A stretch of DNA of 64,000 bases from Bernardetia sp. (GTDB lineage Bacteria; Bacteroidota; Bacteroidia; Cytophagales; Bernardetiaceae). The stretch is from positions 248,001-312,000 of the forward strand of contig JAHDBD010000001.1 in assembly GCA_020630575.1 (NCBI GenBank), read 5' to 3'. Shown piece by piece: positions 1-64,000 of this stretch. The translations under genes were made by a program, and so were the position numbers. How positions within the stretch are numbered: position 1 is the first letter of the stretch; each line of letters starts with the position of its first letter. The notes under the pieces were generated by a model. That model made no database searches. It worked only from the letters and a program-made list of their open reading frames with translations, and had not been told where the DNA came from.

Positions 1-1844
1 TTGAAAAGTGTATTTGAATCAAATTTTTTCAAAAGTAGTTCTCCATCTTGAGTTTCAGAATTATACGCATAACGACTACTCAGCCAAACTAAAGAAGTAT
101 TGAGTTTTAGACTTTTGTAAATAGAATGATTTGCCCAAATAGAAAGTTTTTGAGGTGCAAGTCCTAAAAGTTGATTTTTATCTTCACTTACAGCAGAGGT
201 ATTCACTACTGTTTTTCCTGCAGCTGTATAATAGGAGTAAGCTACTTCTACAAAACCTTTTTTTCCTTTATAACGAAGTTCTAATTCTGCCCCTCGTGTT
301 CCTGTTTCTTTTTCATTGTTATACCCTTCTATTGTATTACTTTCTACAAAATAAATAATTGGGTCTTTGGTAGTAATATCATAAAAATTAAGTGTTGTTG
401 AAAAATTAGGGGAGAAAATATATCCAATTTCAGATTCTAGAACTGTAGTACGCTCAGGTTTTATGCTTTGATTGATACTCAAATTAATATTTTGTACACT
501 TGGCGCACGAAAAGCATTGCTATATAAGAGTTTTAAATGCAGTTTTTCCCATGACTTAGTAAGTCCAAAACGAGGAACAAAAGTAGAAGGATAAAAGCTA
601 TGATTATCATATCTAGCACCTGCTGTGATATTTACTAGTTTTGTTTTCCATAAAATCTGACTAAAAAAAGCAACATTATTAAATTCAATATAATTTTTTT
701 CATTAAAAAAAATAACATCATCATACGCTGCATCATACCAAAATTCACTTCCTAAAGTAAAAATTAGATTTGGGCTAGGACGATAATTTCCTATTACATT
801 AGAACGAAAACGCTGAGTATACTCCCTTGAAAATACACCTGAATAAACAGTATCTCTACTCAGAAAAGCCCAAGGACGAGAAAATGTGTAGGAAATACGA
901 GGAGTAATAGTCAGTTTTTCATTTACTTTAATTATATACTTTGCATCTATAATTCCTGTTTGAAATATACGTTGAAATCTATTGGGAGCTTCATAAGCAA
1001 ATCCTATTTTTGTATTATTTCTGTAATCATCCCAGATACCTCTTATTTCTAATTTTTTATAGTTGATTCCTACTTGAGCAGTAAAAGTTTCGATGAGAGA
1101 GTTTTGGCTCATATCAACTTTATTACCTAAGCCATCTATAAAAAACTGATTACTTCTCAGTGCATTTCCTTTAAAAATACTTCCCCATGCTTTCCAATCA
1201 ATAGAAGAACGTCCTAAAGAAGCTGTGAGATTTTGACGAAGTGGGCTATTTCTATCATTATTATTTTTTACTTTTCCTAATGTATTACTAATCTGCAAAC
1301 CATTCAAGTTTTCACTTCCTCTTGTAACAATATTGATAACACCATATTCTGCAAAACCTCCATAAATAGCCGAACCAGCACCACGAATGACTTCAATACG
1401 TTCAATTAGAGAAGGTGGGAAATGATTGCCTAATTGTGTAGTTCCATACATAAGTTCATTCATTTCTAATCCATCAATCATTAATAAAATTTTGCCTTCA
1501 TGCGCCCAGTTGCCACGCAACCCTATTCCTACAACACCATTTACATCAACACCAAAATCAAAACCTTGAATATGACGCAAAATATCCGATAAATCTCTTG
1601 CATTCATTGCCTCAATATCAGCACGAGTAATCACACTTACCACACTAGGCGCATCCCGTAAGCGAAGTGTAGTTTGAGTAGCAAGTGTAATCAAATTATC
1701 TGTAGAATCCTGTTCTAATTCTTCTAAGGCAAATTTATAACGTTCATAATTGAGTGAATCTGAAGTTTGTTGAGCAAAAAGGGAGTTTTGAGTTAAACAA
1801 AATAAAAATGCAAAAAATAATTTATTTATAAATTTAGTGTTCAT
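1..1844 (-). CDS. TonB-dependent outer-membrane receptor (3' end outside window)
   Basis: This is an outer-membrane transporter that would take up a siderophore, cobalamin or similar ligand using TonB energy; the ligand cannot be told. Reading leftwards from the ATG at 1844, the first 25 residues form a signal peptide ending near LTQNSLFAQ. The plug domain follows within about 45 residues (DAPSVVSVITRADIEAM, then DILRHIQGFDFGVDVNG and ERIEVIRGAGSAIYGG), and the rest alternates aromatic/polar residues as in a beta-barrel. No CarboxypepD-like N-terminal domain is present, so it is not a SusC type. About 614 codons are visible without a stop; the family usually runs 650-800 residues, so only a short C-terminal part is missing. 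It lies downstream of pyrC on the same strand, with a terminator between them. The family call is firm and the substrate unknown. Confidence 0.9.
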   Translation of the reverse strand, partial: MNTKFINKLFFAFLFCLTQNSLFAQQTSDSLNYERYKFALEELEQDSTDNLITLATQTTLRLRDAPSVVSVITRADIEAMNARDLSDILRHIQGFDFGVDVNGVVGIGLRGNWAHEGKILLMIDGLEMNELMYGTTQLGNHFPPSLIERIEVIRGAGSAIYGGFAEYGVINIVTRGSENLNGLQISNTLGKVKNNNDRNSPLRQNLTASLGRSSIDWKAWGSIFKGNALRSNQFFIDGLGNKVDMSQNSLIETFTAQVGINYKKLEIRGIWDDYRNNTKIGFAYEAPNRFQRIFQTGIIDAKYIIKVNEKLTITPRISYTFSRPWAFLSRDTVYSGVFSREYTQRFRSNVIGNYRPSPNLIFTLGSEFWYDAAYDDVIFFNEKNYIEFNNVAFFSQILWKTKLVNITAGARYDNHSFYPSTFVPRFGLTKSWEKLHLKLLYSNAFRAPSVQNINLSINQSIKPERTTVLESEIGYIFSPNFSTTLNFYDITTKDPIIYFVESNTIEGYNNEKETGTRGAELELRYKGKKGFVEVAYSYYTAAGKTVVNTSAVSEDKNQLLGLAPQKLSIWANHSIYKSLKLNTSLVWLSSRYAYNSETQDGELLLKKFDSNTLF

Positions 1845-1903
1845 GAGCAACTTCTGTAAATTTGATAGTCGTTCAATTTAAAGATTTTTTTGTTTTATAC
1901 AAC

Positions 1904-1937
1904 AAAAAAGGAACTTAATAAATTAAATTCCTTTTTG
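1904..1937 (-). terminator. Rho-independent terminator after pyrC
   Basis: On the minus strand the arms AAAAAGGAA and TTCCTTTTTT enclose an AT-rich loop and end in a T-run. It lies just past the dihydroorotase stop at 1982 and separates that gene from the receptor gene beyond. Confidence 0.7.
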
Positions 1938-1981
1938 GTTTAGATTAAAAGTCGATATAACTGAAATTAACTGATGACTTT

Positions 1982-3325
1982 CTAGTTTCTATCAAAACTA
2001 ATTCTCATTCCTTTTTCGCTCTCATCAAATTCTCCATTTTGATATGCCAAATGTCCTGAAACAATTGTATGTGTAATCTGAGAATCAAACGTATTTCCTT
2101 CAAAAGGCGACCAATTACATTTATATTCTAAGTTTTCTTTTGTTACAACAGTTGATTTTTCTAAGTCAAAAAGAACTAAATCAGCAAAATAACCTTCTCT
2201 TACAAAACCTCTCTCTTTTATCTGAAAACAAATTGCAGGCGCATGAGCCATTTTTTCAGCTATTTTTTCTAGAGAGATTTTATTTTGCTTATACGCTTCC
2301 AAAAGCATCAAAAGAGAATGCTGAACCAAAGGAACTCCAGAAGGAGCATTCCAATAATTGCCTTGTTTTTCTTCCCATGTGTGGGGTGCGTGGTCGGTTG
2401 CAATGATATCCAAACGGTCATCTAAAAGTCCTTTCCAAAGTGCATCTTTATTTTGAGCTTCTTTTACAGCAGGATTACATTTGATTTGAGAACCTAACTT
2501 TGCATAATCTACAGCATCAAACCAAAGATGATGAACACAAACTTCTGCTGTAATTCGCTTTTCTGCTAAAGGAATTTTATTAGTAAATAAATCTAATTCT
2601 TTTGCTGTTGAGATATGCAAAATATGCAAACGAGTATTGTATTTTTTGGCAAGTTCTACTGCCAAACTAGACGACTTATAACAGGCTTCTACACTTCTAA
2701 TTTCTGGGTGCAAACGCATTGGAACATCATCGCCATATTCTGCCTTTGCTAGTCTCTCATTTTCTTTTACAGTTGCTTCGTCTTCGCAATGCGTAGCAAT
2801 AAGCATATCAGTTTGACTAAAAATAGTTTCCAAAACCTGTCTATCATCGACGAGCATATCGCCAGTAGAAGAACCCATAAATATTTTCAAACCACACACA
2901 TTATTCTTATCTGTCTTCAAAACTTCTTCCAAATTTTCATTCGAAACACCCATAAAAAACGAATAATTAGCAATCGAATCTTTTGCACCAATTTCATATT
3001 TGTCTGCTAAAAGTTTTTGAGTGAGAGCTTGAGGTTTTGTATTTGGCATCTCCATAAAAGTAGTTGTTCCACCTGCAACAGCTGCTTTTGCTTCTGTATA
3101 AATTTGTGCTTTTTGTGTAAGTCCTGGTTCTCTGAAATGCACTTGGTCATCAATTACGCCTGCCATTGCATACTGTCCTTTTGCATCAATAACTGTATCA
3201 GCTTTTAGATTAGATAAATCATTTTCGATACGGCTAAATCTTCCATTTTCTATAAAAATATCTTTTTCTTCGATTTTTCCTTCGTTGATGAGTTTTGCGT
3301 TTAGGATTAAAATGGATTTTTTCAT
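1982..3325 (-). CDS. pyrC: Dihydroorotase
   Basis: Catalyses reversible cyclisation of N-carbamoyl-aspartate to dihydroorotate, the third step of pyrimidine synthesis, in the cytoplasm. The 447-aa protein is an amidohydrolase with GVIDDQVHFREPG at residues 57-68, a lysine in GLKIFMGSSTG (K147) that would be the carboxylated metal bridge, H179 in ATHCEDEA, H237 in HILHIST, and D311 in IIATDHAPH. The usual HxH pair reads QVH here (Q61, H63). From memory the same QVH is found in Bacteroidota dihydroorotases such as that of Porphyromonas, so this is a lineage feature rather than damage. It starts with ATG and has normal length. pyrB lies in the same window at 45.8 kb, so the pathway genes are scattered. 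A terminator follows the stop. Confidence 0.95.
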   Translation of the reverse strand: MKKSILILNAKLINEGKIEEKDIFIENGRFSRIENDLSNLKADTVIDAKGQYAMAGVIDDQVHFREPGLTQKAQIYTEAKAAVAGGTTTFMEMPNTKPQALTQKLLADKYEIGAKDSIANYSFFMGVSNENLEEVLKTDKNNVCGLKIFMGSSTGDMLVDDRQVLETIFSQTDMLIATHCEDEATVKENERLAKAEYGDDVPMRLHPEIRSVEACYKSSSLAVELAKKYNTRLHILHISTAKELDLFTNKIPLAEKRITAEVCVHHLWFDAVDYAKLGSQIKCNPAVKEAQNKDALWKGLLDDRLDIIATDHAPHTWEEKQGNYWNAPSGVPLVQHSLLMLLEAYKQNKISLEKIAEKMAHAPAICFQIKERGFVREGYFADLVLFDLEKSTVVTKENLEYKCNWSPFEGNTFDSQITHTIVSGHLAYQNGEFDESEKGMRISFDRN

Positions 3326-3668
3326 GAGATTTTTGAGTTGGTTATAGGTTACTCAACTATTTTTTTTAACCTCATTGATAGCTTCATTTGAGCCTCAATG
3401 ACAGTTAGTTAGTTCTACTTTTAAACCGTCAGCGACGCTGAAGCCGTCGTTGAGGTGCAAAAATAGAAATAGCAGGGTATAGTAGATTATTTGTAGCCTA
3501 AAATTATGGAATAAAAAATATTCTTACAAAACGATATGGTTACTATTTGGTTTGAAAATACCTTCAAAACCCACTAAAAACCACCCAAAAAGCTGATAAA
3601 CTTCATTTTTTAAGCCCTTTTTTAAGAGTAATTTTGTAGAGTAAAATCAAAATATATCTCTACCAATT
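3326..3668. other. Intergenic region between divergent pyrC and ccoI
   Basis: No gene is seen. It must hold the promoters of two divergent genes. On the plus strand TAATTTTG at 3629-3636 fits the Bacteroidota -7 motif for the ATPase gene. Around 3371-3457 there are two GC-richer stretches containing CCTCAATGACAG and CCGTCGTTGAGG that look like degenerate dispersed repeats. Confidence 0.5.
3371..3457. repeat. Degenerate dispersed intergenic repeat
   Basis: The stretch contains CGTCAGCGACGCTG (palindromic core CAGCGACGCTG) followed by AAGCCGTCGTTGAGG, preceded about 40 bases upstream by AGCCTCAATGACAG. The GC content is clearly above the surroundings. It resembles, but does not match well, the GTCGTTGGTG repeat family seen elsewhere in the window. 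Confidence 0.4.
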
Positions 3669-6173
3669 ATGGCAACTTTACTAGAAAATCCGATACAAGA
3701 AAATACACAGGCAAATAAAAAAATAAAAAAGTCTGAAAAAACGCCTTGTTATCATTGTGGCGATGATTGTCCTTCAAATCCGATTGAATTTGATGAACAT
3801 GAGTTTTGCTGTACAGGCTGCCAAACGGTTTATGATATTCTGATAAAAAATGGATTAGATAATTATTACAATCTTGAAAAAACAGGAATTTCGCCTATTT
3901 TAGAAAATCCAGAACAGTTTGCTTATTTGGATAATGAGGAATTAATGCGCCAACTTGTCGATTTTACAGACGGAAATTTTACACGCATTACCTTCAAATT
4001 ACCTCAAATTCATTGCGCTTCTTGTGTTTGGCTTTTGGAAAAACTACCTAATTTATTTGAAGGTGTGCAAGATTCAAAGGTCAATTATTTGCGTAGAGAA
4101 GCCAATGTTAGCTTTTATAGTCAAACAATTTCGCTGCGTAGTTTGGTAGAAAATCTGACAAAATTAGGTTATTTGCCAGACCTAAAACTAGAGTCAAAAA
4201 ACAAGAAAAAAACAGATAATTTGCCTCCTAATTTCCTGCTTCGTTTGGGAGTTGCAGGTTTTTGTTTTGGTAACTTGATGTTGCTTAGTTTTCCCGAATA
4301 TTTGGGTTTACCGATTGCAGAAGATGATTTTCCTCGTTTTTTTGGGTATCTTAATATTTTATTATCACTTCCAGTTTTGCTTTTTAGTGGTGCTAATTAC
4401 TTCAAAGATGCTTTTTATGCCCTCAAACACAAAACTCTCAATTTTGATATTCCGATTGCGCTCGGAATAACGGCTCTTTTTGGTAGAAGTATTTTCGAAA
4501 TTATAAGTCAAACAGGTGCAGGATATTTAGATTCTTTGGCTGCCTTAATTTTCCTTCTTTTGGTCGGACAATGGTTTCAACGTCGTACTTTTGATAGCAT
4601 TTCTTTTGAAAGGGATTATCAATCTTATTTTCCTTTGGCTGCTCTTTTGGAAGTTAATAATGATCTAGAAAATGATACGAATAATAAAACTACAAAATCA
4701 ATTTCATTGTCTGATTTAAAAATTAATGATATTGTAATTGTAAAAAATGGACAACTTATTCCTGCTGATGGCGAGCTTTTGGAAGGAAAAGCTCAAATTG
4801 ATTATAGTTTTGTAAGTGGCGAATCTGAGCCTGTGGCGTGTAAAACTGGCGAGCGTTTGTATGCAGGAGGAAGGCAGTGGGGCGAACCGTTGCGTATAAA
4901 ATTACTCAAAACAGTTTCTCAAAGTTATTTGATGCAGCTTTGGAACAGTGATACTTTTGATAAAGACAACTCAAAACTTCTAAAAAATTTAACGCAGTGT
5001 TGGGGCAGAAACTTTACGATTTTTGTTTTGTTGGTTGCTTTTGGAAGTGCTTCGTATTGGTTGTATGCTGAAGGTTGGCAGGTTGCTATTAATGTTTTTA
5101 CTTCAGTTTTGATTGTGGCTTGTCCGTGTGCTTTGGCTCTAAATGCTCCTTTTGCTTTTGGAAATGCTAGACAGATTTTGGCGAAAAATTTGTTTTTCTT
5201 GAAAAATACAGATTCTATTGAAATGTTGGCTTCTCAAAAAGCGCATCTTATTTTTGATAAAACAGGAACTCTTACGACCTCAACTCCGAGTGCAATTTGG
5301 AAAAGTATTCAGAAAAATAAAGAATTAACTATCGAAGACAAACAGGCTTTAGCTGCTTTGGCTTCTTATTCTTTGCACCCAATTAGTAAGGCAATTTATG
5401 CAGCCATTTCTGAGTTTGGAGAAGGAATTATTTATGATTTTGAAGAAAAAATAGGAGCAGGAACACAAGCCAAAATTCAGAATGGAAAAAATATAGGTAA
5501 CTGGAAAATTGGAAATGCTGATTTTGTAGGAATGAAAAATCATGTAAACGATTACAATGAAAAATCAATGGTCTTTGCAAGTAAAAATGATGAGGTAAAA
5601 GGATACTTTGAACTTTCAAATCCATTGCGAGAAAATAGTTTGAATCTCTTGCAAGACTTCAAAAAACAGAATTTCAATCTTTCTTTACTTTCAGGAGATA
5701 CAGAGCGTGAAAAAATGCGTTTTGTGGATATTTTTGGAGAAAAAAATATCCATTTCAATCAAAAACCAATAGACAAATTAGAATTTTTGAAGAGTTTAAA
5801 AGCCAAAAATCAACAAGAATCTCAATCTATTTTTATGATTGGTGATGGTTTGAATGATGCAGGAGCATTAAAACAGTCTGATTTTGGAATTGCCATTAGT
5901 GAAAATCAAGAGCAGTTTTCCCCTGCTTGTGATGCCATTTTGAGAGCAGAGTCGTTGCCAAAACTTGCGAAATTTATGCGTTATGCTCGTCAAACAATTT
6001 GGGTAGTGCGTTTTGGTCTTTTGATTTCACTTTGTTATAATTTGGTCGGACTTAGTTTTGCTGTAAGTGGAACACTTTCGCCTATTGTGGCAGCTATTTT
6101 GATGCCTTTGTCTTCGATTACGGTAGTAGGAATGGGCGTGTTTTTGACTTGGTTTTTGGGTAGAAAATTGTGA
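3669..6173 (+). CDS. ccoI: Heavy-metal P1B-type ATPase, CcoI/FixI-like copper transporter
   Basis: Probably exports Cu(I) from the cytoplasm for assembly of cbb3-type cytochrome oxidase. The 834-aa protein opens with a cysteine cluster typical of CcoI/FixI (C27, C30, C34, C47, C48, C51) and then a heavy-metal-binding domain with HCASC (C115, C118). Transmembrane segments follow, then the metal-site CPC motif at 485-487, the phosphorylation loop DKTGTLT at 530-536, the HP motif at H570, and GDGLNDAGAL from residue 725. Every catalytic motif is present and the length fits the family. The ATG at 3669 is about 30 bases after a TAATTTTG -7 box. It is odd that ccoS and the ccoNOP genes are not adjacent, so the oxidase link rests on the N-terminal architecture. 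Confidence 0.88.
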   Translation: MATLLENPIQENTQANKKIKKSEKTPCYHCGDDCPSNPIEFDEHEFCCTGCQTVYDILIKNGLDNYYNLEKTGISPILENPEQFAYLDNEELMRQLVDFTDGNFTRITFKLPQIHCASCVWLLEKLPNLFEGVQDSKVNYLRREANVSFYSQTISLRSLVENLTKLGYLPDLKLESKNKKKTDNLPPNFLLRLGVAGFCFGNLMLLSFPEYLGLPIAEDDFPRFFGYLNILLSLPVLLFSGANYFKDAFYALKHKTLNFDIPIALGITALFGRSIFEIISQTGAGYLDSLAALIFLLLVGQWFQRRTFDSISFERDYQSYFPLAALLEVNNDLENDTNNKTTKSISLSDLKINDIVIVKNGQLIPADGELLEGKAQIDYSFVSGESEPVACKTGERLYAGGRQWGEPLRIKLLKTVSQSYLMQLWNSDTFDKDNSKLLKNLTQCWGRNFTIFVLLVAFGSASYWLYAEGWQVAINVFTSVLIVACPCALALNAPFAFGNARQILAKNLFFLKNTDSIEMLASQKAHLIFDKTGTLTTSTPSAIWKSIQKNKELTIEDKQALAALASYSLHPISKAIYAAISEFGEGIIYDFEEKIGAGTQAKIQNGKNIGNWKIGNADFVGMKNHVNDYNEKSMVFASKNDEVKGYFELSNPLRENSLNLLQDFKKQNFNLSLLSGDTEREKMRFVDIFGEKNIHFNQKPIDKLEFLKSLKAKNQQESQSIFMIGDGLNDAGALKQSDFGIAISENQEQFSPACDAILRAESLPKLAKFMRYARQTIWVVRFGLLISLCYNLVGLSFAVSGTLSPIVAAILMPLSSITVVGMGVFLTWFLGRKL

Positions 6174-6215
6174 TTTTTGCAGATTATTTAATCATTAATT
6201 TGATTTTTTATTAGT

Positions 6216-6223
6216 TATCTTTG
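6216..6223 (+). promoter_or_regulatory. -7 promoter box for the DUF488 two-gene unit
   Basis: TATCTTTG matches the Bacteroidota consensus TAnnTTTG and lies about 60 bases upstream of the first gene start. No -33 TTTG at the usual spacing was found, so only the -7 element is supported. Confidence 0.45.
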
Positions 6224-6285
6224 CAAAAATTTAATAAATTGCTAATCAAATTAGCTAGTCAATTTTCAAAAAGTTATTTTTCAAT

Positions 6286-7182
6286 ATGTATTACCGTCGC
6301 AAATTACTTCTATCTATTTTAGATAGTTTTGAGGGAGAATTATCAAACACTTATTTTCAAAAAGTTTTATTTCTTGTAACACGTTTACAAAAAAACAAAG
6401 CATTTGACTTTGTGCCTTATAAGTATGGCTGTTATTCTTTTCAAGCAAACCAAGACCTAAATACACTTACTAAATATGGATTAGTAGAAAAAGAAACAAA
6501 AAATAAACAATCTACTTGGAAATTGGTGGAAACAGATTCTCTTTTGTATAATTTGAATAAAGAAGACAAGCAATTTATTTTAGATGTAAAAAAACAAATA
6601 GAATTTTTATCGCTAAGAGAATTAGTAACATATACTTATATCAAATATCCTTTTTTTGCTACAAAAAGTCGTATTGCTGAAAGGTTATTATCACCAGAAG
6701 AGTTTGAAAAAGTCAATGAACAAAAGAGAAATCATACTTCTCAAAAACTTTTTACTATTGGTTATGAAGGAATTAGTTTAGAAAATTATCTAAATAAATT
6801 AATTATAAATGATGTAAAACTACTTTGTGATGTTAGAAAAAATCCATTAAGTATGAAGTATGGTTTTTCAAAAAAACGTCTTAAAAGTGCTTGTGAAGCT
6901 GTAGGAATCGAATATTTACATATTCCTCAATTAGGAATTGTATCATCTAAAAGACAAGAATTAAATACTCAAAAAGATTATGATATTTTGTTTAAGGAAT
7001 ATGAAAAAACTACTTTAAAAGAAAATGAAGAATATTTATTTTCAATAAATGATTACATAAATAAATATTCACGAATTGCGCTTACTTGTTTTGAAAAAGA
7101 GGTTTGTATGTGTCATAGAGGAGTTGTGCTGAAAAATATCATAAATCAAGAAAACTGGGATATTCCTCATCAAAATCTATAA
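6286..7182 (+). CDS. DUF488 family protein with an extra N-terminal domain
   Basis: DUF488 proteins are widespread and mostly uncharacterised. The C-terminal part (about residues 155-298) carries the family signature: FTIGYEGISLENYL, then CDVRKNPLSMKYGFSKKRL, then the C-terminal ALTCFEKEVCMCHR, where family members usually have a Cys-rich CHR box. The N-terminal 110 or so residues (YRRKLLLSILDSF, then QKVLFLVTRLQ, then FVPYKYGCYSFQ) are helical. They resemble the winged-helix or Panacea-like domains of some antitoxin and defence proteins; that resemblance is from memory and unverified. The stop lies 2 bases before the next ATG, so the two genes are almost certainly co-translated and probably act together. 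A TATCTTTG box lies upstream. The role is unknown; nucleic-acid binding is a reasonable guess. Confidence 0.75.
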   Translation: MYYRRKLLLSILDSFEGELSNTYFQKVLFLVTRLQKNKAFDFVPYKYGCYSFQANQDLNTLTKYGLVEKETKNKQSTWKLVETDSLLYNLNKEDKQFILDVKKQIEFLSLRELVTYTYIKYPFFATKSRIAERLLSPEEFEKVNEQKRNHTSQKLFTIGYEGISLENYLNKLIINDVKLLCDVRKNPLSMKYGFSKKRLKSACEAVGIEYLHIPQLGIVSSKRQELNTQKDYDILFKEYEKTTLKENEEYLFSINDYINKYSRIALTCFEKEVCMCHRGVVLKNIINQENWDIPHQNL

Positions 7183-7184
7183 AT

Positions 7185-8000
7185 ATGGCTATTGAAAGAG
7201 TATTAATAACAGTAAAAACATATCCTACTATTTCTGTAAAATACGACGAATTAGTGTGTACAGCAGGTTTCAGAAAAGATGGAACATGGATACGTATTTA
7301 TCCTATTCAGTTTAGAAAAAAATTATACGAGCAACAATACAAAAAGTATGAATGGATAGAAATTGATTTAGATAAAAATACAAGTGATCCACGACCAGAA
7401 AGTTATAGACCTCATTCTGAAGACACAGAAATTATAAAATTAGGAGAAATTCCAACTGATGGAAATACTTGGGAAGAGCGTAGAAAAATAGTATTGCAAA
7501 ATGTCTATACAGATTTAACTCTTTTAATTTCAGAGGCAAAAGACAAAAATATCTCTACTTCTTTAGCTGTTTTTAAACCAAAAAAGGTTCATAAATTTCT
7601 TTGTGAACCAGTAGAGAGAGAATGGGATTCTAATAAACTAGAATCATTAAAACAAATGAATTTATTTAGTAAAATCAAAGATAATAATTTCCAAGTAGTC
7701 AAAAAATTGCCTTACAAATTTTCTTATCAGTGGGAAGATAAAAATGGAAAAATTACCAAAATGATGATTGAAGACTGGGAAATAGGGCAACTATATTGGA
7801 ACTGTTTACGAAGACATGATGGGGACGAAATGAAAGCCTGTAAAGACGTTGAAAAAAAGTATTTTGATTTATTTGCCAAGAAAAAAGATATTTATTTGTT
7901 TTTGGGAACAACTAAAATTCATCATTATAGAGCCCCTAATCCTTTTGTTATAATTGGTGTTTTTCCTCCTAACCCAATTGTACAAGGTAGTTTGTTTTGA
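7185..8000 (+). CDS. Uncharacterised partner of the DUF488 protein
   Basis: I do not recognise a named family. The 271-aa protein is soluble, with no signal peptide or membrane segment. Its N-terminal 60 residues are predicted beta-rich (RVLITVKTYPTISVKYDELV, then CTAGFRKDGTWIRIYPI). The centre is charged, with DPRPESYRP around residue 69. The end is again beta-rich (KKDIYLFLGTTKIHHYRAPN, then PFVIIGVFPP), which could be a small-barrel or OB-like fold. It starts 2 bases after the DUF488 stop, so it is the second gene of a tight operon, and a function joint with DUF488 is inferred from that alone. Base composition is like the neighbours. The following 150 bases hold only AT-rich DNA and the start region of the next gene. 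Confidence 0.7.
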   Translation: MAIERVLITVKTYPTISVKYDELVCTAGFRKDGTWIRIYPIQFRKKLYEQQYKKYEWIEIDLDKNTSDPRPESYRPHSEDTEIIKLGEIPTDGNTWEERRKIVLQNVYTDLTLLISEAKDKNISTSLAVFKPKKVHKFLCEPVEREWDSNKLESLKQMNLFSKIKDNNFQVVKKLPYKFSYQWEDKNGKITKMMIEDWEIGQLYWNCLRRHDGDEMKACKDVEKKYFDLFAKKKDIYLFLGTTKIHHYRAPNPFVIIGVFPPNPIVQGSLF

Positions 8001-8136
8001 TAAAAAGCTAAATTATTGTTTCAATATAAAATTAAAAAAATAATGCTCTTCGACAAACTAACCACAAATTCACTAAAAATAGATAAATGTTTTGTAGTTT
8101 TGTCTTTAAACTTTACTACAAAAATAAGATAGAATT

Positions 8137-8146
8137 AAAGGAAGCG
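8137..8146 (+). promoter_or_regulatory. Purine-rich ribosome binding site deciding the 8154 start
   Basis: AAAGGAAGCG sits at Shine-Dalgarno distance from the ATG at 8154. Such a clear site is uncommon in this window and favours that ATG over the TTG codon directly before it. Confidence 0.5.
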
Positions 8147-8153
8147 TTTTTTG

Positions 8154-10859
8154 ATGAATACGGAGAATAAAAATACTGAACTCCCTAAGTTTTTTGCAGT
8201 TGATAACTTAACAGAGTCTTTGCAAAACGAATTTGATAAAAATAAAATTCGTCAGCAGGTTGCTTATCGTACTTTAGGTGCTTTTGCTTCTGAGTTTCAT
8301 AGTCTTCCTGATGAGAATTTACTCAAAACGGCTATTCTGTCGCATCAAATTGTATTTCCTTTATTAGAAAATTTATTTTTTACGGAAGATTCTACTAGTT
8401 CAGACCCTAATTTTTTTATAAAATCAGATGTTGTTTTTCAAAAATTAGATGCTTTTTCTGTTTTCTTTAAGAATGGTTTTTTAGAGCAATGGAAAAAATA
8501 TTGTTTGTCATTAAAAGAAGTTTCAGTTAATTTTTCTAAAGCCGAAAAAGAACAAATTATTGTCTATTGGCAACGCAAATTTGAGGTGGGTGTTGCTCCT
8601 TTAGAGTTTTCAAATTTTATTCAACAATCTATCGCCAATCTTGAAGCTCCTTCACTCTATCAAGGCACTTTTTTTCAAGATATTCAGCCTTCTGTTGGTC
8701 AGTCTTATACGTGTACACTTTCTATTTGGTCGTATTATTTATGGAAAACAAGTCTAAATAATGGAGGTAAAAATGGAAGTAATTATAATACACCTCCTGT
8801 TTTTTGGGCAAATGCAGCTTATTTTGTAGATGTTCCAAAACAAACTTTACTTTTTGGTTCTCAAGAAAGTGAAGCTCAAGATTTTTACCGTTCGATTGAT
8901 TCTAATTATCATATCATTGTCGGAAATTCTTTCAAAACTAGTCAACAAAATCAGTTAATTTGTTCTGAAAAAACCAAAGATAAAACTAAAAATAATGAAG
9001 AGGTAAGTTTTGCAGCCATTGACAACCGTGTTATGGCAGCTTATACACCTATTTATGAAAAAAATGCCTTTTCTCCTGTGCCTTTGCGTTTTGTTCGTTG
9101 GGCAACTGACAGACTTACTGACAAAGGTGTTATTGCTGTTTGGCTTCCATCAGTTGTCTTGCATGCGCCTACTTATGAGGGTTTTAGAAGGCGAGTACAG
9201 GCAGAATTTGATAGTATTTATGTGATGGATTTGGAATACAAAAATGTAGAAAAAGAAAACCCTAGCAATATTGTAGAAGAAAAAACAGAGTTATCAAAAG
9301 ACAGTACAAAAGACTTTAGTGCAAAAGAAAATGAATCGGCTTTGCTTTTTTTGGTTCGGAAGAATAAAAATAATTATTCAAATGGTTTTCGTTTGGCACA
9401 TTTGCGTTCTCAATGTCCTGTGTTTTATTGGAAATCTACTAAGCCTTACAAATCTTTAAAAAACTTTGGAGAAGCTCTTTCTCGCACACAATTTCAAAAT
9501 TTATCGTTCAAAAAAGTAAGTCAGGCTGTAAATTATTGGATTGCACTTCCAGAAGATGACTTTTTGGGGTTTATGCCTCTTTCTCATAAAGTTACACAAA
9601 CGGCACAGTTTGCAGATGAAGAAACAGCTCTTTTCAAATGGGCATCTCCTGCACTTCTGACAGCTAGAGATGAGTGGATGTACGATTTTGATAAAACTAA
9701 TTTAGAAAAAAAAGCAAGTTATTTTAGTGAGAATTATGAAGAAGAGCGTCAAAAGTGGCATAATTCTGACCAAAGCGAACTCTTGCAAAATTTCTTAGGC
9801 GTGAAAAGCACAACCAATCTGACAGATAAAACTAAGATAAAATGGAATGCCGAACTGATGCAACGTCTAAAAAGAAATGAAAGCACCAATTATGATTCAT
9901 TTAAAATTCGTGAGGCTTCTTATCGTCCTTTTGTAAAGCAGTTTGTTTATGTAGATGAGGTAATTACGCATCGTCCGTATCAACAATTTCGTTTTTTTCC
10001 ACTTCAAAAAGAACAAACACCAAACCCAACTATTTGTGTGACAGTTCATAAGCAAGTTCCTTTAGTGGTTCATGCAACCAATTTTATTCCTGATAATGGT
10101 TATGGTGCAAGAGCGACACATACATTTGCAAAATACTTTTTTGATGAAGAAACAAAAGAGTTTAAAGAAAATATTACTGATTGGGCATTAGAGCAGTTTC
10201 GTCATCATTATTCTTCCAAACCTGTAAAGTTTAAAGCAAAGAATTTTAAGGAGTTGAAAAAGAGTTTGCAGTCTATGAAAGACAATCAAGAAGAGGCAAG
10301 AACACTAACCAAAGACACTATTTTTGCTTATATCTATGCCGTCTTGCACTCACCAGAATACCGTAAAAAGTATCAGAAAATACTTCATACCGAACTGCCA
10401 CGAATTCCGATGTATGAAGATTTTTGGAAGTGGGCAACGTGGGGAGAAAAGTTATTAAATCTGCATCTCAATTATGAAGATGTTACAATTTATCCTTTAG
10501 AGCGAGAAGAAAAAGAAGATAATGAGGAAGAACAAACAGAGAGTAAATCTAAGAAAAAAGCTATCTTGAAAGCTGACAGAGTTCGCAGCTTAGTTTGGAT
10601 TGATGAAACTACCTATCTGAAAAACATTCCAGAAGAAGCGTGGCATTATCGTTTGGGTGTTCGTTCTGCTTTAGAATGGGTTTTGGAACACCACAGCGAA
10701 CGAAAATTAAGAGATAAAACTGTAAAAAAAGCCGTTGAAGAAGGTATTTTTACTACGTATTCTTTTGATAATCAAAAAGAACAACTCATTGAGCTTTTGA
10801 GAAAAGTATGTAGAGTGAGTGTCGAAACGGTGGAGATTTTGAGAGAGATGGAGGAGTAA
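8154..10859 (+). CDS. Type ISP methyltransferase-like protein lacking the catalytic motif
   Basis: Related to the methyltransferase and target-recognition half of Type ISP (LlaBIII-like) restriction-modification enzymes, but probably not an active methylase. Of 901 residues, APLEFSNFIQQSIANL (near residue 160) matches the start of the methylase domain. RFVRWATDRLTDKGVIAVWL and FRRRVQAEFDSIYVMDL match the strands after motif IV. The C-terminal part (NITDWALEQFRHHY, then FAYIYAVLHSPEYRKKY, then ELPRIPMYEDF) is a textbook Type ISP specificity region. The NPPY catalytic tetrapeptide is replaced by NSFK (residues 258-261, in IIVGNSFK). No AdoMet-binding motif I is visible, and no helicase or nuclease domain is present. 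Charged insertions occur near residues 362-395 and 785-805. It stands alone between a DUF488 pair and a terminator, and a paralogue lies at 27.1 kb. A DNA-binding or regulatory role is inferred. Confidence 0.8.
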   Translation: MNTENKNTELPKFFAVDNLTESLQNEFDKNKIRQQVAYRTLGAFASEFHSLPDENLLKTAILSHQIVFPLLENLFFTEDSTSSDPNFFIKSDVVFQKLDAFSVFFKNGFLEQWKKYCLSLKEVSVNFSKAEKEQIIVYWQRKFEVGVAPLEFSNFIQQSIANLEAPSLYQGTFFQDIQPSVGQSYTCTLSIWSYYLWKTSLNNGGKNGSNYNTPPVFWANAAYFVDVPKQTLLFGSQESEAQDFYRSIDSNYHIIVGNSFKTSQQNQLICSEKTKDKTKNNEEVSFAAIDNRVMAAYTPIYEKNAFSPVPLRFVRWATDRLTDKGVIAVWLPSVVLHAPTYEGFRRRVQAEFDSIYVMDLEYKNVEKENPSNIVEEKTELSKDSTKDFSAKENESALLFLVRKNKNNYSNGFRLAHLRSQCPVFYWKSTKPYKSLKNFGEALSRTQFQNLSFKKVSQAVNYWIALPEDDFLGFMPLSHKVTQTAQFADEETALFKWASPALLTARDEWMYDFDKTNLEKKASYFSENYEEERQKWHNSDQSELLQNFLGVKSTTNLTDKTKIKWNAELMQRLKRNESTNYDSFKIREASYRPFVKQFVYVDEVITHRPYQQFRFFPLQKEQTPNPTICVTVHKQVPLVVHATNFIPDNGYGARATHTFAKYFFDEETKEFKENITDWALEQFRHHYSSKPVKFKAKNFKELKKSLQSMKDNQEEARTLTKDTIFAYIYAVLHSPEYRKKYQKILHTELPRIPMYEDFWKWATWGEKLLNLHLNYEDVTIYPLEREEKEDNEEEQTESKSKKKAILKADRVRSLVWIDETTYLKNIPEEAWHYRLGVRSALEWVLEHHSERKLRDKTVKKAVEEGIFTTYSFDNQKEQLIELLRKVCRVSVETVEILREMEE

Positions 10860-10882
10860 AATACCAATTTCATAGAAATTAC

Positions 10883-10923
10883 AAAAAAACCGAAATTCAA
10901 TAGATTTGAATTTCGGTTTTTTT
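10883..10923 (+). terminator. Strong Rho-independent terminator
   Basis: The perfect arms ACCGAAATTCAA and TTGAATTTCGGT have a 4-base loop, flanked by an A-run and followed by a long T-run. It lies 24 bases past the stop of the Type ISP-like gene. The symmetrical A/T flanks would let it work in both directions. Confidence 0.9.
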
Positions 10924-11279
10924 GTGAAAAATGATAAAGAAATTATAAGTAAAAATTCAATCCAATAATAAGACAGGTGAAGTTAGATTTAAAATATAAT
11001 TTTTTCTTTTTGATATTAATCGTATAATTTATTTGGTGTTTTTTTGATTAAGTATGCTTTAAATATAAAATGCACTTGTTTAGCAAAATTTATTTATTAT
11101 AAATATTTATGTGTTATAAAATAAATGCAAATTTTAAACTAAAAAAATATTTGATTGCTTGTGTAACATATAATAATAAGTTTATTTTGCACCTTCATTT
11201 TTTACAAATCATATTTATACACACTTACAATTTTACATATTTGTTACTCCCATAACTGTGCTTATTTAATCTAGCAAGA
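10924..11279. other. AT-rich intergenic region
   Basis: No gene, RNA or repeat is recognised. It is among the most AT-rich stretches of the window, with many TTTATT/AAATAT tracts. It should contain the promoter of the secreted barrel protein, but no convincing TAnnTTTG box was found close to the start. Confidence 0.5.
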
Positions 11280-11924
11280 ATGAAACACTTACTATTGACT
11301 TTTATTTTATGTGTATCCTTACAAAATATTATTTTAGCACAAAAACCAAAGTTAAACTCAATCGGTTTGGATTATGGTGGATATGCTGTTTTAGTTCCAG
11401 AAAGTGCTTCAATAGAAAATAGAAAAAATCCATATATGAACTCTTCTAGTAGTATAGTTGGTTTGTTTTATGAACGATTTTTGGAAGAAAAACCATTTAG
11501 TTTCAAAGCAGGAATTTATCTTAATAAACAATTCGAATCTGTTATTTCTTACCATTTTCCTGTAGAAGCTAGTGGGCGATTGATAGGTAAGGAATTAGAT
11601 AATCCTTTCTTTTTAGGATATACAGCAGGACTTAGCTATAATTCCATTAGTGAAATAGTAACAGGATTTGCTCTTATTCCTGAAGGAGTTTCTTATGATA
11701 TTTCCATTATAAAAAATTCTTACATAGTACCACACCTTGGTCTAAATACAGGAATTAATTTGAAAAAAATCAGATTGACAGGTTCTTTTTTATATCATCC
11801 TTTTGTACCAAAATTTGTGGAATATGAAACAAAATATCAAAAAGATGGACAAGAAATAATAGAGTATAGTAATAATAAATCTACAGGACTTTCCCTCAGA
11901 ATAGGATTAGGATATAGATTTTAA
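11280..11924 (+). CDS. Secreted outer-membrane beta-barrel-like protein
   Basis: Not assigned to a named family. Of 214 residues, the first 20 form a signal peptide (MKHLLLTFILCVSLQNIILA, cleavage before QKPK). The rest alternates hydrophobic and polar residues in short strands (NSIGLDYGGYAVLVP, FSFKAGIYLNKQFESVISY, KIRLTGSFLYHPFVPKF). It ends in LRIGLGYRF, and a terminal aromatic residue is the usual insertion signal of outer-membrane barrels. Length suits an 8-strand barrel. It is a single gene with terminators on both sides. A structural or adhesion role is possible, but nothing in the sequence specifies it. Confidence 0.7.
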   Translation: MKHLLLTFILCVSLQNIILAQKPKLNSIGLDYGGYAVLVPESASIENRKNPYMNSSSSIVGLFYERFLEEKPFSFKAGIYLNKQFESVISYHFPVEASGRLIGKELDNPFFLGYTAGLSYNSISEIVTGFALIPEGVSYDISIIKNSYIVPHLGLNTGINLKKIRLTGSFLYHPFVPKFVEYETKYQKDGQEIIEYSNNKSTGLSLRIGLGYRF

Positions 11925-11948
11925 ATAGTTTTTTACTATAATCAACAC

Positions 11949-11992
11949 ATAGAAAAGCCAAAATTCAAGCTATTGAGTTTTGGCTTTTCTAT
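11949..11992 (+). terminator. Rho-independent terminator after the barrel protein
   Basis: The arms ATAGAAAAGCCAAAA and TTTTGGCTTTTCTAT enclose a 14-base loop. It lies 25 bases past the stop. The 3' T-run is short, so efficiency is less certain. Confidence 0.7.
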
Positions 11993-12184
11993 GTAAAATA
12001 TATTTCAAAGTTTTATAAAACTCATTCAATTGTCTTTCTATAATTTGAGTATCAAATAAGGTTGTTTTTTTTTGTAAATTTGTATTCTTAATTTTAACTA
12101 GCAAATTTGAAATCGTTGGTATAATTACTGACAAAATTCGTTATTGCTTGTGTATTCATGAGCAACATCATATAAAACAACAAA

Positions 12185-12520
12185 ATGAAACAATCTGAAA
12201 TCCGTTTTAGTATAGAATTAGATGATAAAGACCTTCCTGAAAAGATATTTTGGAAAGCAAGTGATTCTGGACAACAACTTGAAGAAGCAAAAGCTATTGC
12301 TTTAGCTATTTGGGATAGTCATGAAAAAAACTGTCTTCGCCTAGACCTGTGGACAAAAGACATGCCTGTCGAAGAAATGAAAGGTTTTAGCATTAATATT
12401 TTGGGTGGAATGGCAGACACACTTCTGCGAGCTACCAATGACGAGTATATGGCACAAGAAATTCATCAACTTTGTGAAAAATTAGCTCTTTACTTGAAAG
12501 AAAGCCAACAAAATACGTAA
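12185..12520 (+). CDS. gldC: Gliding motility protein GldC
   Basis: GldC is a small protein needed for efficient gliding in Flavobacterium and relatives; its precise step is unknown, and it supports the type-IX-linked motility apparatus. This 111-aa product has the family's full length and its core pattern (KQSEIRFSIELDDKDLPEKI, then WKASDSGQQLEEAKAIALAI, then NCLRLDLWTKDMPVEEM, then NILGGMADTLLRATND). There is no signal peptide or membrane segment, so it would be cytoplasmic. It is not next to gldB as in Flavobacterium. A dispersed inverted repeat follows the stop, before the HNH-ATPase gene. The call is firm on sequence pattern. Confidence 0.9.
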   Translation: MKQSEIRFSIELDDKDLPEKIFWKASDSGQQLEEAKAIALAIWDSHEKNCLRLDLWTKDMPVEEMKGFSINILGGMADTLLRATNDEYMAQEIHQLCEKLALYLKESQQNT

Positions 12521-12537
12521 ACGTAATAAACTCCAAT

Positions 12538-12575
12538 GCCGTTGTTGGTGTTGTAGCACAACCGACACCAACAAC
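12538..12575. repeat. Dispersed inverted repeat (GTTGTTGGTGT family), copy 1
   Basis: GTTGTTGGTGT and ACACCAACAAC form an 11-bp perfect stem with a 13-base GC-richer loop. It lies between gldC and the HNH-ATPase gene, ending 12 bases before the latter's ATG, so the hairpin could affect translation of that gene. Copies occur near 21517, 25948, 33404 and, degenerate, 30127. Confidence 0.7.
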
Positions 12576-12587
12576 TAAATTAATTTT

Positions 12588-14678
12588 ATGATTTCAGTAC
12601 GAAAAAATCCAAATGATGTTCCTGCTATTTTACAATCTCCAGAAACTGAAAAAGTTATTCAGACGGTTTTGGAGATAGGAAAGTTTGTGGGGTATCCTCG
12701 TCTGGATATTTTGATGCATGAAGATGTTTTGGGCAAACTTCTTGAAATTCATTATAACAAATGTGCCTTTTGTGAAGTAGGAATTTCTATTGAAGAATCA
12801 ACTGCTTTTCTGACTCATTATCGTCCACCAGAACTGTATTATTGGTTAATTTATGAATGGACAAACCTTTTACCCGTTTGTGAAGAATGTAAACTCTATG
12901 AAGATAGTCAGTTTCCAATAATGAATAAGCACAAACGAGTAAAAACTCCACCAGAAGATAGAACTTTTTGGCGTGCCAGTTCAGATATTCATTTGGCAGA
13001 AGATCCTCTTATTATCAATCCCGAATTAGATGTTCCTGAAAAATATATTGCCATTGATAGAGAAGGAAATTTACAGCCTATAAAAAGAAATTTGCGTGCA
13101 GCTTCTACTATTACAGCCTATAAAATAAATATGGGTTCGTCAGCAGTAGCTCGTCATCGAATTATACGTGAAATTACTCAAAAACTCTATCAAGCTGCTA
13201 CTGACCTTTTAGAAAAAACAGTTCGTTATCCAGCACCACTTTCATTATTACGAGAGCATTTTGAGCCTGTTTTGACAGAACTAAATGCAATGGCTGCACA
13301 ACGAACACCCCATGCTATGTTGGGTAAAAATATGCTTTTCAATTTTGAATATTTTTTTATTGAAGAGTGTGAAGATTTTGAAGTGATGCGTGTTTTGGAG
13401 CAAGTTCAAGTTCATTTTATAGAGACAATTACACCTTTCTTGAATATTGATTTTCCAGAAGAGCAGCGAGCAAGTGAAGACAATACACTTATTTTGGAGT
13501 CTATGTTTATCAAAAATATACGCTGTTTTGACAAACTATCAATTGATTTACCTCATATTCATACAAAAGAGAATATTACACTTATTGTAGGTACAAATGG
13601 AACAGGAAAATCGACAATTTTGCAACTTATTGCATTAGGTCTTTCCAATATTCCTAAACCTCCAATTAATTATGGCTGGGAAAATGTTGTTCATGGCAAT
13701 AAGGATGCAGGACATTTAGTATTGCGTCTACAAGGGTTTGGAGAAGAAGTAAATATTAAGTTTAAGATTGATAAAAATGGAGTGATGAATACAGGAAGTC
13801 ATCGTCGTTATTTTGAAATAATACGTGAAAACTTACTGATTCTAGGATACAGTACAGGAAAGAGAGGAATGAAAAATTACGATTTTCAACACCGTACTTT
13901 TGCGCCTATTGCTTCTTTATTTGGTGAAAATGGCTTTTTAAAAAGTGAAGACGACCATAGTACCTATTTTTACATAGAAAATAATATTGAAGCCATTCGA
14001 AAAATAGTTAATCGTTTGCTTTCTCCTCCTCAAAATATTGCAGAGAGTGACCAAGATGAAAAGTTAGAGCAAGGACTTTTAGGATTGAATAAAGATGGAG
14101 ATTTTATTTTTCAAACTTCTGCTGGAGAAGCTCTCATTTCGGCTATGTCAGATGGTTTTCAGACTGTCTTTAGTTGGATTTTGGATTTGTGTGTACGAGC
14201 CATCCAACATCCTTTTGATTTACAACATCCAGAAAGTATACAAGCAATTGTTTTGATTGATGAAATTGATGTACATTTAAGTCCTAATTTGCAGCGCACA
14301 CTTATTCCTCGGCTTTCAGAGGTTTTTCCAAATACGCAGTTTTTGGTAGGCACACAAAGTCCATTTATGATTCAATCAATGTCTGCTAATAATGTTATTT
14401 CTTTAGAATGGGAAGATGAGCGAATTATTGCTCACCCTCTTTTGATGGAAGGAATGCCTTGGGCTTGGACAATCAGCGAAATTTTGGCTCGTCTTTTAGG
14501 AAGTGTAACCGAAATTTCGCCTATTATGGATGATTATTTGACTGAATTATCACAAGCTATTGGGAAAAATGATAAGCTCTATGCAGAGCAATTGTATCTA
14601 AAAGTAAAAAATGCACTCCCCAAACTAAGTCCATATCATGAGTATTTAGAAATAATAGCGAAAGACTATTTTGAATAA
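12588..14678 (+). CDS. HNH-type nuclease fused to AAA/ABC-type ATPase, Septu-like
   Basis: Candidate anti-phage effector. The 696-aa protein joins two parts that are separate genes (PtuB and PtuA) in Septu and in retron Ec78. Residues 50-105 form an HNH-like zinc nuclease: CAFC (C59, C62), HYRP (H77, R79), then NLLPVCEECK (C98, C101), as in the TIGR02646-type HNH family. Residues from about 315 form an ATPase: Walker A GTNGTGKST at 335-343, an SDGFQTVFSW signature-like loop near 522, and Walker B AIVLIDEIDVH at 553-563, followed by GTQSPFMIQS. All visible catalytic residues are intact. The order is nuclease first. It stands alone after gldC; no reverse transcriptase or second effector is adjacent. 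Domain calls rest on visible motifs, and the defence role is inferred. Confidence 0.82.
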   Translation: MISVRKNPNDVPAILQSPETEKVIQTVLEIGKFVGYPRLDILMHEDVLGKLLEIHYNKCAFCEVGISIEESTAFLTHYRPPELYYWLIYEWTNLLPVCEECKLYEDSQFPIMNKHKRVKTPPEDRTFWRASSDIHLAEDPLIINPELDVPEKYIAIDREGNLQPIKRNLRAASTITAYKINMGSSAVARHRIIREITQKLYQAATDLLEKTVRYPAPLSLLREHFEPVLTELNAMAAQRTPHAMLGKNMLFNFEYFFIEECEDFEVMRVLEQVQVHFIETITPFLNIDFPEEQRASEDNTLILESMFIKNIRCFDKLSIDLPHIHTKENITLIVGTNGTGKSTILQLIALGLSNIPKPPINYGWENVVHGNKDAGHLVLRLQGFGEEVNIKFKIDKNGVMNTGSHRRYFEIIRENLLILGYSTGKRGMKNYDFQHRTFAPIASLFGENGFLKSEDDHSTYFYIENNIEAIRKIVNRLLSPPQNIAESDQDEKLEQGLLGLNKDGDFIFQTSAGEALISAMSDGFQTVFSWILDLCVRAIQHPFDLQHPESIQAIVLIDEIDVHLSPNLQRTLIPRLSEVFPNTQFLVGTQSPFMIQSMSANNVISLEWEDERIIAHPLLMEGMPWAWTISEILARLLGSVTEISPIMDDYLTELSQAIGKNDKLYAEQLYLKVKNALPKLSPYHEYLEIIAKDYFE

Positions 14679-14760
14679 TTATTAATGTTGAATTACGAAT
14701 GAATAATTACTTTTTGTTCTCTTCATTTTAATTCGCTTAACATTTATAATTATATTTAAT

Positions 14761-14937
14761 TTAATAAAGAAATTCTTTTTGATTGAGTAAATAGCTTTCA
14801 TTTACCCATAAAATAGCACGGTGTTCGTCGTCAAATTTGCGAATCCATTTGAATCCTTTTTCTTTAAGTTGTTTCTTGTTTTTTGAAAAAAATGCAGTTA
14901 TTTTCCCTTTTTGGTCTTCTGTGGCAATAAAAATCAT
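14761..14937 (-). CDS. Small hypothetical protein, 58 aa
   Basis: An open frame of 58 codons with an ATG at 14937 and stop at 14761, in the space between the HNH-ATPase gene and the CapA gene. The product starts MIFIATEDQKGKITAFFSKN, continues KKQLKEKGFKWIRKFDDEHR and ends in QKEFLY. It is basic and soluble, with a balanced composition unlike random AT-rich frames. It is too short for a family call. It reads like a stand-alone small protein with a beta-hairpin followed by a helix. It is real by composition and placement only; expression is unproven. Confidence 0.5.
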   Translation of the reverse strand: MIFIATEDQKGKITAFFSKNKKQLKEKGFKWIRKFDDEHRAILWVNESYLLNQKEFLY

Positions 14938-15208
14938 TTAATTAGTGTTTTAGAAAAATTGAAGCACAAATGAGTAAGTAGTTATATCTTTTATAAAGGC
15001 AGACATAAATTCTTACTTCTTGTCAGTTAAATTACTGACACAGTCAATATACGAAATTTTATTTGTTTTTACAAGTTATAACCAAATTAAATTTTTATTA
15101 ATGTATAATTAACGTTTTTTGATTTTTATTAATCAATTATTTCTGACTAATTTTATATTTAAAATATTATTATTTATACTCACTATAAAAATCATTCCCC
15201 TAGTTTTT
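14938..15208. other. Intergenic region between divergent small gene and capA-like gene
   Basis: AT-rich, and presumed to hold both divergent promoters. No repeats or RNA seen. An in-frame TTG about 90 bases upstream of the CapA ATG was not accepted as a start. Confidence 0.4.
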
Positions 15209-16396
15209 ATGAAAATTCAAAAAATTCTCTTTCTCATTTTTTTCCTTCCTGCTATTAGTATTTCTCATTTTGGTTGTAGCCAAACAGATTATAAAGCGAC
15301 TCAAAATCTAAATAATACAAATGATTCTTTAGCTCTTATTAATGACTTGACCGATTCCTTAAAGCTAAAACTGAAAGATAGTCTGCTTTCCTCTGTAGCT
15401 GATAATTCAAAAAAACAAACTCTTCAAATTATTGGAGTGGGAGATATGATGTTTGGAACAAATTTTCCTTCTGCTGCCCATTTACCACCCAATCAAGGTA
15501 AAAAATTGATTTCAGAAGTAGACTCAATCCTAAAAAGTGCAGATATTACTTTTGGGAATTTAGAAGGTGTTGTTTTAGATAAAGGAGGACAAGTAAAACA
15601 CTGTTCAAATCCTGCTGTTTGTTATGCTTTTCGTATGCCTGAAAAATTAGTTGAAGATGTATTGAAACAAGGTGGGTTTGATGTAGTCAGTATTGCAAAT
15701 AATCATGTAGGAGATTTTGGAAATGAAGGACGAGAAAATGGTAAAAAATTCTTAGAAAGTATTGATGTAGAATATGCAGGTCTTACTTCGTGTCCTTATA
15801 CAATGTTCGAAAAAGAAGGAATAAAATATGGTTTTGCAGCATTTGCTCCTAATTCTGGAACAATGGATATTAGAGATATAAAAGCAGCTGAAGCAATTGT
15901 AAAAAAATTAAATGATTCTTGTGATGTTGTTATTGTTTCTTTTCATGGGGGAGCAGAAGGTAGAAGTAAACAGCATATAACACGCAAAACAGAAACTTTT
16001 TATGGCGAGAATAGAGGAAATGTGTATGCTTTCTCACACACTATGATTGATGCAGGAGCAGATATTATTTTCGGACACGGTCCTCACGTTACTCGTGCTA
16101 TGGAAGTGTATAAAGATAGATTTATAGCTTATAGTTTGGGGAATTTTTGTACGTATGACCGTTTTAGTTTGCGTGGAGAAAGTGGACTTGCACCAATTGT
16201 GAATTTGAAAGTTGATAACGAAGGGAAATTTATTTCTGGTCAGATTACACCAATTATTCAACTTGGGCGTGGTGGAGTTACTCTTGACAAACAGAAAAAA
16301 GTAATTCCAATCATTCAAAATCTCAATAAAACAGATATTCCAGAAGGAATCATTGAAATAACTGATGAGGGAGAAATTTTAATAAAAAAGAAATAA
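15209..16396 (+). CDS. CapA/PgsA-family lipoprotein, metallophosphatase-like fold
   Basis: Belongs to the CapA family, named for poly-gamma-glutamate capsule synthesis; many members outside Bacillus have unknown roles. I choose the ATG at 15209, giving 395 aa, because it is followed by a clean lipoprotein signal (MKIQKILFLIFFLPAI, then SHFGC with C at residue 19). The upstream in-frame extension is low-quality hydrophobic sequence starting with TTG. The domain spans about residues 70-350: GVGDMMFGTNFP near 75, FGNLEGVVLDKGG, SIANNHVGDFGNEG, VVIVSFHGGAEG, IFGHGPHVTRAMEVY and AYSLGNF. These D, N and H clusters fit the calcineurin-like metal site of the family. A terminator follows and is shared with the convergent rhodanese gene. 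No pgsB or pgsC neighbours, so a capsule role is unsupported here. Confidence 0.85.
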   Translation: MKIQKILFLIFFLPAISISHFGCSQTDYKATQNLNNTNDSLALINDLTDSLKLKLKDSLLSSVADNSKKQTLQIIGVGDMMFGTNFPSAAHLPPNQGKKLISEVDSILKSADITFGNLEGVVLDKGGQVKHCSNPAVCYAFRMPEKLVEDVLKQGGFDVVSIANNHVGDFGNEGRENGKKFLESIDVEYAGLTSCPYTMFEKEGIKYGFAAFAPNSGTMDIRDIKAAEAIVKKLNDSCDVVIVSFHGGAEGRSKQHITRKTETFYGENRGNVYAFSHTMIDAGADIIFGHGPHVTRAMEVYKDRFIAYSLGNFCTYDRFSLRGESGLAPIVNLKVDNEGKFISGQITPIIQLGRGGVTLDKQKKVIPIIQNLNKTDIPEGIIEITDEGEILIKKK

Positions 16397-16399
16397 TTA

Positions 16400-16438
16400 A
16401 AAAACGGTATTTGAATTCAAAAATCAAATACCGTTTTT
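16400..16438. terminator. Bidirectional terminator between capA-like and rhodanese genes
   Basis: The arms AAAACGGTATTTGA and TCAAATACCGTTTTT surround a short loop. It has A-run and T-run flanks on either side and lies between convergent genes, so it can serve both. Confidence 0.85.
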
Positions 16439-16479
16439 ACTTTTTAATTATAATTGTCTTTTACATATACCTTCTTTCT

Positions 16480-16794
16480 TTAAATCTTTCCATTCAAAAT
16501 AGACCAGCCACCACCATTATAAACATTGGTATAACCTTTTGATTGTAATAAACTTTTTGCACTTCCACTGCGCATTCCAGATGCACAACAGGTAATAATT
16601 ACTTGATTTTTGTCTTTAAAATGTCCAAGTTGATTTGCTAAAGTATCTAAAGGAATATTTTTAGAATTTTGAATATGTCCTGCTGCGTATTCACCTTTCG
16701 AACGAACATCGATAATAATTGCACCTTCATTTAAAAGAGCTTTGTAATCTGTTGGAGTTGATGAACCAAATAAATTTTTAATTGCGTCTAACAT
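16480..16794 (-). CDS. Single-domain rhodanese-like protein
   Basis: A 104-aa cytoplasmic rhodanese domain, expected to carry sulfane sulfur as a cysteine persulfide and pass it to an acceptor. The active-site loop is CASGMRSG with C70 and R75 (pattern CxxGxR), preceded by NQVIITC. The other family marks are AIIIDVRSKGEYAAGHI (residues 25-41) and NIPLDTL. There is no signal peptide. Length matches GlpE/PspE-type single-domain proteins. It is a single gene between convergent capA-like and the glycosyltransferase on the same strand 110 bases upstream. The partner is unknown. Confidence 0.9.
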   Translation of the reverse strand: MLDAIKNLFGSSTPTDYKALLNEGAIIIDVRSKGEYAAGHIQNSKNIPLDTLANQLGHFKDKNQVIITCCASGMRSGSAKSLLQSKGYTNVYNGGGWSILNGKI

Positions 16795-16903
16795 AATTGT
16801 ATATAATTGTAGAGTGTGTAAAACTAAATTGCATATAACAAAATTAGAGCATTCTCTTTACTAATTTGGTAACAGAAGTTACAGAAGCTAAAAACAATTA
16901 AAT

Positions 16904-17959
16904 TTATTTTTTTCTGTTTTTCCAAGATTGCCAACGGTTCAAAATAGGCTTTACTGTTGAGTTAAAAGGAAAAGAACGCAATCTAAAGGCTTTTGAAAGA
17001 CTGCTTTTTTTTGTAGAATTTAGGTAAGAAGACAAAACAGAATTATGAAATTCTTTTTTAGAAATAGGAAGGTCAATATTTTTAGATAAAAGCTCTGCCC
17101 AATATTCTCCTAAAAGGTCATTAAAAACGAGTTTGTTATAAATTTCTATTTCTTGATTTTTAGAATGAAGTAGTTCTAACCAATGCTGTACTTTTTCAAA
17201 AAAAGAACTATTATTTTGCTCAAAATCCATATTTCCTATTTTTTTATGAATGATTAATTCATCTTGATTGGCATAAATTCCTAATTCTTCTAATTGACTT
17301 TTATAGATTTTCAATATATTTCTACTTGCTGTTTCTTTTTGGGTTTGACTAATATTATTTTCGTGAATTCTGTATTTTACTAGAGATTCAGCCAAATTTG
17401 TAACCCTAGTTTTTTGTGAAATACGTATCCAAAGGTCGTAATCCTCTGTTGGTGGATAGTTTTCTCTATATTTTAAATCTGCAAATTCTTTTCTCATCAT
17501 GATAGAAGACTGTGCAAATTGATTAAAAAAAAGCAGTTTTGCAGGAATTCTTTCTGGGCGATGTTCTAGTTGCCAAGCTCCTTTGATTGTATTTTCCTCG
17601 TCAATAAGTGTAATCCAAGAACCTACCAAACCAAATTCATTATTTTTATCTAAAAAGTCCACTTGTTTTGCTAATCGTGTTGGTTCTGCATAATCATCAC
17701 AATCCAAAATGGCAATATACTTTCCTTTTGCTTCATCAAAAAGACGATTACGAGTATAAAAAATTCCTTTATTTCCATCATTTTCTAAAAAATGAATACG
17801 AGTATCTTGATACGATTTTACGATTTCTGCACTTTTATCGGTTGAGCCATCATTTATAATGACTAATTCAAAATCAGTATAAGTTTGATTTAAAATGCTT
17901 TCAATAGCCATTTTGAGAAATTTTTCTCCATTAAAAACAGGCATTACGACGCTTATCAT
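16904..17959 (-). CDS. Family 2 glycosyltransferase
   Basis: Transfers a sugar from a nucleotide-sugar donor, probably for surface polysaccharide or glycolipid synthesis at the inner face of the membrane; donor and acceptor are unknown. The start is taken at the ATG at 17959 (MISVVMPVFNGEKFLKMAIE), two codons inside a TTG alternative; this gives 351 aa. The GT-A fold is clear: SVVMPVFNG at the N-terminus, ELVIINDGSTDKSAEIV (residues 32-48), NKGIFYTRN, the metal-binding DCDD in YIAILDCDDYAEP near residue 90, and the catalytic-base region PPTEDYDLWIRIS. The last 130 residues are charged and helical, with a very basic end. No membrane segment. It is isolated from other polysaccharide genes. Confidence 0.9.
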   Translation of the reverse strand: MISVVMPVFNGEKFLKMAIESILNQTYTDFELVIINDGSTDKSAEIVKSYQDTRIHFLENDGNKGIFYTRNRLFDEAKGKYIAILDCDDYAEPTRLAKQVDFLDKNNEFGLVGSWITLIDEENTIKGAWQLEHRPERIPAKLLFFNQFAQSSIMMRKEFADLKYRENYPPTEDYDLWIRISQKTRVTNLAESLVKYRIHENNISQTQKETASRNILKIYKSQLEELGIYANQDELIIHKKIGNMDFEQNNSSFFEKVQHWLELLHSKNQEIEIYNKLVFNDLLGEYWAELLSKNIDLPISKKEFHNSVLSSYLNSTKKSSLSKAFRLRSFPFNSTVKPILNRWQSWKNRKK

Positions 17960-18103
17960 ATTCAATTACTAATTAAAAGTTACGAACTAAAATACTATTA
18001 CTTTCTTTGCTTTTTACAAAAATAGCTTAAACTTTATTCTATCTCAAACATTATTTATGAATAGAATTTCTATTCACATACAGAATTAAAATAAATCATT
18101 ATT

Positions 18104-18430
18104 ATGAAGACCATATATGCCAACCACAAATCAGTTCCTCAAAGGAAACAACTAACAGAAACACTAATTGAAACACTTACTGAGTCAGAAGAGCAACTAG
18201 ATGCTTCTTTAGAGCGTGAGTTAGTTCTTTTTAAAGATGAAAAAAATGAGCTAGACTATATTATTAAAACGATTATTCAAGTTTGTAAACTCTCTTCTGG
18301 AGATGCTTTTGACGTAGTCACAGAGGCAAATACAAAAGGACACTCAACTATTACAACAGGTACATTCAATGAACTCAAACCACTTCGAAAAGCTGTTTGT
18401 GATAAAAATATTTGGGTAGAGATTTTATAA
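18104..18430 (+). CDS. clpS: ClpS-like Clp protease adaptor
   Basis: ClpS delivers N-end-rule substrates to ClpAP or ClpCP. The 108-aa protein has a charged N-terminal extension of about 38 residues and then the ClpS core: ELVLFKDEKNELDYIIKTII (the LYNDD-like strand reads LFKDE here), VCKLSSGDAFDVVTEANTKG, HSTITTGTFNELKPLRKAV and NIWVEI. The usual NDD acidic loop that meets the substrate N-terminal amine is KDE, and the strongly conserved metal or ligand histidine of the VHxxG helix is replaced (EANTKGHS). Ligand choice may therefore differ from E. coli. clpP lies 8 kb away in the same window. Fold assignment good; adaptor activity inferred. Confidence 0.78.
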   Translation: MKTIYANHKSVPQRKQLTETLIETLTESEEQLDASLERELVLFKDEKNELDYIIKTIIQVCKLSSGDAFDVVTEANTKGHSTITTGTFNELKPLRKAVCDKNIWVEIL

Positions 18431-18481
18431 TTCATCTATATACACACACTAAAACAGCTTTCAAAGCTGCTCTATTTTATG

Positions 18482-18489
18482 TATTTTTG
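18482..18489 (+). promoter_or_regulatory. Possible -7 box upstream of recR
   Basis: TATTTTTG fits TAnnTTTG. It is about 140 bases before recR, which leaves a long leader, so the assignment is tentative. Confidence 0.3.
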
Positions 18490-18626
18490 TAAGCTATTTT
18501 GCTATGAGAGTATCAAAAAAAGTCTTTTAAAATATAACTAAAGCTATAGAGATTACGTTTTTTGCAGTCAAAATATTCTATTGTTTTTAAATGATGACTG
18601 TTTACTGAAAAACTGATAACTGAACT

Positions 18627-19226
18627 ATGAATTATCCCTCCAAATTAGTAGAAGATGCTGTAAACGAAATTTCTCGTTTGCCAGGTATTGGTAAAAAATC
18701 AGCTTTGCGTTTGGCTCTGCACTTGCTTAGACAAGAAATGCAAGACGTAGAAGAACTCACTAAATCATTAATTGCTCTTCGTGAAAAAACAGTGTATTGC
18801 AAAAAATGTCATACTATTTCAGATACAGATATTTGTAGTATTTGTAAAAGTCCGAAGCGAGATGAAACACTGATTTGTGTAGTAGAAGAAGTTCCTGATT
18901 TGCTGGCTATTGAAAATACGGCTCAATATAATGGATTGTACCACGTTTTAGGAGGAGTTATTTCGCCTATTGAGGGAATTAGTCCGTCAGATTTGAATAT
19001 TGATTCTTTACTAGAACGCACACAAAATGGCGTGAAAGAGGTTATTTTAGCTCTTAATGCTACAATGGAAGGGGATACAACGGCTTTTTATCTCACCAAA
19101 AAACTAAGAAAACAAGGGGTGAAAGTCAGTGGAATTGCTCGTGGTGTTCCTATTGGAAGTGAACTTGAATATACCGATGAAATTACATTGGGAAGAAGTA
19201 TTGCCAAACGAATTATGTTTGATTAA
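18627..19226 (+). CDS. recR: Recombination mediator RecR
   Basis: RecR works with RecO (and RecF) to load RecA on SSB-coated single-stranded gaps. The 199-aa protein has the expected length and parts: an N-terminal helix-hairpin-helix ([19 protein letters not shown], residues 16-34), a four-cysteine zinc finger (C58, C61, C70, C73), and a Toprim domain ([16 protein letters not shown], then [16 protein letters not shown], then [19 protein letters not shown]). The C-terminal segment [19 protein letters not shown] is typical. The ATG at 18627 is the first plausible start. It converges with the SixA-like gene with no gap at all (stop codons abut at 19226/19227). Confidence 0.97.
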
Positions 19227-19739
19227 TTATAGAGTAACCACTTCAAAGCCATTTTCTGGAACACGAATTTCTTCTATTTTGCCACTTCCTCGTGTTATTT
19301 CTGTCCAATTTTCTACATCAAAAGAAAAAATAACTAAACTACAAGGACTTAGAAATCCATAATCTTTTTCTGAAAGTAAATAAATTAGGGCAGAAACAGC
19401 AGGGTTGTGATTGACCAAAAACAAATTATTGATATAGTTATCATCAATTTGATTGATAAAACGTAGCAAATCTACTTCTGAACATTGATATAAATCTTCT
19501 TCTATTTGTATTTGAGAAGGAGCATAGTGCATTCCATTGGCAATAAGACGAGCCGTAGTTTGCGCTCTAACAGCAACACTACTAACAATCTTATCTACTT
19601 CAAAATTTTCTTCACGTAAAAGTTGCCCCAAACGCATAGCATCTTGAATACCATGTTCGGTCAGTTTTCGTTTTAAATCTGGGTTTGAAAGACTGTACCC
19701 TTCCGTTTGTGCATGACGGAGTAAAAATAGTTTTTTCAT
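19227..19739 (-). CDS. SixA-like histidine phosphatase
   Basis: A histidine-phosphatase-superfamily protein of the small SixA type, which can dephosphorylate phosphohistidine domains; the substrate here is unknown. In 170 aa the signature LLRHAQTEGYS places the catalytic R8-H9 (RHA replaces the usual RHG). Then come LTEHGIQDAMRLGQLLREE, VDKIVSSVAVRAQTTARLIA and the second catalytic histidine in NLFLVNHNPAVSALIYLL. All core residues are present and the length fits. No signal peptide. It converges head-on with recR, with the two stop codons touching and no room for a separate terminator. Confidence 0.88.
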   Translation of the reverse strand: MKKLFLLRHAQTEGYSLSNPDLKRKLTEHGIQDAMRLGQLLREENFEVDKIVSSVAVRAQTTARLIANGMHYAPSQIQIEEDLYQCSEVDLLRFINQIDDNYINNLFLVNHNPAVSALIYLLSEKDYGFLSPCSLVIFSFDVENWTEITRGSGKIEEIRVPENGFEVVTL

Positions 19740-19877
19740 AACAAAATAAGTAGGTTAGGATAATATTTGATAATAATTTTACTTGAGCTAATTACACAAT
19801 AAAAAGATAATATTGTAAAAATCCAAGATACAAATAATTGTTTATTTAGTCAAATATTTTAAGACATTGATTCTATT

Positions 19878-20798
19878 TTAGTCATCAAAACCTTCTTTTC
19901 TGATACGCAAACGTGGACGTTTTGGAGGAATACTTTTTTCAACTTTATTGAAAGTAATATTTTTCTTTTCTTCTGTGCTTGTAGTATTATTTTCTCGCTC
20001 ATTTTCTGAATAAGAACCTATTTTTTTTGTGACAGTAGTCGTATTAGCCTCTTCTATCAATTCCTCTGTCGTTTTAGGTGATGCTTTCATTTTAGCTTTT
20101 AATTGTGCTAGAGCATCTTGTGGAGTAGGTAATTCAGGCAATGCTGCTGCATTTTTCCCCAATACTTGATCTACTTCTTTATCTACATCGCTATCATTAA
20201 CAGCAATATCTTCATAGGATTGAGCTAATGCTTCCTGCTCTTCTACTTTCATTTTCATATCGTCTAACATATCACTCATACTGTTTTTGCTAAGTGAAGA
20301 CATGCGTTCGTTAAGACGACGGCTTGTTTCAGAAAGGCGTGAACGAACTTTAAGGGTTTTTAGTTCGCCTTCCCACGTATTTATCTGGGTACGGATTTTT
20401 TGAATATCAATCTCTAGCTTACGAATCATGTTTTCATAAGCACGTAAGTTTTGTTCGTTTGCAGAAGAAACTCTCAAAATTTGGTCTTTTTGCCCAAGTG
20501 CTTTCAGCGCATACCGATCAGCTTCATCCATAGTAATATCGCCTTGTTCTGCTTTGCCTATAAATTGCATCGCTCTCTGTTCGTATTGGTCTGCTGCTCG
20601 GTGTGCTTGCTGGACATCTCTTTTTGTACGGATAGCCAATGCTTTCATTTCAGCAAGACTTTTCATGCTTTCAGCAAGGTCTTGTTTCAAATCCTTTATA
20701 GATTGTTCTGTGAGCGCAACAGGATCTTCTACTTTATCAAGTTTGGCGTGTGCTTTAGCTTTTCCGACATTAAAAAGACGTTTAAAAAATATCCACAT
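19878..20798 (-). CDS. pspA: PspA/IM30 (Vipp1) family protein
   Basis: ESCRT-III-like membrane-remodelling protein that binds stressed inner membranes. The ATG at 20798 (MWIFFKRLFNVGKAKAHAKL) is preferred to a TTG four codons earlier; this gives 306 aa. The amphipathic N-terminal helix is followed by the hallmark KVEDPVALTEQSIKDLKQDL and long coiled-coil helices up to about residue 210. After that comes a low-complexity tail with a lysine/threonine-rich linker and a basic end (PPKRPRLRIRKEGFDD). The tail makes it longer than E. coli PspA (222 aa). No pspF/pspB partner is adjacent; a PspC-domain gene is at 52.9 kb. Regulation cannot be read from the sequence. Confidence 0.88.
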   Translation of the reverse strand: MWIFFKRLFNVGKAKAHAKLDKVEDPVALTEQSIKDLKQDLAESMKSLAEMKALAIRTKRDVQQAHRAADQYEQRAMQFIGKAEQGDITMDEADRYALKALGQKDQILRVSSANEQNLRAYENMIRKLEIDIQKIRTQINTWEGELKTLKVRSRLSETSRRLNERMSSLSKNSMSDMLDDMKMKVEEQEALAQSYEDIAVNDSDVDKEVDQVLGKNAAALPELPTPQDALAQLKAKMKASPKTTEELIEEANTTTVTKKIGSYSENERENNTTSTEEKKNITFNKVEKSIPPKRPRLRIRKEGFDD

Positions 20799-21090
20799 AT
20801 AAAATAACAAATAATAATAATTTAGAATAGGGAAAATGACCTTAGAAGAATTACAAATTAAAAATTATGAATTGAAAGGTGATGTAGGTCAATCATGATT
20901 TTAACTAATAGTAACTTATTTAATTTTGATATTCTACTTCATTCTAATCCATAAAAAAGGTCTTATCCTTTTGCAAACGTTATAAAAGTAGCAATAGTTT
21001 TTGATTAATTTTTAATCCTTACAATCTTTACAGAATAAATTTTTGAAGGGCTTTAACTTATCAATTTATTTTCTAGTTTAAATAATCGTT

Positions 21091-21495
21091 TTATTTCTCA
21101 TATTTCTTTTTAAAATAAGAATAGGCTTCATTTACTTTTTGAGATTGCTCAACAGCCCAACGTTGTTTTTTTGGATCTGCTTGATGACGGTCTGGATGAT
21201 ATGCTTTCATCAACTTTTTATAAGCTGTCTTGACTTGCTCATAAGAAGCTCCTTCCGAAAGACCCAAAGTATGATAATAAATTCTTTCTTTTGGATTGGC
21301 TTTAGGGGCAGTAAACTCATATTCTGTATCAAATTCACTAGAATAAGAAGTAGAGTCATTATTTCCTAAAGAACCAAATTCTTTTTCATATTCATCTTCA
21401 ATAGCTTTCATATAATCATCATCTGAAAGCCCATTTTTCTCTAAGAAATCATTGGTAGTAGAGCGAATAATATTTTTTAATCTGTCGAAGAGCAT
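21091..21495 (-). CDS. J-domain protein with C-terminal DnaJ domain
   Basis: A 134-aa co-chaperone that would stimulate the ATPase of a DnaK partner. The J domain is at the C-terminus (residues 72-134): IYYHTLGLSEGASYEQVKTA, the catalytic HPD at 100-102 in AYHPDRHQAD, then VEQSQKVNEAYSYFKKKYE. The 70 residues before it are acidic and probably flexible, and there is no zinc finger or substrate-binding domain, so this is a type III J protein whose client is unknown. C-terminal J domains are less common than N-terminal ones. A dispersed inverted repeat lies directly upstream of the ATG. Confidence 0.88.
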   Translation of the reverse strand: MLFDRLKNIIRSTTNDFLEKNGLSDDDYMKAIEDEYEKEFGSLGNNDSTSYSSEFDTEYEFTAPKANPKERIYYHTLGLSEGASYEQVKTAYKKLMKAYHPDRHQADPKKQRWAVEQSQKVNEAYSYFKKKYEK

Positions 21496-21781
21496 AGTTT
21501 TTTATTTTAAAATGATGTTGTTGGTAGACACACCAACAACGGCAGAAGTAGTTTAATTATAAATAAGCAATAAATTGATATAATTTCAATAATAACGAAA
21601 GAAATGCTACAAACGTTTTCAGAATCTTATTTGAAGGTTAGTTGAGAGAAGCGCATAAAAATTTCATTTTCAATTAAAAATAATCAAAATTATTGTATTT
21701 GTTAGAATTTTTTGAAATAAAACTACTTACTAGGAAAATACAAGCCATTTTAGCTTCGCTGACTTACAGTTCCCTACAAAT
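21496..21781. other. Intergenic region upstream of the J-domain gene
   Basis: Apart from the inverted repeat at 21517-21548 nothing is recognised. The segment near 21752 (TTAGCTTCGCTGAC) resembles other GC-richer scraps in this window. No gene seen. Confidence 0.4.
21517..21548. repeat. Dispersed inverted repeat (GTTGTTGGTGT family), copy 2
   Basis: GTTGTTGGT and ACCAACAAC are separated by six bases, and the copy is followed by GGCAGAAG exactly as in copy 3 at 25948. It lies just upstream of the J-domain gene start, within its leader. Confidence 0.7.
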
Positions 21782-22429
21782 CTAAACTAATGATTTTATT
21801 CTACTGATTGTTTCCATTGGGTCAGGAGAAGAAAATACAAAATTACCTGCCACTAATACATCTGCCCCTGTATCGACAAGTTTTTTTGCATTCCCAGCAT
21901 TTACACCTCCATCGATTTCGATAAGAGCTTTTGAACCTGTTTTTAAGATTAATTCTTTTAACTGACTTACTTTTTTATAAGTTTGTTCGATAAATTTTTG
22001 ACCTCCAAAACCTGGGTTTACAGACATCAAACAAACTAAATCTGTTTCTTCAATTACATTTTCTAATTGAGAAATAGAAGTATGAGGGTTTACTGCAATT
22101 CCTGCTTTACATCCTAAATTACGAATTTGTTGAAGGTTTCTATGTAAATGTTGACAGGCTTCAATATGAACAGAAATTGTATTTGCACCTGCACGAGCAA
22201 AATTATCTACATATTTTTCAGGATTGACAATCATTAAATGAACATCTAAATGTTTTTTTGCGTGTTTTGCAATCGCTTCACAAACAGGAATACCAAACGA
22301 AATATTTGGCACAAAAACACCGTCCATGATATCGATATGAATCCAGTCAGCTTGACTTTTATTGAGCATTTCAACCTCGTTTTGGAGGTTTGCAAAATCA
22401 GAAGCGAGAATAGAAGGAGCGAGAAGCAT
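21782..22429 (-). CDS. rpe: Ribulose-phosphate 3-epimerase
   Basis: Interconverts ribulose 5-phosphate and xylulose 5-phosphate in the pentose phosphate pathway. The 215-aa TIM barrel has the family's normal length. The metal ligands are H31 and D33 in WIHIDIMDGVFVPNISFG, H64 in LDVHLMIVNP and an aspartate in ALIEIDGGVNAGN. The phosphate-binding loop follows in VNPGFGGQKF, then ADVLVAGNFVF near the end. All catalytic elements are intact. It lies 80 bases downstream of rny on the same strand, so the two may be co-transcribed; the gap holds an inverted repeat. Confidence 0.97.
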   Translation of the reverse strand: MLLAPSILASDFANLQNEVEMLNKSQADWIHIDIMDGVFVPNISFGIPVCEAIAKHAKKHLDVHLMIVNPEKYVDNFARAGANTISVHIEACQHLHRNLQQIRNLGCKAGIAVNPHTSISQLENVIEETDLVCLMSVNPGFGGQKFIEQTYKKVSQLKELILKTGSKALIEIDGGVNAGNAKKLVDTGADVLVAGNFVFSSPDPMETISRIKSLV

Positions 22430-22437
22430 AAATAAAG

Positions 22438-22505
22438 TTAGATTTTAGAAGTATGAAATTAGAAGTAATACAAATTTAGAAATTAAACTTCTAAAATCTA
22501 ATTTC
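22438..22505. repeat. Inverted repeat between rny and rpe
   Basis: TTAGATTTTAGAAGT on the left pairs with ACTTCTAAAATCTAA on the right, with about 33 bases between. Related AT-rich words recur near 52706-52760. It has no T-run, so a classic terminator is doubtful. Confidence 0.45.
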
Positions 22506-22510
22506 TAAAT

Positions 22511-24112
22511 TTATTTAGCATAATGTACAGCTCGTTTTTCACGAATAACTGTAACTTTTACCTGCCCTGGGTACTGCATTTCAGTTTGGATCTGTTGTGA
22601 AATTTTGAATGCAATTTCATCGGCTTTATCGTCCATTACATTTTCAGCATCAACAATAACACGCAATTCTCGTCCTGCTTGAATAGCATAACACTTATTT
22701 ACGCCATCATACGAAGTAGCTAGGCTTTCCAAATCTTGCAAACGTTTAATATATGATTCCATTGTTTCACGTCTTGCCCCTGGTCTTGAACCCGAAATAG
22801 CATCACAGGCTTGAATAACAGGTGAAAGCATCGAAGTCATTTCTATTTCGTCGTGATGCGCTCCAATTGCATTACAAACTTCTGCGTGTTCTCCATAACG
22901 TTGAGCAAGCTCCATTCCCAAAATAGCATGGGGTTTGTCTGGATCTTCAGTACAAACTTTTCCAATATCATGTAAAAGACCTGCACGTTTGGCAAGTTTT
23001 ACGTTTAAGCCCATTTCAGTTGCCATAGTGGCACAAAGACGAGTAACTTCTTTGGAGTGTTGTAATAAATTTTGTCCGTAAGAAGAACGAAAACGCATCT
23101 TTCCAACTAATTTTATTAGTTCTAAATGTAAGCCATGTATTCCTAATTCTATGACGGCTCTTTCTCCTAATTCTATAATTTGTTCTTCTAATTGTTCTGT
23201 CGTTTTGGCAACAACTTCCTCAATTCTTGCTGGGTGAACTCTTCCATCGGCTACCAAACGGTGCAAAGAAAGGCGAGCTATTTCTCTACGAACTGGGTCA
23301 AAACCTGAAATAGTAATTGCTTCTGGTGTATCATCAACAATAATTTCTACTCCTGTTGCAGCTTCTAAAGCTCTAATATTTCGTCCTTCTCTACCAATAA
23401 TTTTTCCTTTTATGTCATCACTTTCTAAATGGAAAATTGATACACAGTTTTCGATAGCATGTTCAGTTGCTGTTCTTTGGATAGTAGAAAGAACAATTCT
23501 TTTTGCATCTTTAGTGGCTGTAAGTTCTGCATCGCTCATTATTTGACGAATTTTGGCAGTAGCTAAGGTGTGTGCTTCTTTTTCTAAGGATTCAATAAGC
23601 TGACTTTTGGCTTCTTCGGCAGAAAGTCCTGACACTTTTTCTAATAAAACAATTTGTTCCTTTTCTAAACGATTGGCTTCTTCAAACTTGGTTTCGACGG
23701 CTTCCATTTTTTTATACAAATCATCTTTTCGCTGTTGGTGCTTATTGATTTCTTTGCCTAAAAGTTCTTGTTCCTTATTTAGAGAAACTTCTTTTTCTTT
23801 TAATTTTAATTCGATTTGTTGGAAACGCTGCTCTTGTTTTTTGAGTTTGGCTTCTTGAGAAGCTACATTTTTTTGTCGTTTATTAGACTCTCTTTGATGT
23901 TCTGCTTGAAGTTTCAAAAAGTGATCTTTTGCAGATAATTCTTTTTCTTTTAAAAGATTTGCAGCATCTGCTTTTGCAGTTTGCAAGATTGATTTGGCTT
24001 CGTTTTCTGCTTTTTCTTTTAGGCTTGTCAAAACTTTAATGAGCAAAAAACGCCCTATCAAAATTCCTACAACCAAAGCTACAATAGCCGTAATTGTGAT
24101 TTCAAGATACAT
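22511..24112 (-). CDS. rny: Ribonuclease Y
   Basis: Membrane-anchored endoribonuclease that starts mRNA decay. The 533-aa protein has an N-terminal transmembrane helix (residues 5-25, [20 protein letters not shown]) and a long charged coiled coil to about residue 210. Then comes a KH domain ([20 protein letters not shown], then [17 protein letters not shown]) and an HD domain with LLHDIGK and [11 protein letters not shown]. The C-terminal signature [20 protein letters not shown] is typical. Length and order match the family exactly. It is followed by rpe on the same strand; a 550-base gap lies upstream. Confidence 0.97.
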
Positions 24113-24664
24113 TATATATATTTTCTTTAGATTGAATGAATGATTAAAATGATTTTTTAAGTAAATAAAAAAACATATTCATTTCTCTAAAAAAGAATAA
24201 ATAATCAATACTACTAATACAAAAACAAAAGTCTATAAAAAGTTTATAGATAAAGTCACATACGCAAAATGGTTCGAAACCCGTAGGGTTTTGAGAGACT
24301 AAAATGCTCAAAATTAGTTTTTATTTTTATGTATAGTAAAAACTTTAAATTAATTTTATGTATAAATTTCTGTAAATCAATTAATTATATTAAAATTCAG
24401 AATCGCTTTATTTTGCTATATATAGAAAATCATTTTTATTTTTTTGAAATAATTTGTTAAAATTAATCGTAAAAAATGATTTTGTTGAGTCGTAATGGTC
24501 AAGATTATTTCTCTTTTATTAGAGAAAAGTAAATCTAAATTGAAGATATTCTAAATTTTTATTTAAAATGCCCAAACAATTTGATTATACAATCTACAAA
24601 TTTAGCTTAGATAAAACGATTATGAAAGTAGTTTTTTGGGTTTTTTGATAATTTTTTAAAATAA
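24113..24664. other. Intergenic region upstream of rny
   Basis: No gene found. It contains a small hairpin at 24275-24293 (CGAAACCC, loop GTA, GGGTTTTG). The remainder is highly AT-rich. It lies between the end of egtB and the start of rny, both on the minus strand, and should hold the rny promoter. Confidence 0.5.
24275..24293. repeat. Short GC-richer hairpin
   Basis: CGAAACCC-GTA-GGGTTTTG can fold into an 8-bp stem. There is no T-run. It could be a degenerate dispersed repeat; its role is unknown. Confidence 0.45.
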
Positions 24665-26008
24665 TTATTTTACCAGACGTATTCCTGTGTATTGCCAACG
24701 TTTGTCAGCATGGAAAAAATTACGATACGAATATCTTGAATGATTTGGAGCAGTTGCTTCTGAACTTCCACGCAAAACAAGCTGATTTATCATAAATTTT
24801 CCATTGTATTCGCCTAATGCTCCTTCATCCTTTTCAAAATTTGGATAGGGTTGGTAGGCAGAACGTGTCCATTCCCAACGTTTGCCCCACTCAAAAAACT
24901 CATTTGCAATTTCCCACTCATGTTCTGTTGGAAGTCGCATATTTCTAAACTGTGCGTAGGCTTCAGCTTCATAAAAACTGATATGACATAAAGGCGCATC
25001 TAAATCTAGTTGTTGCAATCCATTTTCTGACTGATTAAAATCATAATACAACCACTCATTATTATTATCTGTATCTTCTTTAAACCAATATAAAGGCGAG
25101 TTTAATTTGTTCTGATTGACAAAGTCCCAACCTTCTGCAAGCCAAAAATTAAAGTTTTGATACCCTCCTGCATCTATAAATTCTAAATATTCTCTATTGG
25201 TTACTAGATTTCTAGAAATTTCAAATTGTTCTACAAAGACACGATGAACACCTTTTTCATTATCAAAATAAAATTCTGTTTCTAAATTATTATCAGTTTC
25301 ATTTTTCGATTGGAAACCAATTTTATAAATTCCCTCTTTTATTTTAATAAAATCTTCTATTTTATTTTCTGTTTGTTTTGCTTCAAAAATCGTAAAATCT
25401 TCAATTGGCATTTTTACAGCAGGAAAAAGTGGATTATTTCCCAAAACATATTTTATATCAGTAACCAATAATTCTTGATGCTGCTCTTCGTGATTAAGAC
25501 CAATGAAAAGACGTTTCTTTATTTCTAATTCGGTTTTATCATCAAAAATAGTTTTCTCATTATCTTTCTTATTGTTTTTAATGAGTTGTTCAAAAAATAG
25601 TGAAATTGAAGCGTCTACATACTTTCTATATTCATAGATTTGCTTTGTTGTCGGACGAGTAAGGTTTCCTCTATCGGTTCTCAATACTCTTTTGCCAACT
25701 GTTTCATAATAGCTATTGAACAAATAGTTATAATCTTCGTGAAAGACCTTATAATCTTTGAGATAAGGAACAAGCAAAAAAGTTTCGAAAAACCACGTTG
25801 TATGTGCCAAATGCCATTTTGTAGGACTTACATCTGCCATTGGCTGAACTACAAAATCTTCTGGCTCTAAATCTTGACAAAGTGAAAGTGTTCTTTGACG
25901 AGTTTTATTGAATTTTGAATGTAGGTTTTTATAAAACATGAAAATATCGTTGGTAGAGACACCAACAACGGCAGAAGGAATAGCAGGATTTTCTTTTGTA
26001 GTTTGCAT
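24665..26008 (-). CDS. egtB: Ergothioneine biosynthesis protein EgtB (sulfoxide synthase)
   Basis: Non-haem iron enzyme that joins trimethyl-histidine (hercynine) to a thiol donor with oxygen, giving the sulfoxide precursor of ergothioneine. From the ATG at 26008 it has 447 aa. The DinB-like N-terminal half gives the iron ligands (HLAHTTWFFETFLL with H69; NHEEQHQELL with H173 and H177). The C-terminal half is an FGE-sulfatase fold (FEISRNLVTNREYLEFIDAG, MRLPTEHEWEIAN, KRWEWTRSAYQPYP, LRGSSEATAPNHSRYSYRNF and GIRLVK). The first 23 residues are partly encoded by a dispersed repeat. Starting at the internal ATG at 25939 (MFYKNLHSKFNKTRQRTLSL) would give 424 aa and fit the family better. No egtD is in the window. 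Confidence 0.9.
   Translation of the reverse strand: MQTTKENPAIPSAVVGVSTNDIFMFYKNLHSKFNKTRQRTLSLCQDLEPEDFVVQPMADVSPTKWHLAHTTWFFETFLLVPYLKDYKVFHEDYNYLFNSYYETVGKRVLRTDRGNLTRPTTKQIYEYRKYVDASISLFFEQLIKNNKKDNEKTIFDDKTELEIKKRLFIGLNHEEQHQELLVTDIKYVLGNNPLFPAVKMPIEDFTIFEAKQTENKIEDFIKIKEGIYKIGFQSKNETDNNLETEFYFDNEKGVHRVFVEQFEISRNLVTNREYLEFIDAGGYQNFNFWLAEGWDFVNQNKLNSPLYWFKEDTDNNNEWLYYDFNQSENGLQQLDLDAPLCHISFYEAEAYAQFRNMRLPTEHEWEIANEFFEWGKRWEWTRSAYQPYPNFEKDEGALGEYNGKFMINQLVLRGSSEATAPNHSRYSYRNFFHADKRWQYTGIRLVK
25948..25978. repeat. Dispersed inverted repeat (GTTGTTGGTGT family), copy 3, inside egtB 5' end
   Basis: CGTTGGT and ACCAACAACG with GGCAGAAGG after it matches copy 2. Read on the minus strand in the egtB frame it encodes AVVGVSTND, which explains the unusual N-terminus if translation starts at 26008. 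Confidence 0.7.
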
Positions 26009-26115
26009 AATTGAATGTTTTTTCTGAATATTTTTTAGGTATTTTGCTTTTAAAAAATACTACCAACTTTGGGAGAGTTTTGTTTAAAAAAACAAGATGA
26101 AAATTTTCTATAAAG

Positions 26116-26161
26116 CAAAAAGGCATTACATTCTAAAGAAAATAGAATATAATGCCTTTGC
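26116..26161 (-). terminator. Terminator after clpP
   Basis: The arms CAAAGGCATTA (minus strand) and TAATGCCTTTTTG form a long stem continued by TTCTA/TAGAA pairing. The structure lies 33 bases past the clpP stop and ends in a short T-run on the minus strand. Confidence 0.7.
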
Positions 26162-26193
26162 TAACTAATCATTAAAAAGTTAATAACTAATCA

Positions 26194-26889
26194 CTATTTG
26201 TCTTTCTTACGCTCCAAAACTTCGTCAATTAAGCCGTATTCTTTTGCTTCTGGTGCAATCATCCAATAATCACGGTCAGCATCTCTTTCAACTGTTTCGT
26301 AATCTTTTCCACTTGCATCAGCCAAAATTTGAGTTAGTTCTTTCTTAACAATCAAAATTTGTTTTGCTGTAATCTCAATATCAGATGCTTGTCCCTGAAT
26401 TCCTCCCAATGGCTGGTGAATCATTACACGAGCATGAGGAAGAGCTGTACGCTTTCCTTTTTGTCCAGCCGTCAATAACACAGCTCCCATAGAAGCAGCC
26501 AAACCAGTACAAAGTGTAGCTACATCAGGACGAATATATTGCATTGTGTCATAAATACCCAAACCTGCATAAACAGAACCTCCAGGGCTATTTAAGTACA
26601 TCAAAACGTCTTTTTCGTGATCAGCAGACTCTAAAAACAAAAGTTGAGCTGTTACAATATTTGCAACTTGGTCATCAATAGGCACTCCCAAAAAGATAAT
26701 TCTGTCCATCATCAAACGAGAGAAAACATCCATTTGAGCAACATTTAACTGACGCTCTTCGATGATATAAGGAGTAAAGTTTGTGATACTTTGTTTGGCA
26801 TAACCCTCTAAAGTAGTTGTAGGAATACCCTGTGCTTTGTGAGCGTGCTGATAAAAGTCTGTATTATGAAATTTCTTGTAATCAAACAT
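26194..26889 (-). CDS. clpP: ATP-dependent Clp protease proteolytic subunit
   Basis: Serine peptidase that forms the tetradecameric barrel of ClpXP/ClpCP. The start is set at the ATG at 26889 ([20 protein letters not shown]), giving 231 aa; the frame extends 30 codons upstream to a GTG, but that part is basic and unlike ClpP. The catalytic serine lies in [12 protein letters not shown], the histidine in [11 protein letters not shown] and the aspartate in [38 protein letters not shown] and [12 protein letters not shown] are conserved family blocks. A propeptide-like N-terminal of about 30 residues precedes the core. clpX is not adjacent. It is divergent from the Type ISP-like gene at 27134. Confidence 0.96.
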
Positions 26890-27133
26890 ATAAAAATGGT
26901 TTTGTATATTAAGTAAATAATTTCTTGATTTGTCTTGTTGTTTATGCTTATTTTTACTAAAATAAAGCCGTTGTTTCACTAACTGACAAATAGACAGTTA
27001 TAAGAAAAAAAAGTTAATTTTGTTTGATTTTTTTACTAAATCTACAATTTTATTTGGATATTAAACACTTTTACAAGCGATAAGTTTATTACAAAAAGCA
27101 GTGTTTTTGTTTTTCTTTTGTTAAAATTTTAAA

Positions 27134-30103
27134 ATGAATCTTCCTCCATTTCCTTTCTTTAAAACTTATTTTCCTTCGCTAAATTTAGTGCAGTTTTCAG
27201 CTACACTGGTGCAGCTTTGGGATAATTATCATGTTATTTGGGCAAAAATTGAGGTAAACAAAAATTTAGAAAAAGAGAGTTTAAAAATTACGTCTATTCA
27301 ACAAAAATCAATTTTAATAGCTGATTATAAGCAGCTTAATAAAGAAGAAATACAATTTTTAGAAGATATTCATAATTTGTCAATAGAGTTTTATCAAAAA
27401 ATAAATCTACTTTTAGAACAAGTTAAAAAAGATTTTATAAAACAAAAAAAAGAAATTGAAAATCAGTTTCGAAAAGGTTTTTCTACTCAGCAAAAAGAAG
27501 ATTTAAAGCCTATTATTCAGCTCTTGGAAGAAGGTGGACATTCAATTTATTTGCTTTCTGAATGGATTACAATTTTTGAGTTTTGGAAAACCATTTATGC
27601 AAAAAGTAATTTAAAAAAATCATTCTTTCAAAGACAGGAAATTTTAAAATCAATAAATAATTTTCTAACTAGCTTTTATAACAATTCTCATAAACTAGAA
27701 ATTCCTGCTTCTTATCTTGAAATAGAGCGTTTTGTAAATGATTTTTCTCAAAAAAATAAGATAAAGGAAAGCGAAGTTTTGTTGTATGGAATTTTTAATG
27801 GAATACGAAATGAATTTTTGAATCATAATCTTGAAAGTCAGAAGGCAAAACTAGATTTTATTCCAATTATTCAACAAAAAATAAATCAAATTAAGCCTAA
27901 AAGGATTTTGCTCAATGATAATGAAATTTTAAAGTCATTGGAGTTTAATAGTGAAGAGTTTAAAAAGAAAACACTATTTGGAGCTTTTGAAAGTTTTTTC
28001 GATTTGCTTTTGGCTTTTTCTACTCAAAATGAAACTTCACAATTTGGATTTGAAGCAAAGAAACCAATTTCACAAGTGGGGATTTTTGGTCTTTCGAAAA
28101 ATTCAGAACTTATAAATAGAATAGAAATAATTGATTATGAGTTAATTATCTTGAATGCTGATACTCAAAATTTTCATTCTATAAAAGAAATTTCACTTTT
28201 CCAATCTCTAACTAAAAAAGAAAAACAGCTTTTTGCTTCCATTCAAAATGCCTTTAAATCGCTTTCAGAAAATGGAATTTTATTTGTTTGTTTGAATGAA
28301 AATCAGAATGATTTCATAGCGAAAAAATCGCTTTCTTCTCTTCGTCGTTTGTTGCAAGAGTGGTTTGAAAGAATTGAAATTTATGAAACTAGAACTAAAA
28401 ATGAAACTACTTTAGGACTATTCTTTTATAAGAAAACAGAGCTAGAAAAAGGAGTTTATTATTCCTTAGATAAAGACAAAATTCATTTTACGACTAATTT
28501 TCTGCTTGGTAGCTGGAAACCGAAACCAATTTTGTCAGAGTATCAAAAACTTATTCCTGTCATTGCTTCAAAAGAAAACAAAAATTCTCTTTTTAAGATA
28601 TATTTTAGAGCTATTCCAACACAGAAAATGGAAGATTTTGTTCAGTTAAATACTAAGTTGAAATCTAAAAAAGAAAATAATCTGAAAATCAAAGTAAAAG
28701 AGTTTGTTCAAAATTACAATCAGCAAATTATAAAATCAGAAGAACAAGAAAAGAGTAAATTAGAAAAAAAGAAAACCGTCTTGGTTTCCAAACTGGCAAC
28801 AAATACACTTTTTGAAAAAGATACTATAAAAGTGATTGAAGAAAAGATTGAGAAAAAAGTTGAAGGAAAAATAAATCACAAAACAGAAAGTAAGCTATTA
28901 GAATTTGATGAGAAGAATTTAGTCGAAACTCAAATTTCTGTTTTTGAGGAAGGCTTTTGGTATTATGAAAAAAGTGTTTTTGAAAACTTTTATGATTTAG
29001 ATAAAATTTTTCCAAATCGAAAGCAAGGTGAAAATATTCTTATTTTTTGGACAAATACTTCAACTGGAGGTGAAGTTTGGGCAACTGATAAGCCAATTCC
29101 ACCTAGTTTTTTGAATGATATTTTAACAAATGCGTATATTTTTCCTTTTTATATTTATGAAAAAACTGAAAATGGAATCAAGAAAAAAATCAATTTTTCA
29201 AAAAATACACTTCATAAATTTAGAAGAGGCTATGCAGCAGCTTTTGAAAAACGAATTGAAAAAGTAGAAGAAGCTATTCAAACTTTATTTGACTTATCCG
29301 AATTTGAATTTTTGCAAGTCAATCAGGAATTAGCCTTTGAATTACGAGCTTTGTTTAATATAATAGATAAAGATGAAAGCAAAATGACAAAAGAGTTGAA
29401 AAAAAATTTGCATCATCCAGAAACAAATACGTACATACAATTTGAGCAAATCAAACGAGTTTTTACAAACACAAAACGAACTTTTGAAAGATTAGAAAAT
29501 AAAGCAGCACGAAATAAAGAAAGTTTCGAAACGCTAAGAAATTATTTCCAAGAATCAGAAAAAGCCATTGATTTTATAGAAAGTTATTGGGAAAAACTAG
29601 AAGCAGAAGAAGCCAATAATTTTGTAGTTCCTACGGAAGAAAATATCACTAATAAACTTATTCTAGGTTATATTTTTGCCGTTTGGCAGCGTGATATTTT
29701 TAAATCTAAATACAAAGAAGAACTAAAAAATGAAGCTCCACGCATTCCGATTTATAAAGATTTTCATCATTTTGCCAATCAAGGAGAGTTTCTTTTACAA
29801 AAATACCTAACTCCAACTAGTAACAAAATTGAGTTTGAGATTGTAGAGGTTTTTGAAGAAAAAATAAGTAAAACTAAGCAATTTTCTAAAACTTGGTTTG
29901 TGAAAGAAAATACCATTTGGTACGACAAAACTACTTTTTTACAGTCTGAAACAGACTTAGATTTTGATAAAATCAAGAGTTTTCAAATAAATCAAAAATC
30001 ATTTTTAGAATTTGCTTTAAAATATTTGAGAAAAAACAAAGTAGATTTGAATGAAGGAAAACAGATTTTAGAAAACGTAATTGAGTTTGTAAGTGGATTT
30101 TAA
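27134..30103 (+). CDS. Second Type ISP methyltransferase-like protein, strongly eroded
   Basis: Paralogue of the 901-aa protein at 8.2 kb, with even less of the methylase left. In 989 aa, the region DYELIILNADTQNF occupies the place of the NPPY strand; it reads NADT at residues 341-344, so the catalytic motif is gone. SENGILFVCLNENQ and SSLRRLLQEWFERIEIYET match GVIAVWLPSVV and FRRRVQAEFDSIYVMDL of the first copy. The C-terminal specificity-like region is the best conserved: ITNKLILGYIFAVWQRDIFK, SKYKEELKNEAPRIPIYKDF and HHFANQGEFLLQKYL. The N-terminal 330 residues are lysine-rich helices without known motifs. Single gene, divergent from clpP and convergent with nadK. It is long, intact and AT-rich like the neighbours, so it is under selection rather than a fresh pseudogene. 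Role unknown. Confidence 0.68.
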   Translation: MNLPPFPFFKTYFPSLNLVQFSATLVQLWDNYHVIWAKIEVNKNLEKESLKITSIQQKSILIADYKQLNKEEIQFLEDIHNLSIEFYQKINLLLEQVKKDFIKQKKEIENQFRKGFSTQQKEDLKPIIQLLEEGGHSIYLLSEWITIFEFWKTIYAKSNLKKSFFQRQEILKSINNFLTSFYNNSHKLEIPASYLEIERFVNDFSQKNKIKESEVLLYGIFNGIRNEFLNHNLESQKAKLDFIPIIQQKINQIKPKRILLNDNEILKSLEFNSEEFKKKTLFGAFESFFDLLLAFSTQNETSQFGFEAKKPISQVGIFGLSKNSELINRIEIIDYELIILNADTQNFHSIKEISLFQSLTKKEKQLFASIQNAFKSLSENGILFVCLNENQNDFIAKKSLSSLRRLLQEWFERIEIYETRTKNETTLGLFFYKKTELEKGVYYSLDKDKIHFTTNFLLGSWKPKPILSEYQKLIPVIASKENKNSLFKIYFRAIPTQKMEDFVQLNTKLKSKKENNLKIKVKEFVQNYNQQIIKSEEQEKSKLEKKKTVLVSKLATNTLFEKDTIKVIEEKIEKKVEGKINHKTESKLLEFDEKNLVETQISVFEEGFWYYEKSVFENFYDLDKIFPNRKQGENILIFWTNTSTGGEVWATDKPIPPSFLNDILTNAYIFPFYIYEKTENGIKKKINFSKNTLHKFRRGYAAAFEKRIEKVEEAIQTLFDLSEFEFLQVNQELAFELRALFNIIDKDESKMTKELKKNLHHPETNTYIQFEQIKRVFTNTKRTFERLENKAARNKESFETLRNYFQESEKAIDFIESYWEKLEAEEANNFVVPTEENITNKLILGYIFAVWQRDIFKSKYKEELKNEAPRIPIYKDFHHFANQGEFLLQKYLTPTSNKIEFEIVEVFEEKISKTKQFSKTWFVKENTIWYDKTTFLQSETDLDFDKIKSFQINQKSFLEFALKYLRKNKVDLNEGKQILENVIEFVSGF

Positions 30104-30126
30104 ATATTGAAGTTGGTTGTTTGTAG

Positions 30127-30156
30127 GTCGTCGGTGAGACATCGAAAACAGCAGGG
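30127..30156. repeat. Dispersed repeat (GTCGTTGGTG family), degenerate copy
   Basis: GTCGTCGGTGAGACATCGAA followed by AACAGCAGGG parallels copy 3 (CGTTGGTAGAGACACCAAC then AACGGCAGAAGG) with several changes. It lies between the convergent Type ISP-like gene and nadK. Confidence 0.5.
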
Positions 30157-30201
30157 AGTAAATAGCGATTTATATTCATAATTCACAATTCATCATTTCT
30201 C

Positions 30202-31095
30202 TTAATATCGATTCAAATAATTTCGAATATCCATTCCCCAGTTGAGTTTCTCACGAAGTGTTTTGAGGAAACTATCACCATCCAAACGAATCATTTTGCA
30301 AGTATAATTGCATTTTCGGACTGCCATTTGGATTGTATTATCTACTTTTCTTGAACGAGAATCTAAAGAAACCAAGAAGTTTTTGCTGCGTCCTTCTATC
30401 TCAAAAGCAATTACACTTTCTGTTGGAACAATCAGAGGACGTACATTCAAATTATGAGGACTAACAGGAGCAATTACAAAATTATTGGATTGAGGAACAA
30501 CCACAGGACCTCCAACACTCAAAGAATATCCTGTCGAACCAGTAGGTGTAGCGACAATCAAACCATCTGCCCAATAAGAATTCAGATATTCGCCATCAAT
30601 ATAGGTATGAACCACAATCATAGATGAAGAATCTCGCTTCATAATTGCAAATTCGTTGAGAGCAATATTTACACCTTTAAATAAATCTCGGTCAGCTTCT
30701 AATTCTAATAAAATACGTTCATCTAGTGTATAATGTCCTGCCATTAGGCTTTCTAATGCACTATGAATTTGCTCTTTTGAAGTTGTTGCCAAAAATCCTA
30801 AACGTCCTGTATTTATTCCTAAAATAGGAACGTTTTGATGTTGTACGATAGTGGCAGCTTCCAAAAAAGTACCATCACCACCCACACTTAGCATTAAATC
30901 TACACCAGAAAGGTGATGAGGAGCTGAAAAAGTACCGACAATATTAGGACGGAAATTAATAGAATGAAGCAGCCTATCAAAATCTTTTGAAATGACAATC
31001 TCTACTCCATAGTTTTCTAATTCTGTAAAAATTTGTTTTACAAAAAAAAGTTTACTCTCTGCAATGTCTTTACTGTGTATGGCTACTCTCTTCAA
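30202..31095 (-). CDS. nadK: NAD kinase
   Basis: Phosphorylates NAD to NADP. The 297-aa protein starts at a TTG codon (31095) followed directly by the conserved KRVAIHSKD; no ATG fits better. The GGDG motif is at residues 72-75 in LSVGGDGTFLEAA, then ILGINTGRLGFLATTSKEQ, an NE motif in ALNEFAIMKRDSS, and ADGLIVATPTGSTGYSLSVG with the following GGPVV. All the substrate-binding loops are intact and the length is normal. It follows the efflux adaptor gene on the same strand by about 160 bases; functional linkage is not suggested. Confidence 0.96.
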   Translation of the reverse strand: MKRVAIHSKDIAESKLFFVKQIFTELENYGVEIVISKDFDRLLHSINFRPNIVGTFSAPHHLSGVDLMLSVGGDGTFLEAATIVQHQNVPILGINTGRLGFLATTSKEQIHSALESLMAGHYTLDERILLELEADRDLFKGVNIALNEFAIMKRDSSSMIVVHTYIDGEYLNSYWADGLIVATPTGSTGYSLSVGGPVVVPQSNNFVIAPVSPHNLNVRPLIVPTESVIAFEIEGRSKNFLVSLDSRSRKVDNTIQMAVRKCNYTCKMIRLDGDSFLKTLREKLNWGMDIRNYLNRY

Positions 31096-31253
31096 AATAA
31101 AAAGTCAAAATAAAAAGTACAAAATAAAAAAGAATTGTTGAGTATTTTTGATAACACTCTCAAAAAACCATTAAAGTACCAAATTACTATAAAAAAATGG
31201 TTAATCATTAACTACAAAAATAGAAGGAGGTAAAAAATCTATTTTTCTCAAAA

Positions 31254-32444
31254 TTAATTTGGCTTTTTAATCTTATCTTCTAGTTTAAGTCCTTTCAAAA
31301 CCTCAATATTTATTCCGTCAGAAAGTCCTAAAGTTAGATAACGTTTCTCAAAAACATTATCACTTGTTTGGACTTCTACATAAAGTGCATCAGATTTTGG
31401 ATTTGAAGATTTGCCTTCTGTTTTAGTAGAATCTTGTTTTACCTCTTTTTTATCAGACTTTTTGCCATTCGCTTTATTTTTGCTTTCTTCTTTTTCTTTG
31501 TTTTTGTCAGCCGACTGTAACCATGCTTCTTCAATAACCAAAACATTATCTTTTCTTTCTAAAACAATATCAGCATTGGCACTATATCCTGCACGCACAA
31601 ATTGATTTTCTTTGAGTTGAACATCTGCTTTAATAGGAAACTTGATTGCGCCCTCTTCTTCTATTCCTTTTGGGGCAATAAAATCTAGTTTTGCATCAAA
31701 TTTCTCATTGTCTATCGCTCCAATTGTCAAGACCAAATCCATTCCTTTTTTTAATTTTCCTACTTCAGCTTCATCTACTTTTCCTTCAAAAATCATATCC
31801 GTTAAATCTGCAATTGTTGCAATTGTTGTTCCTTCATTAAAAGTATTACTTTCAATTACATTTGCGCCTTCTTTTACAGGAACATCTAAAATAATTCCAC
31901 TTGTGGTTGCTTTTACGAGTGTTGTAGTGCTAGAAGAACGGCTAGAAGTTCCTTCTCTGACAATAATCAAACTTTCAGAAGCTGCGCTTACTTGATTTTT
32001 TGCCAAATCATAATCATCTTTTGCACTCATGTATTCACGTTCTGCAATTACGCCATCATCAAAAAGCTGTTTTTGTCTTTTCATTTCACGCTCACGCATA
32101 TCCAAAGTAAGCCGAGCTTGTTCCAAATTGTTCTGAACATTGGTAAGATTAGTCATATTTGGAATTACTTTTATTTTAGCAATTACATCACCTACTTTTA
32201 CTTCTTGCCCTGCTTCAAAAAATAATTTGTCTATAATTCCAGAAACGGCAGGTTTTACAGCTACTTCTTTAAGTGGTACAATTGCGCCTGTAGCCACTGT
32301 TTTTTTGATAATCGAATCCATCTTTGGAGAAACCAATTCTACATCTTCTTGTACATCTTCTTCTTGATTGATAAAATAATAAACAACAAAAACACCCATA
32401 GCTATCAATACAAGAGCAAACAAAGCAATAGAGATTTTTTTCAT
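31254..32444 (-). CDS. HlyD/MacA-type efflux periplasmic adaptor
   Basis: Membrane-fusion protein that would bridge an inner-membrane pump to an outer-membrane channel. The 396-aa product has an N-terminal membrane anchor (residues 4-27), the first lipoyl/barrel strands (ATGAIVPLKEVAVKPAVSGI, then IDKLFFEAGQEVKVGDVIAK), a coiled-coil hairpin (ARLTLDMREREMKRQKQLFD), the second lipoyl half (TSGIILDVPVKEGANVIESN) and beta-barrel repeats. An unusual lysine/glutamate-rich insertion of about 45 residues, with repeated EK/KK runs, sits at residues 312-356 before YVEVQTSDNVFEKRYLTLGL. The MacB-type ABC partner and a TolC-like gene are absent on both sides, so the pump must be encoded elsewhere. Confidence 0.87.
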   Translation of the reverse strand: MKKISIALFALVLIAMGVFVVYYFINQEEDVQEDVELVSPKMDSIIKKTVATGAIVPLKEVAVKPAVSGIIDKLFFEAGQEVKVGDVIAKIKVIPNMTNLTNVQNNLEQARLTLDMREREMKRQKQLFDDGVIAEREYMSAKDDYDLAKNQVSAASESLIIVREGTSSRSSSTTTLVKATTSGIILDVPVKEGANVIESNTFNEGTTIATIADLTDMIFEGKVDEAEVGKLKKGMDLVLTIGAIDNEKFDAKLDFIAPKGIEEEGAIKFPIKADVQLKENQFVRAGYSANADIVLERKDNVLVIEEAWLQSADKNKEKEESKNKANGKKSDKKEVKQDSTKTEGKSSNPKSDALYVEVQTSDNVFEKRYLTLGLSDGINIEVLKGLKLEDKIKKPN

Positions 32445-32867
32445 AATGGCAATAAATAAATTGGAAAAATAATATAGACTTTCTGAATATCTAAAAAAAA
32501 TAATAGGATTTTGAAGTGGCTAATTTACACAAAACTTAGACTTATACAAGAACAATAAACTAATAAAAGGCGTTAAAAATGAAATGTTGTTTTTTAACTA
32601 AAAAATAAATATATGGTAAAGCAGAAATACTTTTTATGGAAGTAGGAATAAATAGTAAGAATATAAGATATTCTTTTTGTTGGCACTATTTTGGCAAATC
32701 TTTGTATTAAGAGTAGAATAGTTAGGTTACTTCTCTCTTTCTACTCAAAAAAACAATTATTACATTAGAATTTATAAATAGTATCTTTGTAACTCTTACA
32801 CAAAAAAAGAACTTAAAATAATTATACAAACTATTCTATCAAAAAACTCTACAAAACATTTACAATT
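32445..32867. other. Intergenic region between divergent efflux adaptor and DUF4783 genes
   Basis: No gene seen. A TATCTTTG -7 box at 32782-32789 probably drives the DUF4783 gene, about 78 bases upstream of its ATG. The rest is AT-rich. Confidence 0.5.
32782..32789 (+). promoter_or_regulatory. -7 promoter box of the DUF4783 gene
   Basis: TATCTTTG matches TAnnTTTG. No clear -33 element was found at the normal distance. Confidence 0.45.
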
Positions 32868-33281
32868 ATGAAATCATTATTTTTTCTTTGGATAACTTTT
32901 GGATTGGTTTGGGGAGTTTTTTCAGCTTCTCCAACTTTTGCACAAACAGAAGATGAAGTCATAAATACAGCCAAAACGGCTATTGGTGCAGGCTCAACTA
33001 AAGAATTAGTAAAACTTTGCCATGAGGCTATCGAAATAGGACTTGGCGACCAAAAAGCTACATACAGTCAGTCTCAAGCTGAATTTGTATTGAAAGATTT
33101 CTTTACAAAAAATCCAGCCAAACAATTTGAATATATTCATAAAGGAGCTTCAAAAGAAGGACTAAAATATGTAATAGGAAAATATACAGCGACAAATGGA
33201 AATACATTCAGAGTTTATATTTTGGTTAAATCAACAGCTAATGGTTACAGAATTGATACATTAGACTTTAGCAGAGAATAA
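32868..33281 (+). CDS. DUF4783 family secreted protein
   Basis: A small secreted protein of a Bacteroidota-specific family with an NTF2-like fold and no known function. The 137-aa product has a signal peptide (about residues 1-25, ending SASPTFAQ). The mature part has the family pattern AIGAGSTKELVKLCHEAIEI, then YSQSQAEFVLKDFFTKNPAK, EYIHKGASKEGLKYVIGKY and TFRVYILVK. Preceded by a TATCTTTG box and followed by a strong terminator, so it is a single transcription unit. Family assignment is good; role unknown. Confidence 0.88.
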   Translation: MKSLFFLWITFGLVWGVFSASPTFAQTEDEVINTAKTAIGAGSTKELVKLCHEAIEIGLGDQKATYSQSQAEFVLKDFFTKNPAKQFEYIHKGASKEGLKYVIGKYTATNGNTFRVYILVKSTANGYRIDTLDFSRE

Positions 33282-33327
33282 AAAATAAATCTTGTCAGAA
33301 AGCCCCCTCTCATTTAGATTTTAGACT

Positions 33328-33362
33328 AAAAAAGCCTTTTTCAAACGAAAAAGGCTTTTTTT
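33328..33362 (+). terminator. Rho-independent terminator after the DUF4783 gene
   Basis: The arms AAAAAAGCCTTTTTC and GAAAAAGGCTTTTTTT surround a four-base loop. It lies 46 bases past the stop and ends in seven T. Confidence 0.9.
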
Positions 33363-33403
33363 ATGATGCGTTTTTAAAGGTTCTCTGACAATTTTTGCAT
33401 TCT

Positions 33404-33463
33404 GTCGTTGGTGTGACACCAACAACAAGAGGTTATAGCCGTTGTCAGTCTTCCCACCGACGA
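33404..33463. repeat. Tandem dispersed inverted repeats (GTTGTTGGTGT family), copy 4 plus a second hairpin
   Basis: GTCGTTGGTGT-G-ACACCAACAAC is nearly perfect. About 13 bases later a second, GC-richer hairpin follows (GCCGTTGTCAGT with ACCGACGAC, using some G-T pairs). The pair lies between the convergent DUF4783 and anti-sigma genes, overlapping nothing. Confidence 0.65.
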
Positions 33464-33466
33464 CAA

Positions 33467-34930
33467 TCAGAATTTATAAAAAACTCCTAGATGCAGATTT
33501 ATTTGATAAAAACGCATTTGCCAAATTGTATTTTTATCTCCAACTGAATTAGGCAAATATTTCAATGAGCTTTCTCCAAAAATCCCCCAATGATTAGTTA
33601 GTTGATAATGACTTTGATGGAAACCTGCAAAGAATGGAATTATCTGTTTTGCACTTGGAAATTGAGCTGTATTTTCATAAATCTCATAATTGGTAGTTTC
33701 ATTTGTAAGTAACAAAAGTCCTGTTTTTACTCCTATTTGATGTTTCCATTTTTTAGATTGGAATAAAGAATAAGACATTCCCAAATCTACTTTAAAATAA
33801 GTGCTTTCATAATTTATAGTTTGTGTTTGTAGGCTATCTCTATTTCCATAAATAGGCTGTATAGATACATGATTTGTAGAAATTTTGGTGGCTATATAGT
33901 TAGTTGGTGGAGAATAATAATTTCCTCCAAATTGATGCTTCACTGTATTTTTCCATTTCAAAATACCTATATCAGTATGTAAATTCCATTTTTGAGATAA
34001 TTTTCTTTCTGCCATAAAACCAAATGTAAGACTCTGACGCTCACTGAGAGTTTGTTTTTCATTAAGCATTTTTACATAATGTTTGTCATTTGGATTTGCT
34101 GTAAAATGTTTGTACGTCATTCCGAAGCCTGTATAAGATGCAATTTTCCATTTTGAAACCATACTTGATTCTTTGTTTAAACTATCTTTTTTATTATCAT
34201 TTGATACAATTTTGATAGAGTCTATTTGCATTTCAAAAAATGGATCTGCATTTATTTTGATTTCTCCAAGAGACTTTTTTTCTAATACAAATATCATTTT
34301 TTTGTCCTCTTGAGTAACGGCAGTCATTTCTGATTGTGTTTCTTGCAAATTTTCTTGGCTTAGGTTCACTACCTCGTTATTTTCATCATCATTATTTAAG
34401 TCAGTTGTCAAAACAATATTGCTGCTGATGTTTTCTTGTGTAATTGCTTTTTGAGAAAAGTGAGAAGATTTTGTAATAACTTTAGATGAAGTAGTTTGAT
34501 TTGATAATGATTTTTTTGTATTAGATATAGAATTATTAATCTGATTTTCTGATAAATTAGACTTTGTGTTTTTATTTATATCAGACTGAATGGTTGAGTT
34601 TTCTGTGGGAAAATTAGTATCTGATTTTTCTATATCAGAAGTTTTGTTTGGTTCTTTTTCTGCTCTTTGGTTTGTAGTATTGAAAGCAAAGTCGGAAGAA
34701 TATATATCATTTTCAGATGAAATAAAATAAAATCCAATGCAAAGACTTGAAATTAAAATCAAACTTAAAGCTAAAAACCAGTAGAGAAATTTTGGTTTTG
34801 AAGGTTTATCTAATTGCTCCGAAATTTTGTCCCAGCCATCAAGAGGAGGTAGAGATTCCCATTCATTGAGCTTGGAAAAGCTGTTTTTCCATTCAGAATC
34901 ATTTTGAGAGTTGTGTATATTGTTTTCCAT
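33467..34930 (-). CDS. Inner-membrane anti-sigma-like N-terminus joined to an outer-membrane barrel domain
   Basis: Likely regulates the ECF sigma factor encoded 15 bases upstream. In 487 aa, the first 48 residues are cytoplasmic (SEWKNSFSKLNEWESLPPL, then DGWDKISEQLDK), resembling the short sigma-binding parts of Bacteroidota proteins of this kind. One transmembrane helix follows (49-70, FLYWFLALSLILISSLCIGF). Residues 75-245 are a long Ser/Asn/Thr-rich linker with a very low-complexity look. The final 230 or so residues alternate in beta-strands (SYTGFGMTYKHF, SLTFGFMAERKLSQKW, KVDLGMSYSLFQSKKWKHQI) and end in INLHLGVFYKF with terminal F. So one chain would span cytoplasm, inner membrane, periplasm and outer membrane. 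The mechanism is inferred; the architecture is seen. Confidence 0.72.
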   Translation of the reverse strand: MENNIHNSQNDSEWKNSFSKLNEWESLPPLDGWDKISEQLDKPSKPKFLYWFLALSLILISSLCIGFYFISSENDIYSSDFAFNTTNQRAEKEPNKTSDIEKSDTNFPTENSTIQSDINKNTKSNLSENQINNSISNTKKSLSNQTTSSKVITKSSHFSQKAITQENISSNIVLTTDLNNDDENNEVVNLSQENLQETQSEMTAVTQEDKKMIFVLEKKSLGEIKINADPFFEMQIDSIKIVSNDNKKDSLNKESSMVSKWKIASYTGFGMTYKHFTANPNDKHYVKMLNEKQTLSERQSLTFGFMAERKLSQKWNLHTDIGILKWKNTVKHQFGGNYYSPPTNYIATKISTNHVSIQPIYGNRDSLQTQTINYESTYFKVDLGMSYSLFQSKKWKHQIGVKTGLLLLTNETTNYEIYENTAQFPSAKQIIPFFAGFHQSHYQLTNHWGIFGESSLKYLPNSVGDKNTIWQMRFYQINLHLGVFYKF

Positions 34931-34945
34931 AAAACAAAAATGTTT

Positions 34946-35494
34946 TTAGCGTATATATTGAGTGATTTTATAGTTAGTTGCCAACATTTTTCGTAATGTT
35001 TGTTTGGCTTTTGTAAGCTGTGAACGTGAAGTGCTTTCTGATATGCCTAATAATTTGGCAATATCTTCATGTTTGTATCCTTCTATGATATACAAATTGA
35101 ATACTATTTGATAGCCTTGAGGTAATTCTCTAATTAAACTGATAAGTTCTTCAGCAGAAAGCATATCAAGCGCAGTATCTTGTGTGTCAGACTCGTAGAT
35201 AAGTGCTTCATCAGAGAGATGTCCAAAGTGCTTTTTTTGCTTATGATAAATATCAATGGCTTTATGTACAGCTACTTGTCTTATCCAACCTCCAAGAGCT
35301 TCAAATTTTTTGACTTGATTGATTTTCTTAAAAACAATTAGAAAAACTTCTTGCAGCATGTCTTCAGCTTCTTCCCTGCTTTTAGCATAACGCATACAAG
35401 TTGTCATTACCTTTCCTGCATAAAGCCTATATAGAGCTTCTTGAGCAGGACGAGAACCTTTCAAACAACCTGAAAATATTTCTTTCTCTGACAT
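34946..35494 (-). CDS. ECF-type sigma-70 factor
   Basis: Group IV sigma factor that directs RNA polymerase to a stress or envelope regulon. In 182 aa the region 2 pattern is LYRLYAGKVMTTCMRYAKSR, then EEAEDMLQEVFLIVFKKINQ; region 4 is ELPQGYQIVFNLYIIEGYKH, then EDIAKLLGISESTSRSQLTK and AKQTLRKML. Both regions are complete; length is typical of SigZ/RpoE-like factors. It is transcribed before the anti-sigma-like barrel gene with only 15 bases between, so they form an operon, and the lipoprotein gene 110 bases upstream may be part of the same unit or a target. Confidence 0.93.
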   Translation of the reverse strand: MSEKEIFSGCLKGSRPAQEALYRLYAGKVMTTCMRYAKSREEAEDMLQEVFLIVFKKINQVKKFEALGGWIRQVAVHKAIDIYHKQKKHFGHLSDEALIYESDTQDTALDMLSAEELISLIRELPQGYQIVFNLYIIEGYKHEDIAKLLGISESTSRSQLTKAKQTLRKMLATNYKITQYIR

Positions 35495-35558
35495 AGATAT
35501 TGAATAGTATTTGCTATATAATGGTAAGCTAGAACATCAAACCATTACAAACGACAAT

Positions 35559-35583
35559 AACAGCACTACAAAGTAATGCTGTT
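35559..35583 (-). repeat. Inverted repeat after the lipoprotein gene
   Basis: AACAGCA and TGCTGTT extend by CTA/TAA to a roughly 10-bp stem. It lies just past the stop of the lipoprotein gene (minus strand) but lacks a T-run in that direction, so termination is only weakly supported. Confidence 0.4.
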
Positions 35584-35604
35584 TTGATTGAGATAATATT
35601 TTAT

Positions 35605-36759
35605 TTACTGCCTAATAATGATTTCGGCTGTCTGTTCTTGGTCAGTTATTCGATTTCTAAATGTATAGTAAAACCTTAATTCAGGAGTTTGTTGTAAAGG
35701 AGGTGTAGGTACAAAAAATACAGGGTTATAATTACCTTCAAAAATTTGTACTCCTCCTACAATCCCATTCCAATCTACTGTCAAATCCCACTCAGAAGGA
35801 TTACATAAATAATCATTTTCTATATAAGGAACATAAACATATAACTCCCCTTCTATAAACTCATTATTAAGACTGTCTTCTACCCAATAAGTGTTGTAAA
35901 GAGGTTGTATTGTAGTGCTGTCAGTATTTATAGAGTCATTAATGTATGTTGCATTAACGGCATCTTGAGCTATAAAATTTGGTAAATCTTCTAAACTATA
36001 AATGTCATCAGCAAGAAATATACAAGTTGTATCTCCTTCTCCAGTAGAATCTATGTCTGCTAATACCTCAAAAGTAATAGTACTTGTGAACACACGGTTA
36101 TCATCTGTATAAACAGTATACAAACACTCTTGAAAACCTGTAAAGTTGGTAGGAGGTGTATAGGTTAAGTATCTATTGCTAGAGTAAAATACAAAATCTA
36201 CTGTTTGATTTGGATTGCGTAAATCTTGGTTATCTACTTCAATAGATGTGATTTGTATAGTACTGCTATCTCCTCCCAAGCTATCATACATGCACTCAAA
36301 GTCATTATTTAAAAAATAAGCATCGATAGATGTATTTTCTGTTGTTACATAATAATCTGATTTAGTTTCACAGCCAGTAGAGTCTGGATTATATTCAATT
36401 TTGAGAATTCCGTCTTGTCCATTGATTTGGTAGCCAAATTGGTCACTTCTAGGGTTATTTCTCTCATTAGCTTTGTATAATACAATGCCTTCTTTTATGA
36501 TTGAGACACTACCAAAACTAGGAGGAGTTGTAAGTTTTAAGTCACTTAGTTTGGATATACCAAGAACACGAGGTAAATCTATTGTATAAGAAGATAAGTC
36601 TGAACCAGTATAGATTTTTTTCTCTTTATCAATTTCTTGAGGTTTGTCTTCTGGTAAGATGTCATCTTTAGAAGTATCACAAGAACTGATAAGTGTTATA
36701 CTTAAAAATAATAAAGCTACTAAAGAGAGCTTTGAATGAATTTTTCTGAATGTTTGCAT
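35605..36759 (-). CDS. Secreted lipoprotein with Ig/cadherin-like repeats
   Basis: A 384-aa exported lipoprotein. The signal ends in a lipobox (LLFLSITLISSC, Cys near residue 27), followed by an acidic region DTSKDDILPEDKPQEIDKEK. The body is beta-rich with many Asp/Asn/Thr, as in bacterial Ig-like or cadherin-like modules (TIQITSIEVDNQDLRNPNQT, then TYTPPTNFTGFQECLYTVYT, where TPPTNFTGFQ matches the Y-T-P-x-F-x-G consensus of such repeats). The C-terminal half has three further beta segments and ends in TAEIIIRQ. Probably anchored in the outer membrane and surface-exposed. It precedes the sigma gene on the same strand by 110 bases. No enzymatic motif is seen. Confidence 0.7.
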   Translation of the reverse strand: MQTFRKIHSKLSLVALLFLSITLISSCDTSKDDILPEDKPQEIDKEKKIYTGSDLSSYTIDLPRVLGISKLSDLKLTTPPSFGSVSIIKEGIVLYKANERNNPRSDQFGYQINGQDGILKIEYNPDSTGCETKSDYYVTTENTSIDAYFLNNDFECMYDSLGGDSSTIQITSIEVDNQDLRNPNQTVDFVFYSSNRYLTYTPPTNFTGFQECLYTVYTDDNRVFTSTITFEVLADIDSTGEGDTTCIFLADDIYSLEDLPNFIAQDAVNATYINDSINTDSTTIQPLYNTYWVEDSLNNEFIEGELYVYVPYIENDYLCNPSEWDLTVDWNGIVGGVQIFEGNYNPVFFVPTPPLQQTPELRFYYTFRNRITDQEQTAEIIIRQ

Positions 36760-37023
36760 AATTTAAAAAATTAAAAGGTTTGATATTCTATCTATAAAGA
36801 GTGAACTTTCTATAATTATGCTGCTTAATGCTCCATTATTTTTTAAGTTATTTTTCAATATACAATCCTTATAATGATTTAAGGTGTTGATTTTTAATAA
36901 GTTAGGTTGTTTTTTGAAGATGTGTTTTTTTACGTAAAATAAAATTAAAGTTATTTTTTATAGTAATTTTGAAACAGAATATAGACCTTTGTAAGAAGTA
37001 TATCACAAAATAATTAGCAGAAA

Positions 37024-38733
37024 ATGGCAAAGAAAAAATCTAAGGCAAAAATAATTTCTAATAAAGAAACTCAACCTGTTTCAAATCTAAATTCAAAAAA
37101 AACAACTCAAAACAGACAAACAGAAGCTATAATAGACGATAGTAATGTTCTTTTTTCTCCTATTTCTACAAAACTAGCTCTTATTCTAACGCTTGTTGCA
37201 GCGTGTCTGTATTTTGCCTTTTCGTTTGTTTCAGAAGGATTTTATCAGCAAGATGAAGCTGTTCATTATGTTTCTATGAAGCGTTTTTGGTTTAATCCAA
37301 ACCGAATTCTTAGCAACTGGGAAAAACCTGGGTTTAAACTCGTTTATGCCTTGCCTTCACTTTTGGGTGTTCATTTTGTTACTTTTTTTAATTGTCTTTT
37401 GGCTGCTTTTTCTGGGTTCTTTGCCTTCAAATTAGCTCAAAAAATTAATGTCAAGATTCCTGCTTTGGCTCTTATTTTCTTGCTTACTCAACCATTTTGG
37501 ATTGGTCTTTCTTTTCGTAATTACTCTGAACTGTTGGCTGCCTTTATTTTGATTTTGGCTGTTTATCTCAATGAAGATAAAAAATATGCGTTTGCTGCTT
37601 TGGCTGCTTCTTATATCGTCTTTATCCGACAAGAATTTTATCCCTTTTTGGCTCTTTATTTTTTCTTTTTGCTTTACAAAAAACAATGGCTTCCTGCTCT
37701 TCTGACAGGAGTTTTTCCTCTCATACATAATTTTTGGGGTTTTACTATTACAGGAGATTTTCTATATCTGCTCAATCAAGTTTTGAAAACCAGTAGTGAA
37801 ATAGGTGACCAATATCCAAGACAGGGTTTTGAACATTACTTCTTGATGTCTGCAACTGTTTATGGTGGAATTGTGATTACGTTGATAGTTGCTTATTTTA
37901 CTTTAAAAGCATTTCAAAAGAAAATACCACATATTACAGTAGCCATTTTACCAACACTTTACTTTTTAATGTATTGTGTTTTTAATATTCAATCTGTTCC
38001 AATTGGTCCTGCAACGGCTGGAAATTTGCGTTATTTGATTATTGTAGCACCTCTTTTTAGTGTTTTGGCTGCCTTGGCTGTGGAAGAATACAGAAATACG
38101 AAAGATGCATGGAAAGTGATTTATTCGCTTATTCCGATGGCTCTTTTGGTAGGAATTTATATGACTTATCCTGATAATCAGATTATGCTTTTGGATGCTG
38201 ATTATGCTGCACGAATGGCACAAGCAGGAAGAGAGTTCCAAGTAGAACGCTATTTCGCACCTTTAATCGCTGTAGTGGGAGCGATTATCATTCTAATTAT
38301 TGGACTTTCATTTTCTCAAGTAAGAATTGCTTTTGCTGTTTTTGCAATTTTTATGGCACTCATTACCCTCAAACCAAAACCACTTTCTGAAGAAGATTCG
38401 AATGTAAAAAGTATGGCAAAATGGTATGAGAATTTTACTGAACAATATGGACAAACACCTATTTTGGTCAATCATCAGCTTTTCTATTATTACTTAGATG
38501 AAATACCTGAAAGTTTTGATATTACGCCAAAATCAATAGACTCTACGACGGTTGCAGAGCTTCCAAAAAATGGTCTTATCTTTTGGGATTCTCATTATTC
38601 ATATCGTCCAGAGCAAAATAAAGCCATGCTTAATTATAAATTCTTCTTAGAAAACCCTCAAAAGTTTGATAAAATACAAGAATTTTGGGCAAATGATAGA
38701 AGCTTTGTAGGATTTGTTTTTCGTAAGAAGTAG
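37024..38733 (+). CDS. Multi-span membrane glycosyltransferase (ArnT/GT39-like C superfamily)
   Basis: Likely transfers a sugar from a polyprenyl-phosphate donor on the periplasmic side of the inner membrane. The 569-aa protein has a basic cytoplasmic N-terminus of about 45 residues, then roughly ten transmembrane helices between 50 and 455, and a soluble C-terminal domain of about 110 residues. The first extracytoplasmic loop has QQDEAVHYVSMKRFWFNPNR, where the DE pair is in the place of the catalytic acid of GT-C enzymes. FRNYSELLAAFILI and FIRQEFYPFLALYFF are typical of the PMT/DUF2029-like group. Acceptor and donor are unknown. It is single, followed 32 bases later by a lipoprotein gene on the same strand. 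Confidence 0.72.
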   Translation: MAKKKSKAKIISNKETQPVSNLNSKKTTQNRQTEAIIDDSNVLFSPISTKLALILTLVAACLYFAFSFVSEGFYQQDEAVHYVSMKRFWFNPNRILSNWEKPGFKLVYALPSLLGVHFVTFFNCLLAAFSGFFAFKLAQKINVKIPALALIFLLTQPFWIGLSFRNYSELLAAFILILAVYLNEDKKYAFAALAASYIVFIRQEFYPFLALYFFFLLYKKQWLPALLTGVFPLIHNFWGFTITGDFLYLLNQVLKTSSEIGDQYPRQGFEHYFLMSATVYGGIVITLIVAYFTLKAFQKKIPHITVAILPTLYFLMYCVFNIQSVPIGPATAGNLRYLIIVAPLFSVLAALAVEEYRNTKDAWKVIYSLIPMALLVGIYMTYPDNQIMLLDADYAARMAQAGREFQVERYFAPLIAVVGAIIILIIGLSFSQVRIAFAVFAIFMALITLKPKPLSEEDSNVKSMAKWYENFTEQYGQTPILVNHQLFYYYLDEIPESFDITPKSIDSTTVAELPKNGLIFWDSHYSYRPEQNKAMLNYKFFLENPQKFDKIQEFWANDRSFVGFVFRKK

Positions 38734-38765
38734 TTTGATATAGTAATTTATAAATAATCAGTATT

Positions 38766-39548
38766 ATGAAGTATTCGTGCATCATATTGACTATTTTTTT
38801 GTTGTCTTGTTCTACTACAGTTCAAAAAAATGAGTGGAAGGAAAAGAAGGTTTTTTTATCTGATTCTGTGTTTTTAGATGATGACTTTCAAAAAAATGAG
38901 TTTGCAAAATATGAAGGACTTTGGTCATGTGTGCGTGAGGAAAGAAATAGTGATGGAGAAGTTGTATTCCCCAAATATTGTGATTTACTTCTCTCTGATA
39001 GAAAAGCGTGGAGATTAGATTATCCGTGTAGCTGGACAATGCAAAATTATTTTGAAGATGTTTATCTTAAAAATGATTCAATATTCTTCAGTACAAAAGA
39101 CAGATTATACATTGAGAGAAAAAAGATACAGATTAAAAATGATACTCTTGTGATTTTTGGTGCTGAAAATTATGATGAATCAAAATACTATGTTAGAAAA
39201 GCCTATGATTCATTAACGTTGTCTAACTTGAAATTAAAAGGTTTTAATGAAAAATGTATTTTAGGCAAGTGGGAATTAAAAATTATAGGAGATGGAGCTT
39301 CTCAAACTTGGGTTATTTCTGATGGGTTTCTTGATCATGTGCCAAGGAATATCAATTTTAGCTTAAAAGAGTTTACTATGAAAGATGGTTATCTTCTCAA
39401 TACTAAGAATCAACAAACAAGATTTAAAATTCTTCAATTTGACCGTTCATATTCTAATTACTATGGAGAAGAGACGTTCTTAACAGTAAAGGAACTTCAA
39501 GAAATAGATGGAGTTGAATATCACTACGATTATGATAAAATAAAGTAG
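38766..39548 (+). CDS. Lipoprotein of unknown function
   Basis: A 260-aa exported lipoprotein: signal residues 1-14 end in ILTIFLLSC with the lipidated Cys at residue 15. The mature part has two similar-looking beta segments (YEGLWSCVREERNSDGEVVF and CILGKWELKIIGDGASQTWV), each opening with a W and followed by a strand-rich stretch, so it may hold two lipocalin-like or TPM-like units. I recognise no family. It lies 32 bases after the membrane glycosyltransferase and may be co-transcribed. The 3' neighbour is convergent. Confidence 0.65.
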   Translation: MKYSCIILTIFLLSCSTTVQKNEWKEKKVFLSDSVFLDDDFQKNEFAKYEGLWSCVREERNSDGEVVFPKYCDLLLSDRKAWRLDYPCSWTMQNYFEDVYLKNDSIFFSTKDRLYIERKKIQIKNDTLVIFGAENYDESKYYVRKAYDSLTLSNLKLKGFNEKCILGKWELKIIGDGASQTWVISDGFLDHVPRNINFSLKEFTMKDGYLLNTKNQQTRFKILQFDRSYSNYYGEETFLTVKELQEIDGVEYHYDYDKIK

Positions 39549-39592
39549 GTAGTTGTTGTCTTCACTTGTCATTTCTTTGCAAAAATATAAGA

Positions 39593-40405
39593 TTAATCGT
39601 CTAATAATTCATTTATAGCTTCAATATATTTTTGAGGAATTAGAATAGGACACATAATATGTTCTCCTGTATAAATCAAAGATTGATTTGGAGCTGTACA
39701 GTTTTGTTTGACTTGTTGATAGTGCTTAAATGGAACGACTTTGTCTTCTTTAGAATGGATAAATAATACTTTAATTTTTTCTAAAGATTTTATATCTTCC
39801 TTTGAATTATATGGAATTTTGAGTGTTTTTTTGATAAAATTGTGTCTTTCTTTGGTAACATAAGAAAGTGCAATATCTGTTATTGAGCTGATGCCACTAT
39901 CTAGTATAAGCCCTGAGATTTTAGACTCATTTTCTTTAGCGATATAAGTTGCAATCTGACTTCCTATTGACACTCCACAGATAATAATTTTTTGTGATTT
40001 AAGGCTTTTTTGTTTTAAAGCAAAGTCAAAAAATACTTTTCCATCCGAAAGTATATTTAGATGTGTAGGTGTTCCTGTTGATTTGCCGTATCCTCTAAAA
40101 TCCACCATAAATACTTGAAAACCACTTTCTAAAAGTGGTTCTACGTATTTTATATAATTGGAAACATTGCCACCGTTTCCATGAAAATAGAGTAGGGTTG
40201 CTTTAACTTTTTCCTGTTTTGGATACAACAAATAAGAGGTAATGGTATCTTGTTCTACTTGATGAAAGAATTTATCATGCTTTATAGAATCAAAATCTAT
40301 CCAATCTTTGTTTGGAAAATAAAATTTTTCATCCATCTGAGCATAAATAGATGCACTCAAAAAGAGGAAGACAATAAGAAAAGTGCAAGTTTTAAAGCAA
40401 TTCAT
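39593..40405 (-). CDS. Exported alpha/beta hydrolase
   Basis: A secreted alpha/beta-hydrolase of the BEM46/prolyl-oligopeptidase-like type; the substrate is not known. In 270 aa a signal peptide (1-22, ending SASIYAQ) is followed by the oxyanion-hole motif LLYFHGNGGNVSNY, FMVDFRGYGKSTGTPT, the nucleophile elbow GVSIGS (pattern GxSxG), the acid D in FIHSKEDKVVPFKHY and the histidine in YTGEHIMC. The whole triad is visible. It shares strand and a 22-base gap with the upstream secreted protein gene, so the two are likely co-transcribed. Confidence 0.85.
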   Translation of the reverse strand: MNCFKTCTFLIVFLFLSASIYAQMDEKFYFPNKDWIDFDSIKHDKFFHQVEQDTITSYLLYPKQEKVKATLLYFHGNGGNVSNYIKYVEPLLESGFQVFMVDFRGYGKSTGTPTHLNILSDGKVFFDFALKQKSLKSQKIIICGVSIGSQIATYIAKENESKISGLILDSGISSITDIALSYVTKERHNFIKKTLKIPYNSKEDIKSLEKIKVLFIHSKEDKVVPFKHYQQVKQNCTAPNQSLIYTGEHIMCPILIPQKYIEAINELLDD

Positions 40406-40427
40406 TTAAAAACAATTTTATTCCCAA

Positions 40428-41252
40428 TCACATCACATCAACAATTTTAGCATATACATCGTCCCATAAAAAAGCTTTTATTTCTCCTGTGTGTAGTCTC
40501 AAAATAAGTAAGTTGTATTTGTCTGTATGGTCGCCAATTCCTAAACGGTAACCTGTTGCTCGTGTATTAGGAGGAAAACCAAATTTTTGGCAGTTTGGAA
40601 GAACTGTTCCAAGTGCAACAGAGTTAAAATCAGGCATTCTAGAGCTATAAAAAATATTTTCTTTTAGTGTATTTATTAAATCTGGATTATTGAATTTCAA
40701 TGTTTCTTTATCATACATATCTTCTGGATCAGTATTCAATAAATTTTTTATAGCTGAATCAGAACGTCGTTTTCGTTCTTCTTTCGCATTAATTTCTGCA
40801 AAAGCCATAGCTATACGCATTTTATTCATGAGTTCATTTTCTCCTTTCAAGTCTTCTTCCGTTGCACCATAAGCTGACCTCCAACGGATATTCAGACGTA
40901 AATGAGCACGAATATCTTTGATGGCTAAAAAACGTTGTTCTAATTCATTAGGTTCAAAATTACTAACATTTGCAGCAGTTACAGCATAAGGTGCGTATTC
41001 AGATTCAAGTTGTGCTAAACTTTTAGTAGGGCGAATGAGCTTACGAGTAGAGTCTGTTGGCGAAATGGTAGAGTCTGCAATTACAATTGCTTCATTCAAA
41101 TCTTGTACATCTATTATTGAATCTTGCTCATAATTATCTTCTGTAATTACAATTTCTAAATTAGTAGAATCATTTTGAGCAAAAGCAAAATTAATGACGA
41201 AAAGAAATGTAAAGAAGAATAAAAAAGTTGTTTTGAGAATAAAAGTTTTCAT
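40428..41252 (-). CDS. Secreted protein of unknown function
   Basis: A 274-aa secreted protein with signal peptide 1-25 (ending INFAFAQ). An acidic segment (ITEDNYEQDSIIDVQDLNEA) is followed by a helical charged middle (QLESEYAPYAVTAANVSNFE, RHLRLNIRW-like, KAEERKR-like) and a beta-rich end (YRLGIGDHTDKYNLLILRLH, then TGEIKAFLWDDVYAKIVDVM). No family recognised, no enzyme motif seen. It is transcribed with the alpha/beta hydrolase (22-base gap), which suggests a shared envelope role. Confidence 0.6.
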   Translation of the reverse strand: MKTFILKTTFLFFFTFLFVINFAFAQNDSTNLEIVITEDNYEQDSIIDVQDLNEAIVIADSTISPTDSTRKLIRPTKSLAQLESEYAPYAVTAANVSNFEPNELEQRFLAIKDIRAHLRLNIRWRSAYGATEEDLKGENELMNKMRIAMAFAEINAKEERKRRSDSAIKNLLNTDPEDMYDKETLKFNNPDLINTLKENIFYSSRMPDFNSVALGTVLPNCQKFGFPPNTRATGYRLGIGDHTDKYNLLILRLHTGEIKAFLWDDVYAKIVDVM

Positions 41253-41826
41253 TTTGGTTGAAATAGTAAGTAGTATCTAAAACAACCTTACTAGGTCTTT
41301 TAGAAATTGGATAGGTGTTTATTAAAAAAAATACGTCTAATTTTGAACAGATATTCTAAAAATAATAGTATTTTGACTTTTTAGTAATAGGAGTTAATTA
41401 AGATAGTCATTTGAATAAATTACAATCGTAATTGGCTTCACTGCTTTGGTAGTTCATAATTTTTCCTAATTCAACAGCCGAAAATATAAACTAGCAGTTT
41501 ATATGAATATAACTATTATTTATCAGATTTTTTACCTAATACAAAATTAGTTTTATACATTTAACAATGTAAATACAAATTTAGTGTTTTTATCTATATC
41601 TAAATTTGTAATAGATTTGTTAAGACAAATTTAATGCAAACTAAGTTACTAGAAAAAATAAATGACATTATCAAAAACTTCTAAAATCACTTTATCGTTC
41701 TATAACTCTTATCACACTCAAACATTGCACTCTAAAATCTAAATTCAATATAAAATTACTTTATCTTAATTAAAAAAAGAAATTGTATTTTTGCAATCTT
41801 ATTTTACCTTTTCTCTCTACTATCTT
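41253..41826. other. Long intergenic region upstream of the DUF5686 gene
   Basis: No gene seen. The TATTTTTG box at 41786-41793 is the probable promoter of the DUF5686 gene and overlaps an in-frame TTG that would otherwise look like its start. Otherwise the region is AT-rich with no strong repeat. Confidence 0.5.
41786..41793 (+). promoter_or_regulatory. -7 promoter box overlapping the false TTG start
   Basis: TATTTTTG fits TAnnTTTG. Transcription from it would begin near 41800, so translation must start at the ATG at 41827. Confidence 0.5.
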
Positions 41827-44397
41827 ATGAATACTGTTTTTTACTTTGTTTTTTCTGAAAAAAGAAATTTATTCCCCAAGGTTTTCTTACTTAGAACTTT
41901 CTTGCTTTTTAGTTTATTATTAATTGGTTTTTCTGCTTTTTCTCAAAAAACGGTTGTTACAGGAAAAGTTACTGATGCCGAAACAGGTGATGGAGTCCCT
42001 TTTGCAAATGTTTATTTTGATGGAACAACCATAGGAACAACCACAGATTTTGATGGATTTTATAAAATAGAAACCGATAAAGCTACTGATTCGCTTGTGG
42101 TTTCGTATGTAAGTTATCAAACTAGAAAAAAAGCAGTTAAAAAAGGAGCTACTCAAAATATTGATTATCAGCTTGCTTCTTCTGAAGAAACTCTAAAAGC
42201 AATTGTGGTTACTTCTGGGAAACGAGAAAATCCTGCTTGGGAATATTTAAGAGGTTTGTTAGACCATAAATCTGAAAATGACAAACGTCGTCTTTCTGCT
42301 TATGAATATGATGCTTATTCGAAAGTAGAACTTGATGTAGATAATATTTCTGATAAATTCAAAGAAAAAAAGCTGGTTAAACAAATTATTGGAGTAGTTG
42401 ATAGTGTCGAAAATTTAGCAGGAGAAGATGGAAAGCCAATTTTGCCACTATTTATTTCAGAAACTATTTCTAAATATTATTATAGAGATAGTCCAATTAA
42501 AAGAAAAGAAGAAATAGAAAAAACACGTATTAAAGGTGTTGGTGTAGATGATGGAAGTATTGTCTCACAACTTGTAGGTTCTTCTTTTCAAGATTATAAT
42601 TTTTATGAAAGTTGGATTCAGATTGCAGGAAAAGATTTTGTTTCTCCCATTTCTGAAAGTTGGAGGTTGTTTTATGATTATGAATTACAAGAACGCACCG
42701 AAATTGATGATATTTGGTGTTATCGTATTGATTTTCAACCCAAACGAAAAGAAGATTTAGCCTTTACAGGTACAATGTGGATAACAGATGACTCTACTTT
42801 TGCTTTAAAGCGCATTGATGTAACTGTTCCAAAAGCAGCAAACCTCAACTTTATTGAAAAAATAAAAATTCAACAAGATTTAAAGCGAATTGAAGAAGAC
42901 AAAGAAACAGCTTGGCTTCCTGTCAAAACACGTATTTTAGTTGATGTAGGTCAGATAAATGACCAATGGGCTGGAATGCTTTTAAAGTCGTATAGTTCAG
43001 CAGAAAATATTGTAATCAATAAACCTAGAGACATCAAGTTTTATAAAGATGCTATTGTTGTAGATGAAGAAGTCAATAATTCTACAGATGATTTTTGGCA
43101 AAAAAACAGACACGATTCGCTTACAGCAAGTGAACAGACAGTTTATGCAATGATTGATACGATTAGTAATTTACCGATGGTAAAAAGTTATATCGAAATT
43201 GCTGATTTACTTATCAATGGATACAAAGATATTGGCAAAGTAGACATTGGAACGCTTCTGACTTTCTATTCAAATAATAATATTGAAGGACATCGTTTAT
43301 TTTTTAATGTACGAACAAATGCAGATTTTAGTAAAAAGTTTCAATTTTCTACAGGTATTGGATATGGTTTTGGCGATGAAAAATGGAAATATAGAGGCAA
43401 AGTAAGATATATTGCTAATCGAACTCCTTGGACAGTCATTAGTGTATCTCATCAATATGACCTACAACAAGTTGCCTTATTTAATGAAGATTTTCGTTCT
43501 AGTGATAACTATCTATTTTTGGCTTTTAGCCGTTGGGGAACTTTAGATAGAAATCGTCCTTTTTATCACAGACAAAGCAGTATTGATATTCAGACAGATA
43601 TTGTAAAAGGTATTACCTCAAAAATTACTTATCGAAATCAAGATTATGACCCTTTATTTAACTTTGAGTTTTTTGACCCAGAAAATCCAGAAATTCGACG
43701 TAGAAATTTTACAGTTTCTGAAGTAATGGCTGAAGTCAGAATTGGTTTCAAAGAGCGTTATATCAATGGTGAAATGGCTAGAGTTGTGATTAATAGCAAT
43801 TATCCTGTTTTTAAATTTCGTTATATTAGAGGTTTAGGAGACTTTTTAGGAGGAGATTTGGAATACCATAAGTTTTCTACTCGTTTAGAACACTCATTTC
43901 GTTTGGGTATTTTTGGACGTACAGACTATTTTATTAGTGCTGGTTTTACGCCTTCTACACTTCCTTATCCACTTTTAGAGTCGCATTTGGGCAATGAAAC
44001 ACCTTTTTATAATCAACTTTCATTCAATTTGATGAACTACTTTGAGTTTGTAAGTGATAAATATGCTTCAATCAATGTTATCCACGATTTTAATGGGTTT
44101 TTATTGAATAGAATTCCATTGATGAGAAGACTCAAATGGAGAACTTTTGTAGAAGGAAATATGTTAGTTGGAAATGTAAGTCAGAAAAATATTGATTTGA
44201 TACCTGATACAGATTCAAATGGAGTTCCTGTTCCTAAGTTTGGAAGTTTGGGAGCGACACCTTACGCAGAGGTAAGTTATGGAGTGAGTAATATTTTTAG
44301 GTTTGTGAGAGTACAAGCCGTTCATCGTCTCACTTATTTAGATAAAGATGATGTCAGTAAATGGGGAATTCGTGTTTCTGCCCAATTTAGATTATAA
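41827..44397 (+). CDS. DUF5686 family outer-membrane protein with carboxypeptidase-like domain
   Basis: Large outer-membrane protein of a family common in Bacteroidota, function unknown. The start is set at the ATG at 41827 (856 aa); the in-frame TTG 36 bases upstream overlaps a promoter box. A signal (about residues 1-45, long, ending LLIGFSAFSQ) is followed by a CarboxypepD-like beta-sandwich (TVVTGKVTDAETGDGVPFAN, then VYFDGTTIGTTTDFDGFYKI), a connector (IVVTSGKRENPAWEYLRGLL), and then the DUF5686 region to the end, rich in aromatic beta-strands (FSTGIGYGFGDEKWKYRGKV, GLGDFLGGDLEYHKFSTRLE) and ending WGIRVSAQFRL. Short plug-like region but no TonB-receptor motif. Single gene with its own terminator. 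Confidence 0.85.
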   Translation: MNTVFYFVFSEKRNLFPKVFLLRTFLLFSLLLIGFSAFSQKTVVTGKVTDAETGDGVPFANVYFDGTTIGTTTDFDGFYKIETDKATDSLVVSYVSYQTRKKAVKKGATQNIDYQLASSEETLKAIVVTSGKRENPAWEYLRGLLDHKSENDKRRLSAYEYDAYSKVELDVDNISDKFKEKKLVKQIIGVVDSVENLAGEDGKPILPLFISETISKYYYRDSPIKRKEEIEKTRIKGVGVDDGSIVSQLVGSSFQDYNFYESWIQIAGKDFVSPISESWRLFYDYELQERTEIDDIWCYRIDFQPKRKEDLAFTGTMWITDDSTFALKRIDVTVPKAANLNFIEKIKIQQDLKRIEEDKETAWLPVKTRILVDVGQINDQWAGMLLKSYSSAENIVINKPRDIKFYKDAIVVDEEVNNSTDDFWQKNRHDSLTASEQTVYAMIDTISNLPMVKSYIEIADLLINGYKDIGKVDIGTLLTFYSNNNIEGHRLFFNVRTNADFSKKFQFSTGIGYGFGDEKWKYRGKVRYIANRTPWTVISVSHQYDLQQVALFNEDFRSSDNYLFLAFSRWGTLDRNRPFYHRQSSIDIQTDIVKGITSKITYRNQDYDPLFNFEFFDPENPEIRRRNFTVSEVMAEVRIGFKERYINGEMARVVINSNYPVFKFRYIRGLGDFLGGDLEYHKFSTRLEHSFRLGIFGRTDYFISAGFTPSTLPYPLLESHLGNETPFYNQLSFNLMNYFEFVSDKYASINVIHDFNGFLLNRIPLMRRLKWRTFVEGNMLVGNVSQKNIDLIPDTDSNGVPVPKFGSLGATPYAEVSYGVSNIFRFVRVQAVHRLTYLDKDDVSKWGIRVSAQFRL

Positions 44398-44400
44398 AAC

Positions 44401-44436
44401 AAAAAAGCAGCTTGATAATAATTAAGCTGCTTTTTT
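44401..44436 (+). terminator. Terminator after the DUF5686 gene
   Basis: The arms AAAAAGCAGCTT and AAGCTGCTTTTTT surround a nine-base loop with a T-run. It also lies close to the 3' end of the convergent sulfotransferase gene and could act in both directions. Confidence 0.88.
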
Positions 44437-44466
44437 ATTAGCCTGAAATTTATTTTTTAATTCTAG

Positions 44467-45354
44467 TTATCTAAACATGCTTTTTCCTATAATATTTCTA
44501 GGATAAAAATGAGTTAAATACTCTTGTGTTTCATTGATTAATGCCTTGATATAATCTGCATCTATTTGCTCTGCATCTTGACTACGAACTTGCTTAGTTT
44601 CTTTAAATTTGTTCAAAAATTCTGTTGTATAATCTAAATCCAGCATATCACAAATATCTGTAACGGTTCGTTCTGGAGTTTCTCTAAAATCTTCATATCT
44701 AAAAAACAACCAATCTGGATAATTGAGTTGATAATATAATATAGTTTCTGCAAAAACAAGCCAAATTCTTACTGCTTTTTCCCATTCTTGAAGAGATTCA
44801 AATCTATTTTCTTGTTTTTCTAAAGCTATACGTTCTAAAATATTTGGTGCGTAGGTAGCAATTTTTGGAGAAAATAATATATCAATATCTGTATTTTTCT
44901 TGTTTTCTATCCAATTATATACAAAACTTAAAGGATGCTGAATCAAAATTACTACATCAGTTCGATAGTGTTTGTATAACCATTCTGCTAAAAAAAAACC
45001 ATGTTTATCATAAATAAGTGGACGAACTTCTTTTTTAGTTTCTTTACTGATTTGATATTTATCTACAAAACGATGATAAAGTTGTTTAAAACTACTACTA
45101 AATGCTCCTTTTGGGTTTTCTTGCTCTATTTTAGGACTTATAAATTCAGTCATAAAAGATGCATAGGAATTGTCATTTTTAGGGTCTATATAAGGATATT
45201 CACTTTCAAAAGAAAAAACACTTCTTGTTTCACTTTTAGGAGAAAAAAAATAAGGAAGATAACGCATAGAAGGAAAAGTAGACAAAATAGTGTCTATCCA
45301 TTCTTGTTGTGAACAAAAAGCTCCTGTAAATAGAATAGGTTTTTGCGTTTGCAT
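44467..45354 (-). CDS. Sulfotransferase-family protein with degenerate nucleotide-binding loops
   Basis: Resembles P-loop-like sulfotransferases, which move sulfate from PAPS to sugars or lipids. In 295 aa the N-terminal strand-loop ILFTGAFCSQQEWIDTIL stands where 5'-PSB motifs read VGxPRSGTT, so the usual Arg-Ser-Gly is missing. The 3'-phosphate site has DVVILIQHPLSFVYNW where RDPRDV is normal, so the conserved arginine is a glutamine. The later WLFFRYEDFRETPERTV is a good family block. So the fold is likely right, but cofactor binding may be lost or altered. Single gene, no neighbour of a sulfation pathway. Confidence 0.68.
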   Translation of the reverse strand: MQTQKPILFTGAFCSQQEWIDTILSTFPSMRYLPYFFSPKSETRSVFSFESEYPYIDPKNDNSYASFMTEFISPKIEQENPKGAFSSSFKQLYHRFVDKYQISKETKKEVRPLIYDKHGFFLAEWLYKHYRTDVVILIQHPLSFVYNWIENKKNTDIDILFSPKIATYAPNILERIALEKQENRFESLQEWEKAVRIWLVFAETILYYQLNYPDWLFFRYEDFRETPERTVTDICDMLDLDYTTEFLNKFKETKQVRSQDAEQIDADYIKALINETQEYLTHFYPRNIIGKSMFR

Positions 45355-45766
45355 TAATTTAGGGGCAGATTTTGACAGAAAGTTTATAGTTAAGATTGTT
45401 CTGATAAATTAGTAATAAAACTATTACTATACAAAGAATTCTAAATTTAATAAAAAATAATCATTTTATTTTTTGAATTTTTACTTTTCTATTGAAAAAA
45501 TCCACTGAAATTGACTTGATGAATCTAATTTTTTTAATAGATTCATTTTTAAGGCTTATAAATTTGTGATACTTTTGTAGGGTTAATTATAATTAATAAT
45601 TAGCCCTTGATTTTATATGATTTTAGTTTCACAAATGAGGTATGCTTGTAAGAGAGATTATTTAAATTTAGTCAGAAATTCAATACATACCAAATTAAAA
45701 TAGAAGGTTGTAACAAAATTTATAAAGAATCTAATCATTCATAATTTATCATTTATAATTGTTTTT
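45355..45766. other. Intergenic region upstream of pyrB
   Basis: No gene, RNA or strong repeat seen. TACTTTTG at 45570-45577 fits the -7 motif, about 190 bases before pyrB. The last 40 bases before pyrB contain the AT-rich word TCATAATTTATCATTTATAA, of a type scattered through this genome. Confidence 0.45.
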
Positions 45767-46699
45767 ATGAGTCTGAGTGTCAATCATTTATTAGGAATAA
45801 AAGACCTTACCCAAGCTGATATTTTGCATATTTTTGAAATGGCAGAGCAGTTTAAGGAAGTCATTAATCGTCCTATCAAAAAAGTACCTTCCTTACGTGA
45901 TATTACGATTGCTAATGTTTTTTTTGAAAATTCTACTCGTACTCGTATTTCTTTCGAACTAGCTCAAAAACGTCTTTCTGCTGATGTTGTTAATTTTTCA
46001 GCAAGTAATAGTTCTGTTTCTAAAGGAGAAACGCTTCTTGATACAGTTAATAATATTTTGGCAATGAAAGTAGATATGATTGTGATGCGCCATTCTAGTG
46101 CAGGTGCGCCTCACTTTTTGTCCAAACATATCAAGGCTGCCATCGTAAATGCAGGAGATGGAACACACGAACATCCAACACAAGCACTTTTAGATACTTT
46201 TTCGATTAGAGAAAAACTAGGTGAAGTAGCAGGAAAAAAAGTAGCTATTATCGGAGATATTTCGCATTCAAGAGTAGCTCTTTCGAATATTTTTGCACTT
46301 CAAAAATTGGGTGCAGAAGTGATGCTTTGTGGGATGCCTACACTTATTCCAAAATTTATAAATCAATTAGGTGTAAAAGTGAGTTATAATCTCAGAGAAA
46401 CCTTAGAATGGTGTGATGTTGCAAATGTTTTGCGTATTCAGCTAGAAAGACAGGATGTCAAAAATATTCCTTCTCTGCGTGAATATTCGCTTTATTACGG
46501 CATAAATAAGGAATTATTGGATTCTCTCAATAAAGAAATTGTTATTATGCACCCAGGCCCTATCAATAGAGGTGTAGAAATTGATAGCGATGTAGCTGAT
46601 TCTGAGCATTCTATTATTCTCAACCAAGTGGAAAATGGTGTGGCTATCAGAATGGCTGTTTTGTATCTTTTAGCAGAGAAAATCAAACCGAAAAACTAA
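45767..46699 (+). CDS. pyrB: Aspartate carbamoyltransferase catalytic chain
   Basis: Condenses carbamoyl phosphate with aspartate, the second step of pyrimidine synthesis. The 310-aa chain has the carbamoyl-phosphate loop STRTR at residues 56-60 (FFENSTRTRISFELA), the SKGETLLDT segment, HPTQALLDTFSIREK, and the aspartate-binding MHPGPINRGVEIDSDVADS. It is full length and intact. No pyrI regulatory chain follows; the next gene is a dehydrogenase. pyrC is at the other end of the window, so pyrimidine genes are dispersed. The ATG at 45767 fits the family start. Confidence 0.97.
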   Translation: MSLSVNHLLGIKDLTQADILHIFEMAEQFKEVINRPIKKVPSLRDITIANVFFENSTRTRISFELAQKRLSADVVNFSASNSSVSKGETLLDTVNNILAMKVDMIVMRHSSAGAPHFLSKHIKAAIVNAGDGTHEHPTQALLDTFSIREKLGEVAGKKVAIIGDISHSRVALSNIFALQKLGAEVMLCGMPTLIPKFINQLGVKVSYNLRETLEWCDVANVLRIQLERQDVKNIPSLREYSLYYGINKELLDSLNKEIVIMHPGPINRGVEIDSDVADSEHSIILNQVENGVAIRMAVLYLLAEKIKPKN

Positions 46700-46841
46700 T
46701 TGCGAATTACGAATTAAAAATTATGAGTGTTGAGAATTAATTGCAACAAAAAAGTAAGCAATTGAAAAAGCATTGTACATTTTTATTTGTAAATTGTAAT
46801 TAATTTGCCGTAATTTTTAATCTTTAATTCGTAATTTCATT
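46700..46841. repeat. Inverted AT-rich repeat between pyrB and the dehydrogenase gene
   Basis: GCGAATTACGAATTAAAAAT on the left and TAATTTTTAATC then TTTAATTCGTAATTTC on the right are near reverse complements about 100 bases apart. The same words occur at 20853 and 14690, so this is a dispersed AT-rich intergenic repeat. Confidence 0.5.
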
Positions 46842-47603
46842 ATGCTCGCATTCATCACAGGCGCAACTTCAGGAATTGGACTTGCCACAGCACATATTTT
46901 TGCAGATAATAATATTGACCTTATTCTTTGTGGAAGAAGAACTGAAAGGCTTCAAGAACTAGAAAAAGAATTATCTCAAAAAGTAAAAGTAAAGACACTT
47001 GCTTTTGATGTCAGTAATAGAGAAGAAGTAAAAAAAGCAGTTGATTCTCTAGGAAAAGATTTTCAAAAGATTGATATTCTTATCAATAATGCAGGAAATG
47101 CACACGGACTTTCTCCTATTCAGGAAGGAAATTTAGATGATTGGGATGCAATGATTGACCTAAACATAAAAGGACTTTTGTATGTAACAAGAGCAATTTT
47201 ACCAAAATTATTAAATGAAACAAGGTCAGAAAAAAACAAAGGACAGATTATAAATATCGGTTCGATTGCTGGGATTGATTCGTACGCAAATGGAAATGTG
47301 TATTGTGCCACCAAATCAGCCGTTGCGATGCTTAGCGAAAGCATGAGAATTGATTTACTAAAAGAAAATATCAAAGTAAGTGAAGTAAAACCAGGATTAG
47401 TAGAAACAGAATTTTCGAAGGTTCGTTTTAAAAACGATGAAGAAAGAGCTGAAAAAGTGTATCAAAACTATACGCCACTCACAGCACAAGATATAGCAGA
47501 ACTAATTTATTTTGTAGTCAGTAGACCTGCTCACGTCAATATTGCTGATGTCTTGATTTTGCCCACAGACCAAGCTAAATCTGCTATGGTAAACAAAAAA
47601 TAA
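46842..47603 (+). CDS. Short-chain dehydrogenase/reductase (YdfG-like)
   Basis: NAD(P)-dependent oxidoreductase, probably of the group acting on 3-hydroxy acids such as L-allo-threonine or serine; the exact substrate is open. In 253 aa the cofactor loop GATSGIG sits at 7-13, DILINNAGNAHGL near 85, the catalytic Ser in NIGSIAGIDS and the YxxxK pair at Y154/K158 (VYCATKSAVA). EVKPGLVETEFSKVRF is typical of the YdfG branch. A terminator follows. It sits 142 bases after pyrB; co-transcription is possible but not needed. Confidence 0.9.
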   Translation: MLAFITGATSGIGLATAHIFADNNIDLILCGRRTERLQELEKELSQKVKVKTLAFDVSNREEVKKAVDSLGKDFQKIDILINNAGNAHGLSPIQEGNLDDWDAMIDLNIKGLLYVTRAILPKLLNETRSEKNKGQIINIGSIAGIDSYANGNVYCATKSAVAMLSESMRIDLLKENIKVSEVKPGLVETEFSKVRFKNDEERAEKVYQNYTPLTAQDIAELIYFVVSRPAHVNIADVLILPTDQAKSAMVNKK

Positions 47604-47609
47604 TTTTTC

Positions 47610-47648
47610 AAATCCTTATCAATAGTTAGTTATTGATAAGGATTTTTT
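47610..47648. terminator. Terminator between the dehydrogenase and acyltransferase genes
   Basis: The perfect 14-base arms AATCCTTATCAATA and TATTGATAAGGATT have a five-base loop and a T-run on the plus strand. Confidence 0.9.
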
Positions 47649-47674
47649 TATAAAAGTTTGAGCAAACTTAGAAA

Positions 47675-48262
47675 CTAGACATACCTCAAATCAACTGAAA
47701 ATTTTTCTGGAAACTTACCTATTTTATCTTTGTAAAAATCCATTATTTTTTTCAAATCAGCTTCCATATCATCAGTTGGCAAGACTAATTTTGTAACTCC
47801 TGCTTCTCTTTTTTTGTAATCCAAGTAACCAAGTGCAATTGGTACATTGGCTAATTTAGCAGCATGATAAAAGCCCATTTTCCATTCTGTTACTTTATTG
47901 CGTGTCGCTTCAGGTGTAAAAACAACAGCTAGTTTTTTATTTTCTGTAAAAAGATTTGCCATTGCTTGTACCATTGATGGACGCTCTTCTCCTACTTTTT
48001 TTGGAGTTCTGTCTATTCCTATTGCTCCCATTTTCAATAACATATTGCCAAAAGGAGGTTTTATCCATTCTTTTTTGATAGTAAAACGCCAGTTTATATT
48101 TGCAATATCAAACCATGCAATTGTATAAATAGCATCCCAGTTGGTGGTATGTGGAGCTGCAATAATTACGCAACGTTCTAATACTTCTTTTGTCACTTCT
48201 TCACTATGAACAATTTTCCAACCACGAAAACGAAATAAAAAACGAAAGATAGCAAGTACCAT
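47675..48262 (-). CDS. 1-acylglycerol-3-phosphate acyltransferase family protein
   Basis: Acylates lysophospholipid, probably lysophosphatidic acid, during membrane lipid synthesis. In 195 aa, the catalytic HxxxxD motif is H38-D43 in AAPHTTNWDAIYTI; the substrate-binding block VVFTPEATRNKVTEWKMGFY replaces the usual EGTRS by EATRN. There is a hydrophobic segment but no clear membrane helix. Length fits the short single-domain branch common in Bacteroidota. It follows mraY on the same strand with 130 bases between, so they may share a transcript. Confidence 0.88.
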   Translation of the reverse strand: MVLAIFRFLFRFRGWKIVHSEEVTKEVLERCVIIAAPHTTNWDAIYTIAWFDIANINWRFTIKKEWIKPPFGNMLLKMGAIGIDRTPKKVGEERPSMVQAMANLFTENKKLAVVFTPEATRNKVTEWKMGFYHAAKLANVPIALGYLDYKKREAGVTKLVLPTDDMEADLKKIMDFYKDKIGKFPEKFSVDLRYV

Positions 48263-48392
48263 TTTTTGAGTTATTAGTGTTTAATTATTAGTTATTAACA
48301 AAAGTAATTCTGCTATTTCCAAAGTTACTTATTTTGAGAATAGTATTCTTACAAAAATAGTTAATGATCTTTTCTAGTTGTTGTTTTTATCG

Positions 48393-49613
48393 CTATCTAA
48401 TCTTGAGAGTTGCTAAAGCAATAATTACAAGTAAAATTCCTATAATCCAAAAACGAGTAACAATTTTTACTTCGTGCAATCCTTTTTTCTGATAATGATG
48501 ATGAAGAGGCGACATCAAGAAAATACGTCTGCCCTCTCCAAATTTCTTTTTTGTATATTTAAAATAGGCTACTTGCATCATTACAGATAAATTTTCTATC
48601 AAAAATACACCACAGAGAATCGGAATCATAAGTTCTTTTCGAAGCGTAATTGCCAAAACAGCAATAATTCCACCTAAAGAAAGACTTCCAGTATCTCCCA
48701 TAAAAACTTGTGCAGGAAAAGAGTTATACCACAAAAATCCAATACACGCCCCCATAAAAGCAGTACAAAAAATAACAACTTCACCTGTGTTAGGTAAATA
48801 CATAATGTTGAGATAATCTGCAAAGATTAAATTTCCTGAAACATACGCAAAAACACTCAAAGCAGTGGCAATAATGGCTGTTGTTCCTGCTGCTAGTCCA
48901 TCTAAGCCATCTGTTAGATTTGCACCATTCGAAACGGCTGTAATAATAAAAGTAACTACAAGAATATAAAAAATTATTACGCCATATTCTCCTAGAAAGT
49001 CGGGAACAAGTGTTCTGTAATCCAATTCATTGTTTTTAATAAATGGAATAGTCGTTTTCAGAGACTTTATATCTTCATAACTAGAGTTTACATAACTAGT
49101 ATAATCATCAGCAGCATTTATACCTGTACTGAATTCTCTCATCAAAACATCAGGGTGGTAATACATAGCTATACCAATCAAAATTCCTATTCCTACTTGT
49201 CCTAAAATCTTAAACTTTCCTGAAAGTCCTGCTTTATTTTTACGGATTACTTTTATATAATCATCTACAAAACCAATTATCCCAAGCCAAATAGTAGAAA
49301 TAATGAGAAGTAAAATATAAATATTATGAAGTTGAGCCAAAAGGAGTGTAGGAATAAGTGTGGCAGCCAAAATAATTACTCCTCCCATAGTAGGCGTTCC
49401 TGCTTTCAGATTTTCACCCTTGAGACCTAAATCTCTGACAGTTTCTCCAATTTGCTGTTTCTGGAGAAAGAGAATTATTTTTTTGCCAAAAACAACACTA
49501 ATCAAAAGTGATAAAAAAGCTGCCAACATAGCACGAAAACTAATATACTGAAAAAGACCTGCTCCAGAGAGTTCGAACTGTTCACGCAAAAAACGAAATA
49601 GATAGTATAACAT
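48393..49613 (-). CDS. mraY: Phospho-N-acetylmuramoyl-pentapeptide transferase MraY
   Basis: Makes lipid I from UDP-MurNAc-pentapeptide and undecaprenyl phosphate in the inner membrane. The 406-aa protein has about ten transmembrane helices and the family blocks: [34 protein letters not shown] with the DD pair, [32 protein letters not shown], then [11 protein letters not shown]. The HHH-like loop [19 protein letters not shown] near the end is complete. An extra hydrophilic loop of about 45 residues around residue 165-210 is common in Bacteroidota MraY. Here mraY is not inside a dcw cluster: its neighbours are an acyltransferase and a membrane protein. Confidence 0.97.
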
Positions 49614-49700
49614 GAGAAATCACAAAAAATGAGTTGAGAAGGGAAATTTTTGAAGTTGTATCTTACTTTTTTCTTTATTTTAAAATGAAAAAACAAAGCT

Positions 49701-49739
49701 ACAAAAAAAAGCATTCTACCTCTATAAAGTAAAATGCTT
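49701..49739 (-). terminator. Terminator after the acidic membrane-protein gene
   Basis: On the minus strand AAGCATTTTAC pairs with GTAGAATGCTT and is followed by eight T. It lies 26 bases past the stop at 49765. Confidence 0.85.
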
Positions 49740-49764
49740 ATTGATACAATTGAGAGAATATATT

Positions 49765-50574
49765 TTATCTAAATAAATGTTTTGGCTTACTGAAAGAAAA
49801 ATAATAAGCGAAAAACAGTCCAAGAACATAAAATGCAATATCTACATATTCAAAACGGTCTTTTAAGAAGCCCCATAAATGAGAAATATCAAAAGTAGTA
49901 AAGGTTTCTATATAAGAAAGCTGAAAACTTTGTACGATAGGTTCGACTGCTGCTAATACATTGCCTATAAAGAATCCTAAAATGGTAACTAAAATAGCCA
50001 TGATTCCAAAAATAGGACGATGCCCCCTACCTCCAATTCTCATTCCTAGTGCTGCCAAAAGACCAACTAAAATTGCCATAAAAGCATAGTGATGTTGTTC
50101 GATATATTCGTCTATAAGCATAGTTGTTTTGCCCCACGTGTAGGCTGCTCCTAATGCTCCAACTAATGAGAGTATAATTCCTAAAAATAAATTAGATTTG
50201 GATTTCATATCTGATAGGGAAGATTTTTTTGATAAAGTAGATGACTCATCAAGATAATCAGATGCTGTATCCAAATCTTCTGAGACATGTAATTGTGTGT
50301 GGGTTTGATTAAATTGCTCGTCTGCGCTAATCCATTCGTAATTTACTTCTAATTCTTCTAAAGGCAAAATAGCCGATTTATCAAAGGCAATCGGACTTTC
50401 ATTTGGCAAGTCTGAAATAGAATCAACTTTATTGTTTGTAATAGATGAATTATCTATGTTCAAATTTTCGGTATTCAAATCATGATGAGTTGAATTAGAT
50501 TCTAGCTCTAATTCTAGTTCTTGCTGTATTTTTTCTATATTTTTTTCTTCGTTAGTTGGAGTAGTATAATTCAT
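49765..50574 (-). CDS. Membrane protein with acidic, low-complexity N-terminus
   Basis: No family recognised. In 269 aa the first 130 residues are acidic and Ser/Asn-rich, hydrophilic and probably disordered (LELELESNSTHHDLNTENLN, then LDTASDYLDESSTLSKKSSL). Four or five transmembrane segments follow (FLGIILSLVGALGAAYTW, HYAFMAILVGLLAALGM, RPIFGIMAILVTILGFFI, YVDIAFYVLGLFFAYYF) and the end is basic (SKPKHLFR). Such a layout suggests a cytoplasmic acidic tail on a small integral membrane protein. Single gene with its own terminator. Confidence 0.6.
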   Translation of the reverse strand: MNYTTPTNEEKNIEKIQQELELELESNSTHHDLNTENLNIDNSSITNNKVDSISDLPNESPIAFDKSAILPLEELEVNYEWISADEQFNQTHTQLHVSEDLDTASDYLDESSTLSKKSSLSDMKSKSNLFLGIILSLVGALGAAYTWGKTTMLIDEYIEQHHYAFMAILVGLLAALGMRIGGRGHRPIFGIMAILVTILGFFIGNVLAAVEPIVQSFQLSYIETFTTFDISHLWGFLKDRFEYVDIAFYVLGLFFAYYFSFSKPKHLFR

Positions 50575-51133
50575 ATGCGTAAAATCTTGATATCAAATGA
50601 GAATAGAATAAGAATAGTAGGTTTATAGAATTGTAGCCTACTTCCAAATTAGAGTATAGAATAAATCTAAAATTAGCACATTATCTAGCAGAGATAAGCT
50701 ACTATCAAACTTTCAAGAACTATACCTTTTTGATTATAATGCTTACACTCATTAAGTAGCCTAAAAACTCAAACAACGAATTAAATAATCAATCAAATAA
50801 GAGAGTATAGCCAGATAGTTTATTAGATAAAACTAGTTGTTTTACTCATAACAAGCTATAAAAGAGCGTTGAAAGCCTAATTTGTGTTTTTATAAAGATA
50901 GAAAGAAGCAACCTATATTTGCAAAAAATCATACATAACAACTAAAGAGCAATCGACGAACAAATTACTCTACTCGGTAAAGATTGATTTTTTTTAGATG
51001 AAAAAAGAGTTTCAAAACTAGATTTTTTAAAAGATTTGCTATTTCTAAGCTCATAATAGCTAAAAAGTGGAGATACAAAAAAAGCAACTCCATTTTTAAA
51101 GTTGCTTTTTACATATAATTACTTGAAAAATAT
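50575..51133. other. Intergenic region between two minus-strand genes
   Basis: No convincing gene. It holds the terminator of the coiled-coil protein gene at 51077-51110 and presumably the promoter of the acidic membrane-protein gene near 50600-50800. The word TATATTTG at 50914 on the plus strand looks like a -7 box but has no gene behind it. Confidence 0.5.
51077..51110 (-). terminator. Terminator after the coiled-coil membrane-protein gene
   Basis: On the minus strand AAAAAGCAAC and GTTGCTTTTTT enclose a 12-base loop, with T-runs on both strands. It lies 24 bases past the stop. Confidence 0.85.
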
Positions 51134-51991
51134 CTAGTCTCTAAGCATATAAACTACAAAGACAATAAACATTACGATTACAGAAACAATAGCTACCATT
51201 TTGAGAGCATTGGCACTACTTTCTTCTTGAGGTTGAGAAACAGTTATTTGCTGAACAGGAACATTATTGTTCATTGGATGAAGTTCTTTCAAAATACGTA
51301 ATTCAGCTTTTGCATCACTCAAATCCATTCTTGACTGATTGAGTTCTGTTCTAGTTTGATTCAAATCAGTAAGCAATTTATTGACTTGACTTTGAAGGTC
51401 TTTCTCGTGGTTATAAGCAATGTTTACTTTTTCATTTAGCCCACGTAATTCTTCTTGAAGATTTTTTATCGCTTGTTGGTCTTGACGAGTTTGTTCTTGT
51501 GATTTTTGAAGATTTTCTTGTGTGGTTTCTAAAAGACCATTTTGTTCTTTGTTGCGTTCTGTCATTTGTGCAAGTTCTCTTCCACGCTCGTCAATGATTT
51601 GGTGCAAACGCATTTTATCATTTTTCAAATCACTAAGTTGTGTTTGAAGTGTTCCGATACTTCCTTCTTTAGCATCTATTTGTGCGCCCTTTGAGTCTAT
51701 TTGAGCTTGTTTTTGGATTAACTCTTCCTTTACTTTTGCAGCATTTTTATTTACTTCGTCTAATTCTTTTTGCAAATCTGCAATTGTCTTTAGATGTTCT
51801 TCATTTGTTTTGCGAATATCTTCTAATAAAAATGTATTTTCTACATCTTTTTTATCAGAACCTTGAGTTGTATTAAAAATAAAAGCCACCAAAGCAGCAA
51901 TTGCAATCACGCCAATAGCATATTTTAAAATACTGACAGGTTGATTGATAGATGTTTTGATATATCCGAAAGGTGTATTTGATTTTGACAT
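51134..51991 (-). CDS. Two-helix membrane protein with long coiled coil
   Basis: No named family. In 285 aa an N-terminal membrane helix (residues 22-41, ILKYAIGVIAIAALVAFIF) is followed by a long heptad-rich coiled coil from about 50 to 240 (KEELIQKQAQIDSKGAQIDA, ENLQKSQEQTRQDQQAIKNL, NQTRTELNQSRMDLSDAKAE) and a second C-terminal helix (264-282, MVAIVSVIVMFIVFVVYML). Both ends could lie in the same membrane, with the coil forming a hairpin or rod. Internal near-repeats are visible (IDSKGAQIDA, TRTELNQSRMDLS). Function unknown; a spacer, scaffold or lytic-transglycosylase-like coil are possibilities. Confidence 0.6.
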   Translation of the reverse strand: MSKSNTPFGYIKTSINQPVSILKYAIGVIAIAALVAFIFNTTQGSDKKDVENTFLLEDIRKTNEEHLKTIADLQKELDEVNKNAAKVKEELIQKQAQIDSKGAQIDAKEGSIGTLQTQLSDLKNDKMRLHQIIDERGRELAQMTERNKEQNGLLETTQENLQKSQEQTRQDQQAIKNLQEELRGLNEKVNIAYNHEKDLQSQVNKLLTDLNQTRTELNQSRMDLSDAKAELRILKELHPMNNNVPVQQITVSQPQEESSANALKMVAIVSVIVMFIVFVVYMLRD

Positions 51992-52326
51992 AACTCTATT
52001 TTCTTCAGTTTTTTGAAAATTATCAACTCATAAACAATAAAATGATGACTCTCATTTAGTTTGCTCAAAGTTAGCTAAATATACATTATTTTTTGCAAAT
52101 ACAGTTTAATTTTAGCAAAAAAATATTTCAATACCTTTTACTTCTTTAAGTAATCATCTGTAATTAGGGATTGACAATTAGTTTTTTTACAATCTTTTAC
52201 CTACTACCTTGCATAACATAGTAACCTTTTTTCAACTCTCTCGTATAAGAAGACATACGGACATTGTTAGTGTTTCAAATTCTTTCAATTCCTACTAAAA
52301 CAATTTAAAATTTAAACCAATAAAAT
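51992..52326. other. Intergenic region between divergent coiled-coil and padR genes
   Basis: No gene, RNA or repeat recognised. It should contain two divergent promoters; no exact TAnnTTTG box was identified close to either start. Confidence 0.4.
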
Positions 52327-52692
52327 GTGATTACATTAGAAAACGCTGAAGTACAGATGCGAAAAGGAATCTTAGAACTCTGTGTCTTGAATGTAATTGC
52401 TAATGGAGAAGTATATGCTTCAGATTTACTTCGTCATTTGAAAGATGCACAGTTATTAGTGGTTGAAGGAACACTTTATCCACTTCTAAATCGTCTAAAT
52501 AAATCAGGTTTGGTTACTTATGCTTGGCAAGAATCCACAGGAGGACCACCACGAAAATACTACCGATTGACTGATAATGGACACGAATTTCTCAAAGAAC
52601 TAACTCTTTCTTGGCATCAACTTGTTTTTTCTGCCACTACTATTTTAGAAAATACTAATCAGAACAGACAAGAACAAAGACAAGCAGGGTAA
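52327..52692 (+). CDS. PadR-family transcriptional regulator
   Basis: A winged-helix repressor of the short PadR branch; it probably senses an unknown ligand or stress and controls its own operon. In 121 aa the start is a GTG (52327); the ATG two bases upstream is out of frame and leads into a stop. The fold is clear: NAEVQMRKGILELCVLNVIA, EVYASDLLRHLKDAQLLVVE, then GTLYPLLNRLNKSGLVTYAW and the wing TGGPPRKYYRLTDNGHEFLK. It stands 200 bases before the PspC gene on the same strand, an order often seen in Bacteroidota, so regulation of pspC is likely. Confidence 0.92.
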   Translation: MITLENAEVQMRKGILELCVLNVIANGEVYASDLLRHLKDAQLLVVEGTLYPLLNRLNKSGLVTYAWQESTGGPPRKYYRLTDNGHEFLKELTLSWHQLVFSATTILENTNQNRQEQRQAG

Positions 52693-52894
52693 AACCAATT
52701 TAAAAGTTAAAATTAAGATTTTAGAAGTAATACAACTATAACAACCTCTAAAATATAATTTTTACTCAAAACTGTAATTTTTCGCCATTACCTATTACTA
52801 ACTAACTATTAATCAACCATATTCAAAAATTTAGAATCTCAAAAATAATTATTAGTTCTAAATTTTGAAATCTAAATTCTAACTTTATTCCATC

Positions 52895-53836
52895 ATGCCT
52901 CCACTACACAACCACTCGTCTATCAACAATACTTTAGAAGTTCATATTGCTTCTATTTCATTCCATGTCGAACAAACAGCTTATCCTGCTTTGAAAGCCT
53001 ATTTAATGGATTTGAAACGTTGTTTTCCAGAAGATTCGCTTACTATAGAAGACATAGAAACACGTATGGCAGAAGTGCTTTTAGAGCGTTTGAGTATTGA
53101 TAAAGGAACAATCGACAAAAATGATGTTGAATTAATGGTTTTGCAAGTAGGAACAGCAAAAGAAATTGCTCTTGCAGAAGGAATTGATTTAGATTTGGGA
53201 TATTTTGAAAGAAAAGACCAATGGCAAACACTCAAAAAAGCTGAACCTAAACGTGAATTGCGTAATGTAGGTAAGAAATTTACGCTTCAAAAAAGAGACA
53301 AAAAAGTAGCTGGTGTTGCTTCTGGAATTGCAGCCTATTACAATATTGACCCTGCTTTTGTACGTTTGGGATTTGTAGCTAGTGTTTTTGCTGGAGGCTT
53401 CGGAATTCCTTTGTATGCAGCTTCTTGGCTTGCGATGCCTAAAGATCCAAAAGAAGGAATGCTAGAAGAAAAACAATCAACTTCTTTAGTCGGCAGAACA
53501 AAACGTTTTATGCGTAGTATGGTGGACAAAAAAGTAGCTGGTGTTGCTTCTGGAATTGCAAAATATTTTGGTATAGACGAAACTATTGTACGTTTACTTT
53601 TTGTAGCAACTTTATTTTTAGATGGTTTCGGACTTTTAGCTTACTTGGCTCTTTGGATTGCCATGCCAGTAGCAAAAAGCCTTCAAGAACAAATTGATTT
53701 AGAAGAAAAACCATCGTTTTTGGAAGAAGAAAGTTTCAAAACAAGAATGGCAAATGTAGAATCTCGTTTTGAAGATACAGTAAGTTCAACAGCTTCTAAA
53801 GTCAAAAATTCTAAATTCTTTAAAAAACACTTTTAA
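52895..53836 (+). CDS. pspC: Membrane protein with two tandem PspC domains
   Basis: Probable envelope-stress membrane protein regulated by the PadR gene upstream. The 313-aa protein has a soluble N-terminal domain (NNTLEVHIASISFHVEQTAY, then PALKAYLMDLKRCFPEDSLT, MAEVLLERLSIDKGT) followed by two PspC units: first about residues 127-190 (KVAGVASGIAAYYNIDPAFV) and second about 205-265 (KVAGVASGIAKYFGIDETIV). Each has two membrane helices. The C-terminus is charged (FEDTVSSTASKVKNSKFFKK). The two units share a run of 36 identical nucleotides (53297-53332 and 53525-53560), so the duplication is recent or kept identical by conversion. A terminator follows. Confidence 0.9.
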   Translation: MPPLHNHSSINNTLEVHIASISFHVEQTAYPALKAYLMDLKRCFPEDSLTIEDIETRMAEVLLERLSIDKGTIDKNDVELMVLQVGTAKEIALAEGIDLDLGYFERKDQWQTLKKAEPKRELRNVGKKFTLQKRDKKVAGVASGIAAYYNIDPAFVRLGFVASVFAGGFGIPLYAASWLAMPKDPKEGMLEEKQSTSLVGRTKRFMRSMVDKKVAGVASGIAKYFGIDETIVRLLFVATLFLDGFGLLAYLALWIAMPVAKSLQEQIDLEEKPSFLEEESFKTRMANVESRFEDTVSSTASKVKNSKFFKKHF

Positions 53837-53939
53837 TGAAATTGCGAAATACTTATTCAGCGAAGCTGATTATAAATGGTTAATTGTGAATGAAATTGCG
53901 TAGCCATTTACTTGAAAATAAATACAATTCCTCAAGATG

Positions 53940-53964
53940 AAATCCTCATTTTGAGGATTTTTTT
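53940..53964 (+). terminator. Terminator after the PspC gene
   Basis: AAATCCTCA and TGAGGATTTTTTTT surround a two-base loop and end in a long T-run. It lies about 100 bases past the stop, which is further than usual. Confidence 0.82.
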
Positions 53965-54033
53965 TGTCTAATTGAGAAACAACTAAAAAAACAATTTTTT
54001 CAACTATTTTTTTAGTTGTTAAATTATTTTGCT

Positions 54034-54041
54034 TAGATTTG
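54034..54041 (+). promoter_or_regulatory. -7 promoter box overlapping a false TTG start
   Basis: TAGATTTG fits TAnnTTTG, overlapping the in-frame TTG at 54039; transcription would begin near 54048, so the true start is the ATG at 54084. A TTG at 54016 might be part of a -33 element but the spacing is short. Confidence 0.45.
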
Positions 54042-54083
54042 TGGAATTATTCAACTCAAAAATGCTTTTCACAAAATAAATAT

Positions 54084-56534
54084 ATGTATTCTTTTCAATC
54101 AAAGTTATCTTTTCTTCTTTCCATTTTGTTTTTATTCATTTTTTCTACTTCTGTTTTGGGACAACGCAAACCTGAACGAATTATAGAAAAAGAAGAAGTA
54201 GAAAAATTCAAAACTACATTAGATTCTGCTCTTTGTCTTTACACGACAGATTCAGTTTATAGAAAACCTATTTTAGAAATTGGAAATAATCCTTTTTTAG
54301 ATTCTTTGATTGAATATAATTTGCAAGAATTTGCTTTTTACTTGAATAATTATTGGTATGAGTTAGATAAAAAATTAGGCAAAAATACAGCTCTTTCGTT
54401 GGAAAATACTGCGCCACAAGAGGGAGGAATATGGAATGATTTTGAAGAATACGGTTTTTATAGGAAATCTAGTTTTTGTAATTGTGGCAGAGAACACGAA
54501 TGGCATTGGGGGTGGAAGGGAGAACGAAGAAAAGAAAAATCAACTAAAGAAATACACCATATCCATGAGAGATTTTGGTGGCAATTACGACATTATAATG
54601 AAAAGAATTTCCGTAATAGAATGATTCAAGGAAAATCTTTATTTAGAAAAGGAGTACTCAAAAGAAGTAGACGCAGATATAGTTATGAACGAAATATTTC
54701 AGAATATAACTATACAAGACATAACTTAGATTATCTAGCTAATGGATTTGAGAAAAAAGAGATTTTGGAGGGAAATATTGGCTATCTAAAATGCTCTCTT
54801 TTGCCTTCTGCTAATTATGTAGATGAGCGTTTTTTGAAAGATTTAATCAAAGAATTTTTATTTACAGATGCTCTTATTTTAGATTTTAGAGGAACAACTA
54901 CTTACAAATCAGAAAGTAAATTCTTTACAAAAGATAAAACAATCAATGAAATGAGTGTTCCAATTTGGTTTGTAGAACGCTTTTTAAGACCAGATACAAT
55001 TTATAATTTGGGAAGTGCAAAGGTGTTGAATACAAGAGAATTTTTGAAAGATAATGGAAAGTCACACAAGAAAAAAATTGAAAATCCTGTTATAAACCTT
55101 ACTACTAAGATTGAAAAAATAAAGCCTTATTTTAAGAGAGATAATCATTTTGGTTATTATTCAGGTTATCCTTTAGAGGTAGATAAAAATTATGAAAAGT
55201 ATTACACACTTCGTTATTATGAAAGACCAATCTATATTCTAACAGACCAAAACACATCTGATGCAGCCGAATGGATTGTACAAGTTTTGCAAAAACACAG
55301 AAATGCAATCGTAATAGGCGAACCCACAAAAGGGCAATCAACAATCACACGGAGAGTAGGAACAAGTGCGTATAGTTGGCTCAATATTCCAGATATTGAG
55401 ATTAAAACAACAGAAAAAAGTGAGGTGAAACCAGATGTTTTTGTTTCTTCTTACGACACCACAAGCACAGACAAGGCTTTTGATATTGCCTATAAAATGG
55501 CTTATGAAGAAAGTGTTTTGAAGAGTAGTTTTAGTTATATCAAAAAATATGGGCAGCGTTTTAAGCAGTTTGAAGAGATTACTAAACCGATTCCAAATCC
55601 GTATAATTTACCAAAAAATGCAAAAGATTTTCTAGGAAATTATGGTTTAGGAAAAGAAATTATCTTTAAAGATGGCAAATTATGGCTCAAAAACTACCAG
55701 CATATTTCGCCTCTTTATATGACTGCCCCAAATACATTTTTGGTAAAAGATGGATTACAAAAAGAATTTAAAAATGGGTATAGTAATCCTTATTCGACAG
55801 TTGCAAAACCTATTTATGTATTTTTTAGAAAAAGTCAAGACGATTTTCAAGCAAATGAGATTTCTATTGATTCAACTTTAGAAATAAAACAGGATTCTAT
55901 TATGAATATGTTTGTTCGTTATGGCGATTTTACGAGTGCAAAATTTACACAGTTTGAAAGTTATGGTTTTGATAGATTTAAGAAAGAAAAACAAATCATT
56001 GACACTACTCAACTAACAAAACCTAGTGCATCTTATCCATTTTCAAAGATGAGTTTGAGTGAAAAGCAGACTCTCTTCGAAGGTTTTACAATGCAAAGAA
56101 ATCTTTTTGAAGCCTTTCCAAATTTTAATTTTAAGCTCATTTCAGAAAATGAAATAGCGAAAGAAAATTTAGAAAATAAACTGACTATTTTTGTTTTTTG
56201 GTCGCCTTCTTCTACAAAATCCATTGAAGCGATTCCAAAACTAAACGAAATGATAGAAATCTATTCAGAAAACAATATTACTTTTTATGGTTTTACAGAA
56301 AACAAGAAAAAAGAAGTAGAAGAGTTTTTGATAGGAACTCCTTTTTACGCTGATATTATTCCAAGTAGTGATTCTATTTTTGAAGATTTATATATTCCAA
56401 CGACAAACCAGCCTGTTATTTTGATTTTGAGCAAAGAAGGAAAGTTTATTTTTGGAGAAGAATTAAATGGAATTGATAATGAAAAAACATTTGAGAAAAT
56501 GGAATATACTCTTTCTAATCAGATTTTGAAATAA
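54084..56534 (+). CDS. Secreted S41-protease-like protein with C-terminal thioredoxin-like domain, both lacking key residues
   Basis: Fusion of two inactive-looking enzyme folds. From the ATG at 54084 it has 816 aa, with a signal peptide (ending STSVLG near residue 28). The middle is S41 tail-protease-like: NIGYLKCSLLPSANYVDERF, LILDFRGTTTYKSESK and YERPIYILTDQNTSDAAEWI, then IVIGEPTKGQSTI. The S41 nucleophile loop normally reads TxSAAE; here it is TSDAAE (T391-E396), with D393 at the nucleophile position. Residues about 695-816 form a thioredoxin-like domain (KLTIFVFWSPSSTKSIEAIP, then FADIIPSSD-like, NQPVILILSKEGKFIFG) with WSPSSTKS (706-713) in place of WCxxC. The N-terminal is unlike known domains and has a Gly/His/Trp-rich stretch near 150-170. 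Its role could be binding. Confidence 0.7.
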   Translation: MYSFQSKLSFLLSILFLFIFSTSVLGQRKPERIIEKEEVEKFKTTLDSALCLYTTDSVYRKPILEIGNNPFLDSLIEYNLQEFAFYLNNYWYELDKKLGKNTALSLENTAPQEGGIWNDFEEYGFYRKSSFCNCGREHEWHWGWKGERRKEKSTKEIHHIHERFWWQLRHYNEKNFRNRMIQGKSLFRKGVLKRSRRRYSYERNISEYNYTRHNLDYLANGFEKKEILEGNIGYLKCSLLPSANYVDERFLKDLIKEFLFTDALILDFRGTTTYKSESKFFTKDKTINEMSVPIWFVERFLRPDTIYNLGSAKVLNTREFLKDNGKSHKKKIENPVINLTTKIEKIKPYFKRDNHFGYYSGYPLEVDKNYEKYYTLRYYERPIYILTDQNTSDAAEWIVQVLQKHRNAIVIGEPTKGQSTITRRVGTSAYSWLNIPDIEIKTTEKSEVKPDVFVSSYDTTSTDKAFDIAYKMAYEESVLKSSFSYIKKYGQRFKQFEEITKPIPNPYNLPKNAKDFLGNYGLGKEIIFKDGKLWLKNYQHISPLYMTAPNTFLVKDGLQKEFKNGYSNPYSTVAKPIYVFFRKSQDDFQANEISIDSTLEIKQDSIMNMFVRYGDFTSAKFTQFESYGFDRFKKEKQIIDTTQLTKPSASYPFSKMSLSEKQTLFEGFTMQRNLFEAFPNFNFKLISENEIAKENLENKLTIFVFWSPSSTKSIEAIPKLNEMIEIYSENNITFYGFTENKKKEVEEFLIGTPFYADIIPSSDSIFEDLYIPTTNQPVILILSKEGKFIFGEELNGIDNEKTFEKMEYTLSNQILK

Positions 56535-56550
56535 TGTAGTGAGTAAATTG

Positions 56551-56571
56551 TATCGTATGCTTTAGCTTACG
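56551..56571. repeat. Small hairpin between convergent genes
   Basis: CGTATGCTTTAGCTTACG can fold imperfectly (CGTA-GCT with AGC-TACG). It sits between the S41-like gene and the convergent spermidine-synthase gene. It has an A-run after it but no T-run, so termination is not certain. Confidence 0.4.
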
Positions 56572-56595
56572 TAAAAAATATTCTGCTTTTGAATT

Positions 56596-58272
56596 TTATT
56601 CCCATCTTTTCCAACTTTGCTCATAATATTGAATCAAAATTTGGTTGTCTAGGCGATTTACTTTTATAGAATCGCCTTCTCCATTTTCTTCAATATCTAT
56701 TCCTAGAAACATATCTTTATCGAAAACAAAAAGTTTAGGCAAAACTTCGGGAGCTAGGTATTTTAAATCTAGCTTTCGTTTTTTCATTTTTTGAGTAAGT
56801 GATGTATAAATTTTGTCTAACTGATTTTGAGAAGGCAATCCAATAGTTGTACTGTCATTCTGATTGAGTTTTGGATTATTTATTCCCATACTAAATCCCC
56901 ACATTCCGAAAGCAGGAACATAAACATTTACAGGCAAAGCAGAAGGAAAGGCTTCTTGCATTGTTTTTTGAATACACCAAAATGGTTTTGGCGCAAAATA
57001 AGGCGACGTAGATTGAGTAATCAGAACACCATCTCTTGACAAAATTTTCTTAGCCAAACGATAAAATTCTACTGAATAGAGTTTGCCCAAAGAAGCCTCA
57101 TGAGGGTCTGGCAAATCGACAATAATTAAAGAATACTGTTTTTCAGACTCTTCTACAAACTTAAAGGCATCTACATTATGAATCTTCACTTTCGGATTTG
57201 AGAGTGAGTTTTGATTTACTTCTCTAAAAATTCGGTTGTGCTTTGCTAAATTTGTAATTGCTTTATCTAAATCTACCAAATCAATGCTTTCAATTTCATC
57301 ATATTTTAGAAGCTCACGAACAGCCAAACCGTCGCCACCTCCCAAAATCAAAACATTTTCTAAATGTCCTGTCATAAGCGCAGGAACATGTACAAGTGTT
57401 TCGTGATAACGGTATTCATCTAAGGTAGAAAACTGTAAATTTCCATTAATGAAAAGTTGTGTATTTTTCTTGTATTTAGTTACTACAATGCGCTGATAAG
57501 GTGTTTGGTCAGAATAAATAATTTCATCTTGATACATCATTTGCTCAAAAAAATCACTTATTTGAAACGAATAAATAAAACCAATTAATAGAACAGCCAT
57601 TGAAATTGCTGAAAAAGCAAGTTTTGCAGCAGCTTGTTTTAGCTCTGCTCTAAAAACCCAAGCATTAAAAATGGCAATTAAAAGATTTATTATTCCAATA
57701 AAAAAAGCTGTTCGCATTAGTCCCAAATAAGGCAAAAGTAAAATTGGAAAAGCAACAGAAGCTACCAAAGAACCCAAATAATCAAAGGCCAAAACATTAG
57801 AAATAGTATCTTTTAAGTTATCGTGTTGCTTTAAGAGACGTGTAACTATTGGAATTTCTAAACCTACAAAAGCTCCCAAAAAAACAATAATAATAAGTGC
57901 AACAGCATAATAATTATCTAAAACGGTATAACTAAAATATAAAATTAGTGTAGAACATCCTCCAACAAGACCAAGGATAGTTTCGATAACTACAAACCAA
58001 TCTAACAGGTTTCGATAAACATATCTACTCAAAAATGAGCCTAAACCCATAGCAGAAAGAAAAAGACCAATTGTAATCGAAAAGTGAAGAATACTACTTC
58101 CTAAAAAGTAAGTTGAAATACTACTTATTAGAAGTTCATACAAAATACCACAAACAGCAATTATGAAAATTGAAGAAAGTAAAATCGGAACTTGTGCAGA
58201 GCGTTTTTTATCCTTGTCAGAGCTATTTGGATTATGAGAAGCTGGAGGCGTAAAAGAAGTAGTTTTTTCCAC
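56596..58272 (-). CDS. Membrane-bound polyamine aminopropyltransferase (spermidine synthase-like)
   Basis: Probably transfers an aminopropyl group from decarboxylated AdoMet to an amine, anchored in the inner membrane. The 558-aa protein begins at a GTG (58272). The first 240 residues form seven or eight transmembrane helices. Residues about 255-520 are the spermidine-synthase domain: YSDQTPYQRIVVTKYKKNTQ, then LFINGNLQFSTLDEYRYHET, the AdoMet motif NVLILGGGDGLAVRELLKYD (GGGDG near 309-313), VDLDKAI, and IIVDLPDPHEASLGKLYSVE. The D of DLPDP is the catalytic residue and is present. No speD gene is adjacent. Confidence 0.88.
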   Translation of the reverse strand: MEKTTSFTPPASHNPNSSDKDKKRSAQVPILLSSIFIIAVCGILYELLISSISTYFLGSSILHFSITIGLFLSAMGLGSFLSRYVYRNLLDWFVVIETILGLVGGCSTLILYFSYTVLDNYYAVALIIIVFLGAFVGLEIPIVTRLLKQHDNLKDTISNVLAFDYLGSLVASVAFPILLLPYLGLMRTAFFIGIINLLIAIFNAWVFRAELKQAAAKLAFSAISMAVLLIGFIYSFQISDFFEQMMYQDEIIYSDQTPYQRIVVTKYKKNTQLFINGNLQFSTLDEYRYHETLVHVPALMTGHLENVLILGGGDGLAVRELLKYDEIESIDLVDLDKAITNLAKHNRIFREVNQNSLSNPKVKIHNVDAFKFVEESEKQYSLIIVDLPDPHEASLGKLYSVEFYRLAKKILSRDGVLITQSTSPYFAPKPFWCIQKTMQEAFPSALPVNVYVPAFGMWGFSMGINNPKLNQNDSTTIGLPSQNQLDKIYTSLTQKMKKRKLDLKYLAPEVLPKLFVFDKDMFLGIDIEENGEGDSIKVNRLDNQILIQYYEQSWKRWE

Positions 58273-58487
58273 TAGAAGTATAGGCTTGATGTATTTTGTT
58301 AATTGGAGATGTAAAAATACGATTTATTATTGTGTAGCAACTCAGATTTATCAAAAAATAAATAGTTAATTGAAATAATTACTTCAAAATCTTCTTTAAT
58401 TGTGAAAAAATTCGTATTATTCTAGTCACAAACTCATTACCTGTTTTATTTTTCCTAATTAATTCCTCATTCTCTCCTCTTTTTAAA

Positions 58488-61400
58488 ATGAGATATTTAT
58501 TTGTTGTAATTTTATTTTCTTGCTTTTTTCACTTTTCTTCTTTTGCTCAAAGTCAAGAAGTACAAGATATTGGTAATCCTTTCCTGAGTTTATTTTCTCC
58601 CAAAGTCTATAAAGGACATCCCCAAATTTGGGCAATAGAACAAGATAATAATGGTGTAATGTACTTTGGGGGTGTGTCTGTATATATGTATGATGGCATT
58701 TCGTGGAACACTATTTCTATTCCTAAATCTATTGCTATTCGTGCATTAGGAAAAGATGCTAAGGGAAGAATTTATGTAGGAACTAAAAATAATTTTGGAT
58801 ATTTAGCACCTAGTGATTCAACAGCAGAACTAGAATTTGTCAGTTTAGCTGATAATTTAGTCGATTCTTTACAAGAATTTAGCGAAGTATTGGGAATTCA
58901 TGCAGATGATAAGCAAGTATATTTTCATACCGTTAAAGGTATTTTTAGATATTCTATTGAAAAAAATTATTCCTCAGCTAAAGAAATTTCAAAAACACTA
59001 AGCATTATTGCCATCCCAAATACAGCACTACGAGGAACACTTCATAAAGGAAACTATTATTTTCATAGTGTAGAAAAAGGACTTGGTTTTTTTGATAAAG
59101 AAACAACTACCTTTAAAACCTTTGCCAATACAGATACATTAGCAAAACCTAGTATTATAGCGATTTTATCTTATTCAGATACTGAATTACTTGTTGTTAC
59201 TCAAATAGGACAGTTATGGAAATTTGACTTAAAAACTGAAAAAATATCTTATTTTCCTACTCAAATAGATTCTATTATTCAAGGTAACCCTCCTGCTATT
59301 TTGTATCATGCCATTACACTCAAAAATGGAAATATTCTTATTTCTACCATTTTTAAAGGAGCTTTTTTGATAGACAGACAAGGAAAGTTAATCAAAAAAA
59401 TAGACAAATCTATTGGACTTCCCACCCAGACTATTCCTTATGCTTTTGAAGACCAAAATGAAAATATTTGGCTTGCTTTAGATGCAGGAATAGCAAAATT
59501 AGAATTAAAAACTCCCTTTCGATTTTTTGAAGAAGAAAAAGCAGGGTTTGAAGGTGTTGTTTTGTCTATTAAAAAATTTAATGGTATTCTGTATATAGGA
59601 ACTACAAAAGGGCTTTTTTATAAAAATGAAGCTAATATTTTTGTCAAAATTGAAGGATTAAATGGTTTTTGTTGGGATATAAAAACGCTAGAAATAAATG
59701 GGGAAAAACATCTTTATGCGATTACACAAGATAATTTGCTTCATGTAACACCACAAAAAGCCCTACCTATTATTGAATCTAATTCAGCCAATGTTTTTGA
59801 GCAATTAAGTCCAAATAAAGCTATTTTAGCAGGCAGAGGAGGATTTACAGTAATGCAATTTGAAGAACCCACAAAAACACAGCTTATTCAAAAAGGAGTT
59901 ATAGAAGGAGCGCAAGTGCGAACAATTGCGATTTTAGAAAATGAAGTGTGGTTGGGGGCAATTCAAGAAGGACTCTATAAAGTTTCTTATACTTCAGATT
60001 CTTTGAATACTACTGATATTTTTCATGTAGATAGCATTCCAACAGTTGATAAAAGTAGCGAGTTAAGTGCTTGGGTTTATAATAATGACCTATTAGTGGG
60101 GAGTACAAAAGGATTTTATACCTTTAATTCAGAAAAAAACACCTTTGAGCTACATTCTTCTTTAAAAAATACTTCAAAAAAATATTCTGTTTTTCGTTTT
60201 ACCCATACTCCCAATGACGAATTTTATTTGGTAGGTATAAGTTTGAATAACAAAGTAAATTTGTTAGGAGCAGAGGAAAATGGAAAAAGACGACTCATTC
60301 AAACACCCTTTTTGAGATTGCCTGCCATGTCTACACAATCTCTTTATTATGATGATGAGAATACACTTTGGATAGGTGGAAGCGAAGGCTTATATCGATA
60401 CTATCCTCAAAAAGCAGAAAGTTATGAGTATAACAAAATTTCTAAACCAATTATCAGAAAAGTATTTTTAGGAGAAGATTCTTTATTTTTTGCTGGAAAT
60501 TATACAAATTCAGAAGGATTGTTTTTAGAAGCACAACCTAAAGAAGCACAACCAACTTTTATTTATGACAATAATTCATTGACCTTTCATTTTGCTGCAC
60601 CTATTTTTCAAGAAGGTGTTGAGTATAGTTACAAGCTAGAAGGTTATGATAAAGAGTTTTCGAATTGGACAAGTGAATCTAAAAAATCGTATACTAATTT
60701 GTATGAAGGAAATTATACATTCAAAGTAAAAACAAAAAATATTTATAATGTAGAAAGTGAAATAACTACGTATTCTTTCAACATTCTTCCTCCTTGGTTC
60801 AGAACGTGGTGGGCATATTTGATTTATGTTTTTGTGGGAGCTTTAGCTGTTTGGGGATTAGTTTGGATAAATACTCAACGACTCAAAAAAGCAAATCAAA
60901 AATTAGAAGATACTGTAAAAGAACGCACAGCCGAACTTATGGAAAGTAATGAAGAAATTGTTCAACAAAACTTTCAACTCAATCAACAAAAAGAAGAAAT
61001 AGAAGCACAAAATGAAAATCAAAAAGAATTAAATATAAGTCTAAGTATCCAAAAAGAAGAGATAGAAAAGGCACATAAAAATGTGCAATTATTAGCTGAA
61101 ATAGGACAAGAAATAACAGCTATTCTAAATTTTGAAGAGCTTATTAAATCTGTTTATCACAATGTAAATGCACTTATGCCAGCCGATGGTTTTGGTATTG
61201 GAATTTTTGATGACTCTCAACATAGAATTGGTTTTCAAGGGTTTATAGAAAAAGGAGAAAAATTACCTTATCATTTTGATTCTCTAAAAGAAAATACATT
61301 AGCTATTAGGTGTTTCAAAAAATTGGAAGAGATAATTATTAATGATTTGGAAACGGAAGGAGAAAAATATGATTTTCAACTTGTAGAAGAACAACAAGGC

Positions 61401-62360
61401 GAAATTCCTTTGTCATTAGTTTATCTCCCTCTTCAATTAGAAAACAAACCATTAGGTGTAATTACAGTACAATCTTTTAAGAAAAATTCATACTCAGAAC
61501 GTGAACTGACTTTCTTACGTTCATTGGCTTCTTATGTTTCGATTGCTTTAGATAACTCTTCTGCTTATCAAATTATTAATGAAAAAAATCAAAAAATTAC
61601 TGATTCAATACGATATGCCCAAACTATCCAGCAAGCTATTTTGCCAAGTGAGAAAAAAATAGAAAAACCATTTCGCCTTTCAAATGAGGATTATCAAATT
61701 ATTTTCAGACCAAAAGATATTGTAAGTGGAGATTTTTATTGGACAAGCCAAACTACAGATTATTTCTTTGTGGCTGCCGTTGATTGTACAGGACATGGCG
61801 TACCAGGTGCATTTATGTCTATGATAGGAAATACACTTTTGACAGAAATTGTAGAAATACAAAAAATCTATGAGCCTTCCCTTATTTTAGACAAATTCAA
61901 TGAGCAATTTGTAGAAGCATTGCGTCAGGATGAAAATGCAAATAGTGATGGAATGGATGTTTGTTTGTGTAGAGTAAATTTTGATAATCAAAAGACAGAA
62001 ATTGTGTTTGCAGGTGCAAAACGTCCTTTATTTTATATTGAAAATGGTGAAAATAAAATACAACGTTTGCAAGGAACACGAAAATCAGTAGGAGGAAAAC
62101 AACGCAACCAAAATAATTTTGAACAGCATATTTTATTACTAAATAAAAAATCAAGAATTTATCTAAGTACAGATGGATTAGTTGACCAAAATAATACACA
62201 AGGAGAGAAGATAGGCACTTCAAAACTTATCTATTTGATAGAACAATCATCCCACTTGTCTATTAAAGAACAAATAAAAGAGTTAGAAAATGAATTAGTA
62301 AAACATCAACAAAATGCAGAACAGCGTGATGATATTACCTTTATAGGAATAGAAGTGTAA
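58488..62360 (+). CDS. Sensor phosphatase: propeller, Y_Y_Y, transmembrane helix, GAF, SpoIIE (PP2C)
   Basis: A transmembrane signalling protein that senses an exported ligand and probably dephosphorylates a protein inside the cell. The 1290-aa chain has a signal (1-20), two-component-type beta-propeller repeats (about 40-690, with repeats such as YAFEDQNENIWLALDAGIAK and YYDDENTLWIGGSEGLYRYY), a Y_Y_Y domain (FAAPIFQEGVEYSYKLEGYD, to about 765), a membrane helix (775-797), a coiled coil (800-865), a GAF domain (865-1027) and a SpoIIE phosphatase domain (1041-1290) with DIVSGDFYW near 1078 and DCTGHGVPGAFMS near 1099 as the metal-binding aspartate sites. No histidine kinase. Single gene; the anti-anti-sigma-type target is not adjacent. 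Confidence 0.9.
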   Translation: MRYLFVVILFSCFFHFSSFAQSQEVQDIGNPFLSLFSPKVYKGHPQIWAIEQDNNGVMYFGGVSVYMYDGISWNTISIPKSIAIRALGKDAKGRIYVGTKNNFGYLAPSDSTAELEFVSLADNLVDSLQEFSEVLGIHADDKQVYFHTVKGIFRYSIEKNYSSAKEISKTLSIIAIPNTALRGTLHKGNYYFHSVEKGLGFFDKETTTFKTFANTDTLAKPSIIAILSYSDTELLVVTQIGQLWKFDLKTEKISYFPTQIDSIIQGNPPAILYHAITLKNGNILISTIFKGAFLIDRQGKLIKKIDKSIGLPTQTIPYAFEDQNENIWLALDAGIAKLELKTPFRFFEEEKAGFEGVVLSIKKFNGILYIGTTKGLFYKNEANIFVKIEGLNGFCWDIKTLEINGEKHLYAITQDNLLHVTPQKALPIIESNSANVFEQLSPNKAILAGRGGFTVMQFEEPTKTQLIQKGVIEGAQVRTIAILENEVWLGAIQEGLYKVSYTSDSLNTTDIFHVDSIPTVDKSSELSAWVYNNDLLVGSTKGFYTFNSEKNTFELHSSLKNTSKKYSVFRFTHTPNDEFYLVGISLNNKVNLLGAEENGKRRLIQTPFLRLPAMSTQSLYYDDENTLWIGGSEGLYRYYPQKAESYEYNKISKPIIRKVFLGEDSLFFAGNYTNSEGLFLEAQPKEAQPTFIYDNNSLTFHFAAPIFQEGVEYSYKLEGYDKEFSNWTSESKKSYTNLYEGNYTFKVKTKNIYNVESEITTYSFNILPPWFRTWWAYLIYVFVGALAVWGLVWINTQRLKKANQKLEDTVKERTAELMESNEEIVQQNFQLNQQKEEIEAQNENQKELNISLSIQKEEIEKAHKNVQLLAEIGQEITAILNFEELIKSVYHNVNALMPADGFGIGIFDDSQHRIGFQGFIEKGEKLPYHFDSLKENTLAIRCFKKLEEIIINDLETEGEKYDFQLVEEQQGEIPLSLVYLPLQLENKPLGVITVQSFKKNSYSERELTFLRSLASYVSIALDNSSAYQIINEKNQKITDSIRYAQTIQQAILPSEKKIEKPFRLSNEDYQIIFRPKDIVSGDFYWTSQTTDYFFVAAVDCTGHGVPGAFMSMIGNTLLTEIVEIQKIYEPSLILDKFNEQFVEALRQDENANSDGMDVCLCRVNFDNQKTEIVFAGAKRPLFYIENGENKIQRLQGTRKSVGGKQRNQNNFEQHILLLNKKSRIYLSTDGLVDQNNTQGEKIGTSKLIYLIEQSSHLSIKEQIKELENELVKHQQNAEQRDDITFIGIEV

Positions 62361-63696
62361 AATTTTCTCTTAATTTGGCGCAGTTGTACCTAAATTAGTA
62401 AAAGCTGTTTAATCAATACAAATAAACTTTTTCATTGAAAGTTGAATTAATTGTCAAAGTTAAAATTATTGTTTATAGCTCAATAACGAAGGGTGATAAT
62501 TTTGGTAGGTTTGACCTATAAGAAATTATCAAATCTCCAGCTTTTTATAGCTTTTCTGTTTGTTTCTGCAAATGCCTATCTTAAAATTTTAAGCTCTTAG
62601 AATATGGAGTTTAGCCAAAAGTATATCATCATTAGGGTAAGAAGACATGATTCCTCTACTCCTTTTTATTACTTAGGTATATTCTGAGTAATGAGTTAGT
62701 GTTCTCAATTTATAAATAAAAACTTGCCTTGTTATCCCTTGATTTTTTATTTTTAGGGCGCATATTTCTAATGAATAAATTGCTTTGTAATATTTATAGG
62801 TTTAAAATATACTTTTTGTTTCTTTTGTTCAAAGAAATCATGTTTTACTTGTACTTTTAAATAGAGATTATAAGGTAAAAATAGTAGTGCTTCATAATTA
62901 TTTACTCAATAAAAACTGTTTGTACCAATCCATATTATTGTGAATAGTTTCAAAAAATGATTTGACTTCTCAAAGGTTTATAAAGCTACTTGTTTCTAAA
63001 GTAGTGATTATTCTCTCTATTTACACTTTATTATGTCTTTTTGCTCAACTTAGATATAGTTGATAACAAAAAATGGAGCTTCATAATATCTTACTTTATT
63101 AATCTGCTTTTCAAAATTACTTTATTTAAGTTTGTAATAAAATAAATTACTTGATAAGTATGTTTATGCTTTTTTAAAAAAGTTGCCAAAAAGAATAAAT
63201 ATGAACTAATATGAAGATGTATAGTGGAATAATTTTGATTTTATTACATTTTGTTTTTGATTCAAAAATTTGTAAATAAGCTATTTGTTTAACTATCTTT
63301 GTGATAACTTCTAAAAACTATTAAATAATATACCTATATAAGATATAAGTATTCAAATTATTTCCACTACTAAATTGGTCATAGTTAAAGCTTTGTGTTT
63401 TAATATGGTTTAATTTAGTATTTATCAATTACTATTTTATTTACTAATCTTTATTCGTATTTGTGAAACGTTTACAATTTTAAAATGTAGTGCACTACTA
63501 TTTTTTATAGAAATAGTACAGAATAGCTATACTTAAACTCTTGTTTAGAGGTAAATAGAACTATACTGACACCCTCAAATAGAATCAATCTAATAAAGCG
63601 AAAGTCCTTTAGTTTCTATTGTAGATAGAGATAACCCACTGGATATAACCTTTGTAATAATTTTTAACGACTAGATCTTTTAATATCAATCTTATA
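62361..63696. other. 1.3-kb gene-poor region
   Basis: No credible protein gene is seen on either strand; frames are short and AT-rich. One imperfect hairpin at 62495-62530 (GATAATTT with AAATTATC, then TAGGT/ACCTA, loop TTG) is the strongest structure. TATCTTTG at 63294-63301 has a TTTG 21 bases upstream and is a fair -33/-7 promoter pair on the plus strand, but it is about 400 bases from the next ATG. It may hold an unrecognised RNA or an eroded gene. Confidence 0.55.
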
Positions 63697-64000
63697 ATGA
63701 AAAAAATATTAGCTTGTAGCATACTACTACTTTTGGCTTTCATTACTCAAACCCATGCCCAAGAGTTGGGCTGGAAACTTCTCAAGGAAGCAGAAGGTAT
63801 CCGTGTAGAGTATCAAGTACGTGACTACACACCCACTAACTCTCAGTATTATATACTTCGTGTAAAAAATACTAACTCTCATGATGTAGCTATTAACTGG
63901 GATTATCGTCTCAATTATAGCAATGGACAAGAGGTTTACAACCCAAAGAGTGGAGAACATCATGTAGGGCTTACACTCAAAGCAGGACAGAGCATTGAGG
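63697..64000 (+). CDS. Secreted protein, 5' part only
   Basis: The window ends inside this gene; 101 codons are visible. A signal peptide opens it (MKKILACSILLLLAFITQTH, then AQELG), so it is exported. The visible mature part is beta-rich (WKLLKEAEGIRVEYQVRDYT, then YYILRVKNTNSHDVAINWDY, RLNYSNGQEVYNPKSGEHHV). This is an Ig-like or DUF-type beta-sandwich, but no family can be fixed from the fragment. It follows the 1.3-kb gap. Confidence 0.7.
   Translation, partial: MKKILACSILLLLAFITQTHAQELGWKLLKEAEGIRVEYQVRDYTPTNSQYYILRVKNTNSHDVAINWDYRLNYSNGQEVYNPKSGEHHVGLTLKAGQSIE

Follow-up and report, generated by a model that had tools for sequence, protein, structure and literature searches.

Results

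The window is the whole stretch of DNA analysed here, 64,000 nucleotides from a draft genome of Bernardetia sp. (5.31 Mb, 94 contigs). ORF-A is a stop-free open frame of 901-902 aa on its forward strand (8151/8154-10859, +), and AAAGGAAG lies at 8137-8144, ahead of the start codon ATG at 8154. The gene, its parts and two conserved upstream blocks are as follows.

8046..8057, +, conserved block CTCTTCGACAAA, with one to few mismatches in some genomes; putative operator
8090..8103, +, conserved block TTTTGTAGTTTTGT, 13 of 14 columns invariant in five aligned genomes; likely promoter
8154..10859, +, ORF-A, 901 codons, intact; nuclease-less, NPPY-less Type IIL/ISP-family protein
8166..8573, +, N-terminal helical part, structural equivalent of the DrdV part after its nuclease; least conserved
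8586..9473, +, gamma-class N6-adenine methyltransferase fold, degenerate; prediction of modest quality
8646..8672, +, AdoMet motif I, destroyed; reads APSLYQGTF instead of DP[AC]TGTGT[FY], from alignment
8925..8936, +, destroyed catalytic motif IV, NSFK (N-SF) for NPPY, from alignment
9630..10796, +, Type_ISP_C specificity (target-recognition) domain PF18135, from Pfam
9645..9668, +, predicted DNA-reading loop IV, residues 498-505, mapped from LlaGI (PMC4872093)
9960..9983, +, predicted DNA-reading loop V, residues 603-610, VITHRPYQ, mapped from LlaGI
10029..10076, +, predicted hairpin bracing loop VI, residues 626-641, mapped by extrapolation outside the alignment
10083..10118, +, predicted DNA-reading loop VI, residues 644-655, FIPDNGYGARAT, mapping extrapolated
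10560..10853, +, guide-like C-terminal subdomain, residues 803-900; 14 proteins agree at 84 of its 98 residues

The pair PDC-M19A (DUF488 domain) and PDC-M19B lies upstream of ORF-A in the same direction (6286-8000, +). A 696-aa AAA ATPase with PtuA-like matches in PADLOC (best 195 bits) is encoded at 12588-14678 (+); it is 93% identical in G003 and 99.7% identical over the cut copy in G110. ORF-B (989 aa, 27134-30103, +), a second PF18135 protein without NPPY, adjoins clpP.

The sole Pfam match of ORF-A was Type_ISP_C (PF18135), at residues 493-881, with 284.3 bits against a cut-off of 25.9, covering profile positions 2-342 of 342. This match is far above chance. None of the nuclease, helicase and methyltransferase models of Pfam matched ORF-A at E 0.001, and NCBIfam gave zero families at the same threshold. 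A sequence-only reading had described a full-length open frame with a C-terminal match to the Type ISP specificity region and no attached helicase or nuclease, and these points were confirmed (901 codons, no interruption). Database records name ORF-A as a restriction/modification enzyme. Homologues 92% and 84% identical to ORF-A were found on contigs titled Flexibacter sp. and Cytophagales.

The nearest solved relative of ORF-A was DrdV (1029 aa, E 3e-73), followed by LlaGI (1.8e-33) and LlaBIII (2.1e-20). DrdV (PDB 7lo5/7lvv) is a Type IIL restriction-modification enzyme with an N-terminal nuclease, motif I and NPPY, whereas ORF-A is without all three. LlaBIII (4xqk) and LlaGI (5ffj) are Type ISP enzymes and are less similar in sequence to ORF-A than DrdV is. 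Type ISP enzymes are single chains of about 1500 aa with an Mrr-type nuclease, an SF2 helicase-like ATPase and methyltransferase motifs; ORF-A (901 aa) shares PF18135 with them but lacks these parts. CamA, among the orphan gamma-class adenine methyltransferases, methylates DNA, whereas ORF-A has neither of the two motifs needed. Because the nearest solved relative is DrdV and not a Type ISP enzyme of about 1500 aa, the missing helicase is no anomaly. The anomalies of ORF-A are the absent nuclease and the dead methyltransferase motifs. The label "Type ISP" of the sequence-only reading holds for the specificity domain, but the protein is better placed in a Type IIL/ISP family, nearest to DrdV. 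ORF-A is a real conserved member of this fold and, by membership, neither a Type ISP nor a Type IIL enzyme.

Structure prediction, which had been proposed as a check, gave a model with methyltransferase and specificity folds. In the structural match, the model began at DrdV residue 143 and contained the DrdV-type fold of methyltransferase and recognition domain. The methyltransferase part was poorly predicted (10-residue blocks of pLDDT 23-85). At the NPPY position, residues 258-261 of ORF-A read GN-SFK, with one residue deleted, proline changed to serine, and the asparagine and the aromatic residue kept. NPPY was present in 5/5 single-chain relatives aligned with ORF-A. APSLYQGTF (165-173) aligned with DP[AC]TGTGT[FY] of 5/5 active relatives; ORF-A has thus lost the motif's acidic residue and its first glycine, and the remaining glycine, G171, is A or S in 2/14 relatives. 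Motif I had been called invisible; it is indeed destroyed, but its remnant can be seen in the alignment. The N-terminal part of the five NPPY-bearing single-chain relatives has no counterpart in ORF-A.

The protein-database search scored the 7,991 candidates sharing the most words with ORF-A. It yielded 14 genus-level proteins, every one with GNSFK and none with NPPY, which indicates that the loss of NPPY is old and fixed across species. The change from NPPY to NSFK read from the single sequence was therefore borne out by the homologue alignment. Neither outcome named as refuting the sequence-only reading, a model lacking the two folds or homologues with NPPY throughout, was seen. N258 and F260 of motif IV were invariant in 14/14 of these proteins, and residues 287-322 of the methyltransferase half were mostly invariant across six genomes. 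Because both motif I and NPPY are lost, ORF-A is predicted to be inactive as a methyltransferase and is likely non-methylating.

ORF-A was intact in all seven genus genomes examined, and in six of them (G000, G001, G002, G003, G005, and G110) it lies no more than 6 kb from dihydroorotase; G004 differs. The gene is kept vertically, in one chromosomal neighbourhood in 6/7 genomes. The dN/dS of ORF-A was 0.103 (15 pairs, six genomes), which indicates purifying selection. It was highest in residues 1-130 (0.216; 54/130 invariant) and lowest in residues 691-785 and 805-901 (0.034-0.037). The values of pyrC (0.068) and nadK (0.037) were both below that of whole ORF-A, which is less constrained than these genes. 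G110, the second genome of the window's species, was compared with ORF-A separately, outside the dN/dS, loop and upstream comparisons, and showed 21 differences in the alignment, all of them outside the loops. A pseudogene or an assembly error is ruled out by the intact copies in seven genomes and the dN/dS of 0.10, as the sequence-only reading had expected from the long frame. The orthologue in G005 (L053:9563-12559) carries a low-complexity repeat of 90-odd residues (SEKVETTSC-like units) at the junction of recognition core and guide, and its frame is open.

According to PMC4872093, the recognition domain of LlaGI/LlaBIII reads DNA through loops IV-VI, and across 552 enzymes the face of the recognition core that touches DNA shows no strong conservation. 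The same paper gives a DNA bend of about 34 degrees for LlaGI and LlaBIII. The loops of ORF-A were mapped by LlaGI numbering with an inferred offset, and the hairpin and loop VI were extrapolated. The 44 loop/hairpin residues were identical in 15/15 pairs of six genomes, and 42 of them were invariant in 14 proteins. The predicted specificity loops of ORF-A show almost no change from species to species, which sets it apart from DrdV. Thirteen sequences (NPPY-bearing, split-half or ISP) served as controls, with the Type IIG tree rows C15, C17, and C50 left out. Loops were better conserved than the rest in 28 of 78 control pairs and in 5 of the 17 closer pairs listed, none of these significantly. 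Loop boundaries were redrawn before the final test; the ORF-A result had the same direction with both versions, and under the first boundaries loop IV alone was above the rest in the controls (0.60 vs 0.43). In these alignments, the recognition core of ORF-A is most constant at its predicted specificity loops, which vary between active relatives. The guide and the helical segment were also strongly constrained in ORF-A, as they are in active relatives, and the guide about as much as the predicted loops, which speaks against a reading from the loops alone.

The Hugenholtzia roseola protein (P0052 / L059, 442-447 aa), which NCBI names "type ISP restriction/modification enzyme", is a recognition half alone, whereas ORF-A keeps the degenerate methyltransferase half too. 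It is the sister of ORF-A in the tree (97/95) and matched ORF-A at 32/44 loop residues versus 55/143 in the rest of the core. Since this protein keeps most loops without a methyltransferase half, recognition is likely the selected part. The tree has 37 hand-picked rows, 15 of its 34 inner branches are open and long branches meet in it, so only the ORF-A/Hugenholtzia clade and the split setting the ORF-B group apart (95/89, with a long-branch warning) were used. The earlier claim that DNA recognition is kept holds as a prediction, from the specificity fold in the model and the near-constant predicted loops.

Block TTTTGTAGTTTTGT resembles what we take to be the promoter consensus TAnnTTTG. The best 14-column window among seven upstream regions was that of ORF-A, with 13 invariant columns against 7-12 in the others; G005 was left out of this comparison because of an insertion ahead of its ORF-A start codon. 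By overall invariant share, the region upstream of w32868 (85/169, four genomes) exceeded that of ORF-A (65/191, five genomes). The upstream neighbours of ORF-A vary between genomes, and a conserved block beside varying neighbours would fit a kept promoter. The window held 11 matches to CTCTTCGACAAA with at most two mismatches versus 7.6 expected, which is no enrichment. A relaxed CTCTTCGACAAA pattern gave 33, 28, and 41 matches in three genomes versus 31, 48, and 41 for the reversed control and was not enriched either. These searches, in the window and the three genomes, yielded no regulon to name.

Discussion

The near-constant predicted loops, together with the lost nuclease and methylation motifs, lead us to predict that ORF-A is a fixed-site DNA-binding protein. 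This vertically kept protein of the Type IIL/ISP family probably regulates or organises the DNA of its own cell and does not restrict or methylate it. In the best reading, ORF-A is domesticated and likely non-methylating, with a target and an output that we infer. Sequence-specific binding is suggested by the fold and by the conservation of the loops. The dead methyltransferase and the recognition domain would clamp onto DNA in a sequence-specific manner, as the DrdV/LlaGI fold suggests. ORF-A would most likely act by occupying, and perhaps also bending, a single fixed asymmetric site on the chromosome. This site possibly includes the promoter of ORF-A itself, and autoregulation is a speculation. 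Several results weigh against this reading: the loop mapping depends on an offset and on extrapolation, ORF-A as a whole is under less constraint than pyrC or nadK, the methyltransferase part of the model is poor, the stand-alone specificity-domain protein L064 of G008 does not share the loops, the putative operator shows no enrichment elsewhere, and the region upstream of w32868 has the larger invariant share. Among the three options of the sequence-only reading, a DNA-binding regulator, an anti-restriction decoy and a part of a new defence system, the regulator remains the best on the present comparisons.

ORF-A could be a specificity or regulatory subunit that acts in trans with an active Type IIL/ISP partner, like the split pairs of G001, G003, and G004, but we think this unlikely. 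Split Type IIL-like systems were seen (L060, L061, L062, and L063), in which an NPPY-bearing N-half and a specificity half lie about 0.8-1.1 kb apart; the genus has such pairs, with specificity halves in L061, L062, and L063, and the strong conservation of the guide and helical parts would suit a subunit. However, the loops of split specificity halves change between species, whereas those of ORF-A hardly do. Elsewhere in the window's genome there are six further long relatives with PF18135 (contigs C33, C63, C60, C17, C50, and C15), all six with NPPY. ORF-A and ORF-B are the sole PF18135 proteins found in G002 (97% complete) and in G110 (96% complete, conspecific with the window), and ORF-B is broken in G002. 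Given also the intact copies in all seven genus genomes, ORF-A belongs to the core genes and its active relatives to the accessory ones. A subunit in trans and a decoy are both disfavoured by these two genomes, with the partner search taken over PF18135 proteins. A related thought is that binding a protein partner could be the real function of ORF-A, since its guide is under a constraint similar to that of the loops. A stand-alone specificity-domain protein of 447 aa occurs in G008 (L064:4357-5700, -), and no methyltransferase-like gene was seen on its 11.4 kb contig. Neither the tree nor the loops, of which 9/43 residues are shared, support a close relation to ORF-A.

We consider it very improbable that ORF-A is a decoy that shields host sites from restriction or methylation by enzymes of like specificity in the same cell. 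Its predicted binding with no modification of the DNA would suit such a role, as would the six NPPY-bearing relatives in the window's genome; yet its loops are near-constant while the relatives come and go between genomes, and the gene persists where no NPPY-bearing relative was found. The decoy option of the sequence-only reading is thus disfavoured by G002 and G110. There is similarly little chance that ORF-A reads DNA methylation, or flips adenines non-catalytically, as a reader of the marks of other methyltransferases. The asparagine and aromatic residue kept at motif IV would allow adenine flipping, and the invariance of N258 and F260 and of most of residues 287-322 would agree with it, but motif I is destroyed and the Hugenholtzia relative keeps most loops without any methyltransferase half.

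The M19 pair offers a defence reading, in which ORF-A would supply DNA recognition to an anti-phage system formed together with PDC-M19A and PDC-M19B, and we give it hardly any credence. PADLOC places both among candidate defence genes, and they are adjacent and co-directional in G000. The pair stands beside ORF-A in G000, G003, and G005 only (3/7 genus genomes), whereas M19B is absent from G001, G002, G004, and the conspecific G110; in G110 and G001 another gene stands beside ORF-A. In G005, M19B is broken by a TAG while ORF-A is intact. M19B was found in 6/59 genomes searched, among them G010 and G039, which gave no match to the ORF-A query. The absences in the four genus genomes refute an obligate M19 system, and conserved linkage of ORF-A with the pair was not found, so that a defence operon with M19A/B is rejected and the earlier suggestion of a new defence system is not supported. 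The weakest alternative, a functionless and slowly decaying restriction-enzyme remnant, would explain the lost catalytic motifs and the relaxed residues 1-130 (dN/dS 0.22), but it is scarcely credible given an overall dN/dS of 0.10, 0.034-0.037 in the C-terminal parts, and intact copies in 7/7 genomes.

Besides ORF-A, relatives without NPPY or motif I are ORF-B, a polA-linked family and a ligA-linked family. ORF-B orthologues at the same genus locus are intact in five compared genomes and in G110 and interrupted in G002; their dN/dS was 0.26, and the structure model was too poor for use (mean pLDDT 54.4, pTM 0.30). A PF18135 protein of 824-828 aa without NPPY lies beside a gene that we take, from its sequence, to be polA-like, with full synteny at 4/4 loci (centred on L096, L097, L099, and L100). 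The polA-linked query gave near-full-length copies in 9/18 genomes of that family, every one of them from a single genus, and matched seven others more weakly; motifs were checked in four copies. L098 (G055) belongs to the same family and has no NPPY, but sits at another locus. A 534-536 aa PF18135 protein without NPPY abuts or overlaps a presumably ligA-like gene and is syntenic at 4/4 loci (centred on L092, L093, L094, and L102). In the tree alignment, the residues at the NPPY position differ among these families.

Tentatively, and with less than even confidence, we suggest that in Cytophagales Type IIL/ISP restriction enzymes may repeatedly have become fixed readers of chromosomal DNA sites with no catalysis. 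The cases would be ORF-A, ORF-B and the polA-linked and ligA-linked proteins, which lack NPPY and sit at fixed loci. If this is true, the targets of these lineages would be chromosomal control or maintenance sites, and restriction enzymes would be a recurrent source of new DNA-binding regulators in bacteria.

Orphan methyltransferases that are conserved alongside patchily distributed restriction systems have been described (PMC6471742), but those proteins are methyltransferases. Searches of open papers on Type ISP enzymes, DrdV, domesticated or inactive restriction enzymes and Bernardetia turned up no account of a protein like ORF-A. If binding is confirmed, ORF-A would lead to a kind of regulator that these searches did not show.

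Restriction enzymes are usually viewed as mobile, fast-changing defence genes with diversifying specificity loops. ORF-A reverses this pattern: it is a core gene, it has lost the catalytic motifs, and within the recognition core it is most constant at the predicted loops. If binding holds, ORF-A would correct the name "type ISP restriction/modification enzyme" that public records give to its family, and it would show a route from a defence enzyme to a housekeeping DNA-binding protein.
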